A stretch of 64,000 bases of DNA. It comes from Bradyrhizobium jicamae (GTDB lineage: Bacteria > Pseudomonadota > Alphaproteobacteria > Rhizobiales > Xanthobacteraceae). Position numbers and translations under genes: made by a program. The stretch spans positions 1 to 64,000 of the forward strand of contig NZ_LLXZ01000071.1 of assembly GCF_001440395.1 (NCBI RefSeq), given 5' to 3'. How positions within the stretch are numbered: the first letter of the stretch is position 1; each line of letters begins with the position of its first letter. Shown here one piece after another: positions 1-64,000 of the stretch. Below the pieces are notes generated by a model that did not search any database, was not told the DNA's origin, and saw nothing but the letters and a program-made list of their open reading frames with translations.

Positions 1-86
1 TGCGAAAACGAGAACACCGTCTCGCGGATCGCATCCGCGGTCTCGCCGAGGTCGAAATTGAGCAGCAGCGACCGGTTCGAGGCCAT
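1..86 (-). CDS. Acyl-CoA dehydrogenase, N-terminal fragment (runs off left edge)
   Basis: Only the first 28 or so codons are in the window. They read MASNRSLLLNFDLGETADAI and onward, which resembles the N-terminus of FAD-dependent acyl-CoA dehydrogenases, especially the isovaleryl-CoA type. Two adjacent ATG codons are possible (89 or 86); the second is preferred because GGAGG lies at normal distance from it. The gene is divergent from the TetR regulator to its right, which suggests that regulator controls it. Subfamily cannot be decided from so short a piece. Confidence 0.6.
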   Translation of the reverse strand, partial: MASNRSLLLNFDLGETADAIRETVFSFS

Positions 87-89
87 CAT

Positions 90-269
90 TCCCTCCGCAA
101 TGTTCTTGCAGTTAAACGATCATACGTTTTTTTACTATCCCTGCAAGCGGAACCGCAAAAAGGCCAAGGCACGCACTCAGGCTATTGAATTTACTATCAT
201 TTCATGTCAGAATTATACGATCATCCGCTCGTTTCACGACGGCGGCCGCCTTCCCTTTCCAGAGGCCCA
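90..269. promoter_or_regulatory. Divergent promoter region with repeated ACGATCATNCG
   Basis: This AT-richer spacer separates the acyl-CoA dehydrogenase from the TetR gene. ACGATCATACG at 116-126 and ACGATCATCCG at 217-227 are near-identical direct copies. The first lies in AAACG-N6-CGTTT (114-129), a short imperfect palindrome. TTTACTATC also occurs twice (near 130 and 190). These are candidate operators for the adjacent TetR protein; this is inference from position and symmetry. Confidence 0.4.
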
Positions 270-923
270 ATGGCGCGGACGATCGGCTCACACGGCCCCA
301 AGACGATGGAGGCGATCCGCAAAGCCGGGCTGCGCCTGATCTTCGAGCACGGCTACGCCGCGATGAGCCTGCGCCAGCTCGCGGCCGAGGTCGGGATCCA
401 GTCAGGCTCGCTCTACAACCATATCAGCACCAAACAGGAATTGCTGTTCGATCTGGTGCGGGATCACATCAACGAACTGCTGCGTCAGCTCGATCGCGCG
501 CTGCAGGGCAAGCAGCAGCCGTCCGACAAGCTCCGCGCCTTCACAGCCTTCCACGTCACCTACCACATGACCAAGAAGCGCGAGGTGTTCATCGCCAATT
601 CCGAGCTGCGCAGCCTGGAGCCGAAGAACTACGAGGAGATCGTGGCGCTGCGCGGCGCCTACGAGCAGCGGCTCGCCGCCATCCTTGCCGAGGGCGTGGC
701 GGAAGGCGAATTCGAGGTGGTCGACATCCAGGTGGCGACCTTTGCGATCCTGGCGTTGCTGACCGGCCTCACCACCTGGTACCGGCCGGGCGGACGGCTC
801 ACCAAGGAGGCCATCGTCGCTGCCCACGAGAAGCTGGTGCTGTCGAGCGTCGCCCCGGCCGGAGCGCCGGATCGGGCAAGCCCGCGCACGCCCTCCCCGC
901 TTGGTGGGCTGGAGCGTCGCTGA
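270..923 (+). CDS. TetR/AcrR family transcriptional regulator
   Basis: A one-component repressor of about 217 residues. The N-terminal HTH is clear: residues 10-55 include the sequence TMEAIRKAGLRLIFEHGY, then LRQLAAEVGIQSGSLYNH, the typical TetR recognition helix ending in YNHI. The rest is the helical ligand-binding and dimerisation domain. The ORF could begin further upstream at 204, but ATG 270 places MARTIGSHG just before the HTH and has AGAGG upstream. It is divergent from an acyl-CoA dehydrogenase and abuts an Lrp-family gene, so control of acyl-CoA or branched-chain catabolism is likely but not shown. The C-terminal 25 residues are low complexity. Confidence 0.85.
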   Translation: MARTIGSHGPKTMEAIRKAGLRLIFEHGYAAMSLRQLAAEVGIQSGSLYNHISTKQELLFDLVRDHINELLRQLDRALQGKQQPSDKLRAFTAFHVTYHMTKKREVFIANSELRSLEPKNYEEIVALRGAYEQRLAAILAEGVAEGEFEVVDIQVATFAILALLTGLTTWYRPGGRLTKEAIVAAHEKLVLSSVAPAGAPDRASPRTPSPLGGLERR

Positions 924-924
924 G

Positions 925-1428
925 ATGCCCATGACGGAACATCACGCCCTCGACGAAATCGACCTCAGGATACTGGCCGAGCTGCAGAAGGATGGCCGCA
1001 TCCGTAACAACGAGCTGGCTGAGCGGGTCGGCCTCTCCGAACCGCCGTGCCGGCGACGGGTTCGATCCTTGCGCGAGCGCGGCTATGTCAGCGCCATCAG
1101 AGCTACGCTGGACGAAAAACTGCTGGGATACGAGGTCATTTCCTACGTATTGATCCAGTTGCAGAGTCAGGCTCAGGCGACGTTGCAGGCGTTCGAAAAA
1201 TCGATCGCGGCCATACCGCTGGTGCAGCAGAGCTGGCGGATTTCGGGCGATGCCGACTATCTGCTCAAATGCGTGGCGCGGAACGTCGAGGGCATGCACC
1301 AGCAGCTTCTGCAATTTTCTGGCATGCCCGAGGTCCGCCACATCAGGACCTTTCCGGTGCTCGGCGTCGCCAAGGATGCGCCGCTGCCGTTGCCCCGCGT
1401 TCCCTCGGCATCCGGCCCGGCGCAATAG
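925..1428 (+). CDS. Lrp/AsnC family transcriptional regulator
   Basis: A protein of about 167 residues with the usual order: an N-terminal winged HTH (LDEIDLRILAELQKDGRI, then NNELAERVGLSEPPCRRRV) and a C-terminal RAM/AsnC effector-binding domain (the SGDADYLLKCV segment is characteristic). Such proteins sense amino acids and form octamers. The start at 925 immediately follows the TetR stop with GGAG ten bases upstream; ATG 931 is an alternative. Tight spacing suggests co-transcription with the TetR gene, placing two regulators in one short operon next to a probable branched-chain acyl-CoA dehydrogenase. Confidence 0.88.
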   Translation: MPMTEHHALDEIDLRILAELQKDGRIRNNELAERVGLSEPPCRRRVRSLRERGYVSAIRATLDEKLLGYEVISYVLIQLQSQAQATLQAFEKSIAAIPLVQQSWRISGDADYLLKCVARNVEGMHQQLLQFSGMPEVRHIRTFPVLGVAKDAPLPLPRVPSASGPAQ

Positions 1429-1474
1429 CCATAAGCATCAGCGTCGCAATCGAAGCGCGTCGGTCAGGCTGCTC

Positions 1475-1780
1475 CTAGTGGGTCCAGGGCTCGACGCGCT
1501 TGAAGGCAAAATTATCGGCGTAAGCGGCCGCCCGGCGCACCGAATCCTTGGGCTCGATCACCTGGTAGGCAATGCCCTTGCGCTCGCAATAGGCGATCGC
1601 GTCTTCCTTGGTGTCGAAGTGCAGGGTGAGCTGCTGCTTCATGTCTACCGACGAGGTCCAGCCCATCAGGGGTTCGATCGCACGGGGCTGCTCGGGCTCG
1701 TAGTCGAGCTGCCATTCCCGGGTCTTGCCCCTGCCCGATTGCATCGCGTTTTTGGCGGGCTTGAAAATGCGTGCGGTCAT
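1475..1780 (-). CDS. NDUFS4-like Complex I accessory protein (ETC complex I subunit family)
   Basis: A protein of 101 residues of the family of the eukaryotic 18-kDa NDUFS4 subunit of NADH:ubiquinone oxidoreductase, found as a free-standing gene in alphaproteobacteria. Diagnostic segments are ARIFKPAKNAMQSGRG near the N-terminus, WQLDYEP, PLMGWTSS and the C-terminal FAFKRVEPW. It would bind the peripheral arm of Complex I on the cytoplasmic side. Length matches the family. It stands alone, convergent with the Lrp gene. Confidence 0.9.
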   Translation of the reverse strand: MTARIFKPAKNAMQSGRGKTREWQLDYEPEQPRAIEPLMGWTSSVDMKQQLTLHFDTKEDAIAYCERKGIAYQVIEPKDSVRRAAAYADNFAFKRVEPWTH

Positions 1781-2012
1781 GGATGGTTGAGTCCTCAGGC
1801 GATATGCGACACGGTAGCGGTTGGTGGAAACAGCTCGGATAGTATAGAGACACCTATCAGAAAACTTGACCGGTGATTCCAGACACCCGGATGTACCATT
1901 TCCGTATCGGTATAGTCATTATGCCGTACTGTGACAATCTAGGGACATCGGGCGGCCGGGCCCCGGTCTTGCGGCGCGATCTTCCCGAAAGCAGCAGCTC
2001 AAAGCGGCACCC

Positions 2013-3173
2013 ATGAAAATCAACGCCACCCTGCCAGAAAAAGGACGCGACCTCCGGCTCGACCTGTTTCGCGGGGTCGCAAACTGGGCGATCTATCTGG
2101 ACCACATTCCAGACAATGTCGTGAACTGGATCACCACCCGCAATTACGGGTTCAGCGACGCTGCCGACCTCTTCGTCTTCATTTCCGGCTATACGGCCTC
2201 GTTCGTCTATGCCCGGATGATGCTGGAACGCGGCTTCATCGTCGGCGCCACGCGGCTGACCAAGCGCGTCTGGCAGCTCTATGTCGCGCACATCATCCTG
2301 TTCGTGATCTACATCGCCTCGATCAGTTATCTCGCCTTGCGCTTTGGCGATTCCCAACTGGTCAACGACTTCAACGTCGCCGGCCTGATCGACAATGCCA
2401 CCGAAACGCTGCGGCAGGGCCTGTTCCTGAAATTCAAGCCGGTCAATCTCGACGTGCTGCCGCTCTATATCGTGCTGATGGGCCTGTTCCCGCCGATATT
2501 GTGGTTCATGCTGCGCCAGCCCAATTTGACCATGCTGGCGGCGATCGTGCTGTGGCTGGTGTCGCGGCAGACCGGCTGGAACCTGCCCGCCTATCCGGTC
2601 GGCACCTGGTACTTCAACCCGTTTGCCTGGCAGGTGCTGTTCGTGTTCGGCGCTTGGTGCGCGCTCGGCGGCGCCCGCAATAATATGGCCATCATCAACT
2701 CGCCGATCACGCTGTATCTGTGCATCGCCTACATGATCTGGGCGTTGATCATGACCATGGCCGGCCGGTTCCCGGCGTTCGGCGAGATGTTCCCGCACTG
2801 GCTGTATTCGATGTTCAACCCGAACGACAAGACCAACCTCGCGCCCTACCGCTTCCTGCACTTCGTGGCGATAGTGATCCTGACAATCCGCTTCGTGCCG
2901 AAGGATTGGCCGGGCCTGGAGTGGAAGATTTTCGATCCGCTGGTGGTTTGCGGCCAGCAGTCGCTCGCGGTGTTCTGCGTCGGCGTGTTCCTGTCCTTTG
3001 TCGGGCATTTCCAGCTGTCGCTGAGCTCGGGATCGCTGCTTGTACAGATCCTCGTCAGCGTGACCGGCATCGCGATCATGACCGTCGTCGCCTACTATAT
3101 TTCCTGGTCGAAGCGGCAGGACAAGCCGCTCAAGCCGCCGGCGCCGAAAGCCACCCCGGCGGCTTCCAGTTGA
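2013..3173 (+). CDS. opgC: OpgC-type membrane acyltransferase (periplasmic glucan succinylation)
   Basis: An integral membrane protein of 386 residues with about ten hydrophobic helices. The N-terminal RDLRLDLFRGVANWAIYLDH and FSDAADLFVFISGYTASFVY are the signature of the OpgC family, related to acyltransferase 3 proteins. OpgC adds succinyl groups to osmoregulated periplasmic glucans; in rhizobia these cyclic beta-glucans affect osmotic adaptation and symbiosis. The C-terminus is a short Pro/Ala/Lys-rich tail. It is convergent with the carbamoyltransferase and shares a hairpin with it. A 230-bp untranslated region precedes it. Confidence 0.9.
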   Translation: MKINATLPEKGRDLRLDLFRGVANWAIYLDHIPDNVVNWITTRNYGFSDAADLFVFISGYTASFVYARMMLERGFIVGATRLTKRVWQLYVAHIILFVIYIASISYLALRFGDSQLVNDFNVAGLIDNATETLRQGLFLKFKPVNLDVLPLYIVLMGLFPPILWFMLRQPNLTMLAAIVLWLVSRQTGWNLPAYPVGTWYFNPFAWQVLFVFGAWCALGGARNNMAIINSPITLYLCIAYMIWALIMTMAGRFPAFGEMFPHWLYSMFNPNDKTNLAPYRFLHFVAIVILTIRFVPKDWPGLEWKIFDPLVVCGQQSLAVFCVGVFLSFVGHFQLSLSSGSLLVQILVSVTGIAIMTVVAYYISWSKRQDKPLKPPAPKATPAASS

Positions 3174-3179
3174 AGCACG

Positions 3180-3202
3180 GCAGCCGGCGTCAAGCCGGCT
3201 GC
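3180..3202. terminator. Bidirectional hairpin between convergent genes
   Basis: GCAGCCGGC (3180-3188), a 5-nt loop and GCCGGCTGC (3194-3202) form a perfect 9-bp stem just after opgC and across the last codons of the carbamoyltransferase gene. No long T run follows on either strand, so termination strength is uncertain. Confidence 0.5.
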
Positions 3203-5001
3203 GCCGTCGACGCCACCAGCGTACGCACGTCGGCGTAGACGTTGAGTACCGGCGCCACCACCTTGTGCATCCTGTTCTTCGAAACGATGGTGTCGTGGAT
3301 CACCAGATGATCGACGCCGGTGGTCAGGAAGCAGTTCACGGCATCCTGCGGCGTTTCCACGATCGGCTCGCCCTTGATGTTGAACGAGGTGTTGATCAGC
3401 ACGGGAACGCCGGTCAACGCCTCGAACTCCTTCAGCAGGCGATAGAGCATCGGATTGGTTTGTTCGCGCACGGTCTGGACGCGCGCCGTGCCGTCGACAT
3501 GCACGATAGCCGGAATCTTGTCGCGCCATTCCGGGCGCACCGGCTTGGCGATCAGCATGAACGGCGAGTCCTCCTCGCCTTCGAAGATTTCCTTCATGCG
3601 TTCGGCCAGCACGATCGGCGCGAACGGCCGGAACGCCTGCCGGTGCTTGACGCGGCTGTTGAGAATATCCTTCATCGCAGGTTTGCGCGGATCGGCCAGC
3701 AGGCTGCGATTGCCGAGCGCGCGCGGTCCGAATTCCGAGCGATCCTGAAACCAGCCGATCACCTTCTGGTCGGCCAGCAGTTTTGCGGTGTCGCGGCAGA
3801 CATTGTCGCTCCTGACCACATCGGCCTGGATCCGCACCAGAAATTTCTGCAGTTCCTTGGCGACGTTCTGGTCGCTGTAGCGCCGGCCGACATAGGAATG
3901 ATCCATCACGAAATCGCGGCGCTGCTTCAGGATCTCGAGCCAGCCGTAATAGGCGCAGCCGATCGCGATGCCGTCGTCGCCGGCCGCGGGCTGGATCCAG
4001 ACATTCTCGAATCCGGCCTCGCGGGCCACCCGGCCATTCGCCACGCAATTCAGGGCGACGCCACCGGCCATGCAGAGATTTTTCGCGCCGGTGGTTTCAC
4101 GCAGCCAGCGCGCGCGGGCCAGCAGCACGTTTTCGGTGTCGTCCTGCGTGCGCCAGGCCAGATCCTCCCAGTGCCGCATCGCGGGGCTCTTCTCCCAACT
4201 GCTGCCGGGTTCGAACACGTAAGGCTGTTTGAAGTCGGCGGTCCACTGCGGCACCTGCAGCTTGTCGCCGTTCATCTCGAGCAGATGCTTGACCTGGTCG
4301 CGGCGGCCATAGGGCGCCAGGCCCATCAGCTCGCCGCATTTATTCCAGTCGCCGAAGATGTAGGTCGAGGCGCGGCTGTAGAGCGCGCCGAGCCCGGACA
4401 TGTTGTAGAACTCGTCGCTGAGGAAGCCGCGTTCCGGCTCCATCCATACCTTCTTCACGCATTCCAGCGTCTTGCCACTGAACTTGTAGTAGCTCTCGGA
4501 CTCTCGTGCCAATGGCGTTGCCGTGTCGGCAGGCGGATAGGATTCCATGACGTCGGACTGGTAGCTGCCGACACCGTCGACGATCATCACCACGCCATCA
4601 TCGAACGGCGACACCGCGAACGCACTATAGGCGTGCGCCAGATGGTGGGAGATCGTGACCACCTTGTCCGAATGCTTCAAGTAGAGCGGATGCTTGGCCG
4701 CGTCGCCGCGTTCGAAGTCCGGCAGGAAGCCCGGCGCGTCGAAATAGACCAGCCGTTCCTCCATTTCCGGGACCGGCATGATGTAACAGTTGCGCACGAC
4801 GAGATCGATGTCGTCGAGCGTGATGCCCTCGGCCTCGAGGCAATAGTCGATCACTTCTTTGTAGAAGCCAGAGGCGTGCTTGGCGCGGGTGATCCGCTCC
4901 TTGGCGATCGCATACGCAATGGCGCCGTCGCGCAACAGGCAGGCGCTGACATCATGGTCATACGTGTTCAGGCCAAGGACGTAAGTGTGTTTTTTGGGCA
5001 T
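3190..5001 (-). CDS. Carbamoyltransferase, NodU/TobZ family
   Basis: A full-length protein of 603 residues. Family members use carbamoyl phosphate and ATP to make a carbamoyl-adenylate in a YrdC-like domain and transfer the carbamoyl group to a hydroxyl of a sugar or antibiotic; NodU decorates Nod factors. The N-terminal Kae1-like domain shows LGLNTYDHDVSACLL, the metal-binding ISHHLAHAYSAF (about 117-128) and GGVALNCVAN. The C-terminal domain has FGPRALGNRSLLADPR. The gene is single and not beside nod genes here, so the substrate is unknown; being next to opgC suggests a surface glycan or glucan, which is only inference. Confidence 0.9.
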   Translation of the reverse strand: MPKKHTYVLGLNTYDHDVSACLLRDGAIAYAIAKERITRAKHASGFYKEVIDYCLEAEGITLDDIDLVVRNCYIMPVPEMEERLVYFDAPGFLPDFERGDAAKHPLYLKHSDKVVTISHHLAHAYSAFAVSPFDDGVVMIVDGVGSYQSDVMESYPPADTATPLARESESYYKFSGKTLECVKKVWMEPERGFLSDEFYNMSGLGALYSRASTYIFGDWNKCGELMGLAPYGRRDQVKHLLEMNGDKLQVPQWTADFKQPYVFEPGSSWEKSPAMRHWEDLAWRTQDDTENVLLARARWLRETTGAKNLCMAGGVALNCVANGRVAREAGFENVWIQPAAGDDGIAIGCAYYGWLEILKQRRDFVMDHSYVGRRYSDQNVAKELQKFLVRIQADVVRSDNVCRDTAKLLADQKVIGWFQDRSEFGPRALGNRSLLADPRKPAMKDILNSRVKHRQAFRPFAPIVLAERMKEIFEGEEDSPFMLIAKPVRPEWRDKIPAIVHVDGTARVQTVREQTNPMLYRLLKEFEALTGVPVLINTSFNIKGEPIVETPQDAVNCFLTTGVDHLVIHDTIVSKNRMHKVVAPVLNVYADVRTLVASTAQPA

Positions 5002-5337
5002 GGGTACTCGTCAGGAGAGGATCATCTTGCGCTGAGAAACGGAGATCGTGTCGACATCAAGTTGTTGGCGTGACCTTGCCGGAATTTTTTCCAATTCTAG
5101 GTTCTGCAATGCACCATCCAAGTGTTCATCCAGTATTCAGATAGATGAACGGCGCAAGAAGCCGCGACAGATCGCCCATAACTTGACCTTACCTGCCCTT
5201 CTTAATAAAGTCCCAAAAGCCCGAAAGAACCTTAGTGAAAATATTGTCTTAGCGCATCTGAACCGAGGGCTTTCTCACGCGTCTAAGTGAGATAGTGCCG
5301 AAGTCCAGATGTTCGGAAGTGACCGGGAGATCCATGT
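5002..5337. other. Intergenic region, 336 bp, no gene seen
   Basis: This stretch separates two divergently oriented genes and is AT-richer than its surroundings. No ORF here has both a start with a ribosome binding site and plausible composition. It should contain the promoters for the carbamoyltransferase (leftward) and the Gly/Arg-rich protein (rightward). Confidence 0.5.
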
Positions 5338-5631
5338 ATGGCTAAACGCTATAATATTCTGACCCGCTGCCTGGCAGCGCTGGCCCTGTTGTTCGTCTAT
5401 GTCGCCAGCACCTCTGCCATCCTGGTGGGCGGGACAACGACATCGGCGCAGGCGCGTGGTGGCCGAGGCTACCGCGGCGGTGGCCGTGGCTTCTATCGCG
5501 GCGGTGGCCGTGGCTTCTATCGCGGCGGCCGAGGTTATTATGGCCGAGGTTACGGCTTCTATGGCGCACCGGTCGTTGTTGGCCGTCGCTGCTGGTGGAA
5601 TGCCTACGGACAGCGCGTCTGCAGGTGGTGA
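5338..5631 (+). CDS. Small secreted Gly/Arg/Tyr-rich repeat protein
   Basis: A predicted protein of 97 residues. Residues 1-38 form an N-terminal signal or membrane segment (LTRCLAALALLFVYVAS, then ...TTSAQA as a likely cleavage site). The mature part is built of RGGG-RGFYRGG and RGYYGRGYG repeats and ends in RRCWWNAYGQRVCRW with two Cys. Such proteins are common in Bradyrhizobium and have no settled function; export and a surface role are inference. A GGGAG ribosome binding site precedes the ATG and a strong terminator follows. Confidence 0.75.
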   Translation: MAKRYNILTRCLAALALLFVYVASTSAILVGGTTTSAQARGGRGYRGGGRGFYRGGGRGFYRGGRGYYGRGYGFYGAPVVVGRRCWWNAYGQRVCRW

Positions 5632-5676
5632 CATAGCTCGATCGCCGTCAGATCAGACGCGATCACGTGAGAATCA

Positions 5677-5704
5677 GGCGTGCCAGCCGGCACGCCTTTT
5701 TCTT
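5677..5704 (+). terminator. Intrinsic terminator of the Gly/Arg-rich gene
   Basis: GGCGTGCC (5677-5684), loop AGCC and GGCACGCC (5689-5696) form a perfect 8-bp stem followed by TTTTTCTTTT. This is a classic rho-independent terminator. Confidence 0.85.
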
Positions 5705-5742
5705 TTGAGTAATCGGTCTTGTCAGCGCTGGCCGCACCCGGC

Positions 5743-6843
5743 CTAACCTGCAAGCCGCGGAATCAACTTAAGCGCATTGCCGCGCTCGATCGCCACGATC
5801 TGCTCTTCCGTAAATACGCCCGCCTCGCGCAATCCCTTCACGTGATCGCTGCCGGTGCGGTACGGGAAATCCGTCCCGAACACGATCTGCGACGGCGGTA
5901 TGGTGGCCGCGAGCGCCGACATCGAACTGCGGTTGGAGGTTTGTGCGGTGTCGTAGAAGAAGCGCTTGAGCTCTGCGAGCGTGCCATCGGGCACGGTCTC
6001 CTTCGCCTTCGGCGCCAATAGCGGATGGCGCACGAAGCGTTCGATCAGGAACGGCATCGTCCCGCCCGCATGCGAGAAGATCCAGCTTATATCGGGAAAC
6101 CGCCGCGCATTGCCGGAAAAGACGATGTCGGCGATGGTGCGCGTCGTGTCGGTGCCGAACTCGATCATGACGGGCGGCTGCGTCGGCACCAGGTTCACGC
6201 AGCAATTGGCCGCCGTCGGATGGGTGTAGACCAGCGTCTTGCGCCGGTTGAGCTCCTCCATGACCGGCAGGAATAGCGGGTCGCCAAGCCACTTGTCGCC
6301 ATAGCTCGTCATCAAGGCGATGCCGTCGGCCTTGAGCGTATCGAGCGCATAAGTCAGTTCGCGCAGGCTGCCTTCGGCGTCGGTCAGCGGCAGCATCGCG
6401 AAATTGCCGAAGCGTCCGGGATAATCCGCAACCAGCTTTGCGGCGTATTCATTCGACTCGCGGCAGAGTTTTCGTGCAGCGTCGCCTTTGGTGAAATTGA
6501 CCGCGGGCGTGGTGACTGAGAGCATCGACGTGGCGATGCCGGCCTTGTCCATGTCAGCCAGCGACTTCTCGATGGTCCAGTTCTTCATCAGCGGATCGCC
6601 GAACCCTGCATCGTTCGACGCGGTCACATAGGTCGGCGGTGACAGATGATGATGGACGTCAATCCGGAACGGTTTTGTTTCGGCGGTTTGCGCTGTTGCG
6701 CGGTCGCCACCACCGATGGCGGCAGTCAGCGCCAGCGCACCGGCGCCGAGCAGGAAGCCGCGTCGGCTGGACGTCGGGAGTGATTGAGTTGATGGACTAC
6801 AGCAGAAGCATCCCCGCAGGCGCGGCGCGCGCAAATCCGTCAT
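5743..6843 (-). CDS. Amidohydrolase-2 family protein with Tat signal (ACMSD-like)
   Basis: A protein of 366 residues. Residues 20-52 form a twin-arginine signal (SSRRGFLLGAGALALTAA), so it is probably exported folded. The TIM-barrel metal site is complete: DVHHH near residue 64, YTHPTA, IFSHAGG and GTDFPY, as in ACMSD and resorcylate decarboxylase relatives that decarboxylate or hydrolyse aromatic-derived acids. It is last in a three-gene minus-strand set with a cyclase-family and a FAH-family hydrolase, divergent from a NitT/TauT ABC transporter. Substrate is unknown. A Tat-exported member of this family beside two cytoplasmic enzymes is noteworthy. Confidence 0.85.
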   Translation of the reverse strand: MTDLRAPRLRGCFCCSPSTQSLPTSSRRGFLLGAGALALTAAIGGGDRATAQTAETKPFRIDVHHHLSPPTYVTASNDAGFGDPLMKNWTIEKSLADMDKAGIATSMLSVTTPAVNFTKGDAARKLCRESNEYAAKLVADYPGRFGNFAMLPLTDAEGSLRELTYALDTLKADGIALMTSYGDKWLGDPLFLPVMEELNRRKTLVYTHPTAANCCVNLVPTQPPVMIEFGTDTTRTIADIVFSGNARRFPDISWIFSHAGGTMPFLIERFVRHPLLAPKAKETVPDGTLAELKRFFYDTAQTSNRSSMSALAATIPPSQIVFGTDFPYRTGSDHVKGLREAGVFTEEQIVAIERGNALKLIPRLAG

Positions 6844-6882
6844 TCGTTCTCTCCCGGTTTTTGTTTGTTGTTGCGTAAAGCC

Positions 6883-7659
6883 TCAGCCGTCGAGAATGGC
6901 AACCGCCCGGGTCCAACCCGCGGAAGCGCGCTCGATCTTCACCGGGAAGCACGACACCATGAAGCCGGTCGAGGGCAGTTGCTCGAGATTGTGCAGCTTT
7001 TCGATGTGGCAATAGCCGATGTGGCGGCCGGCCTTGTGGCCTTCCCAGATCAGACTGGCATCCTTGGTCTCGGCATATTTCTTCGCGGTGTAGACAAACG
7101 GCGCGTCCCAACTCCAGCCGTCGATGCCGGTCAGCCGCACGCCGCGCTCCAGAAGATACATCGTCGCCTCGTAACCCATGCCGCAGCCGGAGGTGACGTA
7201 ATCCTGCTGGCCGTATTTGACGCCGGCGCTGGTGTTCACCACCACGATCTCCAGCGGCGACAGCGTATGGCCGATGCGCTTCAGTTCGGCTTCGACGTCC
7301 TTGGCGGTCACGACATAGCCGTCAGCCAAATGGCGGAAGTCGAGTTTCACGCCCGGCTGAAAACACCATTCCAGCGGCACCTCGTCGATGGTCCATGCGC
7401 GCTCGCCGCGGTTCATGGTGGGATGGAAATGCCAGGGCGCATCCAGATGCGTGCCGTTATGGGTGGAAAGCGATACCTGCTCCACCGCCCAGCCCTGCCC
7501 GTCAGGCAGGTCTTCCGCCTTCAGCCCATCGAAGAACTGCAGCATGCGCGGCAGGCCCTGCTGGTGATCGATATACTGGATGGTCGGGTGATTGCCGGGC
7601 GGATCGGCCGGCACGTCGTTTTGCAGGGGAACGGAGATGTCGATCAGTTTGCGCGCCAT
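6883..7659 (-). CDS. Cyclase family protein (kynurenine formamidase-like hydrolase)
   Basis: A protein of 258 residues with the family metal motif HxGTHxDxPxH as HNGTHLDAPWHF (about 67-78). Members hydrolyse N-formylkynurenine, isatin or other amides and lactones using divalent metal. It keeps the DISVPL N-terminal strand and a C-terminal catalytic region. It lies between the FAH-family and amidohydrolase genes, 39 bp before the latter, and is likely co-transcribed with them. The gene set suggests breakdown of an aromatic or heterocyclic compound taken up by the adjacent ABC system; the compound is not identifiable from sequence. Confidence 0.87.
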   Translation of the reverse strand: MARKLIDISVPLQNDVPADPPGNHPTIQYIDHQQGLPRMLQFFDGLKAEDLPDGQGWAVEQVSLSTHNGTHLDAPWHFHPTMNRGERAWTIDEVPLEWCFQPGVKLDFRHLADGYVVTAKDVEAELKRIGHTLSPLEIVVVNTSAGVKYGQQDYVTSGCGMGYEATMYLLERGVRLTGIDGWSWDAPFVYTAKKYAETKDASLIWEGHKAGRHIGYCHIEKLHNLEQLPSTGFMVSCFPVKIERASAGWTRAVAILDG

Positions 7660-7706
7660 GGCGTTTCCTTCAGTCTGATGTTCTCTTGCTTCGTCGCCGG
7701 AAGCGA

Positions 7707-8699
7707 CTATTGCCGCTCGACCCGGTTCTTCAAAGTGCCGATCTTTTCGACCTCGAGCTCAATCGTATCGCCGTGCTCGAGATACCAGCCGAGTTCGAGG
7801 CCGCAGCCATTGCCGACGGTGCCGGAGCCGATGAACTCGCCGGGCATCAGGGTCTCGTCCTTGCTGACATGGGCGATGATCTCCTCGAACGAGAACAGCA
7901 TGCCCTCGCTGACCCCTTGCGAGCGCATCTTGCCGTTAACGCGCGCTTCCATCTTCAGTTTGTAGGGATCGCCGATCTCATCAGGCGTGACGATCCACGG
8001 CCCCATCACGTTGCCGCCGTCGAAACTCTTGCCTTTCGCCGGCCCCAGGCGCCCCTCCATTTCGATGCGCTGGGCGTCGCGCGCGGAAAAGTCGTTGAAG
8101 ATCGTGTAGCCGAAGATGTGATTCTTGGCCTTGGCGGCAGAGATGTTGGCACCCTTGTTCCTGGTGACGATGCCGAATTCCAGTTCATAGTCCATCACCT
8201 GGCTGTAGCGTGGCCATTTCACCGTGGTGTTGGTGCCGCGCACGCTGAAGCGGTTGGTGATGTAGTAGATCGGCTGCTTGCGATAGACCTCCGGCAACTC
8301 ACCGAGCGGCTCGGCCTCGATCCGCGCCAGCTCCGCCATGTCGTTCCTGGCGCGCGCGGCGAGCTTGAGCTGTCCGCGCGGGGCCTGGAGGATATGCAGC
8401 GGGAACGACATGCCGTCGCGCATCTGCCGCGGCTCCGGGACCGGCGCGAGGACTCCCGCCGTTGCTGCCGCAATCGACAGGCTCTCGTCCTGCCCGTGCT
8501 TCTCGAACGTCTTGGCCGCCTGTTCGAGCGCAGCGTCTCCGGCGTCGATCAATGTGAGCATCGAGGCAAACGCCGGATTGGCGCTTCCACTCCTGTTAGC
8601 TGCAGCCGCGAGATCGAAAATGCGCGTATCGCCCCCATGCACGATTCCGATCTTGTCCTGTCCGCCGGATTTGAATGTCGCGAGTTTCACTGAATGCAC
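7707..8699 (-). CDS. Fumarylacetoacetate hydrolase (FAH) family protein
   Basis: A protein of 330 residues. The catalytic fold is evident: MDYELEFGIV (metal-binding Glu pair), IFGYTIFNDFSARDAQ, KSFDGGNVMGPWIV and a C-terminal ...GSGTVGNGCGLELG segment. Family members cleave C-C bonds of acylpyruvates or hydrate/decarboxylate 2-oxo intermediates of aromatic catabolism. It is first of the minus-strand catabolic operon; its start lies 80 bp from the divergent transporter operon, so one regulator (probably the GntR protein) could control both. Confidence 0.88.
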   Translation of the reverse strand: MHSVKLATFKSGGQDKIGIVHGGDTRIFDLAAAANRSGSANPAFASMLTLIDAGDAALEQAAKTFEKHGQDESLSIAAATAGVLAPVPEPRQMRDGMSFPLHILQAPRGQLKLAARARNDMAELARIEAEPLGELPEVYRKQPIYYITNRFSVRGTNTTVKWPRYSQVMDYELEFGIVTRNKGANISAAKAKNHIFGYTIFNDFSARDAQRIEMEGRLGPAKGKSFDGGNVMGPWIVTPDEIGDPYKLKMEARVNGKMRSQGVSEGMLFSFEEIIAHVSKDETLMPGEFIGSGTVGNGCGLELGWYLEHGDTIELEVEKIGTLKNRVERQ

Positions 8700-8778
8700 C
8701 CCTTGTTTTCTTCAAAAATATATGATCAAAGAAAATATCGATAATCAAGTCAGAAAAATGTGTTGTAGGGAGAACGCC
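8700..8778. promoter_or_regulatory. Divergent promoter region of the catabolic and transport operons
   Basis: This 79-bp spacer is strikingly AT-rich (ATATATGATCAAAG, AAAATATCGATAATCA) in a high-GC setting and carries both outward promoters. It is the obvious target for the GntR regulator encoded two genes away. No long perfect palindrome is seen. GTAGGGAG just before the GTG at 8779 is the ribosome binding site that fixes the start of the binding protein. Confidence 0.6.
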
Positions 8779-9702
8779 GTGAAAAAGGTCCTTACCGCCC
8801 TCCTGCTCAGCGTGGCGCTGACCGGCACCGCCATGGCGCAAGCCAAGATTCAGGTCGGCTGCACGGCGACCTCGGACTGCGCCTCTGCCATGGTGGCGAT
8901 CGACGAAGGCATTTTCAAAAAGCACGGGCTCGAGGTTGAGATGACGCCGATCGGCATCAACTCGAACATCCCGGCGGCGATCCTGTCGAACTCGATCCAG
9001 ATCGGCGGACCGACCTCGACGGTGTTCCTGCAGGCCGTCGATGGTGGCCTCGATCTCGTCGCCATTGCGGGCGCGACCGTGATGAATCCGGTGTCGAACG
9101 GCAACATCACTGCCTTCGTCCGCAACGGCATCACGATCAAGGAGCCGAAGGATTTCGTCGGCAAGAAAGTCGGCGCACCCGGTCTCAATGCCTTCCTGCA
9201 CGTGCTGTTCGTGAAATGGCTGGTCGAGAAGGGCGTCGATCCCAAGGGCGTCAATTTCGTCGAGGTCACCTTTCCGACCATGGCCGACATCATCAAGTCG
9301 GGCGGTGTCGATGCCGTGCTGACGGCCGAACCGTTCGTGACCCGCATGACCAATGCCGGGCTGGGCTCGGTCGGCGCACGCTATGCCGTCGAACTGGCAC
9401 GCACCGATCCGATCATCTTCTATGCGGCGTCGCGCGAATGGGCGGACAAGAACGCCGCGGCGATCAAGAAATTCCGCGAAGCGCTCGCTGAATCCGCCGT
9501 CATCGTCAACGGCGACCGCGAAAAGGCTTCGAACTCGATTGCAAAATTCACCAAGCAGCCGATCGAGCTGGTCAAGGCGACGCCGCCGAACCAGTCCGAA
9601 CCGGCGCTCAAGCCCGAGCAACTGGCCTGGTGGATCGAGGTGATGTCGACACAGAAGATGCTGCAGTCGAAACTCGACCCCTCAAAGCTGGTCCTGAAGT
9701 AG
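8779..9702 (+). CDS. NitT/TauT-type ABC transporter substrate-binding protein
   Basis: A periplasmic binding protein of 307 residues (SsuA/ThiY-like NMT1 fold). The start is GTG at 8779, chosen because GTAGGGAG lies just upstream and the protein then begins with a standard signal peptide (KKVLTALLLSVALTGTAMAQ). The mature chain has MVAIDEGIFKKHGLEVE and ADIIKSGGVDAVLTAEPF. It delivers a small organic anion or aromatic-type solute to the two permeases downstream. The gene is separated from them by the GntR regulator gene. Confidence 0.9.
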   Translation: MKKVLTALLLSVALTGTAMAQAKIQVGCTATSDCASAMVAIDEGIFKKHGLEVEMTPIGINSNIPAAILSNSIQIGGPTSTVFLQAVDGGLDLVAIAGATVMNPVSNGNITAFVRNGITIKEPKDFVGKKVGAPGLNAFLHVLFVKWLVEKGVDPKGVNFVEVTFPTMADIIKSGGVDAVLTAEPFVTRMTNAGLGSVGARYAVELARTDPIIFYAASREWADKNAAAIKKFREALAESAVIVNGDREKASNSIAKFTKQPIELVKATPPNQSEPALKPEQLAWWIEVMSTQKMLQSKLDPSKLVLK

Positions 9703-9712
9703 GATTTTTCCG

Positions 9713-10411
9713 ATGCCGGTCTCCGACCGCCAGGCAAATCGACCGGTGACAGACGCCACCACGCTGAGCGAACGCGCGGCCACGCTGGTCGAGCAGGATA
9801 TCCTCTCCGGCCATCTGCCGCCGGGGGCCCGCCTCGGCATCGTCGATCTCGTGCAGCGTTATGAGATCGGCGCCACGCCGCTGCGGGAGGGCCTGTCACG
9901 GCTGATGTCGCGCGGGCTGATCGTCGGCATCGGGCAGCGCGGCTTTCGCGTCGCCGATATCAGCCGCGAGGATCTGCTCGACATCACCACGATGCGCACC
10001 GCGATCGAGGTCGAAGCCATCAGGCTCGCCATCACCAATGGCGACGATGCCTGGGAGGCCGGCATCGTCAGCGCGCTGCACCAGATGCGCCGCCATATCG
10101 AGCGGACCGGTGACGAGTTCCGCGAAGGTGCCGAGGATTTCGACCGGCTGCACAAGGGCTTCCATACTGCGCTGCTGGCGGCCTGCGGTTCGAAACGCCT
10201 GCTGGCGGCCCATTCCGATCTCTACGATCAGGCTTATCGCTACCGGCGCGTGATGATGAGCTCCTTCGACAGTGGCAAGAAGTTTGTCCGCGCCCATCAA
10301 TTGCTCGCCGACCGGATCATCGCACGCGACGTTCAGGGTTCACAGGCGATGCTGACGGCGCATCTGCGCTCGACCATGGACTTCGTCTATCCCTCAGGCA
10401 GCGAGAGCTGA
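9713..10411 (+). CDS. GntR family regulator, FadR/FCD subfamily
   Basis: A protein of 232 residues. The N-terminal winged helix shows AATLVEQDILSGHLPPGARL and GATPLREGLSRLMSRGLI, and the C-terminal all-helical FCD ligand domain contains the metal-binding His and Asp positions typical of the subfamily. It lies within the transporter operon, 10 bp after the binding protein and 4 bp before the ATPase. It probably represses the divergent catabolic and transport operons until a pathway acid binds, as such locus-internal FCD regulators usually do. Confidence 0.9.
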   Translation: MPVSDRQANRPVTDATTLSERAATLVEQDILSGHLPPGARLGIVDLVQRYEIGATPLREGLSRLMSRGLIVGIGQRGFRVADISREDLLDITTMRTAIEVEAIRLAITNGDDAWEAGIVSALHQMRRHIERTGDEFREGAEDFDRLHKGFHTALLAACGSKRLLAAHSDLYDQAYRYRRVMMSSFDSGKKFVRAHQLLADRIIARDVQGSQAMLTAHLRSTMDFVYPSGSES

Positions 10412-10415
10412 CATC

Positions 10416-11219
10416 ATGGCAAGCGCCGCAAAACGCCTCGACACCGTCCCCGGCACGCCTGCGCCGCAGATCGCATTCGATGGGGCCACGCTTGTCCTTG
10501 GCGGCAAGACCATCATCGAGAATCTGAGCCTCGGCGTACAGCCCGGCGAATTCCTCTGCATCGTCGGCGCCTCCGGCTGCGGCAAGACCACGGCGCTGCG
10601 TCTGGCCGCCGGTCTCTACCAGCCGACGAGCGGACGAGTGAATTTCGACGGCCAGCCGATGCGCGCGCCGCGCCGCGAGATCGCAATCGTGTTCCAGGAC
10701 TACGGCAAGGCGCTGCTGCCATGGCGCACCGCGGCCGGCAATGTCTCGCTGGCACTGGAAGCGGCCGGCATGCCGTCGGCCGAACGCCCTGCCCGCATCG
10801 AAGAATTATTGCGCACCGTCGGCCTGCCCGGCCATGCCGGCAAATATCCGTCCGAGATGTCCGGCGGAATGCAGCAGCGCCTGCAGATCGCCCGCTGCCT
10901 GGCGCAGGAGCCGAAGACGCTGCTGATGGACGAGCCGTTCGGCGCACTGGATGCCATGACGCGGCAGGGATTGCAGGACGAGGTGCTGTCGCTGATGGCG
11001 GCGAGCGGCGCCACCGTGATCTTCGTGACCCACGATCTCGACGAAGCCATCTATCTCGGCGACCGCGTCATTGGCTTGCTGCCGCATCCGGGACGGATCG
11101 GCATCGAACTGGCGGTGAACCTGCCGCGGCCGAGGGACCAGCTATCGACCCGCGAGCATCCGGAATTTTTGCGGCTGCGTCGGCAGTTGTTCGATTTCAT
11201 CAAGGCGACCGAGCAATGA
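10416..11219 (+). CDS. NitT/TauT-type ABC transporter ATP-binding protein
   Basis: A protein of 267 residues with all nucleotide-binding motifs: Walker A GASGCGKT (51-58), a Q-loop in IVFQDYGKALLPW, the signature SGGMQQR (about 149-155), Walker B LLMDEPFGALD (about 169-179) and the H-loop VTHDLDEA. It energises import through the two permeases. It overlaps the first permease by 4 bp (ATGA), showing translational coupling. Confidence 0.93.
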   Translation: MASAAKRLDTVPGTPAPQIAFDGATLVLGGKTIIENLSLGVQPGEFLCIVGASGCGKTTALRLAAGLYQPTSGRVNFDGQPMRAPRREIAIVFQDYGKALLPWRTAAGNVSLALEAAGMPSAERPARIEELLRTVGLPGHAGKYPSEMSGGMQQRLQIARCLAQEPKTLLMDEPFGALDAMTRQGLQDEVLSLMAASGATVIFVTHDLDEAIYLGDRVIGLLPHPGRIGIELAVNLPRPRDQLSTREHPEFLRLRRQLFDFIKATEQ

Positions 11220-11980
11220 CGGCGGGCTCCGCCAAGGCGCTGGCGCTGCCGCTTGCCGTGCTGGCAACATTCGAGCTCTGGGCGCGCGCCACGCATCTGC
11301 AGAGCGACAGCCTTGCGCCGCCGAGCGACATCGTGGTGGCGCTGTTCGGTGCCTTCGCCGATCTCTCCATCCTGGCAGCGACGCGCGACACGCTGTTTTC
11401 GGCGTTCGCCGGGCTTGCGATCGGCACGATCATCGGTCTCGCCTTCGGCATTGCGTTCGGAATCTCCGATACGCTCAACCGCCTGATGGAAGTAACCGTC
11501 GAAGCGATCCGCCCCATTCCCTCGATTGCGCTGCTACCGATTGCGCTGATCGCGCTCGGCTTCGGCTACCGCATGGAAATCGTCATCGTGGCTTTTGCCT
11601 GCGTCTGGCCGATCCTGATCCTCTCCCGCGCCGCCGTGCGCAGTATCGAGCCGCGGCTGATGGAAGTGGCGCGCGCGTTGCGGCTGCCGCCGGCGCAGCG
11701 GGTATGGAAGATCATCATCCCGGCGGCGCTACCGCGAATCTTCGTTGCCTTCCGCCTGTCGGCCGGCATCGCTCTGATCGTCGCCGTCACGGTCGAAATC
11801 GCGATCAACCCGCTCGGGCTTGGCGCCGGTATCATGCTGGCGCAGCAGGCGCTGCGCCCGGACCTGATGCTGGCCTATCTGGTGTGGATCGGTGCCATCG
11901 GCTACGCGCTGAATGTTCTTCTGGTCGTGGCCCAGAACCGCCTGTTCGGCCGCGCCGCTTTGAGCGGAGCCGACCGATGA
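11216..11980 (+). CDS. NitT/TauT-type ABC transporter permease (first)
   Basis: A protein of 254 residues with about six membrane helices and the BPD_transp_1 coupling segment PRLMEVARALRLPPAQRVWKI (EAA loop) that contacts the ATPase. The start is fixed by the ATGA overlap with the ATPase stop codon. It ends in ATGA overlap with the second permease, so the transporter probably works as a heterodimer. Confidence 0.92.
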   Translation: MTAGSAKALALPLAVLATFELWARATHLQSDSLAPPSDIVVALFGAFADLSILAATRDTLFSAFAGLAIGTIIGLAFGIAFGISDTLNRLMEVTVEAIRPIPSIALLPIALIALGFGYRMEIVIVAFACVWPILILSRAAVRSIEPRLMEVARALRLPPAQRVWKIIIPAALPRIFVAFRLSAGIALIVAVTVEIAINPLGLGAGIMLAQQALRPDLMLAYLVWIGAIGYALNVLLVVAQNRLFGRAALSGADR

Positions 11981-12744
11981 ACCGCGCAGCGATCCTCTGG
12001 CGGGTGGCAAGCTTTGCGGTCGCTGCCAGCTTCGTCGGGTTATGGCAACTGATCGCCAACCTGAAACTGGTCTCGCCGGTATTCCTGCCCGGGCCTGATC
12101 GAGCCTGGGCAGCGCTGGTGCGCGGCTTCTCCTCGGGCGATCTCTGGAGCAAGCTCGCCGGTACGCTCGAACATATGGCCTATGGCTGGCTTCTCGCCTC
12201 CATCGCCGGCATCGCCATCGGCGCGATCATCGGATCGTCGCGGACGATGCGGACCTATGTCGCGCCCTCGCTGGAATTTTTGCGGCCGCTACCGGTCTCG
12301 GCGATCATTCCGGTTGCGATCGCCATGCTCGGGCTGACGCAGGCGATGGCGCTGTTCGTGATCTCCTTCGGCGCGATCTGGCCGATCATGCTCGCAACCA
12401 TCCACGGCTTCGCCGCGGTCGAACCGCGGCTCTACGAGGTCGCGCGCTCGCTGCAGATGTCGCGGCTAGCCGTAATATTCAAGATCGCGCTGCCCTCCGC
12501 CAGCCCCGACATCCTTGCCGGCATGCGCCTCAGCCTGACGGTGGCGCTGATCCTCTCGGTGGTCTGCGAAATCCTGGCCGGCCTCGACGGCCTCGGTCAC
12601 TGGGTGCTGCTGTCGGCCCGCGCGTTCCGCTCGGCCGACTTGTTCGCCGGTGTCATCCTGTTAGGGGTAACGGGCTATGTGACGTCGGTTGCGATGTCGC
12701 TGGCGGAGCACAAATTGCTGGCGTGGCAGGCGGCGCAGCGCTGA
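11977..12744 (+). CDS. NitT/TauT-type ABC transporter permease (second)
   Basis: A protein of 255 residues with about six membrane helices and an EAA-loop PRLYEVARSLQMSRLAVIFK. It starts by 4-bp overlap with the first permease and is the last gene of the transport operon. Together with the binding protein and ATPase it forms a complete importer for an unidentified solute feeding the divergent hydrolase operon. Confidence 0.92.
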   Translation: MNRAAILWRVASFAVAASFVGLWQLIANLKLVSPVFLPGPDRAWAALVRGFSSGDLWSKLAGTLEHMAYGWLLASIAGIAIGAIIGSSRTMRTYVAPSLEFLRPLPVSAIIPVAIAMLGLTQAMALFVISFGAIWPIMLATIHGFAAVEPRLYEVARSLQMSRLAVIFKIALPSASPDILAGMRLSLTVALILSVVCEILAGLDGLGHWVLLSARAFRSADLFAGVILLGVTGYVTSVAMSLAEHKLLAWQAAQR

Positions 12745-13085
12745 TCGCCGATGGCCGCGCCATTGTGGCTACGTTGTCCGCGACAGGGCGAGCCAAAACC
12801 TCCGGCTCCTTCGACGCGGTCATCAGGCGCCGGCAAGCCCGTGCGATCGCGCGCCAGAGCGCGCGAACGCTGAAGGTGACGAGCACCTCATGGTGCCGCA
12901 TCCCCTTGCCGCCCTTGACCAGCCCGAGATCGCGGATGATGCAATACGTCCCGCTGCTCATGCGGGCGAACTTCGCACCTCGAAAATGATTGCGCACACG
13001 CGACAACATGCACGCAGCTTGCACTGCGGATCGATTCCGTCAATCTTGACCGGCAGCGAATCAACCCGCCGAAATGCGAAAGCCG
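12745..13085. other. Intergenic region, 341 bp
   Basis: No convincing gene. A minus-strand frame beginning MSSGTYCIIRDLGLVKGGKG (about 12961 downwards) has reasonable composition but would run on into the permease gene and shows no clear ribosome binding site. It is left unannotated. Confidence 0.35.
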
Positions 13086-13310
13086 TCAGAGCGTTGCGTT
13101 GTTGCTGCGATCGCCGATGCGATAGAGTTGCGCGGTCCTGACAGGCAAACGATTGAGTATTTCGCGCCGCTCGTTCATGCGCGCGCTCGGCGAATCCGGC
13201 TGTGCGAAATATTCGAGGATCTGGATCCTGATTTCCTCCGCGAGCGGACCCTCGACCTGGCGCATCCGATTCCAGAGCCGGATGATTTCCCGTTGCTTCT
13301 CGACGTCCAT
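13086..13310 (-). CDS. Small hypothetical protein
   Basis: A protein of 74 residues, charged and mainly helical (MDVEKQREIIRLWNRMRQVE, then LAEEIRIQILEYFAQPD). GGAGGTGA stands at ideal distance before the ATG, which supports expression. No domain is recognised. It is a single gene between the ABC transporter and the CAP-domain gene. Confidence 0.7.
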   Translation of the reverse strand: MDVEKQREIIRLWNRMRQVEGPLAEEIRIQILEYFAQPDSPSARMNERREILNRLPVRTAQLYRIGDRSNNATL

Positions 13311-13389
13311 TGGTCACCTCCGCAGATGATCAATGAGAACATAGCAGGAACAAAATTGCAAGCCGCAAAATTTGACGGCGGTGAAGGTC

Positions 13390-14055
13390 CTAGAAACAGA
13401 GGCTGAGAATTTTCAGCCGGCAGTTCTCGGCGGCGCGTGACTTCGACTTCGCAACATTTGCCTGCTTTGATTCCTTCGGCGAGTCTTTTGGCGAACTCTT
13501 CGGCGAACCCTTGGGTGAACCCTTGGGCGCCTTGGGACGTTCATAGTCGCCGGCGATCACCATGGCCCAGTACATGCGGCCGGTCTTCGCGCTCTTCACG
13601 CTGGCAACACCGACGCGCGTCGCGCCGGGCAACAGCAGGTTTTTCCGGTGCCCTGACGAATTGATCCACTGATCGAGGGTTTTGGGAAAGCTGTCGTAGC
13701 CGTAGGCAATGTTCTCCGCGGCCCGGCCTGCGCCTGCAGGGTTTACACGCGTCGTGAACCGGCCAAGGACATCGTGATCGAGCTGATCCTTGGCGGCCAT
13801 CGCCTGGGCCTGATCGTGCGCGATGCGTGTGAGCGTCGCATCCAGGGTGACGCGCTTCTCGCCGTGCTTGAGCCGGAAATCAGAAATCATCTGCGCGGGA
13901 TTGGCCGCAGCCGTCCGGCACCCCGCTACGGCGACAAAACAAATCGCAAACCCCAGCAGAAGGGCCTGCCGCGCCAGGATAATCGTCTTCCTACCCGCCA
14001 CAAATGTTCCCCTGCCCCTCCCGATGGGAAGCCTCAATCGAAAAGGACGCAGCAA
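13390..14055 (-). CDS. CAP/SCP domain lipoprotein with Ser-Pro-Lys repeat tail
   Basis: A protein of 221 residues. A hydrophobic stretch ending FVAVAGC looks like a lipobox, so the mature protein is probably anchored by Cys46. The CAP domain follows (MISDFRLKHG, LDHDV, ENIAYGYDS, WINSSGHRKNLL, WAMVIAGDY), including the two His and Glu of the conserved cavity. The C-terminus has PKGSPKGSPKSSPKDSPKES repeats that could bind wall or anionic surfaces. CAP proteins of bacteria are secreted and mostly of unknown function. The start is uncertain because the N-terminal 30 residues before the signal are unusual. Confidence 0.82.
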   Translation of the reverse strand: MLRPFRLRLPIGRGRGTFVAGRKTIILARQALLLGFAICFVAVAGCRTAAANPAQMISDFRLKHGEKRVTLDATLTRIAHDQAQAMAAKDQLDHDVLGRFTTRVNPAGAGRAAENIAYGYDSFPKTLDQWINSSGHRKNLLLPGATRVGVASVKSAKTGRMYWAMVIAGDYERPKAPKGSPKGSPKSSPKDSPKESKQANVAKSKSRAAENCRLKILSLCF

Positions 14056-14069
14056 GTCATTGATTTTGT

Positions 14070-14146
14070 TGGTCGGGGCAGCTGGATTCGAACCAACGAC
14101 CTGCAGTACCCAAAACTGCCGCGCTACCAGGCTGCGCTATACCCCG
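14070..14146 (-). tRNA. tRNA-Pro (anticodon TGG)
   Basis: The minus strand folds as a tRNA: acceptor CGGGGTA/TGCCCCG with discriminator A and encoded CCA, an anticodon loop reading TTTTGGG with anticodon TGG, and the T-arm GGTTCGAATCC. Length is 77 nt. Confidence 0.95.
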
Positions 14147-14209
14147 ATCCCCTGGGAATGCGTCGATACACGCTAAAACCGCTGCCAGCAAGGCGACGGA
14201 AGGCTGGGC

Positions 14210-14719
14210 TCAGCGCTTGTTGAACAGCGGATGCGCCACCCGGTCGCCGGGCTGAATTCCATATTTTTGGGCCGTGCCGGCAATCACTTCCAGCACGCCC
14301 CTGGCGAGCCCGCCCGATGAAATGATCTTGGTGGACATCGGCTCGGTATTTTCGGCGATCCGCAGGATGCGGCCGTCGGCGCGAATGAAGATCATGTCGA
14401 GCGGGATGTAGGTATTCTTCATCCACATCGATATCTGCTGCTCCGGCGAGAAATCGAACAGCATGCCTTTGCCATCAGGCAATTCCTTCCGGTACATCAG
14501 CCCCTGAGTCTTTTCCTCCTCCGTTGTCGCCATCTCGACCGAGAATACCTGCACGCCCGATTTGGTGACGATCTCGAGCGGCTGAATGCTGGCGGCCCTT
14601 GCGGCGGGATTGGCGCAGAGCGTGATGAGCACCGCGGCGGCCGGCGCCAGCGACGCCATCAGGCGGCCCGCGATGCGAAGCCGCACAATCATCGAAGCGA
14701 AATTCATCAAAGCACTCAC
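14210..14719 (-). CDS. DUF192 family exported protein
   Basis: A protein of 169 residues: an N-terminal signal or anchor (LAPAAAVLITLCANPAARA) followed by one DUF192 domain with VEMATTEEEKTQGLMYR, GMLFDF, MWMKNTYIPLDMIFI and VLEVIAGTAQKYGI. The domain is widespread and small; its function is unknown, although its compact barrel is secreted in many proteobacteria. It lies directly downstream of the cold-shock gene with 118 bp between them, and tRNA-Pro follows. Confidence 0.9.
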   Translation of the reverse strand: MSALMNFASMIVRLRIAGRLMASLAPAAAVLITLCANPAARAASIQPLEIVTKSGVQVFSVEMATTEEEKTQGLMYRKELPDGKGMLFDFSPEQQISMWMKNTYIPLDMIFIRADGRILRIAENTEPMSTKIISSGGLARGVLEVIAGTAQKYGIQPGDRVAHPLFNKR

Positions 14720-14837
14720 GCGGAAATCTTGAGGGGGAATTGCCGGCGAACCCTACCCCAGGGATTGCGGCAAACGCCAGAGGCCGCCGCGCAGGTGCAC
14801 GGCGGCCGGCTCACGTTTCCGTCAGTAGGCCGGTGGA

Positions 14838-15503
14838 CTAATGCGAGGACAGCGCCGACGGTCCGGTCTCGGGATGGATCTCGGCCGCCATCATGCCCTT
14901 GGACCCGGGCCCGAAGCGCACCAGCACGTACTGGCCCGGCCGCAGCTCGGTCATGCCGAAACGGCGCAGCGTTTCCATGTGGACAAAGATGTCCGGCGTG
15001 CCCTCGCCGCAGGTCAGGAAGCCGAACCCGCGCAGCCGATTGAACCATTTGACCTGCGCCCGCTCCAGCCCGCTGGTCGGCGTGACGCTGACATGGGTCC
15101 GGGGCGGTAGCATTTGCGCCGGATGGATGGCGGTCGATTCGTCCATCGAGACGATTCGGAACGCCTGATAGCCCTTGGCGCGCTGCACACATTCGACCAC
15201 CAACCGCGCACCTTCGTACGCCGTCTGGTAGCCGTCGCGCCTGAGCACGGTGACGTGCAGCAACACGTCGGGCCAGCCATTGTCGGGCACGATGAAGCCG
15301 TACCCCTTCGAAGCGTCGAACCATTTGATGACGCCCGATATTTCGACAAGGTTGGCTGCGGCATCGCCGAGCCCCGATAGTGCATCCACCGCCGGGTCGC
15401 GTTGCGCTCCGGTTGTGTATTCACCTGGTCCAATCCTGTTTTGCCCTGTTCCGCCTGGTGGCGGGCCCCCGAGCTTCTTGGACCCAAATTCGTCCGACCC
15501 CAT
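14838..15503 (-). CDS. Tandem cold-shock domain protein
   Basis: A protein of 221 residues with two CSD units. The first has SGVIKWFDASKGYGFIVPDN and VLLHVTVL; the second has AQVKWFNRLRGFGFLTCGEG and IFVHMETL, giving the RNP1 and RNP2 nucleic-acid-binding motifs twice. Double-CSD proteins are characteristic of alphaproteobacteria, where they act as RNA chaperones or antiterminators. ATG 15503 follows GAGG and gives MGSDEF; a start at 15527 is possible. The Gly/Pro-rich N-terminal 60 residues look disordered. Confidence 0.92.
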   Translation of the reverse strand: MGSDEFGSKKLGGPPPGGTGQNRIGPGEYTTGAQRDPAVDALSGLGDAAANLVEISGVIKWFDASKGYGFIVPDNGWPDVLLHVTVLRRDGYQTAYEGARLVVECVQRAKGYQAFRIVSMDESTAIHPAQMLPPRTHVSVTPTSGLERAQVKWFNRLRGFGFLTCGEGTPDIFVHMETLRRFGMTELRPGQYVLVRFGPGSKGMMAAEIHPETGPSALSSH

Positions 15504-15715
15504 GACCCCGGACCTCACACTTCTCAAAAAAGCGGCCCGCTGTCGCCGAAGCGGACCGGAACACGCGCCCTACCATGACCATCATGCTAACGCAGCGCGA
15601 ATCTCTCGAATCAAAGATAACACTACCGATTGCGGCGCATAGCTAAAAAACAATTCGGGCGAGAACTATAAACAGACTTGCAACGGCCACGAATCAATCA
15701 CGAATCAGTTGGCGA

Positions 15716-16477
15716 TCAATTGCCTACAAACGGTCCGAGCGTCTCTCCGATGTCGTGACGGATCACCAGATCGGCCACATCATCCTGTTCCGTGGGCTCG
15801 TTGTTGATGATCACGAGCCGGGCGCCGCAGTTCCTGGCCATGAGAGGAAAACCTGCGGCAGGCCAAACAACTAGCGAGGATCCGATCGCCAGAAACAGAT
15901 CGCACTGCTGGGCCAGTTCGGTGGCGCGTCGCATCTCGTCTTCCGGCATCGCCTGTCCGAAAGAAATCGTCGCGGTCTTGATCGGCTCATCGCAGCGGAT
16001 GCAGTCGGGCGCGCTGCCATTTTCTTCGAAACGCGCCTTTACCCAAGGAAGATCATAGGCATGCCCGCAGCCGATGCAGCGGGCATAGGTGGTATTGCCA
16101 TGCAGCTCGATCACGTCGTCGGCCCTGAAGCCGGACGCCTGATGCAAATTATCAATATTCTGGGTGATGATCGCGGGCGTCTTGCCGGCCTTGTAGAGCG
16201 AGGCCAGCGCGCGATGTCCGCGGCCGGGCCGGGCCGCTGCAAAAGTCTCTTCCATCGCAAAGCGCCGCCGCCACGCCTCGGCCCGCGCGTCGGCGCTGGC
16301 GACGAATTCGTCGAACGGGATCGGCCGGTTGCGAGTCCACAGGCCGCCGGGCGAGCGGAAATCCGGAATGCCGCATTCGGTGGAAATGCCGGCACCGGTA
16401 AAGGGGACAATACAATTAGCTTCGGCAATCATGTTACCGAGCTGCTCGACGCCGCTGCGCAAATCCTTGGCGATCAC
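15716..16477 (-). CDS. NAD-dependent protein deacylase, Sir2 family
   Basis: A sirtuin of 253 residues. NAD-binding motifs are GAGIS (28-32) and PDFR (38-41), TQNID (105-109) precedes the catalytic His126 in ELHGN, and the structural zinc is held by Cys134, Cys137, Cys159 and Cys162. It removes acyl groups from lysines using NAD+, for example on acetyl-CoA synthetase. Single gene, intact. Confidence 0.95.
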   Translation of the reverse strand: MIAKDLRSGVEQLGNMIAEANCIVPFTGAGISTECGIPDFRSPGGLWTRNRPIPFDEFVASADARAEAWRRRFAMEETFAAARPGRGHRALASLYKAGKTPAIITQNIDNLHQASGFRADDVIELHGNTTYARCIGCGHAYDLPWVKARFEENGSAPDCIRCDEPIKTATISFGQAMPEDEMRRATELAQQCDLFLAIGSSLVVWPAAGFPLMARNCGARLVIINNEPTEQDDVADLVIRHDIGETLGPFVGN

Positions 16478-16782
16478 CGCTGATGTTTCCGAGTTGTTGG
16501 GCTGTGCGAACTATAGCACGGCCGTTCGGATTGCCAGATCGATGCGCCCTGCCCGACGAAGCGACACGTGCATGGCTATCAAGCCGCCTTATGCGTCGCG
16601 CTGTCGTGCTGCTTTGTCAGGCTGGCTTTGCAACCGGAACCCGCATGAGCGACAAGAATGCGCTGCGCCTTATCCACCGCCTTCGCTTCCATCGGCCGCG
16701 CGATCTCAATGCGTCCAATTCGCGCCCCATTCGCGCGGGCCAATGACGCGGGGCGCGAATCAAACAAGAAGACGGATGGGCG
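16478..16782. other. Intergenic region, 305 bp, nothing recognised
   Basis: Open frames on both strands lack start signals and plausible protein composition. It must hold the sirtuin promoter and that of the small gene to the right. Confidence 0.4.
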
Positions 16783-16950
16783 ATGACGGAGAAGGAAGAA
16801 AGACTCGCGCGCGATCGCGCCGAAATCGCCGCACGCGTAGCGAGCTTCAGGGAAACCCAGCAGAAGTTCGAACGCGCACGCGAGGAGTATTACGAGACGA
16901 CGCTGGCGAAAGCGCTGAAGGGATCCGGTCGGCCCTCGTTCTGGCGTTGA
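16783..16950 (+). CDS. Small coiled-coil protein
   Basis: A 55-residue frame reading MTEKEERLARDRAEIAARVA, then a charged helix and a C-terminal SGRPSFWR. The composition, continuous heptad-like pattern and Bradyrhizobium-like ending support a real gene of unknown function. A weak GGATGGG ribosome binding site precedes it. Confidence 0.65.
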   Translation: MTEKEERLARDRAEIAARVASFRETQQKFERAREEYYETTLAKALKGSGRPSFWR

Positions 16951-17098
16951 AGCAGAACCGGCCGCAGTTGCGTTATTGCCGATGGAATATGACGCGCGGA
17001 ACCCGCAGGAGAGTTCCGCAACCGAGATGGAACGAAGCCGACGCCTCGATGTTTTCCCCTCAAGTGCAGCAACCTTGCGAGAGGTGAAAGCACGAATG

Positions 17099-17134
17099 AC
17101 CCCGTCGACATCTGCAGATGTAGGCGGGGTTTTT
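17099..17134 (+). terminator. Strong two-part hairpin with T run (possible small-RNA end)
   Basis: ACCCCGTC (17099-17106) pairs with GGCGGGGT (17123-17130), and inside it ACATCT/AGATGT pairs around GC; TTTTT follows. It is 150 bp beyond the end of the coiled-coil gene, and 16951-17098 holds no ORF, so it may end a long 3' UTR or a separate small RNA. Confidence 0.7.
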
Positions 17135-17256
17135 CATCTTCGAGCAGACCGGCTGTGCTCGGCATCACAAGCCATGCGATCGCGCAGGGCTGACCATCGA
17201 ATTGCGCGGGAACTATTTTGCCTCCTGTGGAGTTTACCCGTGCGGAGAAGTGCGTC

Positions 17257-17361
17257 ATGCCCGTGTGGATGGAAATTCTGATCAACGTGATCGGTTACGG
17301 TGGCTTCATCGCCATCGCGACCTATCACAGGTCGCCAGACGAAAATTTTCCGGACCGTTGA
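17257..17361 (+). CDS. Very small membrane protein
   Basis: A 34-residue frame, MPVWMEILINVIGYGGFIAI and then ATYHRSPDENFPDR: one membrane helix and a polar tail. GGAGAAG lies 7 bp before the ATG. Unknown function; one of several such tiny genes here. Confidence 0.55.
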   Translation: MPVWMEILINVIGYGGFIAIATYHRSPDENFPDR

Positions 17362-17380
17362 ATGCCGGAAATCGGGGGCA

Positions 17381-17566
17381 TCAGTTCGCCTTATGCGGTT
17401 CACCCGCGGTGCGGACCAGCCTGTCGGCCTTGAGCAGCGCCTGACCGCTTTCAGCTTGCGGCCGCAATGAAAAGCTGATGACGACGAAGACGAGGCACAA
17501 CAGCAGGCCGACCGCCATGACGCGCCGGTGAGTCGGCTTGTCCGCGTTGTGAAACGAAGGGAACAT
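17381..17566 (-). CDS. Small single-pass membrane protein
   Basis: A protein of 61 residues with a central helix VMAVGLLLCLVFVVISFSL (about 16-34) and a polar C-terminal tail ending GEPHKAN. GAGGAAAA precedes the ATG. Function unknown. Confidence 0.7.
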   Translation of the reverse strand: MFPSFHNADKPTHRRVMAVGLLLCLVFVVISFSLRPQAESGQALLKADRLVRTAGEPHKAN

Positions 17567-17922
17567 GGCCTGTTTTCCTCAAGGCCATGCCTATCGCAAC
17601 GCTGGGTACCCACAACGCGATTTGCGTTTTAAGCTAACCAAATAGGGTTATCTGCGTTTTCTCCGTGAATTTGAGACGACAATTGCAGCGCCGTCGACTT
17701 CCGCACGCGCTCGGCTTCGCGCAAGTGTTTTCAGTCGTCGGCAGTGCGACGAAGGTGAAGCAAAGCAATCAGGCACCTATCGAGAAAAGACTCCTTTTGT
17801 TCTTCTGGAACGAACAGGGGGTGCATTTTCCGGCACGATTGCCTTCTTAAGATACCGTTACCCACGATGCCGACCGTCGAACCTTTTTGGCGCCATCCGC
17901 ACTCATCTAAAAAGGTGCTGCG
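17567..17922. other. Intergenic region, 356 bp, no gene seen
   Basis: Contains the promoter for the small membrane protein to the left and for the 48-residue protein to the right. Frames present lack start signals. AAAAAGGTG near the right end is the ribosome binding site of the next gene. Confidence 0.4.
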
Positions 17923-18069
17923 ATGACCCAAGCCGACCACTACAGAGAGCAGTCCACCAGGGCCCGGCGGCTCGCCGAAGCCGTGAAGGATCCAGAAGCC
18001 TCGAAGAAGCTGATTGAGATGGCCGAGGAATTTCGCCTTTACGCCGAGCGGCTGGAGCAAACGCATTAG
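17923..18069 (+). CDS. Small helical protein
   Basis: A 48-residue frame, MTQADHYREQSTRARRLAEA followed by VKDPEASKKLIEMAEEFRLY and AERLEQTH. Amphipathic, fully helical pattern; AAGGTG lies before the ATG. This type recurs many times in Bradyrhizobium genomes; function unknown. Confidence 0.75.
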   Translation: MTQADHYREQSTRARRLAEAVKDPEASKKLIEMAEEFRLYAERLEQTH

Positions 18070-18209
18070 AGCTCTCGTTCGGGCACGCAAACGATGGAGG
18101 CGTTAAGCCTCTATTTACCGCCTTGCGTCATAGCCCCCTCCCGTTAACCGAACCTCTTTACAAGACGTAAACACGGGCCTGACAAATTTGGACCAGGAGG
18201 GTTTATCCC

Positions 18210-18404
18210 ATGGTCATTTATCCCGTACCGGCAGAAGTGACACAGGCCAGAATACAACTCGTCGTCGATCAGACCGCCAAGGCGCCGGCGCATACGATCA
18301 ATCAGGATCTGCAAGCCGTCGACCACGCCAAGGCAGCCGCCATAGAAGCGGCCCTTGCCAACCTGCAGGCTGAAGAGCCGCCGCTGGTGGACGTCAAGGT
18401 CTGA
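18210..18404 (+). CDS. Small hypothetical protein
   Basis: A protein of 64 residues with no membrane segment, reading MVIYPVPAEVTQARIQLVVD and ending PPLVDVKV. CCAGGAGGG lies at good distance from the ATG. No domain recognised. Confidence 0.72.
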   Translation: MVIYPVPAEVTQARIQLVVDQTAKAPAHTINQDLQAVDHAKAAAIEAALANLQAEEPPLVDVKV

Positions 18405-18418
18405 GCTGACGGGAAATA

Positions 18419-18745
18419 CTATCTTGCGCGGGAGGGCCAGACTGTGTCCGGTCCTGCTGTCTTCACGCTCACCATAACAGGTTGGACGGCCGGCGATAGA
18501 CCGGCACCTTGTAGACCTCGTTCTCCGTCCGCGAGCCGTCGACGATGGGTTCGTAATAACCGGTGACAAAGCACGAGCTGCTGCGCGTGCACGACGCGGA
18601 GCGTCAGCAGGCCACCGATGCCGGCGAGCACGGCCAACCCCGCGAACCAGCCCCACTGCGGCTTTTCCTTGTAAGCGAGGAAGGCGGAGCAAATCGTACA
18701 CACGATGGTCGGCATATTCGCGACCAGCAGAACCCACGCCAGCAT
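18419..18745 (-). CDS. Small membrane protein, C-terminus doubtful
   Basis: The first 55 residues form a clear two-helix membrane protein (MLAWVLLVANMPTIVCTICS, AYKEKPQWGWFAGLAVLAG, IGGLLTLRVV). Beyond HAQQ the frame reads through DNA that in another frame encodes an MltA remnant, so the tail to residue 108 is probably not native. This looks like a small membrane gene whose end was altered by a rearrangement. Confidence 0.45.
   Translation of the reverse strand: MLAWVLLVANMPTIVCTICSAFLAYKEKPQWGWFAGLAVLAGIGGLLTLRVVHAQQLVLCHRLLRTHRRRLADGERGLQGAGLSPAVQPVMVSVKTAGPDTVWPSRAR
18469..18573 (-). pseudogene. Remnant of an MltA-type lytic transglycosylase
   Basis: In the minus strand, 34 codons read CFVTGYYEPIVDGSRTENEV then YKVPVYRRPSNLLW before a stop. 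The (F)(V/L)TGYYEP...VP(V/L)YRRP pattern is the hallmark of MltA. There is no start and no remaining catalytic domain, so it is a fragment, overlapping the tail of the small membrane gene in another frame. Confidence 0.6.
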
Positions 18746-18854
18746 CTTGAGCCTCCCAGAGTGAAGCGGAGGCGCAAAGGTTAGCGCCAGCGTCCGGAGG
18801 CGACTGTGCCACCCGTCACATCGGCGATGCGGTCACCCGCGCTATCGTCGTCCC

Positions 18855-19088
18855 ATGATGCTGTTTCGCACCATCGTGATCTGGGCCGTGCAAGTGCTGC
18901 CGTTCTGCGTCGGCATTGGTGTCGCGGGACTGTCCGCGCACCTGTTCGGCCCGATCATTGCCGAGACCTTCAGTATCCACGAACTGATCCCGACCGCGCT
19001 GATCTTCTTCGCGGTGGCGGCGACGCTGGGCTGGATCGGAAGCAGGTTCTGGCCGGAAGACCGGATGTACTACAATCCCCTGCTCTAG
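18855..19088 (+). CDS. Small two-helix membrane protein
   Basis: A protein of 77 residues with helices at about 6-30 (VIWAVQVLPFCVGIGVAG) and 45-65 (ALIFFAVAATLGWIGSRF), ending DRMYYNPLL. ATG 18858 is an equally possible start. Unknown function. Confidence 0.65.
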   Translation: MMLFRTIVIWAVQVLPFCVGIGVAGLSAHLFGPIIAETFSIHELIPTALIFFAVAATLGWIGSRFWPEDRMYYNPLL

Positions 19089-19105
19089 GCCCCGCGGCAG
19101 CGGCC

Positions 19106-19402
19106 TTATCGCGGTATCGCCTCGGTGCGATAGATGTTCGTCCCCGACGTCTCGACGATCCGGCCCTTGAGCGATTTCACGAACGCCTTCGAGCCTTCGA
19201 CGGCGAAATGCGTGCGCAACGCCGCTTCGTCTTCCCACCGTTCGAAAAAGAACAGCCGCATCGGGTTCTGGCAGTCGACATGCACGTCATGTGAAATGCA
19301 GCCGGGCTCCTTGCGGGAGCGCTCGACATGCTCGATGCAGGAATGAAGCACGTCGTCGAACGTGTCCTCGCGCGCCAGAATGCTGCCGGTTACGATAATC
19401 AT
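19106..19402 (-). CDS. Antibiotic biosynthesis monooxygenase (ABM) domain protein
   Basis: A protein of 98 residues with one ferredoxin-like ABM domain: MIIVTGSILAREDTFDDV, then EPGCISHDVHVD, LFFFERWEDEAALRTHF. Members are small dimeric quinol or polyketide monooxygenases, or stress proteins of YgiN type. Substrate unknown. It is the only enzyme amid the small membrane genes. Confidence 0.87.
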   Translation of the reverse strand: MIIVTGSILAREDTFDDVLHSCIEHVERSRKEPGCISHDVHVDCQNPMRLFFFERWEDEAALRTHFAVEGSKAFVKSLKGRIVETSGTNIYRTEAIPR

Positions 19403-19482
19403 GCCGATCCCCCGTTTGCGTCAGCCAACCGCCCGTCCTCTAAAGGCGCCGGTCGTTACGCGTCGAGGCGGGCAATTCTTCG

Positions 19483-19641
19483 TTAATGCATCAGGCGCGG
19501 CACGACAACCGATGCCACCAGCAATACGCCGAGGCTGCTCACCACGGACAATTTCATCCGGGCCGTCCTGAAATCGGTGATCGGGAGCACGAGAAAGAAA
19601 GCCATCGCGAGTATAAGCAGGCCGTGGAGCAAATACATCAT
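19483..19641 (-). CDS. Small membrane protein
   Basis: A 52-residue frame: MMYLLHGLLILAMAFFLVLP, then ITDFRTARMKLSVVSSLGVL and LVASVVVPRLMH; two membrane helices separated by a short charged loop. GGAGGGACCA stands before the tandem ATG codons. Function unknown. Confidence 0.7.
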   Translation of the reverse strand: MMYLLHGLLILAMAFFLVLPITDFRTARMKLSVVSSLGVLLVASVVVPRLMH

Positions 19642-19902
19642 TGGTCCCTCCATTGGCGTGACAATGGAGGGCGGCGCCAGTTGCGTATGTGGAGGGGATC
19701 ACGCAAGTAATGGGGCGCTCTGGTGTCCGAAAGCGAGGCCGAACCACCCAGCCGGGACAACACAAACGCTATTAGCGTCGCTTATTGAAGTCACCCGTCG
19801 GCTCCGGCTTCGCACCAAATAAATACTGCAATTTTACGCTTTTGGTTTTCTTGATGGCAACTTGGGCGTGCCACACCGTTTCTGATCAAAGTTCGAGAGA
19901 GA

Positions 19903-20067
19903 ATGGGAATGCTTGGAAAGTTTCTGCGCGACGAGAACGGCGCCACCGCAATCGAATACAGCCTTATCGCCGGGTTTATCGCCCTGGCCATCATCGCCGC
20001 CGTCGGAATGACCGGGCAGAGGCTCGTGGAGTTGTTCCAGAGTCTTATCCCCGCGCTGACGCGCTAG
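19903..20067 (+). CDS. Flp family type IVb pilin
   Basis: A 54-residue prepilin. The hallmark is present: a short basic leader (LGKFLRDENG), then ATAIEYSLIAGFIALAIIAA with Glu at position 5 after the prepilin cleavage site, followed by a short tail. Flp pilins polymerise into Tad pili for tight adherence. No tad assembly genes are in this window, so it is an orphan copy. Its stop overlaps that of the convergent small gene. Confidence 0.9.
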   Translation: MGMLGKFLRDENGATAIEYSLIAGFIALAIIAAVGMTGQRLVELFQSLIPALTR

Positions 20068-20234
20068 GGTATCACCGAAACATCTGCAAAGGCGACGCTT
20101 GCGAGGCCGACCGCCGCCCAAAACGCAATCCCGGCAAGCATCATTTCGAATTCACCCGGGTCCTGTCGGCCAAATAACCGGAGTACCGACTGTCCGGTGC
20201 CCAAGATAACAATTTCGAGAAGCACTTCGATCAT
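20064..20234 (-). CDS. Small membrane protein, convergent with the pilin gene
   Basis: A 56-residue frame: MIEVLLEIVILGTGQSVLRL, FGRQDPGEFEMMLAGIAFWA, then AVGLASVAFADVSVIP. It begins like the MIE(L/V)LLE(I/V) small membrane proteins common in Bradyrhizobium. Its TAG stop overlaps the TAG of the pilin gene (CTAG). The ribosome binding site is weak. Confidence 0.55.
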   Translation of the reverse strand: MIEVLLEIVILGTGQSVLRLFGRQDPGEFEMMLAGIAFWAAVGLASVAFADVSVIP

Positions 20235-20404
20235 CGGCTTTCACGTCGCGGCGGCGGGCCTTGCAGTTTCGCGCCTGTCGAGGTTTCGCGTAAACGGGAC
20301 AGAGTGAAACCGGCAACCCCTGCCCTACGCTGCAATTTGCTGCTACTTATTGCCCTCGGGAGCTGAAGAAACTCCAAATTTCGCAAGACCAGAGGACAAC
20401 AAAC

Positions 20405-20857
20405 ATGCGCTATCTCCACACCATGCTGCGCGTCCGCAATCTCGATATCTCGATGAAGTTTTACCAGGATGCGCTGGGGCTGAAGGAAGTACGCCGGGTC
20501 GACAACGACAAGGGGCGCTTCACGCTGGTGTTCCTGTGCGCGCCCGAGGACGAGGGCCTGTTCAAGGCAGCGCCCCAGAACCGCGGCGCGCCGCTGGTCG
20601 AGCTCACCTATAATTGGGACGAGGAGAAATACGGCGAGGACCGCCATTTCGGCCACCTCGCCTATGAGGTCGACGACATCTACGCCACCTGCGACCGCCT
20701 GATGAAGGCCGGCATCACCATCAACCGCCCGCCCCGTGACGGCAACATGGCGTTCGTGCGCTCGCCGGACCTGCATTCGATCGAGCTGTTGCAGAAGGGC
20801 GAGCCGAAGCCACCCGCCGAGCCGTGGACATCGATGCCGAACACTGGCCACTGGTAA
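20405..20857 (+). CDS. gloA: Lactoylglutathione lyase (glyoxalase I)
   Basis: A protein of 150 residues of the vicinal oxygen chelate fold. It converts the methylglyoxal-glutathione hemithioacetal to S-lactoylglutathione in the cytoplasm. MRYLHTMLRVRNLDISMKFY carries the first metal His, LVELTYNWDEEKYGED and HFGHLAYEVDDIY the others, and SPDLHSIELLQKG the second Glu region. A 130-bp region upstream holds its promoter. Complete length, typical for bacterial GloA with a proline-rich tail. Confidence 0.93.
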   Translation: MRYLHTMLRVRNLDISMKFYQDALGLKEVRRVDNDKGRFTLVFLCAPEDEGLFKAAPQNRGAPLVELTYNWDEEKYGEDRHFGHLAYEVDDIYATCDRLMKAGITINRPPRDGNMAFVRSPDLHSIELLQKGEPKPPAEPWTSMPNTGHW

Positions 20858-20905
20858 ACCCTGTACGATTTCTTCGTCCACGTCCGTCATCCCTGCAACC
20901 GGCTC

Positions 20906-21076
20906 GTGACCAGAGCGGGCGCGCCGTTTCCTGACGAGACCAGTAAGAACGAATGGCGGCTGACACGCAGCCGCCATTCCGACGACGTCAACGCCGAGGT
21001 ACGCGAGGCGGTCGAGCACGACGGCTACTCGCTGTTTCGGACTGGGTTGTCGCTCGCGGAAATCCCCAAATCATAA
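20906..21076 (+). CDS. Small hypothetical protein, start doubtful
   Basis: The frame VTRAGAPFPDETSKNEWRLT, then SRHSDDVNAEVREAVEHDGY and SLFRTGLSLAEIPKS has protein-like composition. No ATG is available; GTG at 20906 is the best start. The same frame runs open back to the gloA stop (…DFFVHVRHPCNRL), so an N-terminally decayed gene is also possible. Confidence 0.4.
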   Translation: MTRAGAPFPDETSKNEWRLTRSRHSDDVNAEVREAVEHDGYSLFRTGLSLAEIPKS

Positions 21077-21108
21077 AACGTTCCTTCGCTTGCGTTGTTT
21101 TATCCGCA

Positions 21109-21133
21109 GGAACGGGCCACGGCATCGCGCGTT
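21109..21133 (+). promoter_or_regulatory. Candidate EcfG general-stress promoter
   Basis: GGAAC (21109-21113), a 16-bp spacer and CGTT (21130-21133) match the EcfG (PhyR-NepR-EcfG) promoter consensus of alphaproteobacteria. It lies 30 bp before the ATG of the 27-residue membrane peptide gene. Confidence 0.55.
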
Positions 21134-21162
21134 TTCTCCTCGAATACATTTTGTAGGAGGAA

Positions 21163-21246
21163 ATGATGGGACGAGGAGTTTTGCTTTGGTTGCTGGGCGT
21201 ACCTATTCCGGTGATCATTCTGCTGTGGCTGTTCCTGGGCCACTGA
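21163..21246 (+). CDS. 27-residue membrane peptide
   Basis: A tiny frame: MMGRGVLLWLLGVPIPVIIL then LWLFLGH, one membrane helix. GTAGGAGGAA is a near-perfect ribosome binding site and an EcfG-type promoter lies upstream, which together argue that it is translated under stress. Peptides of this form recur in Bradyrhizobium; function unknown. Confidence 0.7.
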   Translation: MMGRGVLLWLLGVPIPVIILLWLFLGH

Positions 21247-21399
21247 CCGGGCTGACGTTCGCCGCGCTAATGCAAGAAACGGGCTCTGTCGCACTGCGGC
21301 AGGCCTGTTTTTGTTGGCGCCGGCCCTGCGCGAGCACGCGCTTTTTTGCCAATCCTCAGCTATGAACTGAGCACAAGCAGATCAGCGGGAGCTACGCGC

Positions 21400-22047
21400 G
21401 TGGCCGACAACAAGAAACAACAACTCACCATCTGGGGCCGGGCCAACTCGGTCAACGTTCAAAAAGTGCTGTGGTGTCTCGCCGAGCTCGATCTCGCCTA
21501 TGAGCGGATCGATGCCGGCATGCAATTCGGCAAGAACAACGAGGCGCCCTATCTTGCGATGAATCCGAACGGCCGCGTGCCGACGCTGGTGGATGGCGAC
21601 TACGTGCTGTGGGAATCCAATTCGGTAATGCGCTATCTCTGCATGGCCTATGATGAGGCCTCGCCGATCTATCCCTCGCAGCCGAAGGCGCGCGCCGGCG
21701 TCGACCGCTGGCTGGACTGGACGCTATCGACCCTGCAGCCGGTCGACCGTCCCGTGTTCTGGGCGCTGGTGCGCACGCCGGTGGAAAAGCGCGACATGGT
21801 CGCGATCCAGAAGGACGCCGATGCGGAAGGCCTGGTGTGGCGGATCGTCGAGGCGCAACTGGCGACCCGACGCTTCATCGAAGGCGATCAGTTCACCATC
21901 GCCGATATCGCGCTCGGCGCGTATGCGCGGCGCTGGTTCGGCGTCGAGGGCGTCACCAAACAGAGACTGCCGAACCTCGAACGCTGGTTCGCGCAATTCG
22001 CCGCCCGCCCCGGCTTCACGAAGTTCATCGCGCCGCCGATGACGTAA
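21400..22047 (+). CDS. Glutathione S-transferase family protein
   Basis: A protein of 215 residues. The thioredoxin-like N-terminal domain shows LTIWGRANSVNVQKVLWCLA and MNPNGRVPTLVDGDYVLWES, which binds glutathione with the ES pair; the C-terminal helical domain contains FTIADIALGAYARRWF. The start is GTG 21400, after GGGAG; the upstream extension of the open frame begins with TTG and lacks signals. It conjugates glutathione to electrophiles; substrate unknown. It stands alone. Confidence 0.9.
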   Translation: MADNKKQQLTIWGRANSVNVQKVLWCLAELDLAYERIDAGMQFGKNNEAPYLAMNPNGRVPTLVDGDYVLWESNSVMRYLCMAYDEASPIYPSQPKARAGVDRWLDWTLSTLQPVDRPVFWALVRTPVEKRDMVAIQKDADAEGLVWRIVEAQLATRRFIEGDQFTIADIALGAYARRWFGVEGVTKQRLPNLERWFAQFAARPGFTKFIAPPMT

Positions 22048-22054
22048 GGGCTGG

Positions 22055-22306
22055 TCAGCGCGAGCCGCTGGACACACCAGCGCCGACGCTTATCGCGCCG
22101 CCGATCTTCATGCAGGTATTGGTGCCTTCGATCCTGACGAAGCCCGCGCCGTACTCCGCGCAGGCATTGGCCGAACTCGGGCGCTTCAGCGGAAGCGCCT
22201 TGCCCGATGTTGCGGCCCTGTCGGACTTCTTGAGACGGAGTTGCTCGGCGAGTGCGGGAACCGAAGGCAGCAGCACCGCCATCATGACCAGGAGGGATTT
22301 TCGCAT
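22055..22306 (-). CDS. Small secreted protein resembling a porin N-terminus
   Basis: An 83-residue protein: signal peptide (MRKSLLVMMAVLLPSVPALA), a Lys/Ser/Ala-rich stretch, then CAEYGAGFVRIEGTNTCMKI and GGAISVGAG. The CxxYGxGF...I.GTxTC(M/L)K.GG motif is how rhizobial Porin_2 proteins begin, but the barrel is missing. Either a truncated porin or a true small family of this type, which occurs repeatedly in Bradyrhizobium. Confidence 0.72.
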   Translation of the reverse strand: MRKSLLVMMAVLLPSVPALAEQLRLKKSDRAATSGKALPLKRPSSANACAEYGAGFVRIEGTNTCMKIGGAISVGAGVSSGSR

Positions 22307-22342
22307 CCCGCCTTTTATCGCTGCTTGCGGATCGATTCCAGA

Positions 22343-22603
22343 TTAGCGAACGAACTTGACGCCGACAGATTTGCCGCGACGCCAGACCACTTCGCAGCGG
22401 CGTCCGGTCCTGGCGTCGCGCGAAAAAGCCAGCCGCAGCTTGGCCGGCAGCGAGTTGGGATCGTCGATCGTGACCTTCGCTCCCGTCGTGGACAGGTCCT
22501 GCACCACGCACTGTCGCGCGGCAAAACCGCCTTCGAGCGTGATCCACCCGGGCTGACTCAATGATTTGCGCGCCTCGCGCTTCTTGCTCGATAGCAAAGC
22601 CAT
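22343..22603 (-). CDS. PilZ domain protein
   Basis: An 86-residue single-domain protein. QPGWITLEGGFAARQCVVQD and LSTTGAKVTIDDPNSLP contain the D(L/I)SxxG core of PilZ, and CEVVWRRGKSVGVKF is the typical C-terminal strand. Many such short alphaproteobacterial PilZ proteins lack the full RxxxR c-di-GMP motif; here only a basic KKREARKS N-terminus could serve. Binding of c-di-GMP is uncertain. Confidence 0.82.
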   Translation of the reverse strand: MALLSSKKREARKSLSQPGWITLEGGFAARQCVVQDLSTTGAKVTIDDPNSLPAKLRLAFSRDARTGRRCEVVWRRGKSVGVKFVR

Positions 22604-22853
22604 GTCGAAGTTCCCCCTGATGCAACCTTACGCCATGCGGCTTTAAAATCCGTTGCCTGAGGCGCCCGTCCCGGCTGTCGCCCGTCGTGCCGATAGAGAT
22701 CGGAAACAGGCGCAAAAACGCCATTTCGAAGCGGCTTGCCCACCCGGCCAAACGCCACTATACGTTCGCCCGTCGCCGCCCCCATCCAACATGGACGGCC
22801 GGCGGCCAACACGGCCCATCAAGCGCATAATGCCTTGATTTTCCTGTTGTTTG

Positions 22854-22928
22854 GCTCCCTTCGTCTATCGGTTAGGACGCCACCCTTTCACGGTGGAGAG
22901 AGCGGTTCGATTCCGCTAGGGAGCGCCA
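22854..22928 (+). tRNA. tRNA-Glu (anticodon TTC), integration site of the element
   Basis: The strand folds as a tRNA with acceptor GCTCCCT/AGGGAGC, an anticodon loop CTTTCAC with anticodon TTC, T-arm GGTTCGATTCC and encoded CCA. Its 3' 44 nt are repeated at 39996. The gene remains complete at this left junction. Confidence 0.97.
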
Positions 22929-22929
22929 A
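22885..22929 (+). repeat. attL core, 45-bp direct repeat in tRNA-Glu
   Basis: Runs from the anticodon loop (CTTTCACGG) through the encoded CCA and one further A. It is identical to 39996-40040. As usual, integration leaves the tRNA intact on the attL side. Confidence 0.95.
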
Positions 22930-22974
22930 TTAAATCAACAGCTTAGACGCCGCTGCCTCCGCTGCGTCCAACAG

Positions 22975-23127
22975 ATGTCCAATAAACGTCTGTGGATCGC
23001 GCTTGGATTCGTAGCGCTGATGAGCTGGGCCATCCTCTCGCTCTTGCACCCTCCCCGCTGCGACGGCAGCCAGCGCGATCTGGCGATCGGCAAGGCGTTG
23101 CTGGTGGCCGGCTGCGATAGGCGGTGA
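22975..23127 (+). CDS. Small membrane-anchored protein
   Basis: A 50-residue frame: MSNKRLWIALGFVALMSWAI, LSLLHPPRCDGSQRDLAIGK, ALLVAGCDRR. One N-terminal helix and two later Cys that could form a disulfide. No clear ribosome binding site. First frame inside the element. Confidence 0.45.
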   Translation: MSNKRLWIALGFVALMSWAILSLLHPPRCDGSQRDLAIGKALLVAGCDRR

Positions 23128-23255
23128 CGTACGCCCACCGCAGAGCGGCACGCCGCGGCGGCAGAACTTCTGCCGCAATCGTGACGACCCTGCGACGAAT
23201 TCGCGCGCCGTGGTTCTGGCGAACTGCTGGCAGAATCCCGCGAAAGGAGATTCGC

Positions 23256-23486
23256 ATGTTTAAAAGCAAGGAATTCACCACCGCTAAAGTCGTCGTCGGA
23301 TGCGCGTTGAGCGCTTATGTGGCCGGCGAGCACCTTCAGTATTCGAAGGCGCCCGCGAAGCACTCTGTCTCGCTGACAATCGCATCAAGCACTTCGGCCG
23401 TGGCCACCTATAACATGGTAACCTTCGCGCAGCTTGAGCCGCCTCCGCCGGTGGTGCCGCCTGAGGACAGGCAGGAACAAACCTGA
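23256..23486 (+). CDS. Small hypothetical protein
   Basis: A 76-residue protein starting at ATG 23256, chosen because AAAGGAG lies 7 bp upstream (the open frame extends further with no signal). It reads MFKSKEFTTAKVVVGCALSA and ends in a Pro/Glu-rich tail. A central alanine- and valine-rich segment may cross the membrane. No domain recognised. Confidence 0.65.
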   Translation: MFKSKEFTTAKVVVGCALSAYVAGEHLQYSKAPAKHSVSLTIASSTSAVATYNMVTFAQLEPPPPVVPPEDRQEQT

Positions 23487-23561
23487 TCCGCCGATGGACA
23501 ACATTCCCCGCCCCAATCATCGCCGCAGAAAAAGGCGCGGGACCGAAGCCCCACTGTTTAC

Positions 23562-23768
23562 TCAGCCAACGCCGTAAGGTTTGTTGAGGAAGTAGTCGCG
23601 ATTGCCCAGCGCCTTCTCAGCGTACTGGTCGATCGCGACTGTGATCGCCTGGACGTGCTGATAGCAATGGCCCTCGCGCGTCGCCCGCTGCCTCAGCTCG
23701 GCAAGCGCCTCGATCCACGGTGAGTTGTCGGCCGCCTGCTCGTCGTACCATTTGAGCGGCTCTGGCAT
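23562..23768 (-). CDS. Small hypothetical protein of the island
   Basis: A 68-residue protein starting at ATG 23768 behind AAGGAG; the longer upstream frame has no signals. It reads MPEPLKWYDEQAADNSPWIE and later YQHVQAITVAIDQYAEKALG, ending NRDYFLNKPYGVG. Helical, acidic-aromatic; similar short proteins are frequent in rhizobial islands and prophages. Function unknown. Confidence 0.72.
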   Translation of the reverse strand: MPEPLKWYDEQAADNSPWIEALAELRQRATREGHCYQHVQAITVAIDQYAEKALGNRDYFLNKPYGVG

Positions 23769-24028
23769 CCATATCGCTCCTTCATCGCTCTCTGGATTGT
23801 TCGGCAAATACCTTCGGCCCGGCGCCCAAGCTGGTCGTACAGGCGAAGCCGCCTGAACAGGATCTCGATTTCCCGGTCGTTTTTCACGGTAGGAACGATA
23901 GTACAAAACATGAACGAGGTGACAAGCCGCTAGGGATGGGGTTTGCTGGGACGGAACACCCAAGATCATTGCCCGAGTAGATTTTATTGCCCTGGTCCGC
24001 CTCGTGAACCACGAAAATGGTGGGGTGA

Positions 24029-24886
24029 ATGGCACATGAAAAGCGCAACATTCCGCTATCAATCAAGCGGGCTGTGCTTGATGAGGCCGGCGGAAAATGC
24101 GCGAATCCAGGGTGCACAAATACAAGAGTGGAATATCACCACATTAAGGAATGGGCGATTTACCGAAGCCATCACGGCAAGGACATGATAGCTCTGTGCC
24201 CTGCCTGTCACGACGCTGCTCACCACGGCAGCCTAAAGATTACAGAGCAGATTTTATACGGTTGGAAGAGCGCCGACCGGACTCAGGAATATCAGCAAGC
24301 CGTACTCTCAGTAGAGCCGGCACAGAAACTCGGATTAGTCGCCGGGAGTATCATAGTCGAGACGGCTCACGAGCATGCCATCGTTTTCGAACTATCGAAC
24401 GCAAACACACTGGCTTTTCGGATCGAGGATGACGATATTTTGCTCGTCAGGTCTCGTCTCAGAAATCTTGAAGGGCGGGAAGTTCTGCGAATTTCGGATA
24501 ATCGAATCCGCTCTCATAGAGATCAAGCGGTATCGTTTGACTCTCGGCCTGGGCGTGTTCGCATCGAGGTCCCTTGCACGCCAGCCTACATCTATCCGGA
24601 AATGGTCAGACAGATGCAATTCGTCGAGCCGTCGTATGGGACTAGCGGCAGAATTCCTGCTTTAGATATAGAGGTGCTGGAACCAGGGTTGGTAAAGGTA
24701 CGCGGCATCTGGGCTTCGCAGAAAGCCTGCGTTGTAATAACCGATGAGCGTTTTGCGGTGTTGTATCCAAATTTGCTTTGGCCGCTAAGTATTATGGACG
24801 AGCAGATCATCCGAATAATATGGGACGGCCCGATCACGGCTGCACTTTTTAACATCTGGCCCGCCAGCGAGAACTGGCGGGCCTGA
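24029..24886 (+). CDS. HNH endonuclease domain protein
   Basis: A protein of 285 residues. The N-terminal HNH module is clear: KRAVLDEAGGKCANPGCTN with Cys24 and Cys29, EYHHIKEW with His37-His38, then MIALCPACHDAAHHG with Cys57, Cys60 and His65. This is a zinc-stabilised beta-beta-alpha metal nuclease. The C-terminal 200 residues are of a type I do not recognise. Codon use is AT-richer than in the chromosome, in line with transfer. It could be a restriction or homing-type nuclease of the element. A hairpin (24859-24882) overlaps its 3' end. Confidence 0.85.
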   Translation: MAHEKRNIPLSIKRAVLDEAGGKCANPGCTNTRVEYHHIKEWAIYRSHHGKDMIALCPACHDAAHHGSLKITEQILYGWKSADRTQEYQQAVLSVEPAQKLGLVAGSIIVETAHEHAIVFELSNANTLAFRIEDDDILLVRSRLRNLEGREVLRISDNRIRSHRDQAVSFDSRPGRVRIEVPCTPAYIYPEMVRQMQFVEPSYGTSGRIPALDIEVLEPGLVKVRGIWASQKACVVITDERFAVLYPNLLWPLSIMDEQIIRIIWDGPITAALFNIWPASENWRA

Positions 24887-24909
24887 CTTCACCGCCTCAG
24901 CCGGCGGGC

Positions 24910-25062
24910 ATGTGCCGCCAGCCGATGCCGGTTGCGCTTCCTGTGCGATCGGCGCCGGCGATTGGAGTTGTCCACCGCCCGGGATTCCACGGTGTTGCCC
25001 TCCCTACGATTCCCGTGGTTGTATCCGCGCGCATTTTAAACCTATGGGGGGATTGGGAATGA
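24910..25062 (+). CDS. Small ORF coupled to the secreted-protein gene
   Basis: A 50-residue frame, MCRQPMPVALPVRSAPAIGV then VHRPGFHGVALPTIPVVVSA and RILNLWGDWE. Its stop overlaps the next start as ATGA. A partial second copy at 26267 differs almost only at synonymous positions within QPMPVALPVRSAPA, which supports coding. No ribosome binding site is obvious. Function unknown. Confidence 0.45.
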   Translation: MCRQPMPVALPVRSAPAIGVVHRPGFHGVALPTIPVVVSARILNLWGDWE

Positions 25063-25301
25063 AGCAGATCATTTTCGCTGCGACCTTGGTGCTGGTCGCT
25101 ACCGCCGCCCAGGCACAAAATTTTGGCACCGGCTCGAATTCGCGGAGCCACAGCGTCCAGGGTTACACGACGAACAGTGGGACCTACGTGGCGCCCCACG
25201 CCGCGACCAATCCCAACAGCACACAGCGTGACAACTATAGCGCCACCGGCAACGTGAACCCATATACTGGCGCAGTTGGCACACGGACCCCGAGGTACTG
25301 A
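25059..25301 (+). CDS. Small secreted protein
   Basis: An 80-residue protein with signal peptide MKQIIFAATLVLVATAAQAQ and an Asn/Ser/Thr/Gly-rich mature part ending YTGAVGTRTPRY. The start at 25059 follows GGGGGGATTGGGA. It is followed after 2 bp by a 42-residue proline-rich gene. Similar short secreted proteins with N-T-G-rich sequence occur in many Bradyrhizobium islands; function unknown. Confidence 0.72.
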   Translation: MKQIIFAATLVLVATAAQAQNFGTGSNSRSHSVQGYTTNSGTYVAPHAATNPNSTQRDNYSATGNVNPYTGAVGTRTPRY

Positions 25302-25303
25302 CC

Positions 25304-25432
25304 ATGCCAGACGATCTCAAAAAACACGTTGGTGTAGCTCCAGCTCCGAGCCGCCCCAGTCCGAATGGTCACCCTCCAGTGCGACCGGCGCCATCGCCTC
25401 CGCCTACCTCGCCGCCCCCGAAGAAGGGCTGA
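25304..25432 (+). CDS. Proline-rich 42-residue peptide
   Basis: MPDDLKKHVGVAPAPSRPSP then NGHPPVRPAPSPPPTSPPPK and KG: largely Pro/Ser, disordered. It sits 2 bp after the secreted protein gene, so is probably translated with it. No function inferred. Confidence 0.5.
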   Translation: MPDDLKKHVGVAPAPSRPSPNGHPPVRPAPSPPPTSPPPKKG

Positions 25433-25441
25433 TGAACGGCA

Positions 25442-26026
25442 ATGACCGACACGGAGGCAACGTCCGAGACAAACGATGATCCGAGATTCAACGCGCTCCG
25501 GAATTCCATCTATCATACCGCGCGTCGGGAATACTACGACACACTTAATCGGCTCTTGAATTTCGTTGTCATAATCCTCGGAGCGGGCGTTGCAGGAAAG
25601 GCCTCAAAGCTTTTTCACATTGAAGAGTTGTGGCTCGAATTCGGTGTTCTAATCTTTGCGACGGCCCAGTTGACTTTCGATTTCGGCTCGAAAGCTCGCA
25701 CCCACGAATTTCTTCAGCGCAAATATTGCGACATGCTGGCTGAGATCGAGTTGGAGGCGACGGCCAATCCTGCGAAATGGAATTCAAAACTATTTACAAT
25801 TGCTGGGGAAGAACCGATGCCGATGCGCGCGTTGGACGCCCTTGCTTACAATGCGGCGCTCGATGCCACCGTTAGCGATCCAACCGTCAAAAAGGAAAAT
25901 CGACTTCGAGTGCCGTTCTGTCATCGGCTGCTTCGGCATTTTGTGGCTCGCGATGGATATGAATATCGATTGGAGAGTGAACCGATTACCGGATGGCAAA
26001 GGGTTTTGAACTGCTTCAAATCTTGA
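25442..26026 (+). CDS. Two-TM protein, SLATT-like
   Basis: A protein of 194 residues. An N-terminal helix with Arg and Tyr (IYHTARREYYDTLNRLLNF) leads into two membrane helices (about 42-60 and 72-92), followed by a charged helix FLQRKYCDMLAEIELEA. This layout matches SLATT-type two-helix proteins, which act as pore-forming effectors in nucleotide-signalled defence systems, and also unnamed prophage 2TM proteins. No partner cyclase is adjacent. The SLATT call is tentative. It lies 9 bp after the proline-rich gene and 12 bp before the Lys-rich gene. Confidence 0.5.
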   Translation: MTDTEATSETNDDPRFNALRNSIYHTARREYYDTLNRLLNFVVIILGAGVAGKASKLFHIEELWLEFGVLIFATAQLTFDFGSKARTHEFLQRKYCDMLAEIELEATANPAKWNSKLFTIAGEEPMPMRALDALAYNAALDATVSDPTVKKENRLRVPFCHRLLRHFVARDGYEYRLESEPITGWQRVLNCFKS

Positions 26027-26038
26027 GGAGGGAAATCA

Positions 26039-26191
26039 ATGCCGAGATTTGGGAAGGCGAGAAAGGCCAAAAAATCCACTAGACGATTGACCAAAAAAAG
26101 AAAAGCTATCGCGAAGAAAGGCCCCGGTGTACGGACGGCTCCAAAGAAGAAACCCCCGAAAAAGAAGCCGCCGAAGAAAATGGCCGCCTAG
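26039..26191 (+). CDS. Very basic Lys/Pro-rich 50-residue protein
   Basis: MPRFGKARKAKKSTRRLTKK, RKAIAKKGPGVRTAPKKKPP, KKKPPKKMAA: nearly half Lys/Arg, like histone H1 tails. GAGGAGGG precedes the ATG. Nucleic-acid binding is likely from charge alone. It ends the small plus-strand operon; a GC-rich hairpin (26221-26244) follows. Confidence 0.65.
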   Translation: MPRFGKARKAKKSTRRLTKKRKAIAKKGPGVRTAPKKKPPKKKPPKKMAA

Positions 26192-26266
26192 TTGTTCTCG
26201 TCTCGTCGTTCATGCGGTGAGCGCGGGGCCTATCAACCCCGCGCCCGTCTCGTCACCGCATTTGAT

Positions 26267-26324
26267 CGGCGGGCATGTGCGCCAACCGCTACCGGTTGCG
26301 CTTCCTGTGAGATCGGCACCGGCG
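26267..26324 (+). repeat. Partial second copy of the 24902-24960 sequence
   Basis: The stretch matches 24902-24960 with one length change and about six substitutions. In the frame RQPLPVALPVRSAPA most changes are synonymous. Both copies follow a GC-rich hairpin. The copy here lacks the downstream part and runs into the end of the minus-strand gene. Confidence 0.6.
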
Positions 26325-26326
26325 CT

Positions 26327-27019
26327 TCATTTGCGCCGCTCTTCGAGAAGCAGGTCGACCACGGCCTCGATCTTTCGCTGCTGAGCCTCGGGCAGCGTGT
26401 ACACCAGCGCCGCCAGGTCCGCGGAGCTCCTGCTTGAGTTCGGCGGTTCGTTGATAAACACGCGCCCCTTACCCTCAAGCAGCCACTCCGGGTTCACGCC
26501 GTGCTTCGTTGTGAACTTGGCGATCTCGTGATGCTTGAGTGTCAACGCCGGCTTGATCTCCTCAACGGAAATATCCCGCAGCAGCGCAACGATGTTGATC
26601 CGTCGCCGCATAGCCTCGTTGAACTCTCGGCGCTGCTCCACCCGATCGCCTTGGGCTGGCGGTTGCTCTGGGCCGTGTCGCTCCGCGGCCTCGATTGCCG
26701 CACTCAACTTGGCTTCTGCCTTGGTCATCATGTCAGCGCGAGCGGCCGCCTTGTCTCGATCGATAACGATCTGCTCGCGAATCTTCTTGAGTTTTGTCTG
26801 CGCTTTACCGGTGTCGAGCCGGACGTCGCGCACCAAATCTGCATCGTCCGATTCCGCGATCAGATTGTAGCTGCGGAACACGAACTTGCGGTGGCCGTCT
26901 TGCCGCCGGCCGATGCGGCCAATGCGTCGCGGTTCTATCGGCGCGTCGCTCTCAGAATCGAGAACGCTCTTCGGAGGACGGGCGCCTTTGAACGCGGACA
27001 GTTCGATGACGTTGCTCAT
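26327..27019 (-). CDS. Possible phage-type regulatory protein
   Basis: A protein of 230 residues starting at ATG 27019, which overlaps the previous gene stop as ATGA. The middle is a charged helical region; the C-terminal part has IKPALTLKHHEIAKFTTKHG and VNPEWLLEGKG, a pattern seen in phage repressor HTH proteins (GVNxxWLLxGxG). The long N-terminal part is not recognised. Regulation of element genes is inferred. Confidence 0.55.
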   Translation of the reverse strand: MSNVIELSAFKGARPPKSVLDSESDAPIEPRRIGRIGRRQDGHRKFVFRSYNLIAESDDADLVRDVRLDTGKAQTKLKKIREQIVIDRDKAAARADMMTKAEAKLSAAIEAAERHGPEQPPAQGDRVEQRREFNEAMRRRINIVALLRDISVEEIKPALTLKHHEIAKFTTKHGVNPEWLLEGKGRVFINEPPNSSRSSADLAALVYTLPEAQQRKIEAVVDLLLEERRK

Positions 27020-27489
27020 GACTGCACCCCCCAAATGGTGCTGATCGATGTGGTGAAGCTCTCGATCAGGTCGAGCGCGGTGCCCTCGCGCTCATCGAGC
27101 ATCCAGGCTTCCTTGCCCTGCGCGATTGCGCGGAGGTATTCCAACTTTGCGATAAGCCCTTGCTGCGTGGTGGCAGCCGTGCCGAGCAAGATCCCGAATG
27201 CCTCGTTCTCGTCATGGCAGGGCTTTTCGGTGATGCCCCCGTCGGCCTGGTCGCCATGGATCCTTTCAAGCCGGTTGAGTTCGTCGATCGCAGCCGAGTG
27301 GATCGCCTGGGCCTTTCTGTGCCCGTAGATGGCAGCAAAGATCGGGTCGGCCGCGGCCGCCGTGGAAACTGTGGTCGGAATTGCAGCAGCAACGGCGCCG
27401 CCGGCAGCAACTGAAAGGAAACGGCGCCGTTTCGTATCGATAGGCGCGTTTGTGGGTGGCGTGCTATGCACGCGGTCAGCCTCGGTCAT
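27016..27489 (-). CDS. Tat-signal small protein of the island
   Basis: A 157-residue protein. Residues 20-47 form a twin-arginine-like signal (TKRRRFLSVAAGGAVAAAI), and the mature part is helical (YGHRKAQAIHSAAIDELNRL, then ...ATTQQGLIAKLEYLRAIAQG). It is translationally coupled to the HTH-like gene (ATGA). Similar proteins with KRRRFL signals are frequent in Bradyrhizobium; function unknown. An exported protein in one transcript with a putative regulator is unusual. Confidence 0.65.
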   Translation of the reverse strand: MTEADRVHSTPPTNAPIDTKRRRFLSVAAGGAVAAAIPTTVSTAAAADPIFAAIYGHRKAQAIHSAAIDELNRLERIHGDQADGGITEKPCHDENEAFGILLGTAATTQQGLIAKLEYLRAIAQGKEAWMLDEREGTALDLIESFTTSISTIWGVQS

Positions 27490-27555
27490 TTGAAAGCCCT
27501 TTCGTGATTGGGGTTAGAGCCGGAAGCAAGATGGCAGTCTTGCGCCGGCTCGCTA

Positions 27556-27605
27556 TTTCTGTTATCAGATTTTATGCCAAAGTCAACGATTCCTGATAAC
27601 AGAAA
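27556..27605. promoter_or_regulatory. 13-bp perfect inverted repeat around a start codon
   Basis: TTTCTGTTATCAG (27556-27568) and CTGATAACAGAAA (27593-27605) are exact inverse copies, 24 bp apart, with the ATG at 27574 between them. The left arm contains TGTTATCAG, which resembles an extended -10 box. This is the likely operator for autoregulation by the RHH protein it overlaps. Confidence 0.65.
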
Positions 27606-28287
27606 GAGACGTGCCGGACGCCCCCCTGTCGGCGCTACGTTGGTCGGTGTTCGCCTTCCGCCAAGCGACCTAGACGCGCTCGACCAGTGGATCATTCAGC
27701 AGCAGGTCCCAATGACGCGTCCCGAAGCTATTCGACGACTGATCGAGCTTGGAATTCCAGTGCCGCCCCATCACGCGCCGGATGTGTCGACGAAAGAAGC
27801 ATTTGCACTATTGTTGGAGTCGGCGTGTGACGCATTCGAAGCCTTGCTCTCCCTTCTACAGCGAAAAGTGACGATTGGTGGAAGCTCTGATCACCTGACG
27901 TCTGGACGCGCCGCCGCTGCAATCCGCATGGCGCTCGCCCAGTCATTTGTCTTCAATACTTGTCGCGCGCATCGTCTATGTAAGCATCAGGCTGGCGCCT
28001 TAGGCTTGGATAGAGATGAAAGAAAGGTGTTTATCGCGGCGACCGAGACCCTAGTCGATGTTCGCGACATCAATGAGCATGCCTACGAACGCAAAGTCAG
28101 CTCGGCAGGACGGAAACAGAAGTCACGCATGATGCACGACCAAGGTAACAGCTTTGGCGACGAAACCAGCCTTACGATCGATCAAGGAGGAGTATTGATG
28201 GGCCCGCTCGATCTGCGAGATGTTTATCGAGCGGTCGACCGAATGCGTTCGCTTGCCGGGTTCAGGATGCTGGGCGATGGAGACTGA
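27574..28287 (+). CDS. Ribbon-helix-helix protein with helical C-terminal domain
   Basis: A 237-residue protein. After a basic tail (KRRAGRPP) the RHH unit reads GATLVGVRLPPSDLDALDQW and MTRPEAIRRLIELGI (residues 15-55), the MetJ/Arc type that binds DNA as a dimer. The remaining 180 residues are helical and unrecognised. ATG 27574 is chosen because the RHH unit begins there; there is no Shine-Dalgarno sequence, and the start lies within a perfect inverted repeat, so a leaderless, self-repressed mRNA is plausible. Confidence 0.75.
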   Translation: MPKSTIPDNRKRRAGRPPVGATLVGVRLPPSDLDALDQWIIQQQVPMTRPEAIRRLIELGIPVPPHHAPDVSTKEAFALLLESACDAFEALLSLLQRKVTIGGSSDHLTSGRAAAAIRMALAQSFVFNTCRAHRLCKHQAGALGLDRDERKVFIAATETLVDVRDINEHAYERKVSSAGRKQKSRMMHDQGNSFGDETSLTIDQGGVLMGPLDLRDVYRAVDRMRSLAGFRMLGDGD

Positions 28288-28342
28288 GTCAATCCGCCGG
28301 CTGGTCGAGCTGGGGCTGAACGCAAGGACAACGGCGCGGTGA
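28277..28342 (+). pseudogene. Short ribbon-helix-helix C-terminal remnant
   Basis: The 21-codon frame METESIRRLVELGLNARTTAR matches the last helix of RHH proteins (EAIRRLVELGLKAK). It overlaps the end of the RHH gene and the start of the next gene, and probably derives from a second, deleted RHH gene. Confidence 0.45.
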
Positions 28343-28728
28343 ATTGGGGGCGTGGTCTGTTTCGCTTGTGGGTAATATTTAGCGCCCTTTGGGTCGCAAT
28401 TTGCGCGACCATCGTCATAATCGACGGGCGATTGCTTGAAGCAAATAAGACCTACGAAATCGAGGGACGCTTTAAGGAGAGATACGAAGTCGTTGCTCCG
28501 GCCCGAGCTACGGAGTCGGAGGTTGTCGCCTTTGTTGAACAGAACAAGCGAAGCGATTGCACGGAGAATAAGACCGGGCCATGGTGTAGTTATCCGATGA
28601 AGCTTCAAATGCCCCGCAATTCCTTTGATTGGTTCTTCGTTTACTTAGGGACTGGCGTTCCGGCCGCCTCCCTCCTTCTCGGGGCTGGTCTCTACTGGGC
28701 ATTCTCGGGGTTTCGGCGAGCAGCCTAA
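28339..28728 (+). CDS. Two-helix membrane protein
   Basis: A 129-residue protein starting at GTG 28339. The N-terminal RGLFRLWVIFSALWVAICAT is a recurring start of rhizobial membrane proteins; a second helix (WFFVYLGTGVPAASLLLGAG) is near the C-terminus, with a periplasmic domain between. It is a common accessory-type protein of unknown function. Confidence 0.7.
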   Translation: MNWGRGLFRLWVIFSALWVAICATIVIIDGRLLEANKTYEIEGRFKERYEVVAPARATESEVVAFVEQNKRSDCTENKTGPWCSYPMKLQMPRNSFDWFFVYLGTGVPAASLLLGAGLYWAFSGFRRAA

Positions 28729-28906
28729 AGCGCGCGGCGGCCTGGCTTTGATTGCGCCGGCGGATGCAGAGCCTGAGTCGCGACACGTCAATGGCTCGAG
28801 GAAGACAATCCCCGCTCATAGTCACTGCCGTCCTCTTGCGCTCGCCCTGCGGTTGCCGTTGGATAGGGCCGGCTTTGTCGAACTTTGCAAGGTGAAGGGA
28901 GAAAAA

Positions 28907-29647
28907 ATGAGTTCTCTTCCGCAGCTGATTCCAGATGTAGATTACTTGCTGCATCTCGAAGCGGAGGAACTTGCTGCAGCGCTGCTGATTGCTCTCCGTA
29001 GCCAACGGCAAGGCGGGGGCGTTGTTCATCTCACCAATTTTTGTAGTGGCCTGACATCACATCCAGGGCACCCGGCGTCCTATTCCGATACACGAAGAGA
29101 TCAAGTCATTCAGGCCGTAACAGAAGCTTGGAATTGGCTTGAAGTGCAGGGCCTCTTAATACCGGCGCCCGGTACCAACGGCGCCCATGGTTGGAAAGCT
29201 TTCAGCCGCCGTGCCGAGAAAATGCAGAGTCAGGAGGAGATACGTGAGTTTTCGCGTTCCAGGAAAATTCAAAAAGACACGCTGCATCCAAGGATCGCCG
29301 ATACCGTTTGGTCGGCTTTCATGCGCGGCGAGTATGATGTTGCAGTTTTTCAAGCAATGAAGGCGGTCGAGGTGTCCGTGCGACAGGCTGGCAATTTTGG
29401 TGCTGGCGATCTCGGCGTGGATCTCATGCGCAAAGCGTTCCATGAAGACAACGGGCCCTTAACGGATAAGGAAACTGAGAAAAGCGAACGCCAGGCCCGA
29501 TCAGCTTTGTTCGCCGGAGCTATCGGATCTTACAAAAATCCGCATTCTCACCGCGAGGTCGATCTACGGATCCCTGAGGAAGCGATGGAGATTGTCATGC
29601 TGGCAAATCACCTGCTTCGTATCGTTGACGCAAGGAAGCCCAAATGA
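28907..29647 (+). CDS. TIGR02391 (Ymh-type) family protein
   Basis: A 246-residue protein starting at ATG 28907 behind AAGGGAG; the longer frame upstream lacks signals. The C-terminal half carries the family pattern: TLHPRIADTVWSAFMRGEYD and AVFQAMKAVEVSVRQ, then RSALFAGAIGSYKNPHSHRE with the (R/K)NPxxH end motif that recalls HEPN-like RNase folds. Members are scattered in mobile and defence islands; activity is unproven. It is coupled by ATGA overlap to a small secreted protein gene. Confidence 0.8.
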   Translation: MSSLPQLIPDVDYLLHLEAEELAAALLIALRSQRQGGGVVHLTNFCSGLTSHPGHPASYSDTRRDQVIQAVTEAWNWLEVQGLLIPAPGTNGAHGWKAFSRRAEKMQSQEEIREFSRSRKIQKDTLHPRIADTVWSAFMRGEYDVAVFQAMKAVEVSVRQAGNFGAGDLGVDLMRKAFHEDNGPLTDKETEKSERQARSALFAGAIGSYKNPHSHREVDLRIPEEAMEIVMLANHLLRIVDARKPK

Positions 29648-29976
29648 TGACGGGCCTTAGGGCTGCACTCGCTGTTTCGATCCTATCCTCCGTGTGTGCA
29701 GCCGCGCAAACGAACCCGCTAATCATTGCTGCAAAACCAATGACGGATGCTTGGCGCAAATGCGTGATGGACAAAGCCGGCAAGTACATTCGCTCGGGCG
29801 AGGCGGCCAATATTATCGCCCAAGCCGCCCTCTACGGCTGTCGCGATGAGAAAGCGCTGGCGTATGAGGCCGTCTACCGGGCTAACTCGACAAGGGCCGC
29901 CGATATGATTCAATCACTTGAGCATGATCTGCAGAATCTGGTTGTAAGCCTCGTGGTAGAGGCAAAATCAAAATAG
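29644..29976 (+). CDS. Small secreted protein coupled to the TIGR02391 gene
   Basis: A 110-residue protein with a signal peptide (LRAALAVSILSSVCAAAQT) and a helical mature part with two Cys (WRKCVMDKAGKYI, AALYGCRDEK) that could bond. It begins inside the stop codon of the TIGR02391 gene (ATGA), so the two are translated together. Unknown function. Confidence 0.68.
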   Translation: MMTGLRAALAVSILSSVCAAAQTNPLIIAAKPMTDAWRKCVMDKAGKYIRSGEAANIIAQAALYGCRDEKALAYEAVYRANSTRAADMIQSLEHDLQNLVVSLVVEAKSK

Positions 29977-29992
29977 TCCGGTCAGCGAAGAA

Positions 29993-30076
29993 ATGATCCG
30001 ACCGCGCCGCATTGAATTTCTGATCGCCGTCATCCTGCTTTGCGGCTGGGCGCTATGGGGGTGCTTTTATGGCTGA
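29993..30076 (+). CDS. 27-residue membrane peptide
   Basis: MIRPRRIEFLIAVILLCGWA then LWGCFYG: basic start and one helix. It overlaps the next gene by 8 bp. No clear ribosome binding site; translation is possible by coupling. Confidence 0.45.
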   Translation: MIRPRRIEFLIAVILLCGWALWGCFYG

Positions 30077-30569
30077 TCCAGATTGGTTTGCGCGCGCGGC
30101 CTCGGGCATCGCGCTTCTTATTTCCGGCGCCACGTTCATTTGGACACGCGTAGACAAACACCGCGAGCGCAAGGCGGCCGAACGAGCAGGATTGCCGTCG
30201 ATAACCTTGCGCTGGAATCCGGCGGCCGATCATCAGGGCTGGTACAGCCTGAAACTCACCTTCCGCAATATTACTCAAAGCGTGCGGATCGACCGGGTAA
30301 GCTTGATGAGACCGCGGCGCTCGCTTATTGCGACGTGGGGCGGCGGTACTCCGCCGGTCAGAGGGCTTTCCGGCAAAATGATAGAGCCAAAATGGGAGTT
30401 TCACGCGGCGCCGAATCCGGTCCATGGCGAAGCCGCCGCCACCACTCATCTTCAGTTGAAGACAACTGAGGACCATGCAGGGGCGAAAGTCAAAATCAAG
30501 TTGGAGGGGCGCTATCTGCACGGCGCTATGACACCATTTGAAATGACCGTCGCTTCACAGCGAGATTGA
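30069..30569 (+). CDS. Membrane-anchored hypothetical protein
   Basis: A 166-residue protein: one N-terminal helix (WFARAASGIALLISGATFIW), a basic stretch (KHRERKAAERAG) and a beta-rich domain (ITLRWNPAADHQGWYSLKL onward). Similar helix-plus-beta proteins are common in alphaproteobacterial prophages. Function unknown. Confidence 0.65.
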   Translation: MADPDWFARAASGIALLISGATFIWTRVDKHRERKAAERAGLPSITLRWNPAADHQGWYSLKLTFRNITQSVRIDRVSLMRPRRSLIATWGGGTPPVRGLSGKMIEPKWEFHAAPNPVHGEAAATTHLQLKTTEDHAGAKVKIKLEGRYLHGAMTPFEMTVASQRD

Positions 30570-30602
30570 CAGGCCGCTGCCCGCCGCTGCCGGCGGGTGG
30601 TT

Positions 30603-30692
30603 TCAGGAATAGGCCGCGGTCGGCGGCGTGAACGTCGTCGTCCAGCGGGCGATGCCGAGCGACACGCGAAACAGCGTCACATCTCGGTTGCG
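30603..30692 (-). pseudogene. C-terminal scrap of a phage tail-type gene
   Basis: A minus-strand frame of 29 codons, RNRDVTLFRVSLGIARWTTT then FTPPTAAYS, ends in a stop and has no start. The ARWTTTFTPPTAAY ending resembles phage structural proteins and lies in the strand of the other phage genes. Low confidence because it is so short. Confidence 0.3.
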
Positions 30693-30813
30693 TCACCTAC
30701 ATTTCACTGGCGGTCATCAACCTATCTGCAATTATCTGGAGCTGGTGGCCAGCCTAAAAGGCTGTTCCAGCAAACGCTCGTTAGTCTGCCCCCGATCGCA
30801 ATGGAGGACTGCC

Positions 30814-31023
30814 ATGGAAGTCCGAATTGGTTGGAACGACGTCGGGGATCCGACAAGGGCGGGCGACTATAAATTCCGTGACGGTACCGTCACGCTAACC
30901 GACGAGCAGATCGACTTGTGGATAGCCGCGCCGGCGGGATATTTCGTCGCCACGCAGTCGTCCGATTCTACACCCGACCACGTTCGATATTTGGTTGGTG
31001 AGTTTTACGCTCCAACAAGCTAG
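30814..31023 (+). CDS. Small hypothetical protein
   Basis: A 69-residue protein starting at ATG 30814 behind ATGGAGGA; the upstream extension of the frame overlaps the tail scrap and has no signal. It reads MEVRIGWNDVGDPTRAGDYK and FRDGTVTLTDEQIDLWIAAP, compact and acidic. No family recognised. Confidence 0.65.
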   Translation: MEVRIGWNDVGDPTRAGDYKFRDGTVTLTDEQIDLWIAAPAGYFVATQSSDSTPDHVRYLVGEFYAPTS

Positions 31024-31178
31024 TGGTTTGCATCCCCGTCGCACCCTTCAGACCTTGGGCTTGTCAGATCATTTTGGCTTGGAAATTCGCGGTCCGGACG
31101 CCGGCTGCCGTCACAACTCAGATAATTAAGCCACTGACAAAAGTCGGGAGAGACTGCCCGAAGGCGGTCTTTTTCGGC

Positions 31179-31634
31179 CTACACGCGAAACGCTAAGGTG
31201 CCATGTAGAGCCACGGAGCCACCGGTTGGCATGTCGCCAAAGGCGACCAGCGTTGCCGTCTGGCCGGACCCAGCAATCCCGAAGTCGATGATGTTGGAAT
31301 TCGCTGCGAGGCGAGCCATCACATAGGTGTAATTCGCCTTGGTGATCCCCTGCCAGAAGCAAGGGCCATAGACATTCTGGTTTGACACATTCGCCGACGT
31401 GAACGGCAAGCCGGTGATCCGCGCCGCCCCGCTCGCCGTCGTATGCGTGAAGGCCGACGTTGTGACCAGGAACCCGGCGGTCACGAGGTTACCGACTCGC
31501 GCGTAGAAGCCGGTCTGCACGGAATAGGTGACCGAAAGATTGCCTGGCGTGGCGAAGGTGAGCACCGGCGTCCAGACACCTTCGACGTATTCCGGACCCG
31601 ACTTGCTGGCCTTACCCGTGAGACGCGGAAGCAT
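31179..31634 (-). CDS. Phage tail fibre/spike-like protein
   Basis: A 151-residue beta-rich protein. GVWTPVLTFATPGNLSVTYS, GFYARVGNLVTAGFLVTT and AFTHTTASGAARITGLPF are the recurring signature of prophage tail fibre C-terminal modules that form trimers for receptor binding. It starts MLPRLTGKASKSGPEYVEG, so only the distal part is present; a full fibre would be longer. It is last of the minus-strand phage genes. Confidence 0.85.
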   Translation of the reverse strand: MLPRLTGKASKSGPEYVEGVWTPVLTFATPGNLSVTYSVQTGFYARVGNLVTAGFLVTTSAFTHTTASGAARITGLPFTSANVSNQNVYGPCFWQGITKANYTYVMARLAANSNIIDFGIAGSGQTATLVAFGDMPTGGSVALHGTLAFRV

Positions 31635-31686
31635 CAGGTAATCCTCTTATGTCTGCCGAGCCGATCGGTTGGTTGTCCTGAAGCGA

Positions 31687-32250
31687 CTAGGAACACTCTG
31701 CTGGAGGCGATTGATCATTGCCAACGCACGGCGCAAGCGCGCTAAGGTGAGACGCTGGAGATTGAAGTTTCGCCCGTGCCGCAGCGGCTTTCGATCGTTT
31801 GACGGCTGCGATTTTTGATGCTTTCCGGGCGACCTTTTTCCGCTCGCGTTTGCCAAGCTTCAGCATTCGGGCCTTGGCGCCACGCCTACCAAGCTCTCGC
31901 ATCAGCTCGCGACGTGACACTCGATCATTATCGGCCGCGGCGAACCAGACTTTCATTCGCATGTCTTCAGCGCCGAGGCAGCCTCCGGCCTTCGGCTTCA
32001 CCTCTAGATCAAATCCTTCAGGCCAAAGCGCCGAGACGATCAGGTGCAAGGTTTTCCACTGAGCCTGACGGCCGCTGGCCCTGTCGACGTGCAAGCATTT
32101 CGCGTAGTGGCCCTCCTGCACGCCGCTGATTTCGTCGACCTTCCACATTGGCCAACCCAATTCCTGACGACGCCTCTCACATTCCAAAAGTAAGGCTCGA
32201 TAAACCGGCACAGCGCGGTCGATGATGATCGGTTCGTGGAAATTCGGCAT
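31687..32250 (-). CDS. HTH-like protein with basic tail
   Basis: A 187-residue protein. Residues 15-75 look like an XRE-type HTH (LLLECERRRQELGWPMWKVD, EISGVQEGHYAKCLH), and residues 125-165 are a strongly basic Lys/Arg/Ala stretch (GKRERKKVARKASKIAAVKR). It starts 3 bp after the 70-residue gene and belongs to the phage-gene strand. DNA binding is inferred; role unknown. Confidence 0.6.
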   Translation of the reverse strand: MPNFHEPIIIDRAVPVYRALLLECERRRQELGWPMWKVDEISGVQEGHYAKCLHVDRASGRQAQWKTLHLIVSALWPEGFDLEVKPKAGGCLGAEDMRMKVWFAAADNDRVSRRELMRELGRRGAKARMLKLGKRERKKVARKASKIAAVKRSKAAAARAKLQSPASHLSALAPCVGNDQSPPAECS

Positions 32251-32253
32251 CGG

Positions 32254-32466
32254 CTAGCCTGTCCCGAGCAATGACGTTCGGCCAGCGGTGAATGAGCCGG
32301 CCAGGGAACGGACGCCGAGCCGGCGGGAACGCAGCAGGCTCTCGGTCTGCAATTGGTCCTGCGTCTCGCGGATACGCGCCGCGTCCGCACGCGCCTGCTC
32401 ATCCTGCTGCTGCTTCGCAACCGCGGGGTCTTGCTGGGGGACGTCAGGCTTGAAGAAACTCGCCAT
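32254..32466 (-). CDS. Small phage-type protein
   Basis: A 70-residue protein starting at ATG 32466. The pattern MASFFKPDVPQQDPAVAKQQ followed by a charged helix and Arg-rich end is typical of a small conserved phage protein encoded near head or tail genes (S(F/L)FKPxxPxxPP). It starts 1 bp after the stop of the 282-residue gene. Exact role unknown. Confidence 0.65.
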   Translation of the reverse strand: MASFFKPDVPQQDPAVAKQQQDEQARADAARIRETQDQLQTESLLRSRRLGVRSLAGSFTAGRTSLLGTG

Positions 32467-32467
32467 A

Positions 32468-33316
32468 TTATCTTCGCGTCCCGCTGCTCGAGGCTCGGCT
32501 TGCCGGGGCACTTCTACTCACCCGATCCTTCAGCCGCATGCCCATCTCGTCGTCGAGCACCGCGGGAATTTCGCCCGGTTCAAGCTTCCGTGTTTCGGGC
32601 AGCTTGGTGCTGGAATCAAAACCGAAATGACCGCGGGTCCAGCTTGGACCCGACATGAAGCGTTCCTGGCTGCGCTCGATGGGTGTTGGCGCGCGCGGGC
32701 CCCGCTCGAGCATCCGGGCCGACTTCTTGCCAAGCTGGCGACTATCCCAATCCGCAACCCGTTCGATACGATCATACCGATAATGGTGACTGCCCGGCAG
32801 CCAGCCGAGTTGCTTGTCGAAGTAGGCAAGCAGCGACTCGCCCATCTCCCGCTCATGCGTCACGCCGCCGGCGCCGAAATTGTGCTTCCTCGCATGATCG
32901 AAGATCGGCAGGCTGGCGATTTCCGCGCGCTGGGCAAACAGATCGCGGGCATGGTCGAGCGCGTCGTCGATCTCGTCGTCGACTGCCAGCAGCCGGTCGG
33001 TGGCCTCGGACAGCTCCACCGCGCGCTGCCTCGCGAGATCCTCCGCTTCGCTGGCCTGCAGATCGCCGCGCAGTTGCTCCATCGCGGCAATGACCAAATC
33101 CAGGTTCTGCAGGGCGGCGCGCGCGGAATTCTCTTCCGCCTCCATGCTTTGCAAACTCGCCTTCGCCGCCGCATCGCCAAATTCCGCGGCGGTGGCAAAA
33201 GCCTTGCGCCGCTCGATGCCGGAAGCGAGAACGGCTTCCAGGCCGGCGCGCTTGGCAGTGAGTTTGCCAATCAGCTTGCGGGCCTCGTCGGCGGTCTTTG
33301 GGGTGGTGGTGGTCAT
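32468..33316 (-). CDS. Phage-associated coiled-coil protein
   Basis: A 282-residue protein starting at ATG 33316. The first 150 residues are a continuous charged helix (KTADEARKLIGKLTAKRAGL, LQSMEAEENSARAALQNLDL) suggesting a coiled coil, followed by a more compact C-terminal part (HYRYDRIERVADWDSR). It follows the cement protein gene after 26 bp. A scaffold, core or tail-chaperone role is possible; no family is recognised. Confidence 0.6.
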   Translation of the reverse strand: MTTTTPKTADEARKLIGKLTAKRAGLEAVLASGIERRKAFATAAEFGDAAAKASLQSMEAEENSARAALQNLDLVIAAMEQLRGDLQASEAEDLARQRAVELSEATDRLLAVDDEIDDALDHARDLFAQRAEIASLPIFDHARKHNFGAGGVTHEREMGESLLAYFDKQLGWLPGSHHYRYDRIERVADWDSRQLGKKSARMLERGPRAPTPIERSQERFMSGPSWTRGHFGFDSSTKLPETRKLEPGEIPAVLDDEMGMRLKDRVSRSAPASRASSSGTRR

Positions 33317-33342
33317 GGGTTCGCTTTCTCTGTTCGCAGGAA

Positions 33343-33840
33343 TCAGTTGAGGCCGTGGTGGGTGCCGCGCGCATACTCGTCGGAGTTGGCGGCTTGAGGC
33401 GTGTCGGAAAGCCAGGCCGAGACCTTGCCCGAGGTGAAGTTTTCGGTGCCGACCGTGTACTTGACACACACGTAGCGCTTGTAGGTGCCGGGCGGCAGCG
33501 CGACACCCTTGGCAACCCAATAGCCGGTCGCAAGCGTCGCTTCGGCGATCAATCCCGACGTCCAGTGAACCGTCGACGAACCGTTCGACGTATCGGCCGA
33601 ACTCTCCACCGTCGCGGTCAGGGTGGCAGCCTCGCCGGCACTATCGAGCACGGTGTGAACGTAGATGTAGAGATACATCGGCTTGCCGGCGATGTTGACG
33701 GTGGTGTTCGCCACCGGCCCGCCAGGACGGCCCGAGCCAACGGCACCGCCCGAAGGGAGCAGGTCGTAAACCTTCGTCGAGATCGCCGTGGCAGTCAGGG
33801 CCTGCGCGTCGGAGAGTAGTTCTTGGCTGTCGGTGAACAT
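33343..33840 (-). CDS. Capsid cement protein, Bbp16-like
   Basis: A 165-residue protein. It begins MFTDSQELLSDAQALTATAI and continues with STKVYDLL, GKPMYLYIYVHTVLDSAGEA and ATLTATVESSADTS, matching the Bbp16 family of Bordetella phage BPP-1 decoration proteins that glue capsomers together. AAGGA precedes ATG 33840. In BPP-1-like phages this gene adjoins the major capsid gene; here the upstream side is a 0.6-kb gap with no capsid gene, indicating loss. Confidence 0.85.
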   Translation of the reverse strand: MFTDSQELLSDAQALTATAISTKVYDLLPSGGAVGSGRPGGPVANTTVNIAGKPMYLYIYVHTVLDSAGEAATLTATVESSADTSNGSSTVHWTSGLIAEATLATGYWVAKGVALPPGTYKRYVCVKYTVGTENFTSGKVSAWLSDTPQAANSDEYARGTHHGLN

Positions 33841-34452
33841 TGGGTCCTTGCCTTTCAGGTCAACGGGTCGCGTCGCACGGGCGACGGTTCGGGACAGAAA
33901 CTTCCAGCGCCAGTTTTGGAAAACAAAAAATCGAGTTCGCATCCGGGGATTTCGACCGGAAAAAAATGGAACCGATGGTCCGGGGAAGTCGCGCGAGGAA
34001 GACCCGGGGCGCCGATCGCGATCGCCAATTTTTAACCGGGGTCGTCCGCTGCGCGCCGTTTGGATTCGAGGGTACCGGGGGGCCCTTCGGATTCCAGTGA
34101 CCGCAGGCGCCAGAGTGCCGCCAGGATGAGCAGCGCGAGTCAGCCAGCGCGTGCCGTCGATCGGCCGACGTCGGCAGCGTCCAAAGCTGGCACACACCAA
34201 CGGGGCCTTCCTGCGGCCGTGAACTCGCGGGCGGTGGCCTGTGCGCGTGCTGATGCTTCCCAGAGTGTTGAAGAAGTGGCGAGAGCGCGCGCGCGAAAAC
34301 CCTTCCGCCTGCATCGGTGTGTATTGTGCTCAACGCTGCATATTGGCCGCGTGTTGGACACTGATTTGCCAGAGATCGCAAATGTGCCTGCAAACGCAGC
34401 CTTTCTGCGTCCAAGTGCGTCCATACTCGCCACCTTGCGTCAGTGGCGACTG
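33841..34452. other. Probable head-module deletion site, 612 bp, no clear gene
   Basis: Three minus-strand frames are open in part. One starts at 34456 in ATGA overlap with the preceding gene (MTVATDARWRVWTHLDAERL) but becomes low-complexity; another covers 34140-34433. None shows recognised phage motifs. The position, between a terminase-small-like gene and the cement gene, is where terminase large subunit, portal and major capsid genes would be expected. Confidence 0.45.
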
Positions 34453-34926
34453 TCATCGCTCGCCCTCACGGTTCGGCGTGACGTCCAGCATGGGGTGGCT
34501 GTCGCGCGTGTCGCCTGGCCCGCTGAGATCTATGACATACCCAACACCGCCGCCGATGCCGATGTTAACGACGGGGCCGCTGGTGGGATTGGCGTGAACG
34601 CCTGAGTAGCCGAGCAGCGTCACCGCGACATCCTTGCGGCAGTGCTCCGACTTGGCGTGTTCGAGCAGCCAGTTCAGCGTTGCTGCCGCGGTTATGCTCG
34701 CGTTCGCCAGGGAAACGCGGGTCTGCCGGTCTCGATATTCCTGAACCTTGACCTCTTTCAGAGCCCGGCAAAGTCGCTCTGGTGATAGTCCGGCCCTTTC
34801 CGCGGCGGCTTTTTGTGTTTTGCATTCACCTGAGGCGAGCAAGTCAACCGCATGACGGACGCGACGGCTGATGCGCCCGACTTTGCCCGGTTTCGGATTG
34901 TTATCGATGGTTGCGATCTTGTTCAT
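34453..34926 (-). CDS. HTH protein, terminase small subunit-like
   Basis: A 157-residue protein starting at ATG 34926. The N-terminal HTH reads RRVRHAVDLLASGECKTQKA and AAERAGLSPERLCRALKE, as in phage small terminases and related DNA-recognition proteins, followed by a helical part and a Gly-rich C-terminus (VNIGIGGGVGYVIDLSG). Position at the head of the structural genes fits. Alternatively a regulator. The large subunit is absent. Confidence 0.6.
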   Translation of the reverse strand: MNKIATIDNNPKPGKVGRISRRVRHAVDLLASGECKTQKAAAERAGLSPERLCRALKEVKVQEYRDRQTRVSLANASITAAATLNWLLEHAKSEHCRKDVAVTLLGYSGVHANPTSGPVVNIGIGGGVGYVIDLSGPGDTRDSHPMLDVTPNREGER

Positions 34927-35216
34927 GCCTCCAGCGTGCTCGCTATGGATCCGATGTGGCAACGCACGGCGCGTCAAGCGATTGACGTTATTCCGGTGTG
35001 AGCGATGCGCTTCCAAGCGTCGCCGAAGGCAGAGCGCTGGTGGCGCATAGCGGGTTGGTGAGGATGCGCGCGAGGCGGTTTGCGCCATTGGTACGCCACT
35101 GCGCGCGAGGGTAATGGCAGACTGTTTTCTGCCATCCCTAGCACTAGGGAAATTCCAATGGCGGAAGATGTGGAACCCTGCCATTGATCTGCCATTGAAT
35201 TTGGCGCAATGGCGCA

Positions 35217-36560
35217 TCATGACGGACGCTTTCCGTGGATGACGCGGAGACCCTTCCGGGTCTTGTAATCGGTCGGGTCTTCGTAGTCCTCGGCGACCAA
35301 GAGGCCATTTTTGGACCACGTGCGGACGATCTCGCGGCACTGGAATTCGGTACGGTTCGGGCAATGGCGCTGCACCACCTTCCAAGCGGCGCGCTCACCA
35401 GCCTTGGGCGCATCGGAATAGCGCTGTCCGTTCGGCATGCCGGACTCGATGTCGTCGAGCGCCGCATTTATCTGAGCGCTGCTGATGCCGTCCCAGGTCT
35501 TGGGCGGGTGCCATCGCTCGACCGTCTGCACCTCGTCCCCGCTCGGGTATTCAGGGGTGCCGTTGCCGATCGGCACGCCGACAAGTCGGAACCACGTGGC
35601 CTCGCCGGACGGCGGCGAGATGTTGACCTTGCTGCTGTCCAGGCGGATGTACAGTTTGCGCTGCTCGGCGGGGATGCCAAACGTCTCGCCCTCGACGTCC
35701 GTCATCTTGGTCAGCGTATACATCAGGCGGCCGGCGTCCCGCGCCGAGCTCGCGCCGCGGCCTGCGTCGGCATCGCCGGCAGCTAGCTGGCCCTTTTTGA
35801 CGTGATGCGGGCAGTCGACGGCGATGTTGAACTCGATCGCCAGTTTGACCAGCAGCCCGCAGACGAAGTCCATCGCGCCGTTGTCGTTCTCTTCGAGAGC
35901 GTGCAGCTTGACGAAAGGATCCAGCCCGAGGAGGTCTATTTGGCGCCGTGAGATGGTATCCCGCAGCAGAGTCTCGAGTTGTCCGGCCTGCGGCGTTCCG
36001 TCCCGCATCTCGGCGAGTTTGAGCCCCTTCGGGGCGGCGCAGTACAGCCAGCCCTTCAGGTCGGCCGGCTGGATGTTGTGGTGCATTCGTGCCGCGGCGA
36101 GCCTCCGAAGCATCTCGTCGTCGTCGTCTTCCAACGAAAGCATGAGCACCCGGCAGCGTTTGAATACGTGCTCACCGGTGAGTGGTTTTCCGGTTGCGAG
36201 GGCCAGATACTGCGCCTGACGCAACGCGCTTTTTCCGGTTCCGCCGGCAGCTAGCAGGCCGGACAGGAAGCGGCGGCAGAATTGATTGCCGAGCAACCAC
36301 CCACGGGGCTCCGGCACGTCAATACGCTCGCCAGCGTCCCATTCTTTCAAGCTCGGCACCGGCGCCCACGGCGATCGCGGATCCCATTCGCCGGCGATGT
36401 AGGGCTTTCCGTATTCCGGCTCCAGGTCCGGAAGTCCGTCGGCGCTTTCTGGGATCTCCGTCGGCATCGGCACATCTTCGGCCGGCGCCGCTATTGCTTC
36501 GCCTGGCATGAAGGTGCGCTTGAGGTCGTCGATGTCGTCGGTGTTGAACGGGCTCAGCAT
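35217..36560 (-). CDS. AAA ATPase, RepA/primase-helicase type
   Basis: A 447-residue protein starting at ATG 36560. It has Walker A AAGGTGKS (104-111), a Walker B-like IDLLGLDPFV near 210 and sensor-like CPHHVKKG, as in the AAA_25 (RepA-like hexameric helicase) family of plasmids and phage islands. The C-terminal 120 residues include a winged-helix-like region (HCPNRTEFQCREIVRTWSKN). It probably serves replication of the excised element. It overlaps the previous gene by 7 bp. Confidence 0.87.
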   Translation of the reverse strand: MLSPFNTDDIDDLKRTFMPGEAIAAPAEDVPMPTEIPESADGLPDLEPEYGKPYIAGEWDPRSPWAPVPSLKEWDAGERIDVPEPRGWLLGNQFCRRFLSGLLAAGGTGKSALRQAQYLALATGKPLTGEHVFKRCRVLMLSLEDDDDEMLRRLAAARMHHNIQPADLKGWLYCAAPKGLKLAEMRDGTPQAGQLETLLRDTISRRQIDLLGLDPFVKLHALEENDNGAMDFVCGLLVKLAIEFNIAVDCPHHVKKGQLAAGDADAGRGASSARDAGRLMYTLTKMTDVEGETFGIPAEQRKLYIRLDSSKVNISPPSGEATWFRLVGVPIGNGTPEYPSGDEVQTVERWHPPKTWDGISSAQINAALDDIESGMPNGQRYSDAPKAGERAAWKVVQRHCPNRTEFQCREIVRTWSKNGLLVAEDYEDPTDYKTRKGLRVIHGKRPS

Positions 36561-36949
36561 GAGGGGCTTTCCAGCAAGGCGAGTAGCAAGGCCGCATCTT
36601 TGGGACGATCGGCGAGCCATGCCTTGAGCCGCCCGATATCTCCGGCGGCGACCACGATGCGGAACGCGTCCACGGTCGATTGCGCGGGGCGGTAGGGCTC
36701 GGGCGCGGCAGGCGGCGGATCTCGAGGGCGCGGCATCGCATCCATCCGCGCCAGTATGGCCGCGACCTCTTCCTGGCGCCGCAGTTCGGCGCGCCGCTCC
36801 AACTCGTCGAGCGTCATTTCATCGGGCGACAGGTCGAGGCAGAAAAATTGCGGGCCCTCCCCGTCGTCGACCATCTCATGCCGATCGATCGTCAGCCCGC
36901 ACCACTCGCACGGCCTTGGATCAATCTCGATTGGGAGGATTGAGTTCAT
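36554..36949 (-). CDS. Small protein with possible zinc site
   Basis: A 131-residue protein. RPCEWCGLTIDRHEMVDD and FFCLDLSP suggest a small Cys/His metal site; the rest is charged helix and a C-terminal part LKAWLADRPKDAALLLALLE. Start overlaps the PC4-like gene stop as ATGA. Unnamed operon protein of the element. Confidence 0.65.
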   Translation of the reverse strand: MNSILPIEIDPRPCEWCGLTIDRHEMVDDGEGPQFFCLDLSPDEMTLDELERRAELRRQEEVAAILARMDAMPRPRDPPPAAPEPYRPAQSTVDAFRIVVAAGDIGRLKAWLADRPKDAALLLALLESPSC

Positions 36950-37230
36950 TCGGCCGGCTCCACTTTAAGCAAGCCTAGTTCAACCGCCCGGGTTTCTGCT
37001 TTGGCCAGTGCCCGGGCCAGTTCCGGGAGTTTGCGAACGGCGAGCGCAATACCCTGCACGGTCGGGCGGTCGACGCCATCCGAACCGGTTTGCCATACCC
37101 GCACGTTGACGAGCGGGTGACCCTCATATTCGGAGAGCTCGACGCGGATATGCTTGGTGCGATCTCGCGCTGACTTGAAAAACTTCGCGATCGGAACAGG
37201 CTCAGCGAGCGGTGGCGGCCTTGCGCTCAT
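36946..37230 (-). CDS. PC4-like single-stranded DNA-binding protein
   Basis: A 94-residue protein. DRTKHIRVELSEYEGHPLVN and VRVWQTGSDGVDRPTVQGIA, then LPELARALAKAE, match the transcriptional coactivator p15 (PC4) fold, which binds single-stranded DNA as a dimer. In mobile elements such proteins are thought to assist replication. It overlaps both neighbours as ATGA. Confidence 0.82.
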   Translation of the reverse strand: MSARPPPLAEPVPIAKFFKSARDRTKHIRVELSEYEGHPLVNVRVWQTGSDGVDRPTVQGIALAVRKLPELARALAKAETRAVELGLLKVEPAE

Positions 37231-37631
37231 GGTCGCACCGCCAGATCAAGCGCGACCGCAATCGGCCCGCTGATGGAATGCCGGATGGCGTCGACCTCAA
37301 CACCATGCTGAAGCAGCAGGCTCACCAGGATCGCAGACGTTTCCGCGTGCTGCTGGAGCGGCGTATTGATCTTGCCAGTATCCAGGAAGATCTCGGCTAG
37401 CCGGCCGTCCGGATAGTGCGACGCTGTGGCCCGATAGCGGTGCCCTTCGCAATCGAAGTTGAAGGCAACACTGGCGCGCCTGTTCAGCTGGTAGCGCCGG
37501 ACGGGCGCGGAACACGCGAGCGTGCGTTGTTTGCCCGTGCTGTGGTCTGCGATAGCTTCGGCTGCAATCCCCCGATCGCCCTCCGAAGCCCCGCCGTCCC
37601 GACCTGGACGGCGGCCTTCACCGCTGTCCAT
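37227..37631 (-). CDS. TSCPD domain protein
   Basis: A 134-residue protein whose last 85 residues (RRASVAFNFDCEGHRYRATA, YPDGRLAEIFLDTGKI, TSAILVSLLLQHGVEVDAIR) form a TSCPD domain, otherwise found at the end of ribonucleotide reductases. Free-standing copies are frequent in rhizobial prophages. The native start may be nearer the domain, but the stop/start TGATG overlap with the excisionase gene favours 37631. Confidence 0.8.
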   Translation of the reverse strand: MDSGEGRRPGRDGGASEGDRGIAAEAIADHSTGKQRTLACSAPVRRYQLNRRASVAFNFDCEGHRYRATASHYPDGRLAEIFLDTGKINTPLQQHAETSAILVSLLLQHGVEVDAIRHSISGPIAVALDLAVRP

Positions 37632-37849
37632 CAGGCCGCCGCCTCTTTGGTCTGGGGCAGCGAGGCGAGCCAGTTCGCCTCATCCTCGTCCGTCACGATC
37701 GTGCGGGATCCGACCTTGCGGGCATTCAGGCGCTTTTCCTTGATCTCGACGAAGATCTGCGCGCGAGAGATTCCGTTACGCTCCGCGATCTCTTCGACGC
37801 GAAACGAGCGGCGGCCGTAAAAATTCTGAACTGCGGTTTCCATCTTCAT
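37631..37849 (-). CDS. Excisionase-like HTH protein
   Basis: A 72-residue protein. SFRVEEIAERNGISRAQIFV and EIKEKRLNARKVGSRTIVTD form a MerR/AlpA-type winged HTH as used by Xis proteins to direct the integrase to excision. It lies in the integrase operon, the expected place. A weak start (METAV at residue 3) is possible. Confidence 0.8.
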   Translation of the reverse strand: MKMETAVQNFYGRRSFRVEEIAERNGISRAQIFVEIKEKRLNARKVGSRTIVTDEDEANWLASLPQTKEAAA

Positions 37850-37915
37850 CCTCGCTTGTTGAAGCTTGGACGAAGGTGGATTGATTTGGGGGTGCGCGTC
37901 GGCCAGTAATGGCCG

Positions 37916-38572
37916 CTAATGGTCGGTCGCTAATTCCGACCGCAGTTTCTGCAGCATCTCGCCGACCTTTTCCTTGAACCGCGTCTCACCTGGGATCGGC
38001 TCGTTGAGCCCCTCCAAGTGGTCTTTAATTAGGCCGATTAGGTCGTTTTGAGACCGCCAACCTTCCACGCGGTTCTCGCGCCTGGTGAAGTCTCCGCGCT
38101 TCGAGAATTCTCTTCGAATAAACTGCTCGATCTCGTCCCAGTCGTACTGTTCAGGTGCTCCTGTGCGCTGCCGACCCCCGCGAGGAGCTGCCAACGGATC
38201 CAAACCCGTACTTTTCCCGTGGTTGATTGGCGGCCATCGTCGGATCAGGTCGGCGCGCCAAATCGCGATCCTCGCCGGGTGATTCCGGGGGTGGAAGTAC
38301 TCCCATGACTCGAGCGCAAAACCGCGACAAAGGATCTCCGACTTTTCGAAGTCGAGCACGGGCGCATGCAGCCAATCCATCATCTTGGTATCCAGCTTTC
38401 GCTGCGGCAATATCACCCGAATTCTGATCACGGGAGGCGTGCGGCCGGGCGTGGGAAACGCTCCCAGCACTAGCTGGGCAGCGCTGACCGCCCGCGTTAT
38501 CGTTTCAGCGGGATTCTCGGCGCCTGCCGCCCGCACAATCGCGGCTGCCTCTTGCAACGTCGACCAATCCAT
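37916..38572 (-). CDS. Hypothetical protein in the integrase operon
   Basis: A 218-residue protein. No family is recognised in the N-terminal half. The C-terminal part GAPEQYDWDEIEQFIRREFS and WRSQNDLIGLIKDHLEGLNE PIP resembles a helix-rich region found in many prophage proteins that begin (S/P)xYDWDxI. It is 7 bp after the integrase stop, hence co-transcribed. Confidence 0.65.
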   Translation of the reverse strand: MDWSTLQEAAAIVRAAGAENPAETITRAVSAAQLVLGAFPTPGRTPPVIRIRVILPQRKLDTKMMDWLHAPVLDFEKSEILCRGFALESWEYFHPRNHPARIAIWRADLIRRWPPINHGKSTGLDPLAAPRGGRQRTGAPEQYDWDEIEQFIRREFSKRGDFTRRENRVEGWRSQNDLIGLIKDHLEGLNEPIPGETRFKEKVGEMLQKLRSELATDH

Positions 38573-38579
38573 AGCCCCC

Positions 38580-39836
38580 TCACATACCGCTCAGGACCGC
38601 ACCGAACCGCGGCGCGCCAGCGCGGATGGCATCGGCGACATAGGACGGCGCCAAATGACCGTAGTGTTTTTCGACCATGCGCGTATCGCTATGCCCGAGG
38701 TTCTTCGCCACAACGATCAGCGGCACGCCGTTCATGACCGCGTGGCTCGCCCAGGTGTGGCGCAAACCGTGGAAGCCCATCGGCGGATCGATCTTCGCCC
38801 GCTCGCAGGCCTCGCGCATCGGATCTTTCTGGTGGTCCTTCTTCCACGGCTCCCCGTTCTCCTTCAGAAACAGGAATTCGGTGCCGGCCCGGCCGGCGGT
38901 GATCGAACGGAAGAACGCAATGCCGTCCTCGGTGAGGTGAATGTGTCGCGCCTTGCTCGATTTGGACTTTCGGATCGCGACAGTGCCAGAGTTGTGGCTG
39001 AAGTCGACGACCTTTAGCCGCGTCAGCTCCCCATACCGCGCGCCGGTTTCCACCGCACCGCGGGCCAGCCGGCGGAGGTCCAGGTCCGATGCATTGAGCA
39101 ACCGCGTCACCTCAGCGAGTTCGAGGTACCGCACGCGCGCCGCATCGACGCCCTTGAACGGCTCCACGGCGCGCCAAGCGGCATCGCTGGGGACCTTCTC
39201 CTCACGCCACGCCCTGTTGAGGGCGGCTTTCAAAACCGTCAGGATGCGATTTGCAGTGGATCGCCGGCGTCGCTGATGCTCCTCGGGGTCGTCGACCTCT
39301 TTGAAGCGCTGCTCCTCGCCTTTCTTCACGCGAATGCGCGCACCAGCTTTGGCCAGGCCGTGGTGCCACGTCTCGATCTGATCCTTGGTCAGATCCTTGA
39401 CCTCGATCTCGCCGAGATCGGGCAGGACGAAAGCGTCGGCGGCGTACCTGCTGAACTTCGCAGACTTCCGCTTGGCCTCCAGGAACTCAATGTAGGCATT
39501 GACGGCGGCCTTCACGGTGAGCGGGCCGGACTTGCCGGCTGCCTTGTGGGCACGGTCGACCATCACCTCGCGCGCCCTCGCCTGTGCTTGCGAAAAGCTC
39601 AGGATCTTCACGCCGTCGGCGTCGGACAAGTCATCTGCCGGGCCGATCGTCTCGACCTCGTATTTCTGATCGCCCACATAGCTCCGCACCACCCAGTTGC
39701 CGGCGCCCGACTTGAGCCGCCGGTACCCGAGGTGAACCCCCTCCTCCATGACCCGATAATAGGGCTTGCCGCGCGCCTCCAGACGCCTGCGGGCCTCTCG
39801 CTTCTCCAGGTTCGCGTCACGCACTGTGCGGGCCAT
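38580..39836 (-). CDS. int: Tyrosine recombinase (element integrase)
   Basis: A 418-residue integrase. An N-terminal DUF4102-like part with GKPYYRVMEEGVHLGYRR precedes a SAM-like core-binding domain and the catalytic domain. The active-site set is complete: Arg267 (TGARYGEL), His356 and Arg359 (HGLRHTW), His382 (LGHSD) and Tyr392 (HYGHLAP). ATG 39836 is chosen over upstream codons because family members start MARTVRDANLEKREAR. It lies 160 bp inside attR and faces leftward, so it heads the element's operon. Confidence 0.95.
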   Translation of the reverse strand: MARTVRDANLEKREARRRLEARGKPYYRVMEEGVHLGYRRLKSGAGNWVVRSYVGDQKYEVETIGPADDLSDADGVKILSFSQAQARAREVMVDRAHKAAGKSGPLTVKAAVNAYIEFLEAKRKSAKFSRYAADAFVLPDLGEIEVKDLTKDQIETWHHGLAKAGARIRVKKGEEQRFKEVDDPEEHQRRRRSTANRILTVLKAALNRAWREEKVPSDAAWRAVEPFKGVDAARVRYLELAEVTRLLNASDLDLRRLARGAVETGARYGELTRLKVVDFSHNSGTVAIRKSKSSKARHIHLTEDGIAFFRSITAGRAGTEFLFLKENGEPWKKDHQKDPMREACERAKIDPPMGFHGLRHTWASHAVMNGVPLIVVAKNLGHSDTRMVEKHYGHLAPSYVADAIRAGAPRFGAVLSGM

Positions 39837-39995
39837 CGTCGCCACCTTGGCAAGGTTGAAAACGCCTCGTGTCCAACGCTTGTCCAATATTCATGGTTGG
39901 ACGTCAATGGACTGACATGGTCCTATGTGACAGTATCTGTTGATTAAATTCGACTATTCACACGGAGGTGGACGACTATGGACCTGTTCTTATCT

Positions 39996-40040
39996 CTTTC
40001 ACGGTGGAGAGAGCGGTTCGATTCCGCTAGGGAGCGCCAA
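39996..40040 (+). repeat. attR core, 45-bp direct repeat
   Basis: Identical to 22885-22929. The sequence to its right continues into unrelated DNA; the tRNA 5' half is absent here, as expected for the distal end of an integrated element. Confidence 0.95.
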
Positions 40041-40516
40041 GACCCCGAATCCGCGGCCCCTTCACTAGATTTGCTGCGTCCCGCACGCTCGAAGCTAAAT
40101 TCGCCGCGCCCGCTCGGTTGCCGTGTATGGACGCTCGCTTGCCGAGCGGTACGCGATATTGCAAAGGGCGGCCAGGATCGCTGACCCTGCCAATCTCGAC
40201 CGTACTCAGATCGGGAAGATTGTGCATTTATTTTGAACACCCCTAATTGCATTATCAATTGAAGCATCCCTCAATTAAATAGAACGCAAGGTGTTGCTGC
40301 AACCGCAGATACAGCCCGTAACCAAGCCTTGACAGGCGGCTGTGAAGAAGCGCGCCGCAACCTATAATGGCTGGAAATTAATCTATTGATAGGTATTTCA
40401 GTAAGTTTCCATCCCTTTACGAGTTTTTAATAATGATATGAATCGGGAAAATCTGGCAATCTGAGCCAGCTAGCAAAAGTTATTTTGAATTCAAGTTATC
40501 ATTGGGAGTACGCGCA
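40041..40516. other. Intergenic region right of the element, 476 bp
   Basis: No gene is seen. The first 150 bp are GC-rich; from about 40230 the DNA becomes AT-rich (AATTAATCTATTGATAGG, TTTTTAATAATGATATG) and probably carries the promoter of the PEP-CTERM gene. Confidence 0.4.
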
Positions 40517-41182
40517 ATGATTGAACCACGTGGACTGTTAGCGGCCGGCGTCTTATCGATCGCCGCGGTTTCATTTAGCCCGGCGCACGCGAGTTTCGTC
40601 CTCCAGGACCCGGCCATCACCGCACCTCTTTTGAACTTTGACGATGGATGCCACAACTGATTCACGACCACCGGGCACGTTGCCGGATTTCCGTCGATCC
40701 TCGTCACCGCGAAATCGACTGGTAACACTGATTTTTCAAACGGTGTGGCTACTGTCTCCACAGTGAACGGGGGCAACCCGCCGCTGTTTACGACGATTGA
40801 GTTCACATTCAGCAACGTGTCGGTATTTAACGAGTTTTCCTTCCAGGCCCAGTTCGACTCCGTCAGGGGCGATCCCACCACTGACGTTACGGTGACATGG
40901 TACGACCAAAACAACGTCAGCGGCAGTTACACGTTCTCCGGCCTTGACAGAAGCGGCCTCACGCCTTCACTCGGAATTCACTCCGTCGATGGCGGGACGC
41001 TTTCAAAGATCGTCATTTATGACCCCGAAGGCTTCAAACAATTGAAGCAGTTCGCTTTCGACGGCAACGTAGCGCCGGTGCCTGAACCTTCGACATGGGC
41101 CATGATGATTCTGGGCTTCGCTGGAGTCGGGTTCTTGGCCTACCGCCGGCGCGCGCAAGGCCAGGCACCGCGTCTGGTCTGA
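40517..41182 (+). pseudogene. PEP-CTERM sorting protein gene with an in-frame TGA
   Basis: From ATG 40517 the frame gives a signal peptide (LLAAGVLSIAAVSFSPAHA) and 47 residues, then TGA at 40658-40660, and then stays open to 41182. The full frame would encode 221 residues. The C-terminus VPEPSTWAMMILGFAGVGFL followed by AYRRR is the PEP-CTERM anchor (PEP motif, membrane helix, basic end), which in alphaproteobacteria directs export and exosortase processing. Single point change or sequencing error; otherwise the gene looks intact. Confidence 0.8.
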
Positions 41183-41206
41183 TGGGCGCGCGTCCATAGA
41201 AAGGTC

Positions 41207-41238
41207 AAAAAGGCCGCCGCTTGTGGCGGCCTTTTTTT
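41207..41238 (+). terminator. Intrinsic terminator of the PEP-CTERM gene
   Basis: GGCCGCC (41212-41218), loop GCTTGT and GGCGGCC (41225-41231) form a stem with a preceding A run and seven following T residues. Strong rho-independent terminator. Confidence 0.9.
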
Positions 41239-41735
41239 GCGAAATGACAGTCCACGAATGTTCAATCGCAGAGGCTAATGAACAAAGATCGAGATCCCCG
41301 CGCCAAGGGACTTGGTCGAACTGAAAGAGGCTCTCGCGAATTTCGAGCACAAGCTTGATGCCTTCGAAGCCCGCATTGGCGTAAGTCAAAGACGTCTCAC
41401 GGCATTTGTTTGACCTCGACCGCCTCCCACATTTGCGTTGCCAGTGAGGTCGTCGCGGCCATGAAGTACCGGATGGAAGGTCATTGCATGGTCGGCATTC
41501 GGGGAAGCCACCCCTCGTAGCGCTATCGCGCGACTTCCGCAAATCCCAACGGCCCAGCACCTTGGTTCGCTCAACCGGCGTTCACCTTTCTTTGGCGCGC
41601 CGCGAACCACAATTTCGGCTTGCTTCGTTCTCTCACCACGCGCTCCACCCGCCACACGAGAACTGCTTCTTTTCTGAAACCAAGTGAGTAAAGTCGTTTC
41701 AACGGCCGCATGTCCTCACACGTGTTGCGAAAAGA
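41239..41735. other. Intergenic region, 497 bp, with a faint gene remnant
   Basis: Between 41283 and 41414 a plus frame without start reads KIEIPAPRDLVELKEALANF then EHKLDAFEARIGVSQ, which looks like the end of a lost gene. Nothing else is recognised. Confidence 0.35.
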
Positions 41736-41849
41736 ATGCGCGACTACACGCTCAAGGAGAAAGCCAAGATCACCGCTGGCGCCGTGGCGGCACTCGTCAT
41801 CGTGGCATGGCTTGCTGTCTTCGCGTTGGCGCTGCTATCGACGGGATAG
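41736..41849 (+). CDS. 37-residue membrane protein
   Basis: MRDYTLKEKAKITAGAVAAL then VIVAWLAVFALALLSTG: a charged N-terminal helix and one membrane helix. No strong ribosome binding site is seen. Composition supports a real small protein; function unknown. Confidence 0.55.
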   Translation: MRDYTLKEKAKITAGAVAALVIVAWLAVFALALLSTG

Positions 41850-41870
41850 ACAAGGCAGGTGGCGATATCG

Positions 41871-41965
41871 CAGGAACTTTGTTCTACTACCAGAACGATC
41901 TCAGGAACTTTGTTCTACCCCGGAGAACCACATCAGGAACTTTGTTCTTCTCCGGAGAACTACGG
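41871..41965 (+). repeat. Three tandem 31-32-bp repeats with GTTCT-AGAAC palindromes
   Basis: CAGGAACTTTGTTCT begins at 41871, 41902 and 41934. Each copy continues to AGAAC, so each includes GTTCT-N6/7-AGAAC as well as GGAAC-N2-TGTTCT. In the third copy TTCTCCGGAGAA is a perfect palindrome. The array ends 22 bp before the M20 hydrolase ATG and may be a multi-site operator. Confidence 0.7.
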
Positions 41966-41986
41966 GCCGACAGGTACGAAAGCTCA

Positions 41987-43219
41987 ATGACAGACAATCT
42001 CTCACGCGTCGACGGCGCGCGTGTCCTCGCTGATTTACACGCACTGCGTGCGATCGGCACGTACAAGTCCGGTGTTCACAAGCCGACGTTCTCGGAGCCG
42101 CACCTGCGTTCGCTGGCGTGGCTGGTCGAGCGGTTGCCCGAGGCCGGCCTTGCGGGCGAGATTGACGGCATCGGCAATATCATCGGCACCAGCACGAAAC
42201 ACGGGCCGAAGCTGCTGGCCGGCTCGCATCTGGAAAGCCAGAACCATGCGGGCTGGCTCGATGGACCGCTCGGCGTGGTCTATGCGCTCGAAGCCGCCCG
42301 CGTCATCAATCCCGATCCTGACATGAAAGGCGCCGTTGAAGTGGCGGCATGGTGCGACGAGGAAGGCCATTTCGGACATTTCCTTGGTAGCCGGTCCTAT
42401 GTCGGCGGCGTCACCGAAGCCGATATCGATGCGGCGCGCGACCGCAACGAGGGCAAGAGCATGCGCGATGCCCTGCGCGACGCGGGTCTTGCCGGCCGCG
42501 CCCGCACACGGTGCGAACAAAGTCGGCACATCGGATATCTGGAAGCCCATATCGAACAAGGCGAGACGCTCGAAAGCAGCGATCTCAAGATCGGGATCGT
42601 CACGTCGATCGTCGGCATCTGGCAATACCGCATCAGCTTCACCGGCGAACAGAACCACGCCGGCACCACGCGGATGGCGGTTCGCCGCGATGCCGGCCTT
42701 GCACTCGCCAGGTTCTGCGTCGCGATCGACGACCGCTTCCCTGCGGCCTGCGGTCCGCGCACGGTATGGACCACCGGACGCATCACGCTCGATCCCGGGG
42801 CGCCCAGCATCATCCCGGGAGCGGCGGAAATGCTGTTCCAGATTCGCGACGACGATCCCGCGGTGATCGCGCGGCTGGAAGATCTCCTCCGCAGCATAGC
42901 TGCAGAGGTCAGCGCGCAGGGCCGCTGCAGCGTCGCGGTGGAGCGCATTCGCACCGGGACGCCTGCATTGATGGATGCCTCGTTCCAGCAGGCCATCGAA
43001 CAAGCCGGCACAGCCCTTGCCGGCGGCAAGTCCCTGCGCATGCCGAGCGGCGCCGGCCACGACGCCCAAATTCTCTCGACCGTCATGCCGGCGGGCATGC
43101 TGTTCGTACCCTCGATCGGCGGCATCTCGCACCACTGGACCGAGAACACTGCCGACACGGACATCGTCACGGGGGCCGAGGTGTTTGTGGAAGCCTGCCG
43201 GCGGCTGTTGGCGCGATAA
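41987..43219 (+). CDS. M20 family amidohydrolase (allantoate/N-carbamoyl amino acid type)
   Basis: A 410-residue dizinc hydrolase. GSHLESQNHAGWLDGPLGVV carries the first metal His and bridging Asp, CDEEGHFG the catalytic Glu pair, EAHIEQG and GGISHHWTENT the remaining ligands; the dimerisation lid contains GEQNHAGTTRMAVRRDAGLA. The GAGHDAQ segment marks the allantoate amidohydrolase, ureidopropionase and hydantoinase/carbamoylase group. Substrate within that group is undecided. Start at ATG 41987; the open frame upstream passes through the tandem repeats and is not coding. An MFS gene follows after 18 bp. Confidence 0.9.
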   Translation: MTDNLSRVDGARVLADLHALRAIGTYKSGVHKPTFSEPHLRSLAWLVERLPEAGLAGEIDGIGNIIGTSTKHGPKLLAGSHLESQNHAGWLDGPLGVVYALEAARVINPDPDMKGAVEVAAWCDEEGHFGHFLGSRSYVGGVTEADIDAARDRNEGKSMRDALRDAGLAGRARTRCEQSRHIGYLEAHIEQGETLESSDLKIGIVTSIVGIWQYRISFTGEQNHAGTTRMAVRRDAGLALARFCVAIDDRFPAACGPRTVWTTGRITLDPGAPSIIPGAAEMLFQIRDDDPAVIARLEDLLRSIAAEVSAQGRCSVAVERIRTGTPALMDASFQQAIEQAGTALAGGKSLRMPSGAGHDAQILSTVMPAGMLFVPSIGGISHHWTENTADTDIVTGAEVFVEACRRLLAR

Positions 43220-43237
43220 GGCGGCACGAGAAACGAC

Positions 43238-44452
43238 ATGGCCGCTGAAACCAAGCCGACCCGGTCGATCAGGGACATTCCACCAGGCGTATGGGCCCTG
43301 GGCTTCGTCTCGATGCTGATGGACGTCTCGTCGGAGATGATCCATGCGCTGCTGCCGATCTACCTGGTCACCGTGCTCGGCGCATCGATGGTGACGGTCG
43401 GCGTCATCGAAGGCATCGCCGAGGCCACCGCCTCTATCGTTAAAATATTCTCAGGTGCGCTCTCGGACTGGCTCGGCAAACGCAAATGGCTGGCTGCCAT
43501 CGGCTATGGCCTCGCGGCCTTCACCAAGCCGGTGTTTCCGCTGGCGCCAACCGTCGGCTGGCTGGTGGCTGCGCGTTTCGTCGACCGCATCGGCAAGGGC
43601 ATTCGCGGCGCGCCCCGTGACGCGCTGGTGGCGGATCTCTCGCCGCCCGACCTGCGCGGCGCGAGTTTCGGGCTGCGTCAATCGCTCGACACGATCGGCG
43701 CCTTCCTCGGCCCGCTTCTCGCCATCGCCCTGATGTGGTGGACGGCTGACAACTTCACGACGGTATTCTGGGTTGCCGTGATCCCCGCCTTCCTGGCCTT
43801 CGCGTTGATCGTTTTCGCCGTGCGCGAGCCGGAACGGCCGAAAGCGCTGCGCACCGTGCGCAATCCGATCAGCCTGGCCGAGATCAAGAATCTGGGAACG
43901 GCCTATTGGTGGGTGGTGGCGGTCGCGAGCGTGTTCACGCTGGCGCGCTTCAGCGAAGCCTTCCTCGTCCTCCGCGCCCAGAATGTCGGGCTGCCGATCA
44001 TGCTGGTGCCCGCCGTGCTGGTCGCCATGAATGTCGTCTATTCCCTCGCCGCCTACCCCGCCGGGGTCATGTCGGACCGCATGAGCCGGACGGCCGTGCT
44101 GGCGGGCGGCATTGTGGTGCTGATCATTGCCGATGTCGTGCTGGCCCTGATGCCCTCGATCGGCGGCGTCGCGCTCGGCGTCGTGCTCTGGGGCCTGCAT
44201 ATGGGGCTGACGCAAGGCTTGCTGGCTGCGCTCGTGGCCGACACAGCGCCGGCCGAGTTGCGCGGCACGGCTTTCGGGTTCTTCAACCTGCTCGGCGGCC
44301 TGGCGATGCTCGCCGCCAGCGTCATTGCCGGCGCGCTCTGGGATATCGCGGGGCCGCAGGGAACGTTCCTGGCCGGCGCGAGCTTCGCGCTGGTCGCGCT
44401 TGCGGGATTGCTGATGGTACGGGGCAAGATCGGCCAACGGATCCCGGCTTGA
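43238..44452 (+). CDS. MFS transporter
   Basis: A 404-residue protein with twelve predicted helices. It has the MFS A-motif GALSDWLGKRKWL (helices 2-3), DRIGKGIRGAPRDALVADLS and a second half with DRMSRTAVLAGG. The DRIGKGIRGAPRDAL segment is typical of the YfmO/tetracycline-resistance-like family. It lies 18 bp after the M20 hydrolase and is probably co-expressed; whether it imports the substrate or exports a product is not known. Confidence 0.88.
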   Translation: MAAETKPTRSIRDIPPGVWALGFVSMLMDVSSEMIHALLPIYLVTVLGASMVTVGVIEGIAEATASIVKIFSGALSDWLGKRKWLAAIGYGLAAFTKPVFPLAPTVGWLVAARFVDRIGKGIRGAPRDALVADLSPPDLRGASFGLRQSLDTIGAFLGPLLAIALMWWTADNFTTVFWVAVIPAFLAFALIVFAVREPERPKALRTVRNPISLAEIKNLGTAYWWVVAVASVFTLARFSEAFLVLRAQNVGLPIMLVPAVLVAMNVVYSLAAYPAGVMSDRMSRTAVLAGGIVVLIIADVVLALMPSIGGVALGVVLWGLHMGLTQGLLAALVADTAPAELRGTAFGFFNLLGGLAMLAASVIAGALWDIAGPQGTFLAGASFALVALAGLLMVRGKIGQRIPA

Positions 44453-44556
44453 GGGCACCGCTGTCGCTGGCTTGGTGACAAGGAGTCGCGTCCAGATTTC
44501 TTGCAAACGGCTGCGTTTACGGCCATTTACGCTCACGTGAGGTAAAGTTCCGCAAA

Positions 44557-45600
44557 ATGCTGCTGCTTCAGGCCCTTCCAACATCGATCGGCGTTGCCGC
44601 GATTGCGCCGGCGTTGCTGGTGCTATGGCTCGTCATTGCCGCCGACGAGCGCCCCGGCCCGCCCGCGCGGGTATGGCTCGCATTCGTGCTCGGGGCCGCC
44701 AGCATCTCGCTGTTGGGAGTGGCGCGTGCGCCGTTTGCCGCGATCCTTGCGGTGCCGGGAAATCCCTGGATGACGCAGGGCCTGCGTTCCATCTTCGGCG
44801 TCGCCGCGCCGGAGGAAATCGTCAAGGTCCTTGTGATCATTGCCGTGTCGCTGCCGGTGCGCCGGCGTACATTCGCAGACCCGATGGACACCGTGGTCTA
44901 CGGCGCGGCCGCCGGCCTCGGCTTCGCGGCTTACGAAAACCTCGCTTATCTGGTGCAGCACGCCGACATGTGGCGCTCGCTGGCGGCCTTGCGCAGCGTG
45001 CTGACGGTTCCGTTCCACGGCGCGCTCGGCATCATCGCGGGCGCCTATATCGCGATCGCGCGCGCCGGCACCGCGCTCGGCGCGCATCGCCATCATCGCG
45101 ACTGGGCGCGGCTCTCGAGCTGGTGCCTGGCACTGTTCGCGCCGGTCGCGCTGCATGCCGCCTTCGACTTCCCGCTGCTGACCCTGCAGAAGCATCCAGA
45201 TCTCGGCCCGACGACGCGAATGCTGCTGGGGGCGGCGAGCCTTTTGATCGGCTTCAGCTCGATCGGATTTGCCATCCGTCTGGTGCGGCGCGTTGGCCGC
45301 CATCACGCGCCGCGCACCGAAGTCGCGCGTGAGCGGCTGAGCCAGTTGCGGCGGATGTGGGCGCTCCTGCTCGTGGGCAGCGGTGCGGGCTTCGCCGGCG
45401 CAGCTTTCGTGCTGACCTCGCTCCATCACTGGTTCATCAATCCGGATCGCAACGCCTCGCTGCTTCTCATCCCGCTCGGCATGACCTCCATTCTGATCGG
45501 CCTGGCGTTGTTGCTGGCGACATCCGCCGTCTACGTGTTCGGCCGCAACCGCATCAGGACGTCCTCGGAAGGATTTTCGTCGGCGCCGGAGCCGGGCTGA
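44557..45600 (+). CDS. PrsW family intramembrane metalloprotease
   Basis: A 347-residue membrane protein. The PrsW motifs are present: APEEIVKVLVI (EExxK), GAAAGLGFAAYENLAYLVQ (ENxxY), FHGALGIIAGAY and APVALHAAFDF (metal His). PrsW in Bacillus starts cleavage of anti-sigma RsiW; the target here is unknown. Extra helices follow the core (residues 255-340). Confidence 0.85.
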   Translation: MLLLQALPTSIGVAAIAPALLVLWLVIAADERPGPPARVWLAFVLGAASISLLGVARAPFAAILAVPGNPWMTQGLRSIFGVAAPEEIVKVLVIIAVSLPVRRRTFADPMDTVVYGAAAGLGFAAYENLAYLVQHADMWRSLAALRSVLTVPFHGALGIIAGAYIAIARAGTALGAHRHHRDWARLSSWCLALFAPVALHAAFDFPLLTLQKHPDLGPTTRMLLGAASLLIGFSSIGFAIRLVRRVGRHHAPRTEVARERLSQLRRMWALLLVGSGAGFAGAAFVLTSLHHWFINPDRNASLLLIPLGMTSILIGLALLLATSAVYVFGRNRIRTSSEGFSSAPEPG

Positions 45601-45716
45601 ACGTCATCTTCCCGTCGCTGACCTCGCGCACAGATAACGTCGAACAAATTTTACCCGCAGTCGGCGCACGGGCTATATTGGGCACTCGATCGGCGCTGCA
45701 GGCATCGGGAGTTCCA

Positions 45717-46301
45717 ATGACCCTTCCCCAGGACGGCCCTCCAGACCTCGGCAAACTGCAGTCTGAAATGAACGCCGCGGTGAAGGCGCGCTGGAAGGTC
45801 ATTCTGTTTGAAGGCATCGTGCTCGCTTTGCTCGGCCTCGCCGCGATGATCGTGCCGCCGCTGGCAAGCCTTGCCGTCACCATCTTCCTTGGCTGGATGT
45901 TTCTGATCGGCGGCGTTGCCGGGCTGTTCGTCACCTACTGGTCGCGCCAGATGCCGGGCTTCTGGTGGTCGCTGTTCTCAGCGGCGCTCGCCGTTCTCGC
46001 CGGCGGGATTTTGCTGGCGCGGCCGGCGCAGGGCATTCTCACGCTCACCATCGTGGTCGGCGCGTATTTCCTGGCCGAAGGCGTCGTTACCATCATGTAC
46101 GCGCTGGAGCACCGCCGCGAATTGTCGGAGCGCTGGTCCTGGCTGCTGATCTCGGGCGTGATGGACCTGCTGATCGCGTTCGTCATCGTCGCCGGCCTGC
46201 CGGGGTCGGCGGAATGGGCAATCGGCCTCCTGGTCGGGATCAATCTCGTGCTCGGCGGCGGCTCGATGGTCGGCATGGCGCTCGCCGCGCGCAAATCCTG
46301 A
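45717..46301 (+). CDS. HdeD family acid-resistance membrane protein
   Basis: A 194-residue protein starting at ATG 45717 behind GGGAG, with six membrane helices in three pairs typical of HdeD/DUF308 (WKVILFEGIVLALLGLAAMI, VPPLASLAVTIFLGWMFLIG, ...). HdeD contributes to acid resistance at high cell density in E. coli; that role is not proven in rhizobia. The aroG promoter follows directly. Confidence 0.85.
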   Translation: MTLPQDGPPDLGKLQSEMNAAVKARWKVILFEGIVLALLGLAAMIVPPLASLAVTIFLGWMFLIGGVAGLFVTYWSRQMPGFWWSLFSAALAVLAGGILLARPAQGILTLTIVVGAYFLAEGVVTIMYALEHRRELSERWSWLLISGVMDLLIAFVIVAGLPGSAEWAIGLLVGINLVLGGGSMVGMALAARKS

Positions 46302-46314
46302 CGTCGATTATGGG

Positions 46315-46343
46315 GTGACAAGCCCGAACGGCTGGGCTATAGA
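46315..46343 (+). promoter_or_regulatory. Sigma-70 type promoter of the aro leader
   Basis: GTGACA (46315-46320), 17 bp and TATAGA (46338-46343) match the housekeeping consensus (5/6 at -35). Transcription should start at about 46350, that is, at or beside the leader-peptide ATG. Confidence 0.7.
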
Positions 46344-46350
46344 GCCCGCC

Positions 46351-46431
46351 ATGATCACCTTCGCCGCCAGCAACTTTTGGTATTTTAGCTACGACAGCTC
46401 GCTGGCGGTGGGAGGATCGCGCTCAATCTGA
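46351..46431 (+). CDS. Aromatic leader peptide of the aroG attenuator
   Basis: A 26-residue peptide, MITFAASNFWYFSYDSSLAV then GGSRSI. It holds Phe, Trp, Tyr, Phe and Tyr at positions 9-14 and an earlier Phe at 4, so it can sense all three aromatic amino acids. There is no Shine-Dalgarno sequence and the promoter places the start of RNA at the ATG, so translation may be leaderless, as known for the trpL leader of Sinorhizobium meliloti. Confidence 0.8.
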   Translation: MITFAASNFWYFSYDSSLAVGGSRSI

Positions 46432-46481
46432 TGAATTGAAGCCAAAAATCCGAACAGCCGCCAAACCTGGCGGCTTTTTTT
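46364..46481 (+). promoter_or_regulatory. Transcription attenuator with complete 1:2, 2:3, 3:4 pairings
   Basis: Region 1 CCGCCAGC (46364-46371) pairs with region 2 GCTGGCGG (46401-46408). Region 2 TGGCGG (46403-46408) can instead pair with CCGCCA of region 3 (46458-46463). Region 3 AGCCGCCA (46456-46463) pairs with region 4 TGGCGGCT (46468-46475), followed by TTTTTT: the terminator. Ribosome stalling at the aromatic codons 46375-46392 frees region 2 and permits readthrough. Confidence 0.82.
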
Positions 46482-46516
46482 ATTGCCGGCAGGTTTCCTA
46501 ACCAGGAGCCAGAGCC

Positions 46517-47605
<1,089 letters not shown>

Positions 47606-47627
47606 CCCTCCCGGATCGAATGACGGC

Positions 47628-47662
47628 GAAGCAGGGCACGCGGACGACGCGCGCCCTGCTTC
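47628..47662. terminator. Hairpin after aroG
   Basis: GAAGCAGGGC (47628-47637) and GCCCTGCTTC (47653-47662) form a perfect 10-bp stem with a 15-nt loop. Only a short T-containing sequence follows, but it lies between two convergent genes and probably serves both. Confidence 0.65.
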
Positions 47663-47739
47663 TGCTTATTGAAGCGCCGCCCACGATCCGGAACGTGGAC
47701 GCAAAATCCGGACAAACGCGAGATAGCTGGCGGCGAGGT

Positions 47740-48102
47740 TCAGAACATTGGGGCCGACGCGGCCTCAAGCTCCACGGTCTTGGTCGGCTGGATGCTCGGC
47801 GAGGCCAATGGCCCCATGCGGACATACACCTCGTTCGGCACCCCGTAATCCCGCAGCACCTGGGAGATCTTGTTGAGACCGCAGGCCTCGCGTTGCACGA
47901 CGAAGAGCCAGAGCGCATAGCCTGCCTGTTCGACGAGAGCATCGCGGATTTTTCGATCGGAATTTTCCGTCCGCGGACATGCGGCAAGTGCCGCCAGTGC
48001 GGCCTCGAGCCGCCGCCCAAGCCGTCCGAACGCCGACGCCCTCTCCTGGGCGATCTCATAGTCGAGCGTTGCGTGTGCAGAACGAAGTAAGTCCAACGTC
48101 AT
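47740..48102 (-). CDS. DUF6665-type helical protein
   Basis: A 120-residue protein. The N-terminal LRSAHATLDYEIAQERASAF and GRLGRRLEAALAALA, and central WLFVVQREACGLNKISQVLR DYGVPNEV resemble the rhizobial DUF6665 family. Function unknown. It is convergent with aroG and divergent with nothing; it lies 79 bp downstream of the LanC-like gene on the other side. Confidence 0.65.
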   Translation of the reverse strand: MTLDLLRSAHATLDYEIAQERASAFGRLGRRLEAALAALAACPRTENSDRKIRDALVEQAGYALWLFVVQREACGLNKISQVLRDYGVPNEVYVRMGPLASPSIQPTKTVELEAASAPMF

Positions 48103-48180
48103 ATTGGCGCGCTCCGAAACGTTGGCCTGCCAATTATCGCTTTCATCATATTGATCGGCTGGGCACTGTTCAAGACACGG

Positions 48181-49374
48181 TCAGAACACATCGATCGTCG
48201 GGAAGCGCGGCTCTCCAGTGATGCAGTCCCAAAGGTAGATCGCAAGCCCGACGTCGCCGGTCCAAAGCGTATACCGTCCGCGGCCGACGACGGCATGAGC
48301 GCCGCGATACTGGACGACGGCCGTCATCGCGAATTGGCGTGCGCGGTCGAGCCAAACCGGGTCGTTGGTGCGGCGGTAGAGCTTGAGAAATGCGTAGCCA
48401 TTTCCGCCGGTGCCGTGGCAAAGGCCCGCGCCCTTGGTAAGCGGTCCGGCGGCCCAGGCGAAGCGACCGCCATCGACGAGGAGCGTGTCGAATTCAGAGG
48501 TGGCAAAGGGCGCATCCGCAAACGTCGTCACCATGCCGGGCGCGCCGTGGCAATGCTGACAATAGGCAGGCGGCCTTGCGCGCTTGCTTCTCGCCGCCCA
48601 ATTTGTCCCGGTCTCAGATCGCCAGGCATTCGCTGCGAGTGTCTGCGGCACAAATTCGGCTACTTGCGCCTGCTGCGTCGGCGTCAACCAGTCCCATCCG
48701 TGCAGCAATGGGATCACGTTGCCGGCAAAACCGTGAACGGGCCCCAGCCATTGGTCGTTCTCACCATAGAGATCCTGGGTCCAAAGTTGACCTTGCGGCG
48801 TGTCCTCAAGCGCGCGCAACAACCGCGCCGCCTGTACTTCGAACAGGCCGCGCCATCGCGTTTCCTGTGTCATCCCGGCCATATGGATTGCCGCCAGCAT
48901 GGAGCCGGGCATGCCCCACATCAGCTCCCGGATCGGCAGTCGCATGTTTGCTTCTGCACGCCTATGCACAAGATCCGCCATGCTCGATGTGGGAGCGAGA
49001 CGCATGGCGAGCAGCGCTGCGCCCATGTCGCCCTTGAGCAGCGAACCATGCTTGCCGTAATCGGCAGGCGAATTGTTTTCGAAGGCAGCACGCGTCCGCT
49101 CCAGTAGCCGGGGCAGAGCCGGGCGAAAATCCCGGGCAGCACTGACGGCACCGACCCGATGCAAATAGTCCAGCGCCCAGATGACACCGGCCGCGCCCGT
49201 GTAGAAACTGGGGTTGCCGTCTCCCACGCCGTCGTCGCTTGGATGACCCGGCCAGAACGTGTCAAGATCGAACTGCGCTGTGGCATCGGCTGCAATTTCT
49301 TCGATCGCAGCCCGGACGGCCAATTCATTCCAGGCGTCCGGTGCAAGCGGACGATGACGACCGAGGGCAATCAT
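48181..49374 (-). CDS. LanC-like protein
   Basis: A 397-residue (alpha/alpha)-barrel protein. It keeps the LanC features: repeated GxxG helices (PSFYTGAAGVIWALDYLH, GMPGSMLAAIHMA, GPVHGFAGNVIPLLHGWD), YCQHCHGAPGMVTTF and LCHGTGGNGYAFLKLY, which supply the Cys-Cys-His zinc site. LanC enzymes cyclise lanthipeptides, while LANCL proteins add glutathione to dehydroamino acids. No precursor peptide or LanB/LanM gene is nearby, so a LANCL-like repair role is more plausible. AGGAGG precedes the ATG. Confidence 0.85.
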   Translation of the reverse strand: MIALGRHRPLAPDAWNELAVRAAIEEIAADATAQFDLDTFWPGHPSDDGVGDGNPSFYTGAAGVIWALDYLHRVGAVSAARDFRPALPRLLERTRAAFENNSPADYGKHGSLLKGDMGAALLAMRLAPTSSMADLVHRRAEANMRLPIRELMWGMPGSMLAAIHMAGMTQETRWRGLFEVQAARLLRALEDTPQGQLWTQDLYGENDQWLGPVHGFAGNVIPLLHGWDWLTPTQQAQVAEFVPQTLAANAWRSETGTNWAARSKRARPPAYCQHCHGAPGMVTTFADAPFATSEFDTLLVDGGRFAWAAGPLTKGAGLCHGTGGNGYAFLKLYRRTNDPVWLDRARQFAMTAVVQYRGAHAVVGRGRYTLWTGDVGLAIYLWDCITGEPRFPTIDVF

Positions 49375-49771
49375 GCCTGAGCGCCTCCTGAGCGCGATCC
49401 ATCTTGGTCTTCAGACGAGGGAAAGATCGCACGAACGTCGAAGGCGGCCCAAGGCCGCTCCCACCATCTTCCAACCGTCACGCCGCCCGCGTCGAGCGCA
49501 TAGCATCCCTAAGGCTGGCGGCTTTCATGCTCCCATCGCACCGCAGGCCGGCATGATATGTCGGCGGTTTCAGACAGGCGACAGCAGATCAGCGTACTTG
49601 GCGCAGTTGTGATGTATGGTCCGACTGACGGCTCCCTTTGTCGACCAGGCCCGGGTATTTGGTGTCTGAACAGCCTCGGCGTCTTGAGCGACCGGCAACA
49701 GGCGTGTATCGGCGCGAGCGGAATCCAAGTGTCGCGCCGGCCGCATCGCCGTTGCCGAAGCAGGTGATCGA
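49375..49771. other. Intergenic region, 397 bp, no gene recognised
   Basis: Contains the ribosome binding site of the LanC-like gene and the start region of the MFS gene. Open frames here lack start signals. No repeats of note. Confidence 0.4.
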
Positions 49772-51016
49772 TTGAGCTCAGAACCTTCGACGAAACCCGT
49801 GGCTGCATCCAGCTCGTTCGCCGCCATGAAGTCGCGGCCCTACCGCGCGCAATTCATGGCCTACGTGCTGGCCATGATGGCCGACAATATCGAGCATGTG
49901 ATCAGCTATTGGGTGGTGTTCCAGAAATTCCATTCACCCGCGCTGGCGGGCTTTGCGGTGCTGTCGCACTGGCTTCCCTTCCTGTTCTTCTCCGTCGCCG
50001 TCGGCGGGCTGGCCGACCGGTTCGACCCGCGCCGCATCATCCAGTGCGGCATGCTGCTCTTCATCGTGGCCTCGGCGGGTTGGGGCGTCTTCTTCATAAC
50101 CGATACGCTCGAGATGTGGCACGCGATGCTGCTTCTGGTCATCCACGGCTGAGCCGGCGTGCTGTGGCAGACGCCGAACCAGTTGCTGCTCTACGATATC
50201 GTCGGCCCGGCTGATCTGCCGAGCGCGGTGCGGATGAACGCGACGGCGCGCTATCTGGGCATCCTGGTCGGCCCGGCCGTGGGCGGCGTCATCATGCTGA
50301 CGCTGGGCCCATCCCATGGCATCATTTTCAACACGCTGTTCTACTTGCCGATGCTGCTGTGGCTGTTCTGGGCGCCAGTCCGCGACAAGAGCCTGGCGGT
50401 GCGCCGCCTCGCCGTGCGTGGCCTTGCCGATATCGTGCAGACCATCCGTGACATCGGCACCCACCGGGTCCTGACCTTGATGACGCTGCTCGCCGGGGTG
50501 ACCTCCTTCATGATCGGCAACGCCTACCACGCCCAGATGCCGGGCTTCGCCGGCGAACTCGGGCACGGTGACCCCGGTGTCGCCTACAGCGTGCTGCTGG
50601 CCGCCGACGCCGCCGGCGCGCTGCTTGCGGGCCTCGTTCTGGAAGCGTGGGGCCGGCTCAAGGTGACGCCGCGGACCGCCATCATCCTTGCCATTCTATG
50701 GAGCTTGTCTCTGCTCGCATTCGCTTGCGTCGGGATTTACGCGCTTGCGATCGTATTGCTGTTTGCCGCAGGGTTCTTCGAGCTGTCGTTCAACACGATG
50801 GCGCAGGCGCTGGTCCAGATAAATGCGCCGACCGATATTCGCGGCCGCGTCGTCGGCCTGTTCAACATGGCCGGGCTCGGCATGCGCGCGTTCAGCGGCA
50901 TCACCGTGGGTTTGTTCGGCGCTGCGATCGGCATTCACTGGTCGCTCGGCCTGTCGGCCGCCGTGCTGCTGGCTTTTCTGCTCGTCCTGTATCGCCGCGC
51001 GGCAAAGTACGGCTGA
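49772..51016 (+). pseudogene. MFS transporter gene interrupted by an in-frame TGA
   Basis: The frame opens at TTG 49772 (AGGTGATCG before it) and gives 126 residues of MFS helices 1-4 (DNIEHVISYWVVFQKFHSPA, GGLADRFDPRR), stops at TGA 50150-50152, then stays open in the same frame to 51016. The junction reads LLLVIHG, stop, AGVLWQTPNQLLLYDIVG. The full protein would have about 414 residues and twelve helices. One base change (for example TGG or TGC to TGA) explains it; sequencing error is possible. A second start is available at GTG/ATG after the stop. Confidence 0.8.
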
Positions 51017-51091
51017 CGCCGCCAGCGGAGGTCCGCCGCAAACCAGGCTTCACAGCAGCCATCGCTTTCCGGTTCTTGAGGAGTCTGGTCC

Positions 51092-51349
51092 CTAGCAGCC
51101 GCGGCAGATGCTCTTGATCTTGCGGTCGAGCGCTGCGTTTTCCTTGCTCAGGGGATCGTTCGGGTCGATCAGGTTCTTTTCACTCGGCACGTCGCTGCGG
51201 CGGGGCTGACGGTGTCCGATCGGCGCCTCCGGGATCCCTCCGGCACTCGGGCTGGTGCTCTTTGGCATTGTCGACGTCCCGCCCTGCGCAAACGCAACAG
51301 GCATGCCGAGCAGGACCATCAGCGCTACCGACAAGATTGTTTTTTGCAT
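51092..51349 (-). CDS. Small secreted protein
   Basis: An 85-residue protein starting at ATG 51349 after GGGAG. Signal peptide MQKTILSVALMVLLGMPVAF AQ, then a Ser/Pro/Gly-rich region and a charged helix ending LDRKIKSICRGC with two Cys. Function unknown. Confidence 0.72.
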   Translation of the reverse strand: MQKTILSVALMVLLGMPVAFAQGGTSTMPKSTSPSAGGIPEAPIGHRQPRRSDVPSEKNLIDPNDPLSKENAALDRKIKSICRGC

Positions 51350-51376
51350 CCTGATTCTCCCGCCTTTTAGATTCAT

Positions 51377-51589
51377 TTATCGTGTCCGTTCCGGCGCGTC
51401 GATCGTGGCGCAGTTACGGCGTCCCTGGCCGACGCAATCCTGCGCCTTTCGTACATCGGCCATGGTGCCGAGCAGCCAGATTCCGGCGGCCACCAGCACC
51501 ACAAAGAAACCGAGCAGCACCGCATTTTCGATGCCGCGATGGCCCTCTTCTTCCGGCGGCTCCCGCTTCTCCTCGCCGTCCCCAGCCAT
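51377..51589 (-). CDS. Small single-pass membrane protein
   Basis: A 70-residue protein: an acidic/basic N-terminus (EEKREPPEEEGHRG), one helix (AVLLGFFVVLVAAGIWLLGT) and a polar tail with two Cys. It lies 6 bp after the epmB stop, so it is probably co-transcribed. Unknown function. Confidence 0.68.
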   Translation of the reverse strand: MAGDGEEKREPPEEEGHRGIENAVLLGFFVVLVAAGIWLLGTMADVRKAQDCVGQGRRNCATIDAPERTR

Positions 51590-51595
51590 CGCAAG

Positions 51596-52687
51596 TCACG
51601 GCTTCGGCGGATAGAGGTGAGCGTCGCCGCAATAGTCGACGATCCGATACTGCGGTTCTGAGGATAGTTCAGATTCACTGGAACTTGCATGCGACAAATA
51701 ATTCGGGCCAATCGGCGCCTTTCCATGACCGCCGGGAACATCGAGCACATATTCCGGCTGGCACAGGCCCGAGACGCGGCCGCGCAAATGGCGCATCAGT
51801 TCCTGCCCCTCCGCGATCGTGGTGCGCAGATGCGCGGTCCCCGGCGCCAGATCGCCATGATGCAGGTAATAGGGCTTGATTCGATTTTCGACAAAAGCGC
51901 GCATCAGCGCTTCCAGCGTCGCCGTATCGTCATTGACGCCGCGAAGCAGCACCGTCTGGCTCACCAGCGGAATGCCGGCGTCAGCGAGCCGCGCACAGGC
52001 GATTCGCGCCTCGCCCGATAGTTCGCGCGGATGATTGGCGTGAACGGCGATCCAGGTCGTCGCGCCATCAACTTTCAACGCCCTGATCATGTCGCCATCG
52101 ATACGCGCAGGCGCCGCCACCGGCACGCGGGTGTGGATGCGAACAATTTTAACGTGATCGATGGCGGCGAGGTCAGCCATGATTTCGGCCAGCCGGCGCG
52201 GCGACAGCATCAAGGGGTCGCCGCCGGTCAGGATGACTTCCCAGATTTCCGTGTGCTCGCGAATATAGTCCAGCGCGTCGCGATAGGCCGCGTCCGACAG
52301 CGCGGTTGCCTTGCCCGGCCCAACCATCTCGCGGCGGAAGCAGAAGCGGCAATACACCGCGCAGACATGCACCAGCTTGAACAGCACGCGGTCGGGATAG
52401 CGATGGACGATGCCGCTGACCGGCGAATGCGCATCGTCGCCGATCGGATCGGCATTTTCGCCCGGCGCGCTCACCAGTTCGAGCGCGCTCGGGACGAACT
52501 GCCGCGCGATCGGATCATCCGGATTCTCCGTGTCGATCAGGTTGGCGAGTTCGGGCGTCACGGCAATCGCATAGCGCGCGGCGACGCGTTCGAGGTCGGT
52601 GAGATCAGCCGCTTTCGCCAGCCCGCGCTCGACGAGATCGGCGGGCTGCCGCAGCGTTGCCGACAATTTCGGATCGATCCTGTTCAT
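51596..52687 (-). CDS. epmB: EF-P (R)-beta-lysine pathway aminomutase, KamA family
   Basis: A 363-residue radical SAM enzyme. The 4Fe-4S motif CxxxCxxC is CAVYCRFC, with the preceding FKLVHV and following FRREMVGPG; PLP-binding lysine lies in the C-terminal half (VENRIKPYYLHHGDL). EpmB converts alpha-lysine to (R)-beta-lysine, which EpmA attaches to EF-P. It starts by ATGA overlap with epmA, strong evidence for the pair acting together, and efp lies 2 kb away. Confidence 0.92.
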   Translation of the reverse strand: MNRIDPKLSATLRQPADLVERGLAKAADLTDLERVAARYAIAVTPELANLIDTENPDDPIARQFVPSALELVSAPGENADPIGDDAHSPVSGIVHRYPDRVLFKLVHVCAVYCRFCFRREMVGPGKATALSDAAYRDALDYIREHTEIWEVILTGGDPLMLSPRRLAEIMADLAAIDHVKIVRIHTRVPVAAPARIDGDMIRALKVDGATTWIAVHANHPRELSGEARIACARLADAGIPLVSQTVLLRGVNDDTATLEALMRAFVENRIKPYYLHHGDLAPGTAHLRTTIAEGQELMRHLRGRVSGLCQPEYVLDVPGGHGKAPIGPNYLSHASSSESELSSEPQYRIVDYCGDAHLYPPKP

Positions 52688-53736
52688 GTCTCTCCTGAAG
52701 GCGGCGTCCACACCACCTGGTCCACCCGCAGCGCGCCGCTGGCCAGCATCACCAGCCGGTCGAAACCGAGTGCGACGCCGCTCGATGGCGGCATCTCGGC
52801 AACGGCTGCGAGAAAATCCTCGTCCAGCGGATAGCGCTCGCCGTAGCGCCGCTGCTTCTCGTCCATGGCTGCGGCGAAACGGCGGCGCTGTTCGTCGGCA
52901 TCGGTCAGTTCGCCAAATCCATTGGCGAGTTCAACGCCGCAGGCATAGATCTCAAAACGTTCGGCGACGCGCGGATCGGCCGCTTTCGTCCGTGCAAGGG
53001 CGGCCTCCGGCGCCGGATATTCGAACAACACGGTCAAACGCCCCTGCCCCAGGTTCGGTTCGACATGTTCGACCAGCACCTTGCTGAAGATGTCCGACCA
53101 GGTGTCGTCCTCGGTGACCCGCACCCGCGATCTGGCCGCAGCCGCAAGCGCCGCGCAATCCCCCTCGCCATGGCTGATGGTGGAGAGCAGATCGATCCCG
53201 GCAAAGCGTTCGAACGCGGATGCCACCGTCAGCAGCTCCGGCTCGGCAAACGGATCGGCCGTTTTGCCGCGGAACGAAAACCGGCAGATCCCGGTCGCCT
53301 GGGCCGCATGGGCGATGACGACGATGGTGTCGGCCATGACGGCATCATAGCTGGCGTCGGCGCGGTACCATTCCAGCATCGTGAATTCGGGCAGATGCAG
53401 ATCGCCGCGCTCGCGGTCGCGGAACACGCGTGCGAATTCGAATATTTTGGCTTCGCCGGCGGCGAGCAGTTTCTTGGCGGCGAACTCCGGCGACGTCCGC
53501 AGATAGCGCGTCGCGCGGCTACCGTCGTTGCCGATGATCTCGGTCTGGGGGGCATGCAGATGCGTCTCGTTGCCCGGCGAGACCTGCAGGATGCCGGTCT
53601 CCACCTCGCAAAATCCCTGCTCGTCGAACCAGCCGCGCACCGCCCGCGTGATCGCGCTCCGCGCCATCAGGAACGGCTTCCGGTCCGCGTGCCGCGTGGC
53701 CGACCACCATGGCGACGGCTGGTCGGTTCCGGCCAT
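52684..53736 (-). CDS. epmA: EF-P lysyl-lysine ligase, GenX/PoxA type
   Basis: A 350-residue relative of class II lysyl-tRNA synthetase lacking the anticodon domain. Motif 2 is RVFRDRERGDLHLPEFTMLE W, and motif 3 is PPSSGVALGFDRLVML; HAPQTEIIGND and YLRTSPEFAAKKLLAAG precede them. It activates (R)-beta-lysine and joins it to the conserved Lys of EF-P. ATG 53736 is preferred to 53790, because the upstream part is not conserved in kind. Operon with epmB. Confidence 0.92.
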   Translation of the reverse strand: MAGTDQPSPWWSATRHADRKPFLMARSAITRAVRGWFDEQGFCEVETGILQVSPGNETHLHAPQTEIIGNDGSRATRYLRTSPEFAAKKLLAAGEAKIFEFARVFRDRERGDLHLPEFTMLEWYRADASYDAVMADTIVVIAHAAQATGICRFSFRGKTADPFAEPELLTVASAFERFAGIDLLSTISHGEGDCAALAAAARSRVRVTEDDTWSDIFSKVLVEHVEPNLGQGRLTVLFEYPAPEAALARTKAADPRVAERFEIYACGVELANGFGELTDADEQRRRFAAAMDEKQRRYGERYPLDEDFLAAVAEMPPSSGVALGFDRLVMLASGALRVDQVVWTPPSGET

Positions 53737-53988
53737 CAGCGACAATCCCGTCCCATCCGGCGCGCAGCAACGCTGACGGAACCCATGCAAGTGTTGAGGG
53801 AGTCGTGGAACGTCATTGATATTATTATATTTTCCTTGTGGTACCGCGGCACGACCATATCATCCCGCTCCAAGCGCTTCTTTTCATGTCGAAAGACCCC
53901 GCACTTGTCCATTGGCAGGAGCCCGGTGGGCTGAACCATGCGGCCGCCTCCCCCGTCCAATGCCCAGACTCTACAACGGGATACGGAT

Positions 53989-54690
53989 ATGTCTGGCAGC
54001 AGCCTGCGAACAGCAGTGTTTCTTTTTGCGTGCCTTGCGTCGGTCTCGCCGGCAAGCGCCGCTGGTCCCGGCAGCACATTCAAGCATCTGTCAGACGAGA
54101 CTTTCACCTCGCCCGATGGTCAGATGCGTGTCGAGCAGTATTCGAGGGAGCGCGGCAACGACGTTCTGCACCAGTTCTGGATCTTCGACCAGAAGCAGCA
54201 GGCCGCGTTGCTAAATCCCGGCGAAGGCGCCGATCTCGCGGGATATCGCGCCGGATTCCGCTTCACGCCCGACAGCCAATGGCTGGTCCGCATGCAGAAA
54301 CTCGGTGCGGGCTATCAGACGCTGTTGCTCTACCGTCGTGACGGCGATCGATTTTCACCGGCGACCACAAAACCGCTCGGCGATTTGGCCTGGGATTATC
54401 TGTTCGGACTGCCGGTATCCAAGGGCATGCTGCGGCCCGTCAACCACGCGCAGGTACACCTGCTGAAGGGATTGGACGAGAACTACGCCTGGCTCGGACA
54501 GCGCTGGCCCGACAGCCGCTATCTCGTGCTCAGCCTCTCCTTCGATATCCAGGGCCAGAAAAAGCCTTCGCCCTGGGTCGAAGGCTGGCGCTGCGTCTAC
54601 GACATGAAGACCGGTAAATTTACCGTCCCGCCCGATTTCGCCGACCACAACGCCAAGGCCGTCAAGCGGCGCGACCAGGCCAGCCGTTAG
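53989..54690 (+). CDS. Secreted hypothetical protein
   Basis: A 233-residue protein starting at ATG 53989 with a signal peptide (LRTAVFLFACLASVSPASAA). The mature part is beta-rich (GYRAGFRFTPDSQWLVRMQK, GYQTLLLYRRDGDRFSP) with a Trp-rich region (WVEGWRCVYDMKTGKFTVP), possibly a propeller-like or YncE-like fragment. Unknown family. It stands between epmA and efp on the opposite strand from epmA. Confidence 0.7.
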   Translation: MSGSSLRTAVFLFACLASVSPASAAGPGSTFKHLSDETFTSPDGQMRVEQYSRERGNDVLHQFWIFDQKQQAALLNPGEGADLAGYRAGFRFTPDSQWLVRMQKLGAGYQTLLLYRRDGDRFSPATTKPLGDLAWDYLFGLPVSKGMLRPVNHAQVHLLKGLDENYAWLGQRWPDSRYLVLSLSFDIQGQKKPSPWVEGWRCVYDMKTGKFTVPPDFADHNAKAVKRRDQASR

Positions 54691-54855
54691 GCCTGCGAAA
54701 CAGGGTCGTTTGCAGCCCCCGGTAACCTACGGAATGGCCGTAAAACGCTGGCATCGACGGGCAAAATCAGTATGTTGCAGCCCGAAACCGCCTGATTGGC
54801 CCTGCGGACGCCCATGTCCGGTGTGGCCGAAGGCCAGAAATTCGGGAAAACAACT

Positions 54856-55422
54856 TTGAAAGTCATCGCCAGTTCTATCCGCAAGGGCAACGTCATCGAG
54901 CAGGACGGCAGGCTCTATGTCGTCCTTTCGGCCGAAAACATCCACCCCGGCAAGGGAACCCCGGTCAGCCAGATCGAAATGCGCCGTATTGGCGACGGCG
55001 TGAAGGTATCGGAGCGCTACAAGACCACCGACCAGGTCGAGAAGGCCACCGTCGAGGACCGCAATTTCAACTACCTCTATGAGGACGGCGACGGCTTCCA
55101 CTTCATGAACGCCGAGACCTATGACCAGGTCCAGGTGTCGAAGGAGATCGTGGGATCGTCCGCGCCCTATCTGCAGGAAAACATGACGGTGAAACTGTCG
55201 ATGCACGACCTCAATCCGGTCGCCATCCAGTTGCCGCAGCGCGCGACCCTCGAAGTTGTGGAGACCGAGCCGGTCACCAAGGGTCAGACCGCGTCTTCCT
55301 CCTACAAGCCTGCTATTCTCTCCAACGGCGTGCGAACCTCGGTGCCGCCGCATATTGGAACGGGAACACGGATTGTAGTGATGACCGAGGACGGCTCCTA
55401 CGTCGAGCGCGCAAAGGATTAA
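54856..55422 (+). CDS. efp: Elongation factor P
   Basis: A 188-residue three-domain EF-P that rescues ribosomes stalled at proline stretches. The start is TTG 54856 ([20 protein letters not shown]), the conserved beginning of the family; the longer open frame upstream is not. The modification loop is HPGKGTP with Lys33, the acceptor for beta-lysine from EpmA/EpmB. Full length. The rare TTG start on an essential-type gene is notable. Confidence 0.95.
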
Positions 55423-55466
55423 CACCGCGCCATAGGCTACGGGAGCATACGCCGGGGGGCGATGCA

Positions 55467-57053
55467 TTGAATACGAAGGCTGTCAGCTTGCTCTCGCGGT
55501 GGCTGGCAGCCTTTTGTTTTTTCCTTGCGGCGGTGACCGGCGTTTCCGCCAGCGAGTTCCGAACGCCATCGATTTCGGCCATTCGCGTCGAATGGCGCGC
55601 CGTGCTCGATCAGCTTCGCACCGAGATCAGTTCCCGGCCGGCAATCGCCTCGCGCTTCACCTTCGCAGCCCGGGCGCGGCTCCCAGCGGGGGATCCGCGC
55701 GCAACGCCCGCGCTGGTGCAGTTGAACGCGATCAATTCGCCGATGTTCACCGGGATCGGAAGCAGTCCGGTACCGGTGCTGTTGCCGTTCGATACCGCGG
55801 CCTATCTCGAGGCCGAGGCCCGTGGCACACGCCATCCGGCGGTGTCGCACTATCAAGCCGACTTCCGGCCCGTCGATGTGTTTCACGCCGGCCCCTCCGG
55901 CTACGACGCGGTGTTTTCGCTGGAGCCCGGCGACGGCCTGCCGTCGCGAACCTTCGCCCGCCCGGTCGAGGTGCAGATCACGGGCTCGGTGCTGGTCTAC
56001 GATCTCGCCGATCCCCTCGGCGGCAGGGGCGAGCCGGTCAGGGCGCTGGCGGCGCAATTCCCTGACATCCGCCGCTTCATCCGCGAAGGCTATGTGCGCT
56101 ACGCCTTCACCCGCTTCGGCGTGCCCTATGTGGTATCGATCCAGTGTCTCGATTCAGCGCCGCGGCCGCGCAGGCTCGCTTGCCGCGAGGCCTATCCGGT
56201 CGCCGAGCGTTTCCTGAAAGCGCTGCGCATCGCCGGCGGCCAGCCGGCACGTCCGCGCTTCGATATTCCCTCCGGCGTCGCCGAGCGGCCAACGGCGACT
56301 TCTCCAGACTTCACCTATCGCCCGAGCGGCGACATCATCGCCCGCAGCGGCGCGCGCAGGCGCGGCGGCCACGCCGATCTCGCGGTCTATTCGCAGATCC
56401 GCTTTCCGCTGGCGCGAGCCCCGGCCCTGGTCAGCTCGCAGCAGTTCAGCACGCGCAAATCCGGCGAACGTACGGGCGTCTATCCGTGGCGGGACAATTT
56501 TTGCGAGGCGCGCAGCTTTCAGGTCGGCCAATGCGCGGCCGGCTTCGGCCATCAAGGCCAGGACATCCGCCCGGCCCCCTGCCCGCCGAACGGCGGCACT
56601 GACGGCACCTGCCATCCGCGGAAACAGGCGGTCGTCGCCGTCCGCGACGGCGTCGTCATCCGTTCCCTGAAGCAGCAGGCGGCGACGCTGCAGATCAACA
56701 CAGGCAATGAGCACATCCGTTTCCGCTACATGCACATGACCCCGTCGGCCATGGATGCCGACGGCGTCCTCAACGGCCGCCGCGTCGCCGAGGGCGAGAA
56801 GATCGGCGTCGTCTCCAACTATCTCGATTTCCCCAACGGCACGTCCTACCACCTGCACTTCGACGTGCAGGTGTTCACGCGCGACGGATGGATCTGGGTC
56901 AATCCCTACACCACCCTGATCGCGTCCTACGAGCGGCTGATCCGCGGCCGCGGCCGCGAGATCGGCGCCCAACCTCCGGCGGTCGCCGCCGTGGCGCACG
57001 CGCTGCCGGAGGATGTGCTCCGTCCCAACACCCGCGAACGCCGGGAGAATTAG
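55467..57053 (+). CDS. Secreted M23 family metallopeptidase
   Basis: A 528-residue protein starting at TTG 55467 after GGGGGG, with a signal peptide (RWLAAFCFFLAAVTGVSAS). The C-terminal LytM domain has HQGQD (HxxxD) and YHLHFDVQ (HxH), the complete zinc site for cleaving peptidoglycan peptides. An unusually long N-terminal region of about 330 residues precedes it. It is 45 bp after efp, so possibly co-transcribed. Confidence 0.88.
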   Translation: MNTKAVSLLSRWLAAFCFFLAAVTGVSASEFRTPSISAIRVEWRAVLDQLRTEISSRPAIASRFTFAARARLPAGDPRATPALVQLNAINSPMFTGIGSSPVPVLLPFDTAAYLEAEARGTRHPAVSHYQADFRPVDVFHAGPSGYDAVFSLEPGDGLPSRTFARPVEVQITGSVLVYDLADPLGGRGEPVRALAAQFPDIRRFIREGYVRYAFTRFGVPYVVSIQCLDSAPRPRRLACREAYPVAERFLKALRIAGGQPARPRFDIPSGVAERPTATSPDFTYRPSGDIIARSGARRRGGHADLAVYSQIRFPLARAPALVSSQQFSTRKSGERTGVYPWRDNFCEARSFQVGQCAAGFGHQGQDIRPAPCPPNGGTDGTCHPRKQAVVAVRDGVVIRSLKQQAATLQINTGNEHIRFRYMHMTPSAMDADGVLNGRRVAEGEKIGVVSNYLDFPNGTSYHLHFDVQVFTRDGWIWVNPYTTLIASYERLIRGRGREIGAQPPAVAAVAHALPEDVLRPNTRERREN

Positions 57054-57124
57054 GGCGCGGCCTGTTCATTGCAGAGTGGTCGGCCGATGCCCGCCTTCAT
57101 GGTATTTTCTGGCGCTCCCCTCTC

Positions 57125-58282
57125 ATGACGCAGAAGGCAACGACCATGCTGAAGCTGACTCCCGGGCAAGAGCGTACAGTCAGGCAGATTCAAGAACATT
57201 CGTTTAGGGCTTATTGCAAACACGCCGGCTACGAAGAGCAGGAGCATGCGGCACTGCTCTTTTCGTTCGCCCGCAAGAAACTGGACGACATCCTTGCGAA
57301 CGTCGACTTGAAAGATATCGACGACGACGAACAAAGGCAGCGCCTCGAAGCGATTCTGAAAGCGGACAACTTCCTGGATTTGCGCCAGGCAGAAATGGAG
57401 GACAGGCGCAAAGGTTATGCGAAGACCCTGGCAGCCGCCGCCGACCGCCTGCCAATTGCGTATGAGTACACGGCTGGGCTGTGTGAAAAATTCGGACTTG
57501 CGAAACCGGAAGCCGAACGCCCGAGCTCGATCCGCGGGTGGGTGGAAGCCGTGCCGCTTCTCATGAGCTGGGACTGGGAGTTCAACGCCTTCATGGGGAA
57601 GGCCACTCTTATCGACGATCTTCCTTGCATTTGCATCTACGAATCTCTTCTGAGCGCGTGCGACGCATTTTTGGACTGCATCGCGCCGGTTGCGATCAAC
57701 TTCGGCTCCAAGACCAGAGCGCGGCCGACGTCAGACTGCGAGGCGATGGGATCCGAGAGCGAATTCATGGAACGATTGCATAGCTGCCTGCGGCTTCTTC
57801 TTGGAGAATCCAACTACGGACTGGCGAGCAAGGATGAGATCGAGCGCAAGAGCCGAAATACGATAATGGCGATGACAGAGGGCAGCGTCCAAATGGTCTG
57901 GTTCCACGAATTCGGCCACCTGCTGCTGGGTCATCTTGAACAACCGGAATCTCACACCATCGAGTTTGAAGCAGATCGCTTCGCGCTCAGCGTCATCGCG
58001 AATGACACAGCCGGCAAACCGCTCGCGGTATGGCCTGGTCTCGGCAGCATGACAATTTTTATCTTGCTCGATATTATCGAGACCATCGAGAAGCATGACG
58101 AAACGCCGAGCCATCCATCGGCCAAGCGCCGTATCAAGGCTGCGCTGGATTTTTGGGAGAAGGCGAATCCCCTGGTATTCACGGCTGCGCGTAGTTTTCT
58201 TCCCTCCGTCACGGCCACATGCATCCGACGCTGCAGCGCTACTGGAATGTGTCACTCAAGAATATCTAGGGTTCGCAACTGA
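57125..58282 (+). CDS. HExxH-motif protein of unknown family
   Basis: A 385-residue protein starting at ATG 57125 (ATG 57146 also possible). The first 110 residues are charged helix. At 261-270 it has HEFGHLLLGH followed by HTIEFEADRFALSV, the HExxH...E-x-x-x-D arrangement of gluzincin-like zinc proteases such as ImmA/IrrE relatives. No signal peptide. No known family is assigned. It lies between M23 peptidase and AhpD genes and may stand alone. Confidence 0.7.
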   Translation: MTQKATTMLKLTPGQERTVRQIQEHSFRAYCKHAGYEEQEHAALLFSFARKKLDDILANVDLKDIDDDEQRQRLEAILKADNFLDLRQAEMEDRRKGYAKTLAAAADRLPIAYEYTAGLCEKFGLAKPEAERPSSIRGWVEAVPLLMSWDWEFNAFMGKATLIDDLPCICIYESLLSACDAFLDCIAPVAINFGSKTRARPTSDCEAMGSESEFMERLHSCLRLLLGESNYGLASKDEIERKSRNTIMAMTEGSVQMVWFHEFGHLLLGHLEQPESHTIEFEADRFALSVIANDTAGKPLAVWPGLGSMTIFILLDIIETIEKHDETPSHPSAKRRIKAALDFWEKANPLVFTAARSFLPSVTATCIRRCSATGMCHSRISRVRN

Positions 58283-58310
58283 TCGAATGCTTTTTCCACC
58301 AGGTCGAGGA

Positions 58311-58790
58311 TTACGAAGCCGCCGCCCCCACCACCGGCTTCCGCGCCGGTGGCGTCCAGCGGAACGCCGCGCCGAACCTGTTCCAGACATTGATCGACGC
58401 CACCGCCGACGTGAGGTAGGCAAGCTCCTTCTCCGAAAACTCCGCGCTCGCCTGCGCATAGACCTCGTCGCTGACGCCCTCGCTCAGCAAGGTCAACGCT
58501 TCCGTCCAGGCCAGCGCCGCGCGCTCACGCTGCGAGAACTGCGGCGCCTCGCGCCACACAACCACGAGATTGAGCTTGTCCGTGGGCACGCTGAGCTTCT
58601 CGCCTTCCAGAATGTGATACTGCACGCAGAAGGCGCAGCCATTGATCTGCGAGGCGCGTAGCTTGATCAGTTCGAGAAGTTGCTTGTCCATGCCCGCCTT
58701 GCCGGCGATCTGGCTGAGTTCCAGCACGGCCGCATAGGCATCCGGCGTCAGCGCCATGAAATCCTTGTACTCTTTGCGGGCATGTGACAT
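58311..58790 (-). CDS. Carboxymuconolactone decarboxylase/AhpD family peroxidase-like protein
   Basis: A 159-residue all-helical protein. LIKLRASQINGCAFCVQYHI carries the CxxC redox pair and nearby His of AhpD-like proteins. Such proteins reduce peroxides or peroxiredoxin. It is divergent from the MarR gene with only 50 bp between them, containing a perfect palindrome, so MarR probably controls it. Confidence 0.92.
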   Translation of the reverse strand: MSHARKEYKDFMALTPDAYAAVLELSQIAGKAGMDKQLLELIKLRASQINGCAFCVQYHILEGEKLSVPTDKLNLVVVWREAPQFSQRERAALAWTEALTLLSEGVSDEVYAQASAEFSEKELAYLTSAVASINVWNRFGAAFRWTPPARKPVVGAAAS

Positions 58791-58806
58791 CGGCCATTCC
58801 TCATGT

Positions 58807-58841
58807 TATCAGTGCTCTTATTTATTATAAGAGCACTGATA
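58807..58841. promoter_or_regulatory. Perfect 15-bp inverted repeat, likely MarR operator
   Basis: TATCAGTGCTCTTAT (58807-58821) and ATAAGAGCACTGATA (58827-58841) are exact inverse copies with a 5-bp spacer. The right arm ends on the A of the MarR ATG. The left arm lies 17 bp upstream of the AhpD start. AT-rich centre TTATAA may be a -10 box. Confidence 0.85.
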
Positions 58842-59422
58842 TGCAGCGCAAGGCATCGCAAAACACGGCGGCGCGATCGCAGAGGACGTCGGCAAAAACG
58901 CCGCAAGCGACGCAGAAACCGGCGGCCGGAAAAATCGGGCGACAGTCGCAGCAAGAAAGTCGCGCACCGTTGATGCTGCGGCCGCCACCGCCCGGTGAAG
59001 GCAAGCGCGGCGAACAGGGATACCTCGCCTATCTCCTGCGCCAGGCGCAAGGCGCGACGCGGCTGGCGATGGAGCGGTCGCTGGCCGAGCTCGGCGTCAC
59101 CTCGCCGCAGTTCGTGGTGCTGACGATGCTCAAGGCCTATCCCGGGCTATCAGGCGCGGAGCTCGCGCGGGTCGCGATGCTGACGCCGCAAACCGTCGGC
59201 GTCATCATCCGCAACCTCGAGCGTGACGGCGCCATCCGCAAAACACCGCACCCGGTTCACGGCAGGATGCTGCAATGGACGGTGACGCCGCGGGGCGCGG
59301 CGTTGCTGGGTCGATGCCGGCGGCATGCCGAGACGGTCGAACGGCGGCTGGCGGCCGGGCTCTCGGCGGATGCACAGCGCACGATCCGGCGTTGGCTTGC
59401 CCGAATTGCTACCGATTTGTAA
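58841..59422 (+). CDS. MarR family transcriptional regulator
   Basis: A 193-residue regulator. After a disordered basic N-terminus (residues 1-60) the winged helix reads AMERSLAELGVTSPQFVVLT, GAELARVAMLTPQTVGVIIR and NLERDGAIRKTPHPVHGRML. It is divergent from AhpD and overlaps its own operator. ATG 58841 lacks a Shine-Dalgarno sequence and lies on the palindrome arm; ATG 58973 in the disordered part is an alternative. Role: peroxide- or electrophile-responsive repressor, by inference. Confidence 0.88.
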   Translation: MQRKASQNTAARSQRTSAKTPQATQKPAAGKIGRQSQQESRAPLMLRPPPPGEGKRGEQGYLAYLLRQAQGATRLAMERSLAELGVTSPQFVVLTMLKAYPGLSGAELARVAMLTPQTVGVIIRNLERDGAIRKTPHPVHGRMLQWTVTPRGAALLGRCRRHAETVERRLAAGLSADAQRTIRRWLARIATDL

Positions 59423-59489
59423 GAAATCGCCCGGTTCCCGCGGCGTCATGGCTTTTGGCCCTGGCGTCCCGTCCCGGTAGAATGGGGGC

Positions 59490-60722
59490 ATGAACCAGCT
59501 TGATTCCCTTGTTGACCCGACCCGCCGCGCCCTGCTGAAAGCCGGCCTCGGCGGCGGCATTCTGTTCGCCGCGCCGTCCGTCGCCTTTGCGGCGCCCGCC
59601 GGCTTCGACCAATGGCGCGACAATTTTCGCGCGCGCGCATTGGCCAAAGGCATTTCGGACGCGACCTGGACGCGGGTGATGGCGCGCATCGAGCCCGACA
59701 TGACCGTGTTCCGGCAGATGCAGAAGCAGCCGGAATTTCACGAGCAGATCTGGCAGTACATCAATCGTCGCGCCTCCGACTGGCGCATCATCAACGGCCG
59801 CGAAGCCCTGAAGAAGCACGAAGCGTTGTTCACACGCATCGAACAGGATTTCGGCGTCGAGCGCGGCACGCTGCTGGCACTGTGGGGCGTTGAGTCAGCC
59901 TATGGCGATCCTCTGGTGCAGCAGAACCATATGCGTCCGATCTTTCCGGCGCTCGCCGCACTCGCATGGAACGAGCCGCGCCGCCGCACCTATTGGGAAA
60001 CCGAGCTGATCAACGCGCTGAAAATCGTCGACCGCGGCTGGGGCACGCCGGAGGAGATGCGGGGATCCTGGGCTGGCGCGATGGGCCACACGCAATGGAT
60101 GCCGGAAGTCTGGCTCAATGTCGGCATGGACTACGACAAGGATGGCCGCGTCTCGCCGTTCGGCAAGCCCGACGATGCGCTCGGCTCCAGCGCGCGCTAT
60201 CTGCTCAACCGCGGCAAGTATCACCGCGGCGAGCATTGGGGCTACGAGGTCCGCAGTTCCGGAGGATCTTCGAGCGGCAGCCGGACCTACGCCGCGTGGG
60301 CCAGCGCCGGCGTCACGCGCGCCGACGGCAAGCCGTTCCCGCAGCCGAACGCGTCGGCACAGATGTGGGTGCCAGTCGCCGGCGGCCCTTCGTTCCTGTT
60401 GGGTCCGAACTTCTATTCGGTCAAGAGCTACAACCCGTCGATGAACTACGCGCTGGCGATCTGCCATCTCGGCGACCGCATTCTGGGCGCCCCACCCTTC
60501 ATCAATCCCTTCCCCGGCTCCGAACGCGCGCTCACGCTCCCCGAGGTGCAGGAGCTGCAGACGCGGCTGACAAAAGCCGGCTTCGACACCGGCGGCAACG
60601 ACGGCCGCGTCGGCAACGACACCATGAAGGCGGTCCGGGACTATCAGACCAAGATGGGGCTGTTGCCGGCCGACGGCTATGGCGGGCTGAAGGTGCTGGC
60701 GCGGTTGAGGCAGGGAAACTAG
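59490..60722 (+). CDS. Lytic murein transglycosylase, MltB type, with peptidoglycan-binding domain
   Basis: A 410-residue secreted enzyme. A signal with RRALLK (TRRALLKAGLGGGILFAAPS) suggests Tat export. The SLT_2/MltB domain has ALWGVESAYGD with catalytic Glu near 135, and GAMGHTQWMP. The C-terminal PG_binding_1 domain is EVQELQTRLTKAGFDTGGND and VRDYQTKMGLL. It cleaves glycan strands to anhydromuropeptides. Confidence 0.93.
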   Translation: MNQLDSLVDPTRRALLKAGLGGGILFAAPSVAFAAPAGFDQWRDNFRARALAKGISDATWTRVMARIEPDMTVFRQMQKQPEFHEQIWQYINRRASDWRIINGREALKKHEALFTRIEQDFGVERGTLLALWGVESAYGDPLVQQNHMRPIFPALAALAWNEPRRRTYWETELINALKIVDRGWGTPEEMRGSWAGAMGHTQWMPEVWLNVGMDYDKDGRVSPFGKPDDALGSSARYLLNRGKYHRGEHWGYEVRSSGGSSSGSRTYAAWASAGVTRADGKPFPQPNASAQMWVPVAGGPSFLLGPNFYSVKSYNPSMNYALAICHLGDRILGAPPFINPFPGSERALTLPEVQELQTRLTKAGFDTGGNDGRVGNDTMKAVRDYQTKMGLLPADGYGGLKVLARLRQGN

Positions 60723-60841
60723 TCCAGGTCAGACATCCACGACCAAGCACGATTGCCACGCACGGGCGTTTGGTGCTCTCAGCCGGCAGTTGTTCGCGCG
60801 ACCGAAGCGTTTATCGACACAGATCGATAAAGACAAACTGG

Positions 60842-61576
60842 ATGCAGCGCATGCAATCGGAAACGGAAACGAATCCGCCACCGATAGGGCTCGCCGCCTC
60901 AGCCTCGATGTTTGGAGCGTTCTCCATACTGCTGTGGCTAACGGTTATGGCCGCAATTCCTTGGCTGCGTGACACGTTCGGCATTTCGCCGATCATCGGC
61001 TGGTACATAAGCGGTACGGCGTTCGTACTTATCCCCATGCTGATCTATGGCTGTCTGATGACCTGGCGAGAACTGCCAAACCGTAGCCTGGGCTCACTGA
61101 AAAAGCGCGCGAGATTGAGCGCGATGAATCGTGGCGACGTCATTTGGGCCATTGGCGGCACCTTTGCCATTGCGACCGCCACGGCTGCGATTTTGGCGCT
61201 GGCGCGCTATCTAGACCCGAATTTCCGTCCCTCGCCCTGGTTTCTGCTGGAGCCCCCCGGCTGGCACGCGTCGGTATTTGCGGCATGGATTCCATTGTTT
61301 GTCAGTAACATCCTGGGTGAGGAACTGTGCTGGCGCGGCTACCTTCTGCCTCGCCAAGAGGCAGGATTTGGCCGCATAGCATGGCTGCCAAACGGAATTT
61401 TTTGGTGCTTGTTTCATTGGAGCTTTGGCTGGCCGATAATGGTGACGTTGCTGCCGATCACACTGCTCTTGCCCTGGATCGTGCAGCAGCGGCAGAATAC
61501 ATCGGTAGGTATCGTCATTCACGGCGTGTTCAACGCGGCTGGCTTCATCGCCGTGGTAAGCGGCGCCGGCACTTAG
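60842..61576 (+). CDS. CPBP family intramembrane metalloprotease
   Basis: A 244-residue protein with about seven helices. The glutamic metalloprotease motifs are present: EELCWRGYLLPR (EExxxR), FWCLFHW (FxxxH-like) and VIHGVFNAAG (HxxxN). Related to Rce1 and bacterial immunity or abortive-infection proteins. ATG 60842 or 60851 as start. Single gene. Confidence 0.85.
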   Translation: MQRMQSETETNPPPIGLAASASMFGAFSILLWLTVMAAIPWLRDTFGISPIIGWYISGTAFVLIPMLIYGCLMTWRELPNRSLGSLKKRARLSAMNRGDVIWAIGGTFAIATATAAILALARYLDPNFRPSPWFLLEPPGWHASVFAAWIPLFVSNILGEELCWRGYLLPRQEAGFGRIAWLPNGIFWCLFHWSFGWPIMVTLLPITLLLPWIVQQRQNTSVGIVIHGVFNAAGFIAVVSGAGT

Positions 61577-61774
61577 AAGTAGTCCCGACGGCGCCGACAA
61601 GATCCCAAAACTGCGTCCCCTCCGTCATGCCGTGTCCCCCTGCGCGATGCCGGCCCCCCGTTCATGCGACCGACAGCCATGGCGGGTGCCCGCGCGATTG
61701 AGGCAGGGCGTATAGCGATCAGGATCGGAAGCGACAGGATCACCACCCCGTCAAAGCTCCGCGACGAGACACCT

Positions 61775-62464
61775 TCAGGCCATCTCCCGCTGCTCCGCTT
61801 CCTGCATTATCTGATCGACCAGTTCATCGACCGCGCGTTCGGCCGACGCAATGGACGCCTGCAATCGATCACCGCCGAACTCGTCATACTCTACTGCAAT
61901 GCTGTGGAACGCGGTGACGCCGAGAAAGGCGAACACATCGCGGATTGCGCCTTCCACATGATTGATATGAGCGATGCGGCCGCCCGGATCGTACCCGTAA
62001 TCGCCGCGCGCCCCGAGCAAGACAAGGCGCTTGCCCATCCCCGCCAGCAGCGGTGTATAGGGATCGTCCGGCCGAGAACGGTCAAAACCGAAGGTGCGAC
62101 CGACCCGCACGACGTTGTCGATATAGGCCTTGAACTGCGCGGGCATCCCGAAATTGTACATCGGCACGCCGGCGACGACCAAATCGGCGGCGATCAGTTC
62201 GTCGATGAGCGCATCGCTTTCAGCCAGCGTCTCGCTCATCCATGCCTCACGTCGCTCGGGCTTGGTGAAGGCGGCGCCGACCCATTTTTCGGCGACGGGA
62301 TGCGGCGGCGATTGGCCGACATCGCGACTGATCAGCAGATCATCCGGCCGCTGTTGCAGCCAGCGCCGGGTAAACCGATTGGTGAGCCTGCGCGTATGCG
62401 ATCCGCGCGAACTTTGGTCCGAGGTCTGGGAACGCGCGCTGGAATCTATTCGTAACAGCTTCAT
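61775..62464 (-). CDS. azoR: FMN-dependent NAD(P)H azoreductase/quinone reductase
   Basis: A 229-residue flavodoxin-like enzyme. KLLRIDSSARSQTSDQSS RG binds FMN phosphate, and VVAGVPMYNFGMPAQFKAYI DNVVRVGRTF carries the characteristic P(M)YNF motif. It reduces azo dyes and quinones with NADH. It is divergent from the LysR gene, a usual pairing of regulator and target. Confidence 0.9.
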   Translation of the reverse strand: MKLLRIDSSARSQTSDQSSRGSHTRRLTNRFTRRWLQQRPDDLLISRDVGQSPPHPVAEKWVGAAFTKPERREAWMSETLAESDALIDELIAADLVVAGVPMYNFGMPAQFKAYIDNVVRVGRTFGFDRSRPDDPYTPLLAGMGKRLVLLGARGDYGYDPGGRIAHINHVEGAIRDVFAFLGVTAFHSIAVEYDEFGGDRLQASIASAERAVDELVDQIMQEAEQREMA

Positions 62465-62573
62465 GGCATATCTCCGTTCATCTGTAGTTTCTTAGATCGT
62501 TGCAGAAGGCCGCATTGACAAACGCAAATTACTCAGCCAATGGCTGATCATAATTCATCTATGGGCCGGAGCG

Positions 62574-63463
62574 ATGAGACGCCTGCCTCCATTGATTGGC
62601 CTGCGCGCATTCGAGGCTGCCGCGCGACATCTGAGCTTCAAGCGCGCAGCACACGAACTGCACGTCACGCCAACGGCGATCAGTCATCAGGTGCGGCAGC
62701 TCGAGGAAGCGATCGGCGTAAGCTTGTTCGAGCGGCGCACACGCCAGGTGCTGCTCACGGCGGCAGGGCAAGTATTGATGCCGGTGCTGCGCGACGGCTT
62801 TGATTCCTTTGCACGCGTTATCGACGGCTTGAGCCGCACGCCGCGGCGCACCGCGGTGACGCTCTCCGCGACGCCGGCTTTCGCGGCCAAGTGGCTGGTG
62901 CCGCGCATCGCGGCATTCCGCAAGGCACGACCGGATATCGATCTTACATTGCTCGCAACGCTGGAAGCCGTCGACCTCGGTTCGGGTGTCGCTGATCTCG
63001 CCCTGCGCTATGGCCCCGGTCCCTATCCGGATCTGGTCGCCGAGACCCTGACCGTCGATCGCTTTGCGCCGGTGGCAAGTCCGCGTCTCGGTATCAAGAA
63101 GACGTCCGACCTGCAGTCAGCAACCTTGCTTCATTTCGACTGGTATCGTCGCGATCCCGTAATCCGACCTGGCGCCGCTGGATGAAAATTGCCGGTATGG
63201 ACGGCATCGATGCGCGGGCGGGTTTGCGCTTCAGCGATGAGACCCATGCGATCCAGGCAACCGTCGCCGGCGCCGGGATCGCGCTGCATAGCCTGCTGCT
63301 GGTTGCAGACGAACTGGCGCAGGGCACGCTGGAGGTCCCGTTCGGACCGGAGCTTGAAGGATTCGCTTTGCACCTGGTGCGCGGCCGCGACCGGCCGCTG
63401 AGCGAACCGGTCGAGGCCGTGCAGGCCTGGTTGCGGGCGCAATTCACCGCAGCGCCCCCGTGA
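62574..63463 (+). pseudogene. LysR family regulator (GcvA-like) with a frameshift
   Basis: The N-terminal HTH is intact (LRAFEAAARHLSFKRAAHEL, HVTPTAISHQVRQLEEAIGV). The frame runs to 63185, but the expected continuation NPTWRRWMKIAGMDGIDARA lies in another frame from about 63161. RRDP at 63150-63158 should lead straight into NPTWRRW, so one base is missing near 63159. Rejoined, the protein has about 297 residues, as for LysR proteins. It is divergent from azoR, its likely target. Confidence 0.82.
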
Positions 63464-63496
63464 CAGCGAAGAAGCAAATCCCGCCACGGGTTACGT

Positions 63497-64000
63497 TCAT
63501 ACCCTCCGTGCAATCCCGCCTGCAAACATCCCGCCGTCGATGACGAGCTCGGTGCCGGTTACGTAGCGCGAGGCATCGGACGCCAGATACAGCACACCTT
63601 GCGCGATCTCCTCCGCGTGACCGGCGCGGCCAAGCGGCGTTGCTACTTTCGCGCGCTCCTCGGGATCGATCGGCGCGTTTTGCCCGGCACCTGCCGCCTC
63701 CGTCGGAATCTTGCCCCAGATCGGCGTGTCAATGATCCCCGGATGCACCGAGTTGACGCGGATGCCGTCGCCGAATGTGGCGCATTCCATCGCGATTGCC
63801 TTGGCGAACAGCCGCACGCCGCCCTTGGTCGCGCAATAGCCGGAAAGGCCGGCAGCGCCGCGCAACCCCGCCAGCGACGACATCATGATGACGGAGCCGC
63901 CGCCGGTCTTGCGCATCACGGGCAGGCAGTGCTTCACGGAGAGAAACACGCCGTCGAGATTGATCGCGGTCTGCCGCCGCCAGTCTGAAAGCGACATCTC
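63497..64000 (-). CDS. Short-chain dehydrogenase/reductase, partial at right edge
   Basis: The C-terminal 167 or so residues of an SDR. NLDGVFLSVKHCLPVM, SVIMMSSLAGLRGAAGLSGY and YCATKGG carry the catalytic Ser, Tyr and Lys (YxxxK as YCATK), then RVNSVHPGIIDTP and VLYLASDASRYVTGTELVID GG. The glycine-rich nucleotide motif is beyond the window. Substrate undecided. Confidence 0.9.
   Translation of the reverse strand, partial: EMSLSDWRRQTAINLDGVFLSVKHCLPVMRKTGGGSVIMMSSLAGLRGAAGLSGYCATKGGVRLFAKAIAMECATFGDGIRVNSVHPGIIDTPIWGKIPTEAAGAGQNAPIDPEERAKVATPLGRAGHAEEIAQGVLYLASDASRYVTGTELVIDGGMFAGGIARRV

Follow-up and report, generated by a model that had tools for sequence, protein, structure and literature searches.

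The window, i.e. the whole 64,000-nt stretch of Bradyrhizobium jicamae DNA that was analysed (contig NZ_LLXZ01000071.1, positions 1 to 64,000), contains a type I (AroG-like) DAHP synthase gene preceded by a putative attenuator (window 46315-46481) that ends 35 nt before it. The upstream neighbour is a DUF308 gene, whose stop codon has its last base at 46301, leaving 49 nt to the ATG of the leader. The features of the locus are as follows:

46315-46320, + strand: -35 box GTGACA; the same [AG]TGACA precedes most of the alphaproteobacterial leaders examined
46338-46343, + strand: -10 box TATAGA, with a 17-nt spacer from the -35 box and 7 nt from the box end to the leader ATG
46351-46431, + strand: leader ORF of 26 codons, MITFAASNFWYFSYDSSLAVGGSRSI followed by the stop codon; ATG at 46351, predicted to be leaderless
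46363-46371, + strand: segment 1 (GCCGCCAGC), used in the 1:2 test of own against swapped partners
46375-46392, + strand: control codons F9 W10 Y11 F12 S13 Y14
46401-46409, + strand: segment 2 (GCTGGCGGT), used in the swap tests
46414-46417, + strand: GGAT, 5' strand of a proposed antiterminator inner helix (suggestive only)
46448-46451, + strand: ATCC, 3' strand of the proposed antiterminator inner helix (suggestive only)
46456-46463, + strand: segment 3 (AGCCGCCA), 5' arm of the terminator
46468-46475, + strand: segment 4 (TGGCGGCT), 3' arm of the terminator
46475-46481, + strand: T7 run of the intrinsic terminator
46485-46495, + strand: segment 5 (GCCGGCAGGTT), whose partner is 46464-46474 (AACCTGGCGGC), with 10 pairs and one mismatch
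46504-46508, + strand: AGGAG, likely Shine-Dalgarno sequence of the DAHP synthase gene
46517-47605, + strand: type I (AroG-like) DAHP synthase, GTG start, 362 amino acids

The encoded enzyme matches TIGR00034 (E 3e-157) and PF00793 (E 2e-92), falls short of the score required by NCBI's AroG equivalog model, and has its nearest named homologue in Bradyrhizobium algeriense (94% identity). Eighteen positions of E. coli AroG, which we take to be in or near the Phe site, were compared. Because 15 of them are identical in the window's enzyme (13, 211, and 221 differ), inhibition by Phe would be a fair guess. The same genome also encodes a second, type II DAHP synthase (G000:C187:52231-53544, minus strand), and a LanC-like gene (PF05147, E 9e-19) lies on the minus strand at window 48184-49374.

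Segments 1 and 2 form eight Watson-Crick pairs and one G-U pair, segments 2 and 3 form six pairs (UGGCGG/CCGCCA) and a G-U pair, and segments 3 and 4 form eight pairs followed by the T7 run. The coordinates and the three stems given in the initial annotation are right, and all of these pairings and the T run are present in the sequence. Its leader peptide with F-W-Y-F-S-Y was found in the 26-codon ORF, and no Shine-Dalgarno sequence is visible 5' of the leader ATG, as it had stated. The leader RNA has a fold z of -3.7, with none of 200 shuffles equally stable. The minimum-energy fold of window 46363-46475 contains 1:2 and 3:4, and that of window 46401-46495, in which segment 1 is left out, contains 2:3, the inner helix, and 4:5. 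As in trp-type attenuators, an intrinsic terminator lies between the leader ORF and the gene, and codons for the products of the pathway are clustered in the leader (F-W-Y-F-S-Y before DAHP synthase), with aromatic runs also in relatives.

The control codons were compared among 31 diverse alphaproteobacterial leaders. Phe and Tyr codons occur in all 31 and a Trp codon is also present in 23; all three lie inside the aromatic run in 22 leaders, and the other nine have Phe and Tyr inside it. These counts indicate that Phe and Tyr are general and Trp is common. The proposal of the initial annotation that all three aromatic amino acids are sensed is consistent with the 22 of 31 leaders having F, Y, and W in the run, and the missing Trp codon in eight of the 31 is a point against three-way sensing. 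Phe codons favour TTT (118, vs 40 TTC, in 58 leaders). In the window, the codons F9 W10 Y11 F12 start 3 nt beyond segment 1, and 14 nt separate their end from segment 2. Since the usual ribosome footprint is about 28-30 nt, a ribosome stalled on them would cover segment 1 and leave segment 2 free. Toward the end of the ORF, Gly five codons before the stop is kept in 20 of 21 aligned alphaproteobacterial leaders and Arg three codons before the stop in 19 of 21. The conserved Gly/Arg codons (window 46414-46428) vary mostly at third positions, which hints at selection on the leader peptide itself.

A covariance model built from 27 leaders was searched over genus, class, and order samples. In the genus, the leader was found in 185 of 195 genomes (E ≤ 1e-5) and DAHP synthase likewise in 185, the ten genomes without the gene being the ten without the leader (presence was compared, not adjacency). 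In the class sample, the gene (E ≤ 1e-60) and a strong leader match (E ≤ 4e-8) were present in the same 14 of 385 genomes, 12 of which lie outside the genus; in one of these (G381), leader and gene are at the ends of two contigs. Because the genome sets are identical, leader and gene go together. The order sample gave 18 matches at 1e-5 in 150 genomes: 16 precede DAHP synthase, one (L168) precedes a tyrosyl-tRNA synthetase gene, and one (L170) looks like a chance terminator. Two families sampled further had matches in 12 of 15 and 2 of 39 genomes. The window's own genome has one match of the RNA model at E ≤ 0.001, and no such leader was seen by eye upstream of its type II DAHP synthase gene or its tyrS. 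Weak matches are common: 47 of the 61 matching class genomes have none below 1e-7. Nine weak loci from nine of those genomes (L126-L134) were inspected; eight look like chance terminators, and L128 has an aromatic leader before another gene.

Some of these leaders precede other genes. In L168 (positions 1501-1620; genome G689, same order), a promoter-like site beside the ATG, a Tyr-rich leader (MIKTAATFVYFYYVTSIPAAA), and a GCCGCC terminator, the same architecture as in the window, precede a gene that by eye reads as tyrosyl-tRNA synthetase, and the attenuator may have been used for tyrS too. In L128 (positions 1501-1940; genome G489) and on the minus strand of L172 (genome G397), both from one genus (g177), aromatic leaders (MHSRAVFNYWYFTLLT and MIHAANYYYWFISSHTGGAQGFV, respectively) lie before short proteins. 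The L128 protein has 89 amino acids, and by eye those of L128 and L172 resemble the S4 tail of tyrosyl-tRNA synthetase; these leaders are possible attenuators of a lone S4 protein. A second stretch from G489 showed no aromatic leader, and the G397 stretch has one.

The loci of the best 80 DAHP synthase homologues were also searched. These were chosen by likeness to the window's enzyme and are therefore no census; title or leader places 17 of them in Alphaproteobacteria, two of the other 63 are titled only Proteobacteria, and one of the 80 loci had too little upstream DNA. A locus was counted when it had a terminator and a leader ORF with four aromatics in seven codons. Both were present upstream of 16 of the 17 alphaproteobacterial type I DAHP synthase loci (0 of 1700 dinucleotide shuffles). 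A terminator was found at 42 of the 62 non-alphaproteobacterial loci, and 41 of these 42 carry an aromatic leader as well (2 of 6200 dinucleotide shuffles); many of the 41 are Burkholderiales with a 5' UTR. Examples from beyond the class are MKFASPAFYFYFYGFLKPLAEEGTRAV (Bordetella), MSAKFYFYFFWYLRPLADREGC (Paraburkholderia), and MNASCRSFYFWYYGFPMPLAEEGSRSP (Xanthomonas). Within the best 80 homologues, no terminator was found at the loci of Enterovibrio, Pantoea, Thauera, Azoarcus, Methylotenera, and others. Of 147 upstream stretches in total, 23 were dropped: 21 had no terminator by the script, and two (L033 and L121) had a terminator without a qualifying ORF, L121 being an alphaproteobacterial model match before DAHP synthase with the peptide MNAARTLSARFYPRSIAGGIRGA.

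Leader peptide and stems thus recur in relatives, the conservation by which the initial annotation had proposed to check its reading. A terminator between two genes read in the same direction might belong to the upstream gene, with a chance ORF beside it. The peptide, the stems, and the link to the gene all reappear in other classes, and only 2 of 7900 shuffles combined a terminator with an aromatic leader. This reading, refuted by the leader-gene co-occurrence in class and genus and by the shuffle counts, retains practically negligible probability. The same data bear on a second alternative, drawn by analogy, in which selection would act on the terminated RNA and/or the peptide, with a function in trans as for rnTrpL/peTrpL, and control of the adjacent gene would be secondary. 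Sinorhizobium meliloti is known to make such a leaderless small mRNA, according to the available portions of PMC7298713 and PMC10117765, and the conserved Gly/Arg codons would suit such a role. However, the leader is absent wherever the gene is absent in both genome samples (for strong matches in the class), and parts of the peptide end could also be conserved through RNA pairing; we regard a primary function in trans as unlikely.

Promoter positions were scored with a sigma-70-like scan within about 75 nt 5' of each leader start. The 83 alphaproteobacterial leaders scored (82 before DAHP synthase and one before tyrS) include near-identical species and the window's own locus; one locus (L056) was left out of the scan for too little upstream DNA, and ten starts were reassigned manually to a more internal ATG, since in those leaders the -10 box TATATG itself contains an in-frame ATG. 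Measured from its end to the start codon, the best -10 box is 5-10 nt away in 82 of the 83; in the remaining one (L006), whose start the script had misplaced, the distance is 6 nt by hand. Mean anti-Shine-Dalgarno pairing in 47 loci is -2.0 kcal/mol before the leader start vs -6.6 kcal/mol before the gene. The initial annotation had placed the transcription start at the leader ATG and named a start well upstream of it as a refutation. The promoter-like GTGACA-17-TATAGA of the window agrees with the former as a predicted site, and the promoter-to-ATG spacing kept across the alphaproteobacterial leaders examined gives, at the sequence level, no sign of the latter. Because of this 5-10 nt spacing, leaderless initiation looks class-wide in Alphaproteobacteria. 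A terminated leaderless RNA of about 131 nt would be expected. In B. japonicum, 320 transcripts start 0-10 nt before the start codon and 192 exactly at it, as given in the available text of PMC4842269; its main text has no match for aroG or attenuation. The extended -10 motif TGnTA, reported there for leaderless B. japonicum mRNAs, is absent from the window, and this counts against our preferred explanation.

Outside Alphaproteobacteria, the distance from the -10 box to the start was 6-13 nt in 13 of 40 loci, 19-58 nt in 22 (21 Burkholderiales by record title and one Dyella), and negative, with no promoter found, in five. The short spacings include Bordetella, Rhodanobacter, Xanthomonas, and one of the two Dyella loci. 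Since both short and long distances occur, attenuators of similar build seem to exist both with a 5' UTR and without one, and the 22 loci with a distant -10 box indicate that the switch itself needs no leaderless start. These loci favour a further alternative, that the attenuator is real and its leader is read mainly from longer upstream transcripts, perhaps of the DUF308 gene, by ordinary or coupled initiation. In the window, an in-frame GTG lies at 46315, and with the end of the DUF308 gene 49 nt away from the ATG, part of the transcription may come in from there. Against this, the -35/-10 pair stays at the same distance from the start codon despite different upstream sequence (Mesorhizobium, Devosia, and Leisingera), and the reading frame 5' of the leader ATG is not kept (e.g. 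in L103 and L105). Reading mainly from longer transcripts is therefore improbable for the locus.

The alternating pairings were examined with a swap test, chosen to avoid alignment bias, in which each leader's own partner strands are compared with partners exchanged among 58 leaders (alignment score < 0.78 to each other; L006 entered with a wrong start). Own partners paired better than swapped ones for both 1:2 (-18.44 vs -16.63 kcal/mol) and 2:3 (-14.22 vs -13.24 kcal/mol), with 0 of 5000 permutations as low in either case. By group, 1 of 5000 permutations was as low in alphaproteobacteria and 42 of 5000 in the others for 1:2, and 15 of 5000 in alphaproteobacteria alone and 0 of 5000 in the others for 2:3. 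Six control pairings were run alongside. Three gave no signal (1363, 2174, and 4593 of 5000) and a fourth gave 376; the other two were segment 1 paired with the 16 nt preceding segment 3 (149) and the promoter paired with segment 3 (18; 1404 of 5000 when only alphaproteobacteria were taken). With two of the six controls below 5%, part of the swap-test signal is relatedness. The consensus fold of alignment A1 (27 leaders) contains the terminator and the inner helix and neither 1:2 nor 2:3. The evidence for mutually exclusive 1:2 and 2:3 helices comes from the swap tests and the folds of the window, with two controls below 5% and a consensus fold lacking both helices.

The terminator has a covariation score of 0.128 vs 0.082 in shuffled alignments (0 of 500 as high), and slid copies of it reach 0.110. 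Two-sided changes at three of its nine pairs and its six pair types are not beyond chance (38 and 211 of 500 shuffles, respectively, reach these values). The inner helix is weak: among 5000 permutations each, 252 were as low when all leaders were taken together, 174 in alphaproteobacteria, and 594 elsewhere. The GGAGG within the leader was considered as a Shine-Dalgarno or pausing site and set aside, as it is readable as part of this inner helix, itself only suggestive.

After the T run, a fifth segment pairs with segment 4. This segment is absent from the initial annotation and is new here. Because segment 5 lies at variable distances in alignment A2, 4:5 was tested by alignment-free comparison only. 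In 31 diverse alphaproteobacterial leaders (one before tyrS), own partners gave -16.9 vs -14.6 kcal/mol for swapped ones (0 of 20000 permutations), and in 26 non-alphaproteobacterial leaders -10.0 vs -8.6 kcal/mol (4 of 20000); in a previous form of the test, the corresponding counts were 0 and 12 of 5000. Among the non-alphaproteobacterial loci, 4:5 is stronger where the -10 box lies 4-13 nt before the start (mean -12.5, n = 10, vs -6.9, n = 12; Mann-Whitney p 0.011, the loci being related groups). A different origin of the segment has to be weighed, since template switching can make palindromes covary without selection: 4:5 might stem from quasi-palindrome template switching at the repeated GGCGG/CCGCC and have no function. 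This would suit the non-alphaproteobacterial leaders, of which just 10 of 26 reach -12 kcal/mol. In contrast, 29 of the 31 alphaproteobacterial leaders reach that value, against a mean of -10.3 kcal/mol with shuffled downstream DNA, and segment 2 shows no own-pair preference for the segment 5 stretch (4889 of 5000 permutations as low or lower). We consider a non-functional segment 5 a possibility to be taken seriously, although not the probable one.

As for a function, 4:5 is possible in read-through RNA only. Segment 5 is unmade when RNA polymerase decides at the T run and therefore cannot steer the termination decision; we infer that 4:5 acts as a latch against refolding of the RNA once read-through has occurred. 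The idea that segment 5 switches the Shine-Dalgarno sequence of the gene was rejected, since the opening expected of an ON switch was not seen. In 28 alphaproteobacterial loci, the mean unpaired probability of the Shine-Dalgarno sequence is 0.43 when segment 4 is left out and 0.39 when it is included (up in five, down in seven); in 21 other loci it falls from 0.38 to 0.20 (up in two, down in 14); the script used the codon adjoining the likely start in some loci.

We propose that the locus is, with high probability, a ribosome-mediated trp-type attenuator through which DAHP synthase would be controlled jointly by charged tRNA-Phe, tRNA-Trp, and tRNA-Tyr. In the scheme that we infer for the start site, ribosome stalling, the starvation response, and the role of 4:5, RNA polymerase would start at the AUG or within a nucleotide or two of it, and the leader would therefore be read by a ribosome loading on a bare 5' end. 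When all three tRNAs are charged, the ribosome would pass segment 2 to the stop codon and 1:2 would form behind it, so that 3:4 forms and transcription ends at the T run. When any of the three is short, the ribosome would stall at codons 9-12 and hide segment 1, segment 2 would capture segment 3, and the gene would be transcribed. Segment 5, made after escape only, would then trap segment 4. The OFF state would thus consist of 1:2 and 3:4, and the ON state of 2:3 and 4:5. A broader view would see a five-segment family that reads three amino acids at one codon run, is kept with type I DAHP synthase through Proteobacteria, shifts between leaderless and leadered forms, uses segment 5 as an ON latch, and employs its terminated leaderless RNA in trans; taken as a whole, this is speculative and rather unlikely.

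In the preferred attenuator reading, one codon run appears to read all three aromatic end products at the first enzyme of the pathway, and comparable switches precede the gene for that enzyme in many relatives. How a leaderless message can time an attenuator could be addressed directly by exchanging 5' ends, since the switch appears leaderless in Alphaproteobacteria and seems to have a 5' UTR in many Burkholderiales. The post-terminator segment raises the possibility that switches of this type lock their ON state, a feature missing from four-segment models.

The leader site and 13 related loci have no Rfam match at the curated threshold, and the two Rfam matches of the window are tRNAs elsewhere. 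Because no Rfam family covers the leader, a family model could be added. The Rfam leader families (Trp, Phe, and others) share alternating segments and control codons with it. In the enterobacterial ilv leaders, one leader reads Ile, Val, and Leu. Reading several amino acids at one leader is therefore not itself new, although the ilv leaders serve the branched-chain pathway with another peptide and other segments. Our literature search, which covered its sources in part, returned no proteobacterial DAHP synthase leader of this kind, and Vitreschak 2004 and Panina 2001 may mention one; the main text of Naville 2010 (PMC2965389) has no match for aroG, aroF, or DAHP. Near cases in the available texts are a Tyr attenuator hypothesised for E. 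coli aroF and motifs computed upstream of aroF and aroH in Shewanella (PMC2659441, PMC8632094), as well as attenuators listed in a database ahead of a DAHP synthase-tyrA operon in Vibrio (PMC1173090). As described in the accessible part of PMC8632094, uORFC-13-1 before aroF of Acholeplasma resembles the window leader in having a uORF with a Phe-coding U run and a terminator before a DAHP synthase gene, and differs in its host, in the presence of a ribosome binding site, and in that no W-Y-F run is described there. The trpL attenuator of S. meliloti and Bradyrhizobium, for which the available texts report trans action of rnTrpL/peTrpL (PMC7298713, PMC10117765), is likewise an alphaproteobacterial attenuator with a leader ORF at the RNA 5' end and a small RNA on termination. 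However, it has Trp codons and precedes trpE, and the Bradyrhizobium trpL peptide (MSTAVAPARLWWRTS) is unlike the window leader.

Among the known systems found, the AroR attenuator of aroF in Corynebacterium glutamicum appears closest by analogy. Its transcript is leaderless. The available texts describe a Phe-Tyr-Phe leader peptide and ribosome stalling (PMC11802643; aroF leader peptide, PMC4046766), so that AroR and the window leader both have consecutive aromatic codons before a DAHP synthase gene, with attenuation by ribosome stalling, proposed in our case. AroR, however, belongs to an actinobacterium and responds to Phe and not to Tyr (PMC11802643, as far as its available text goes), whereas the window leader carries W-Y-F together, is found in Proteobacteria, and has a fifth segment.
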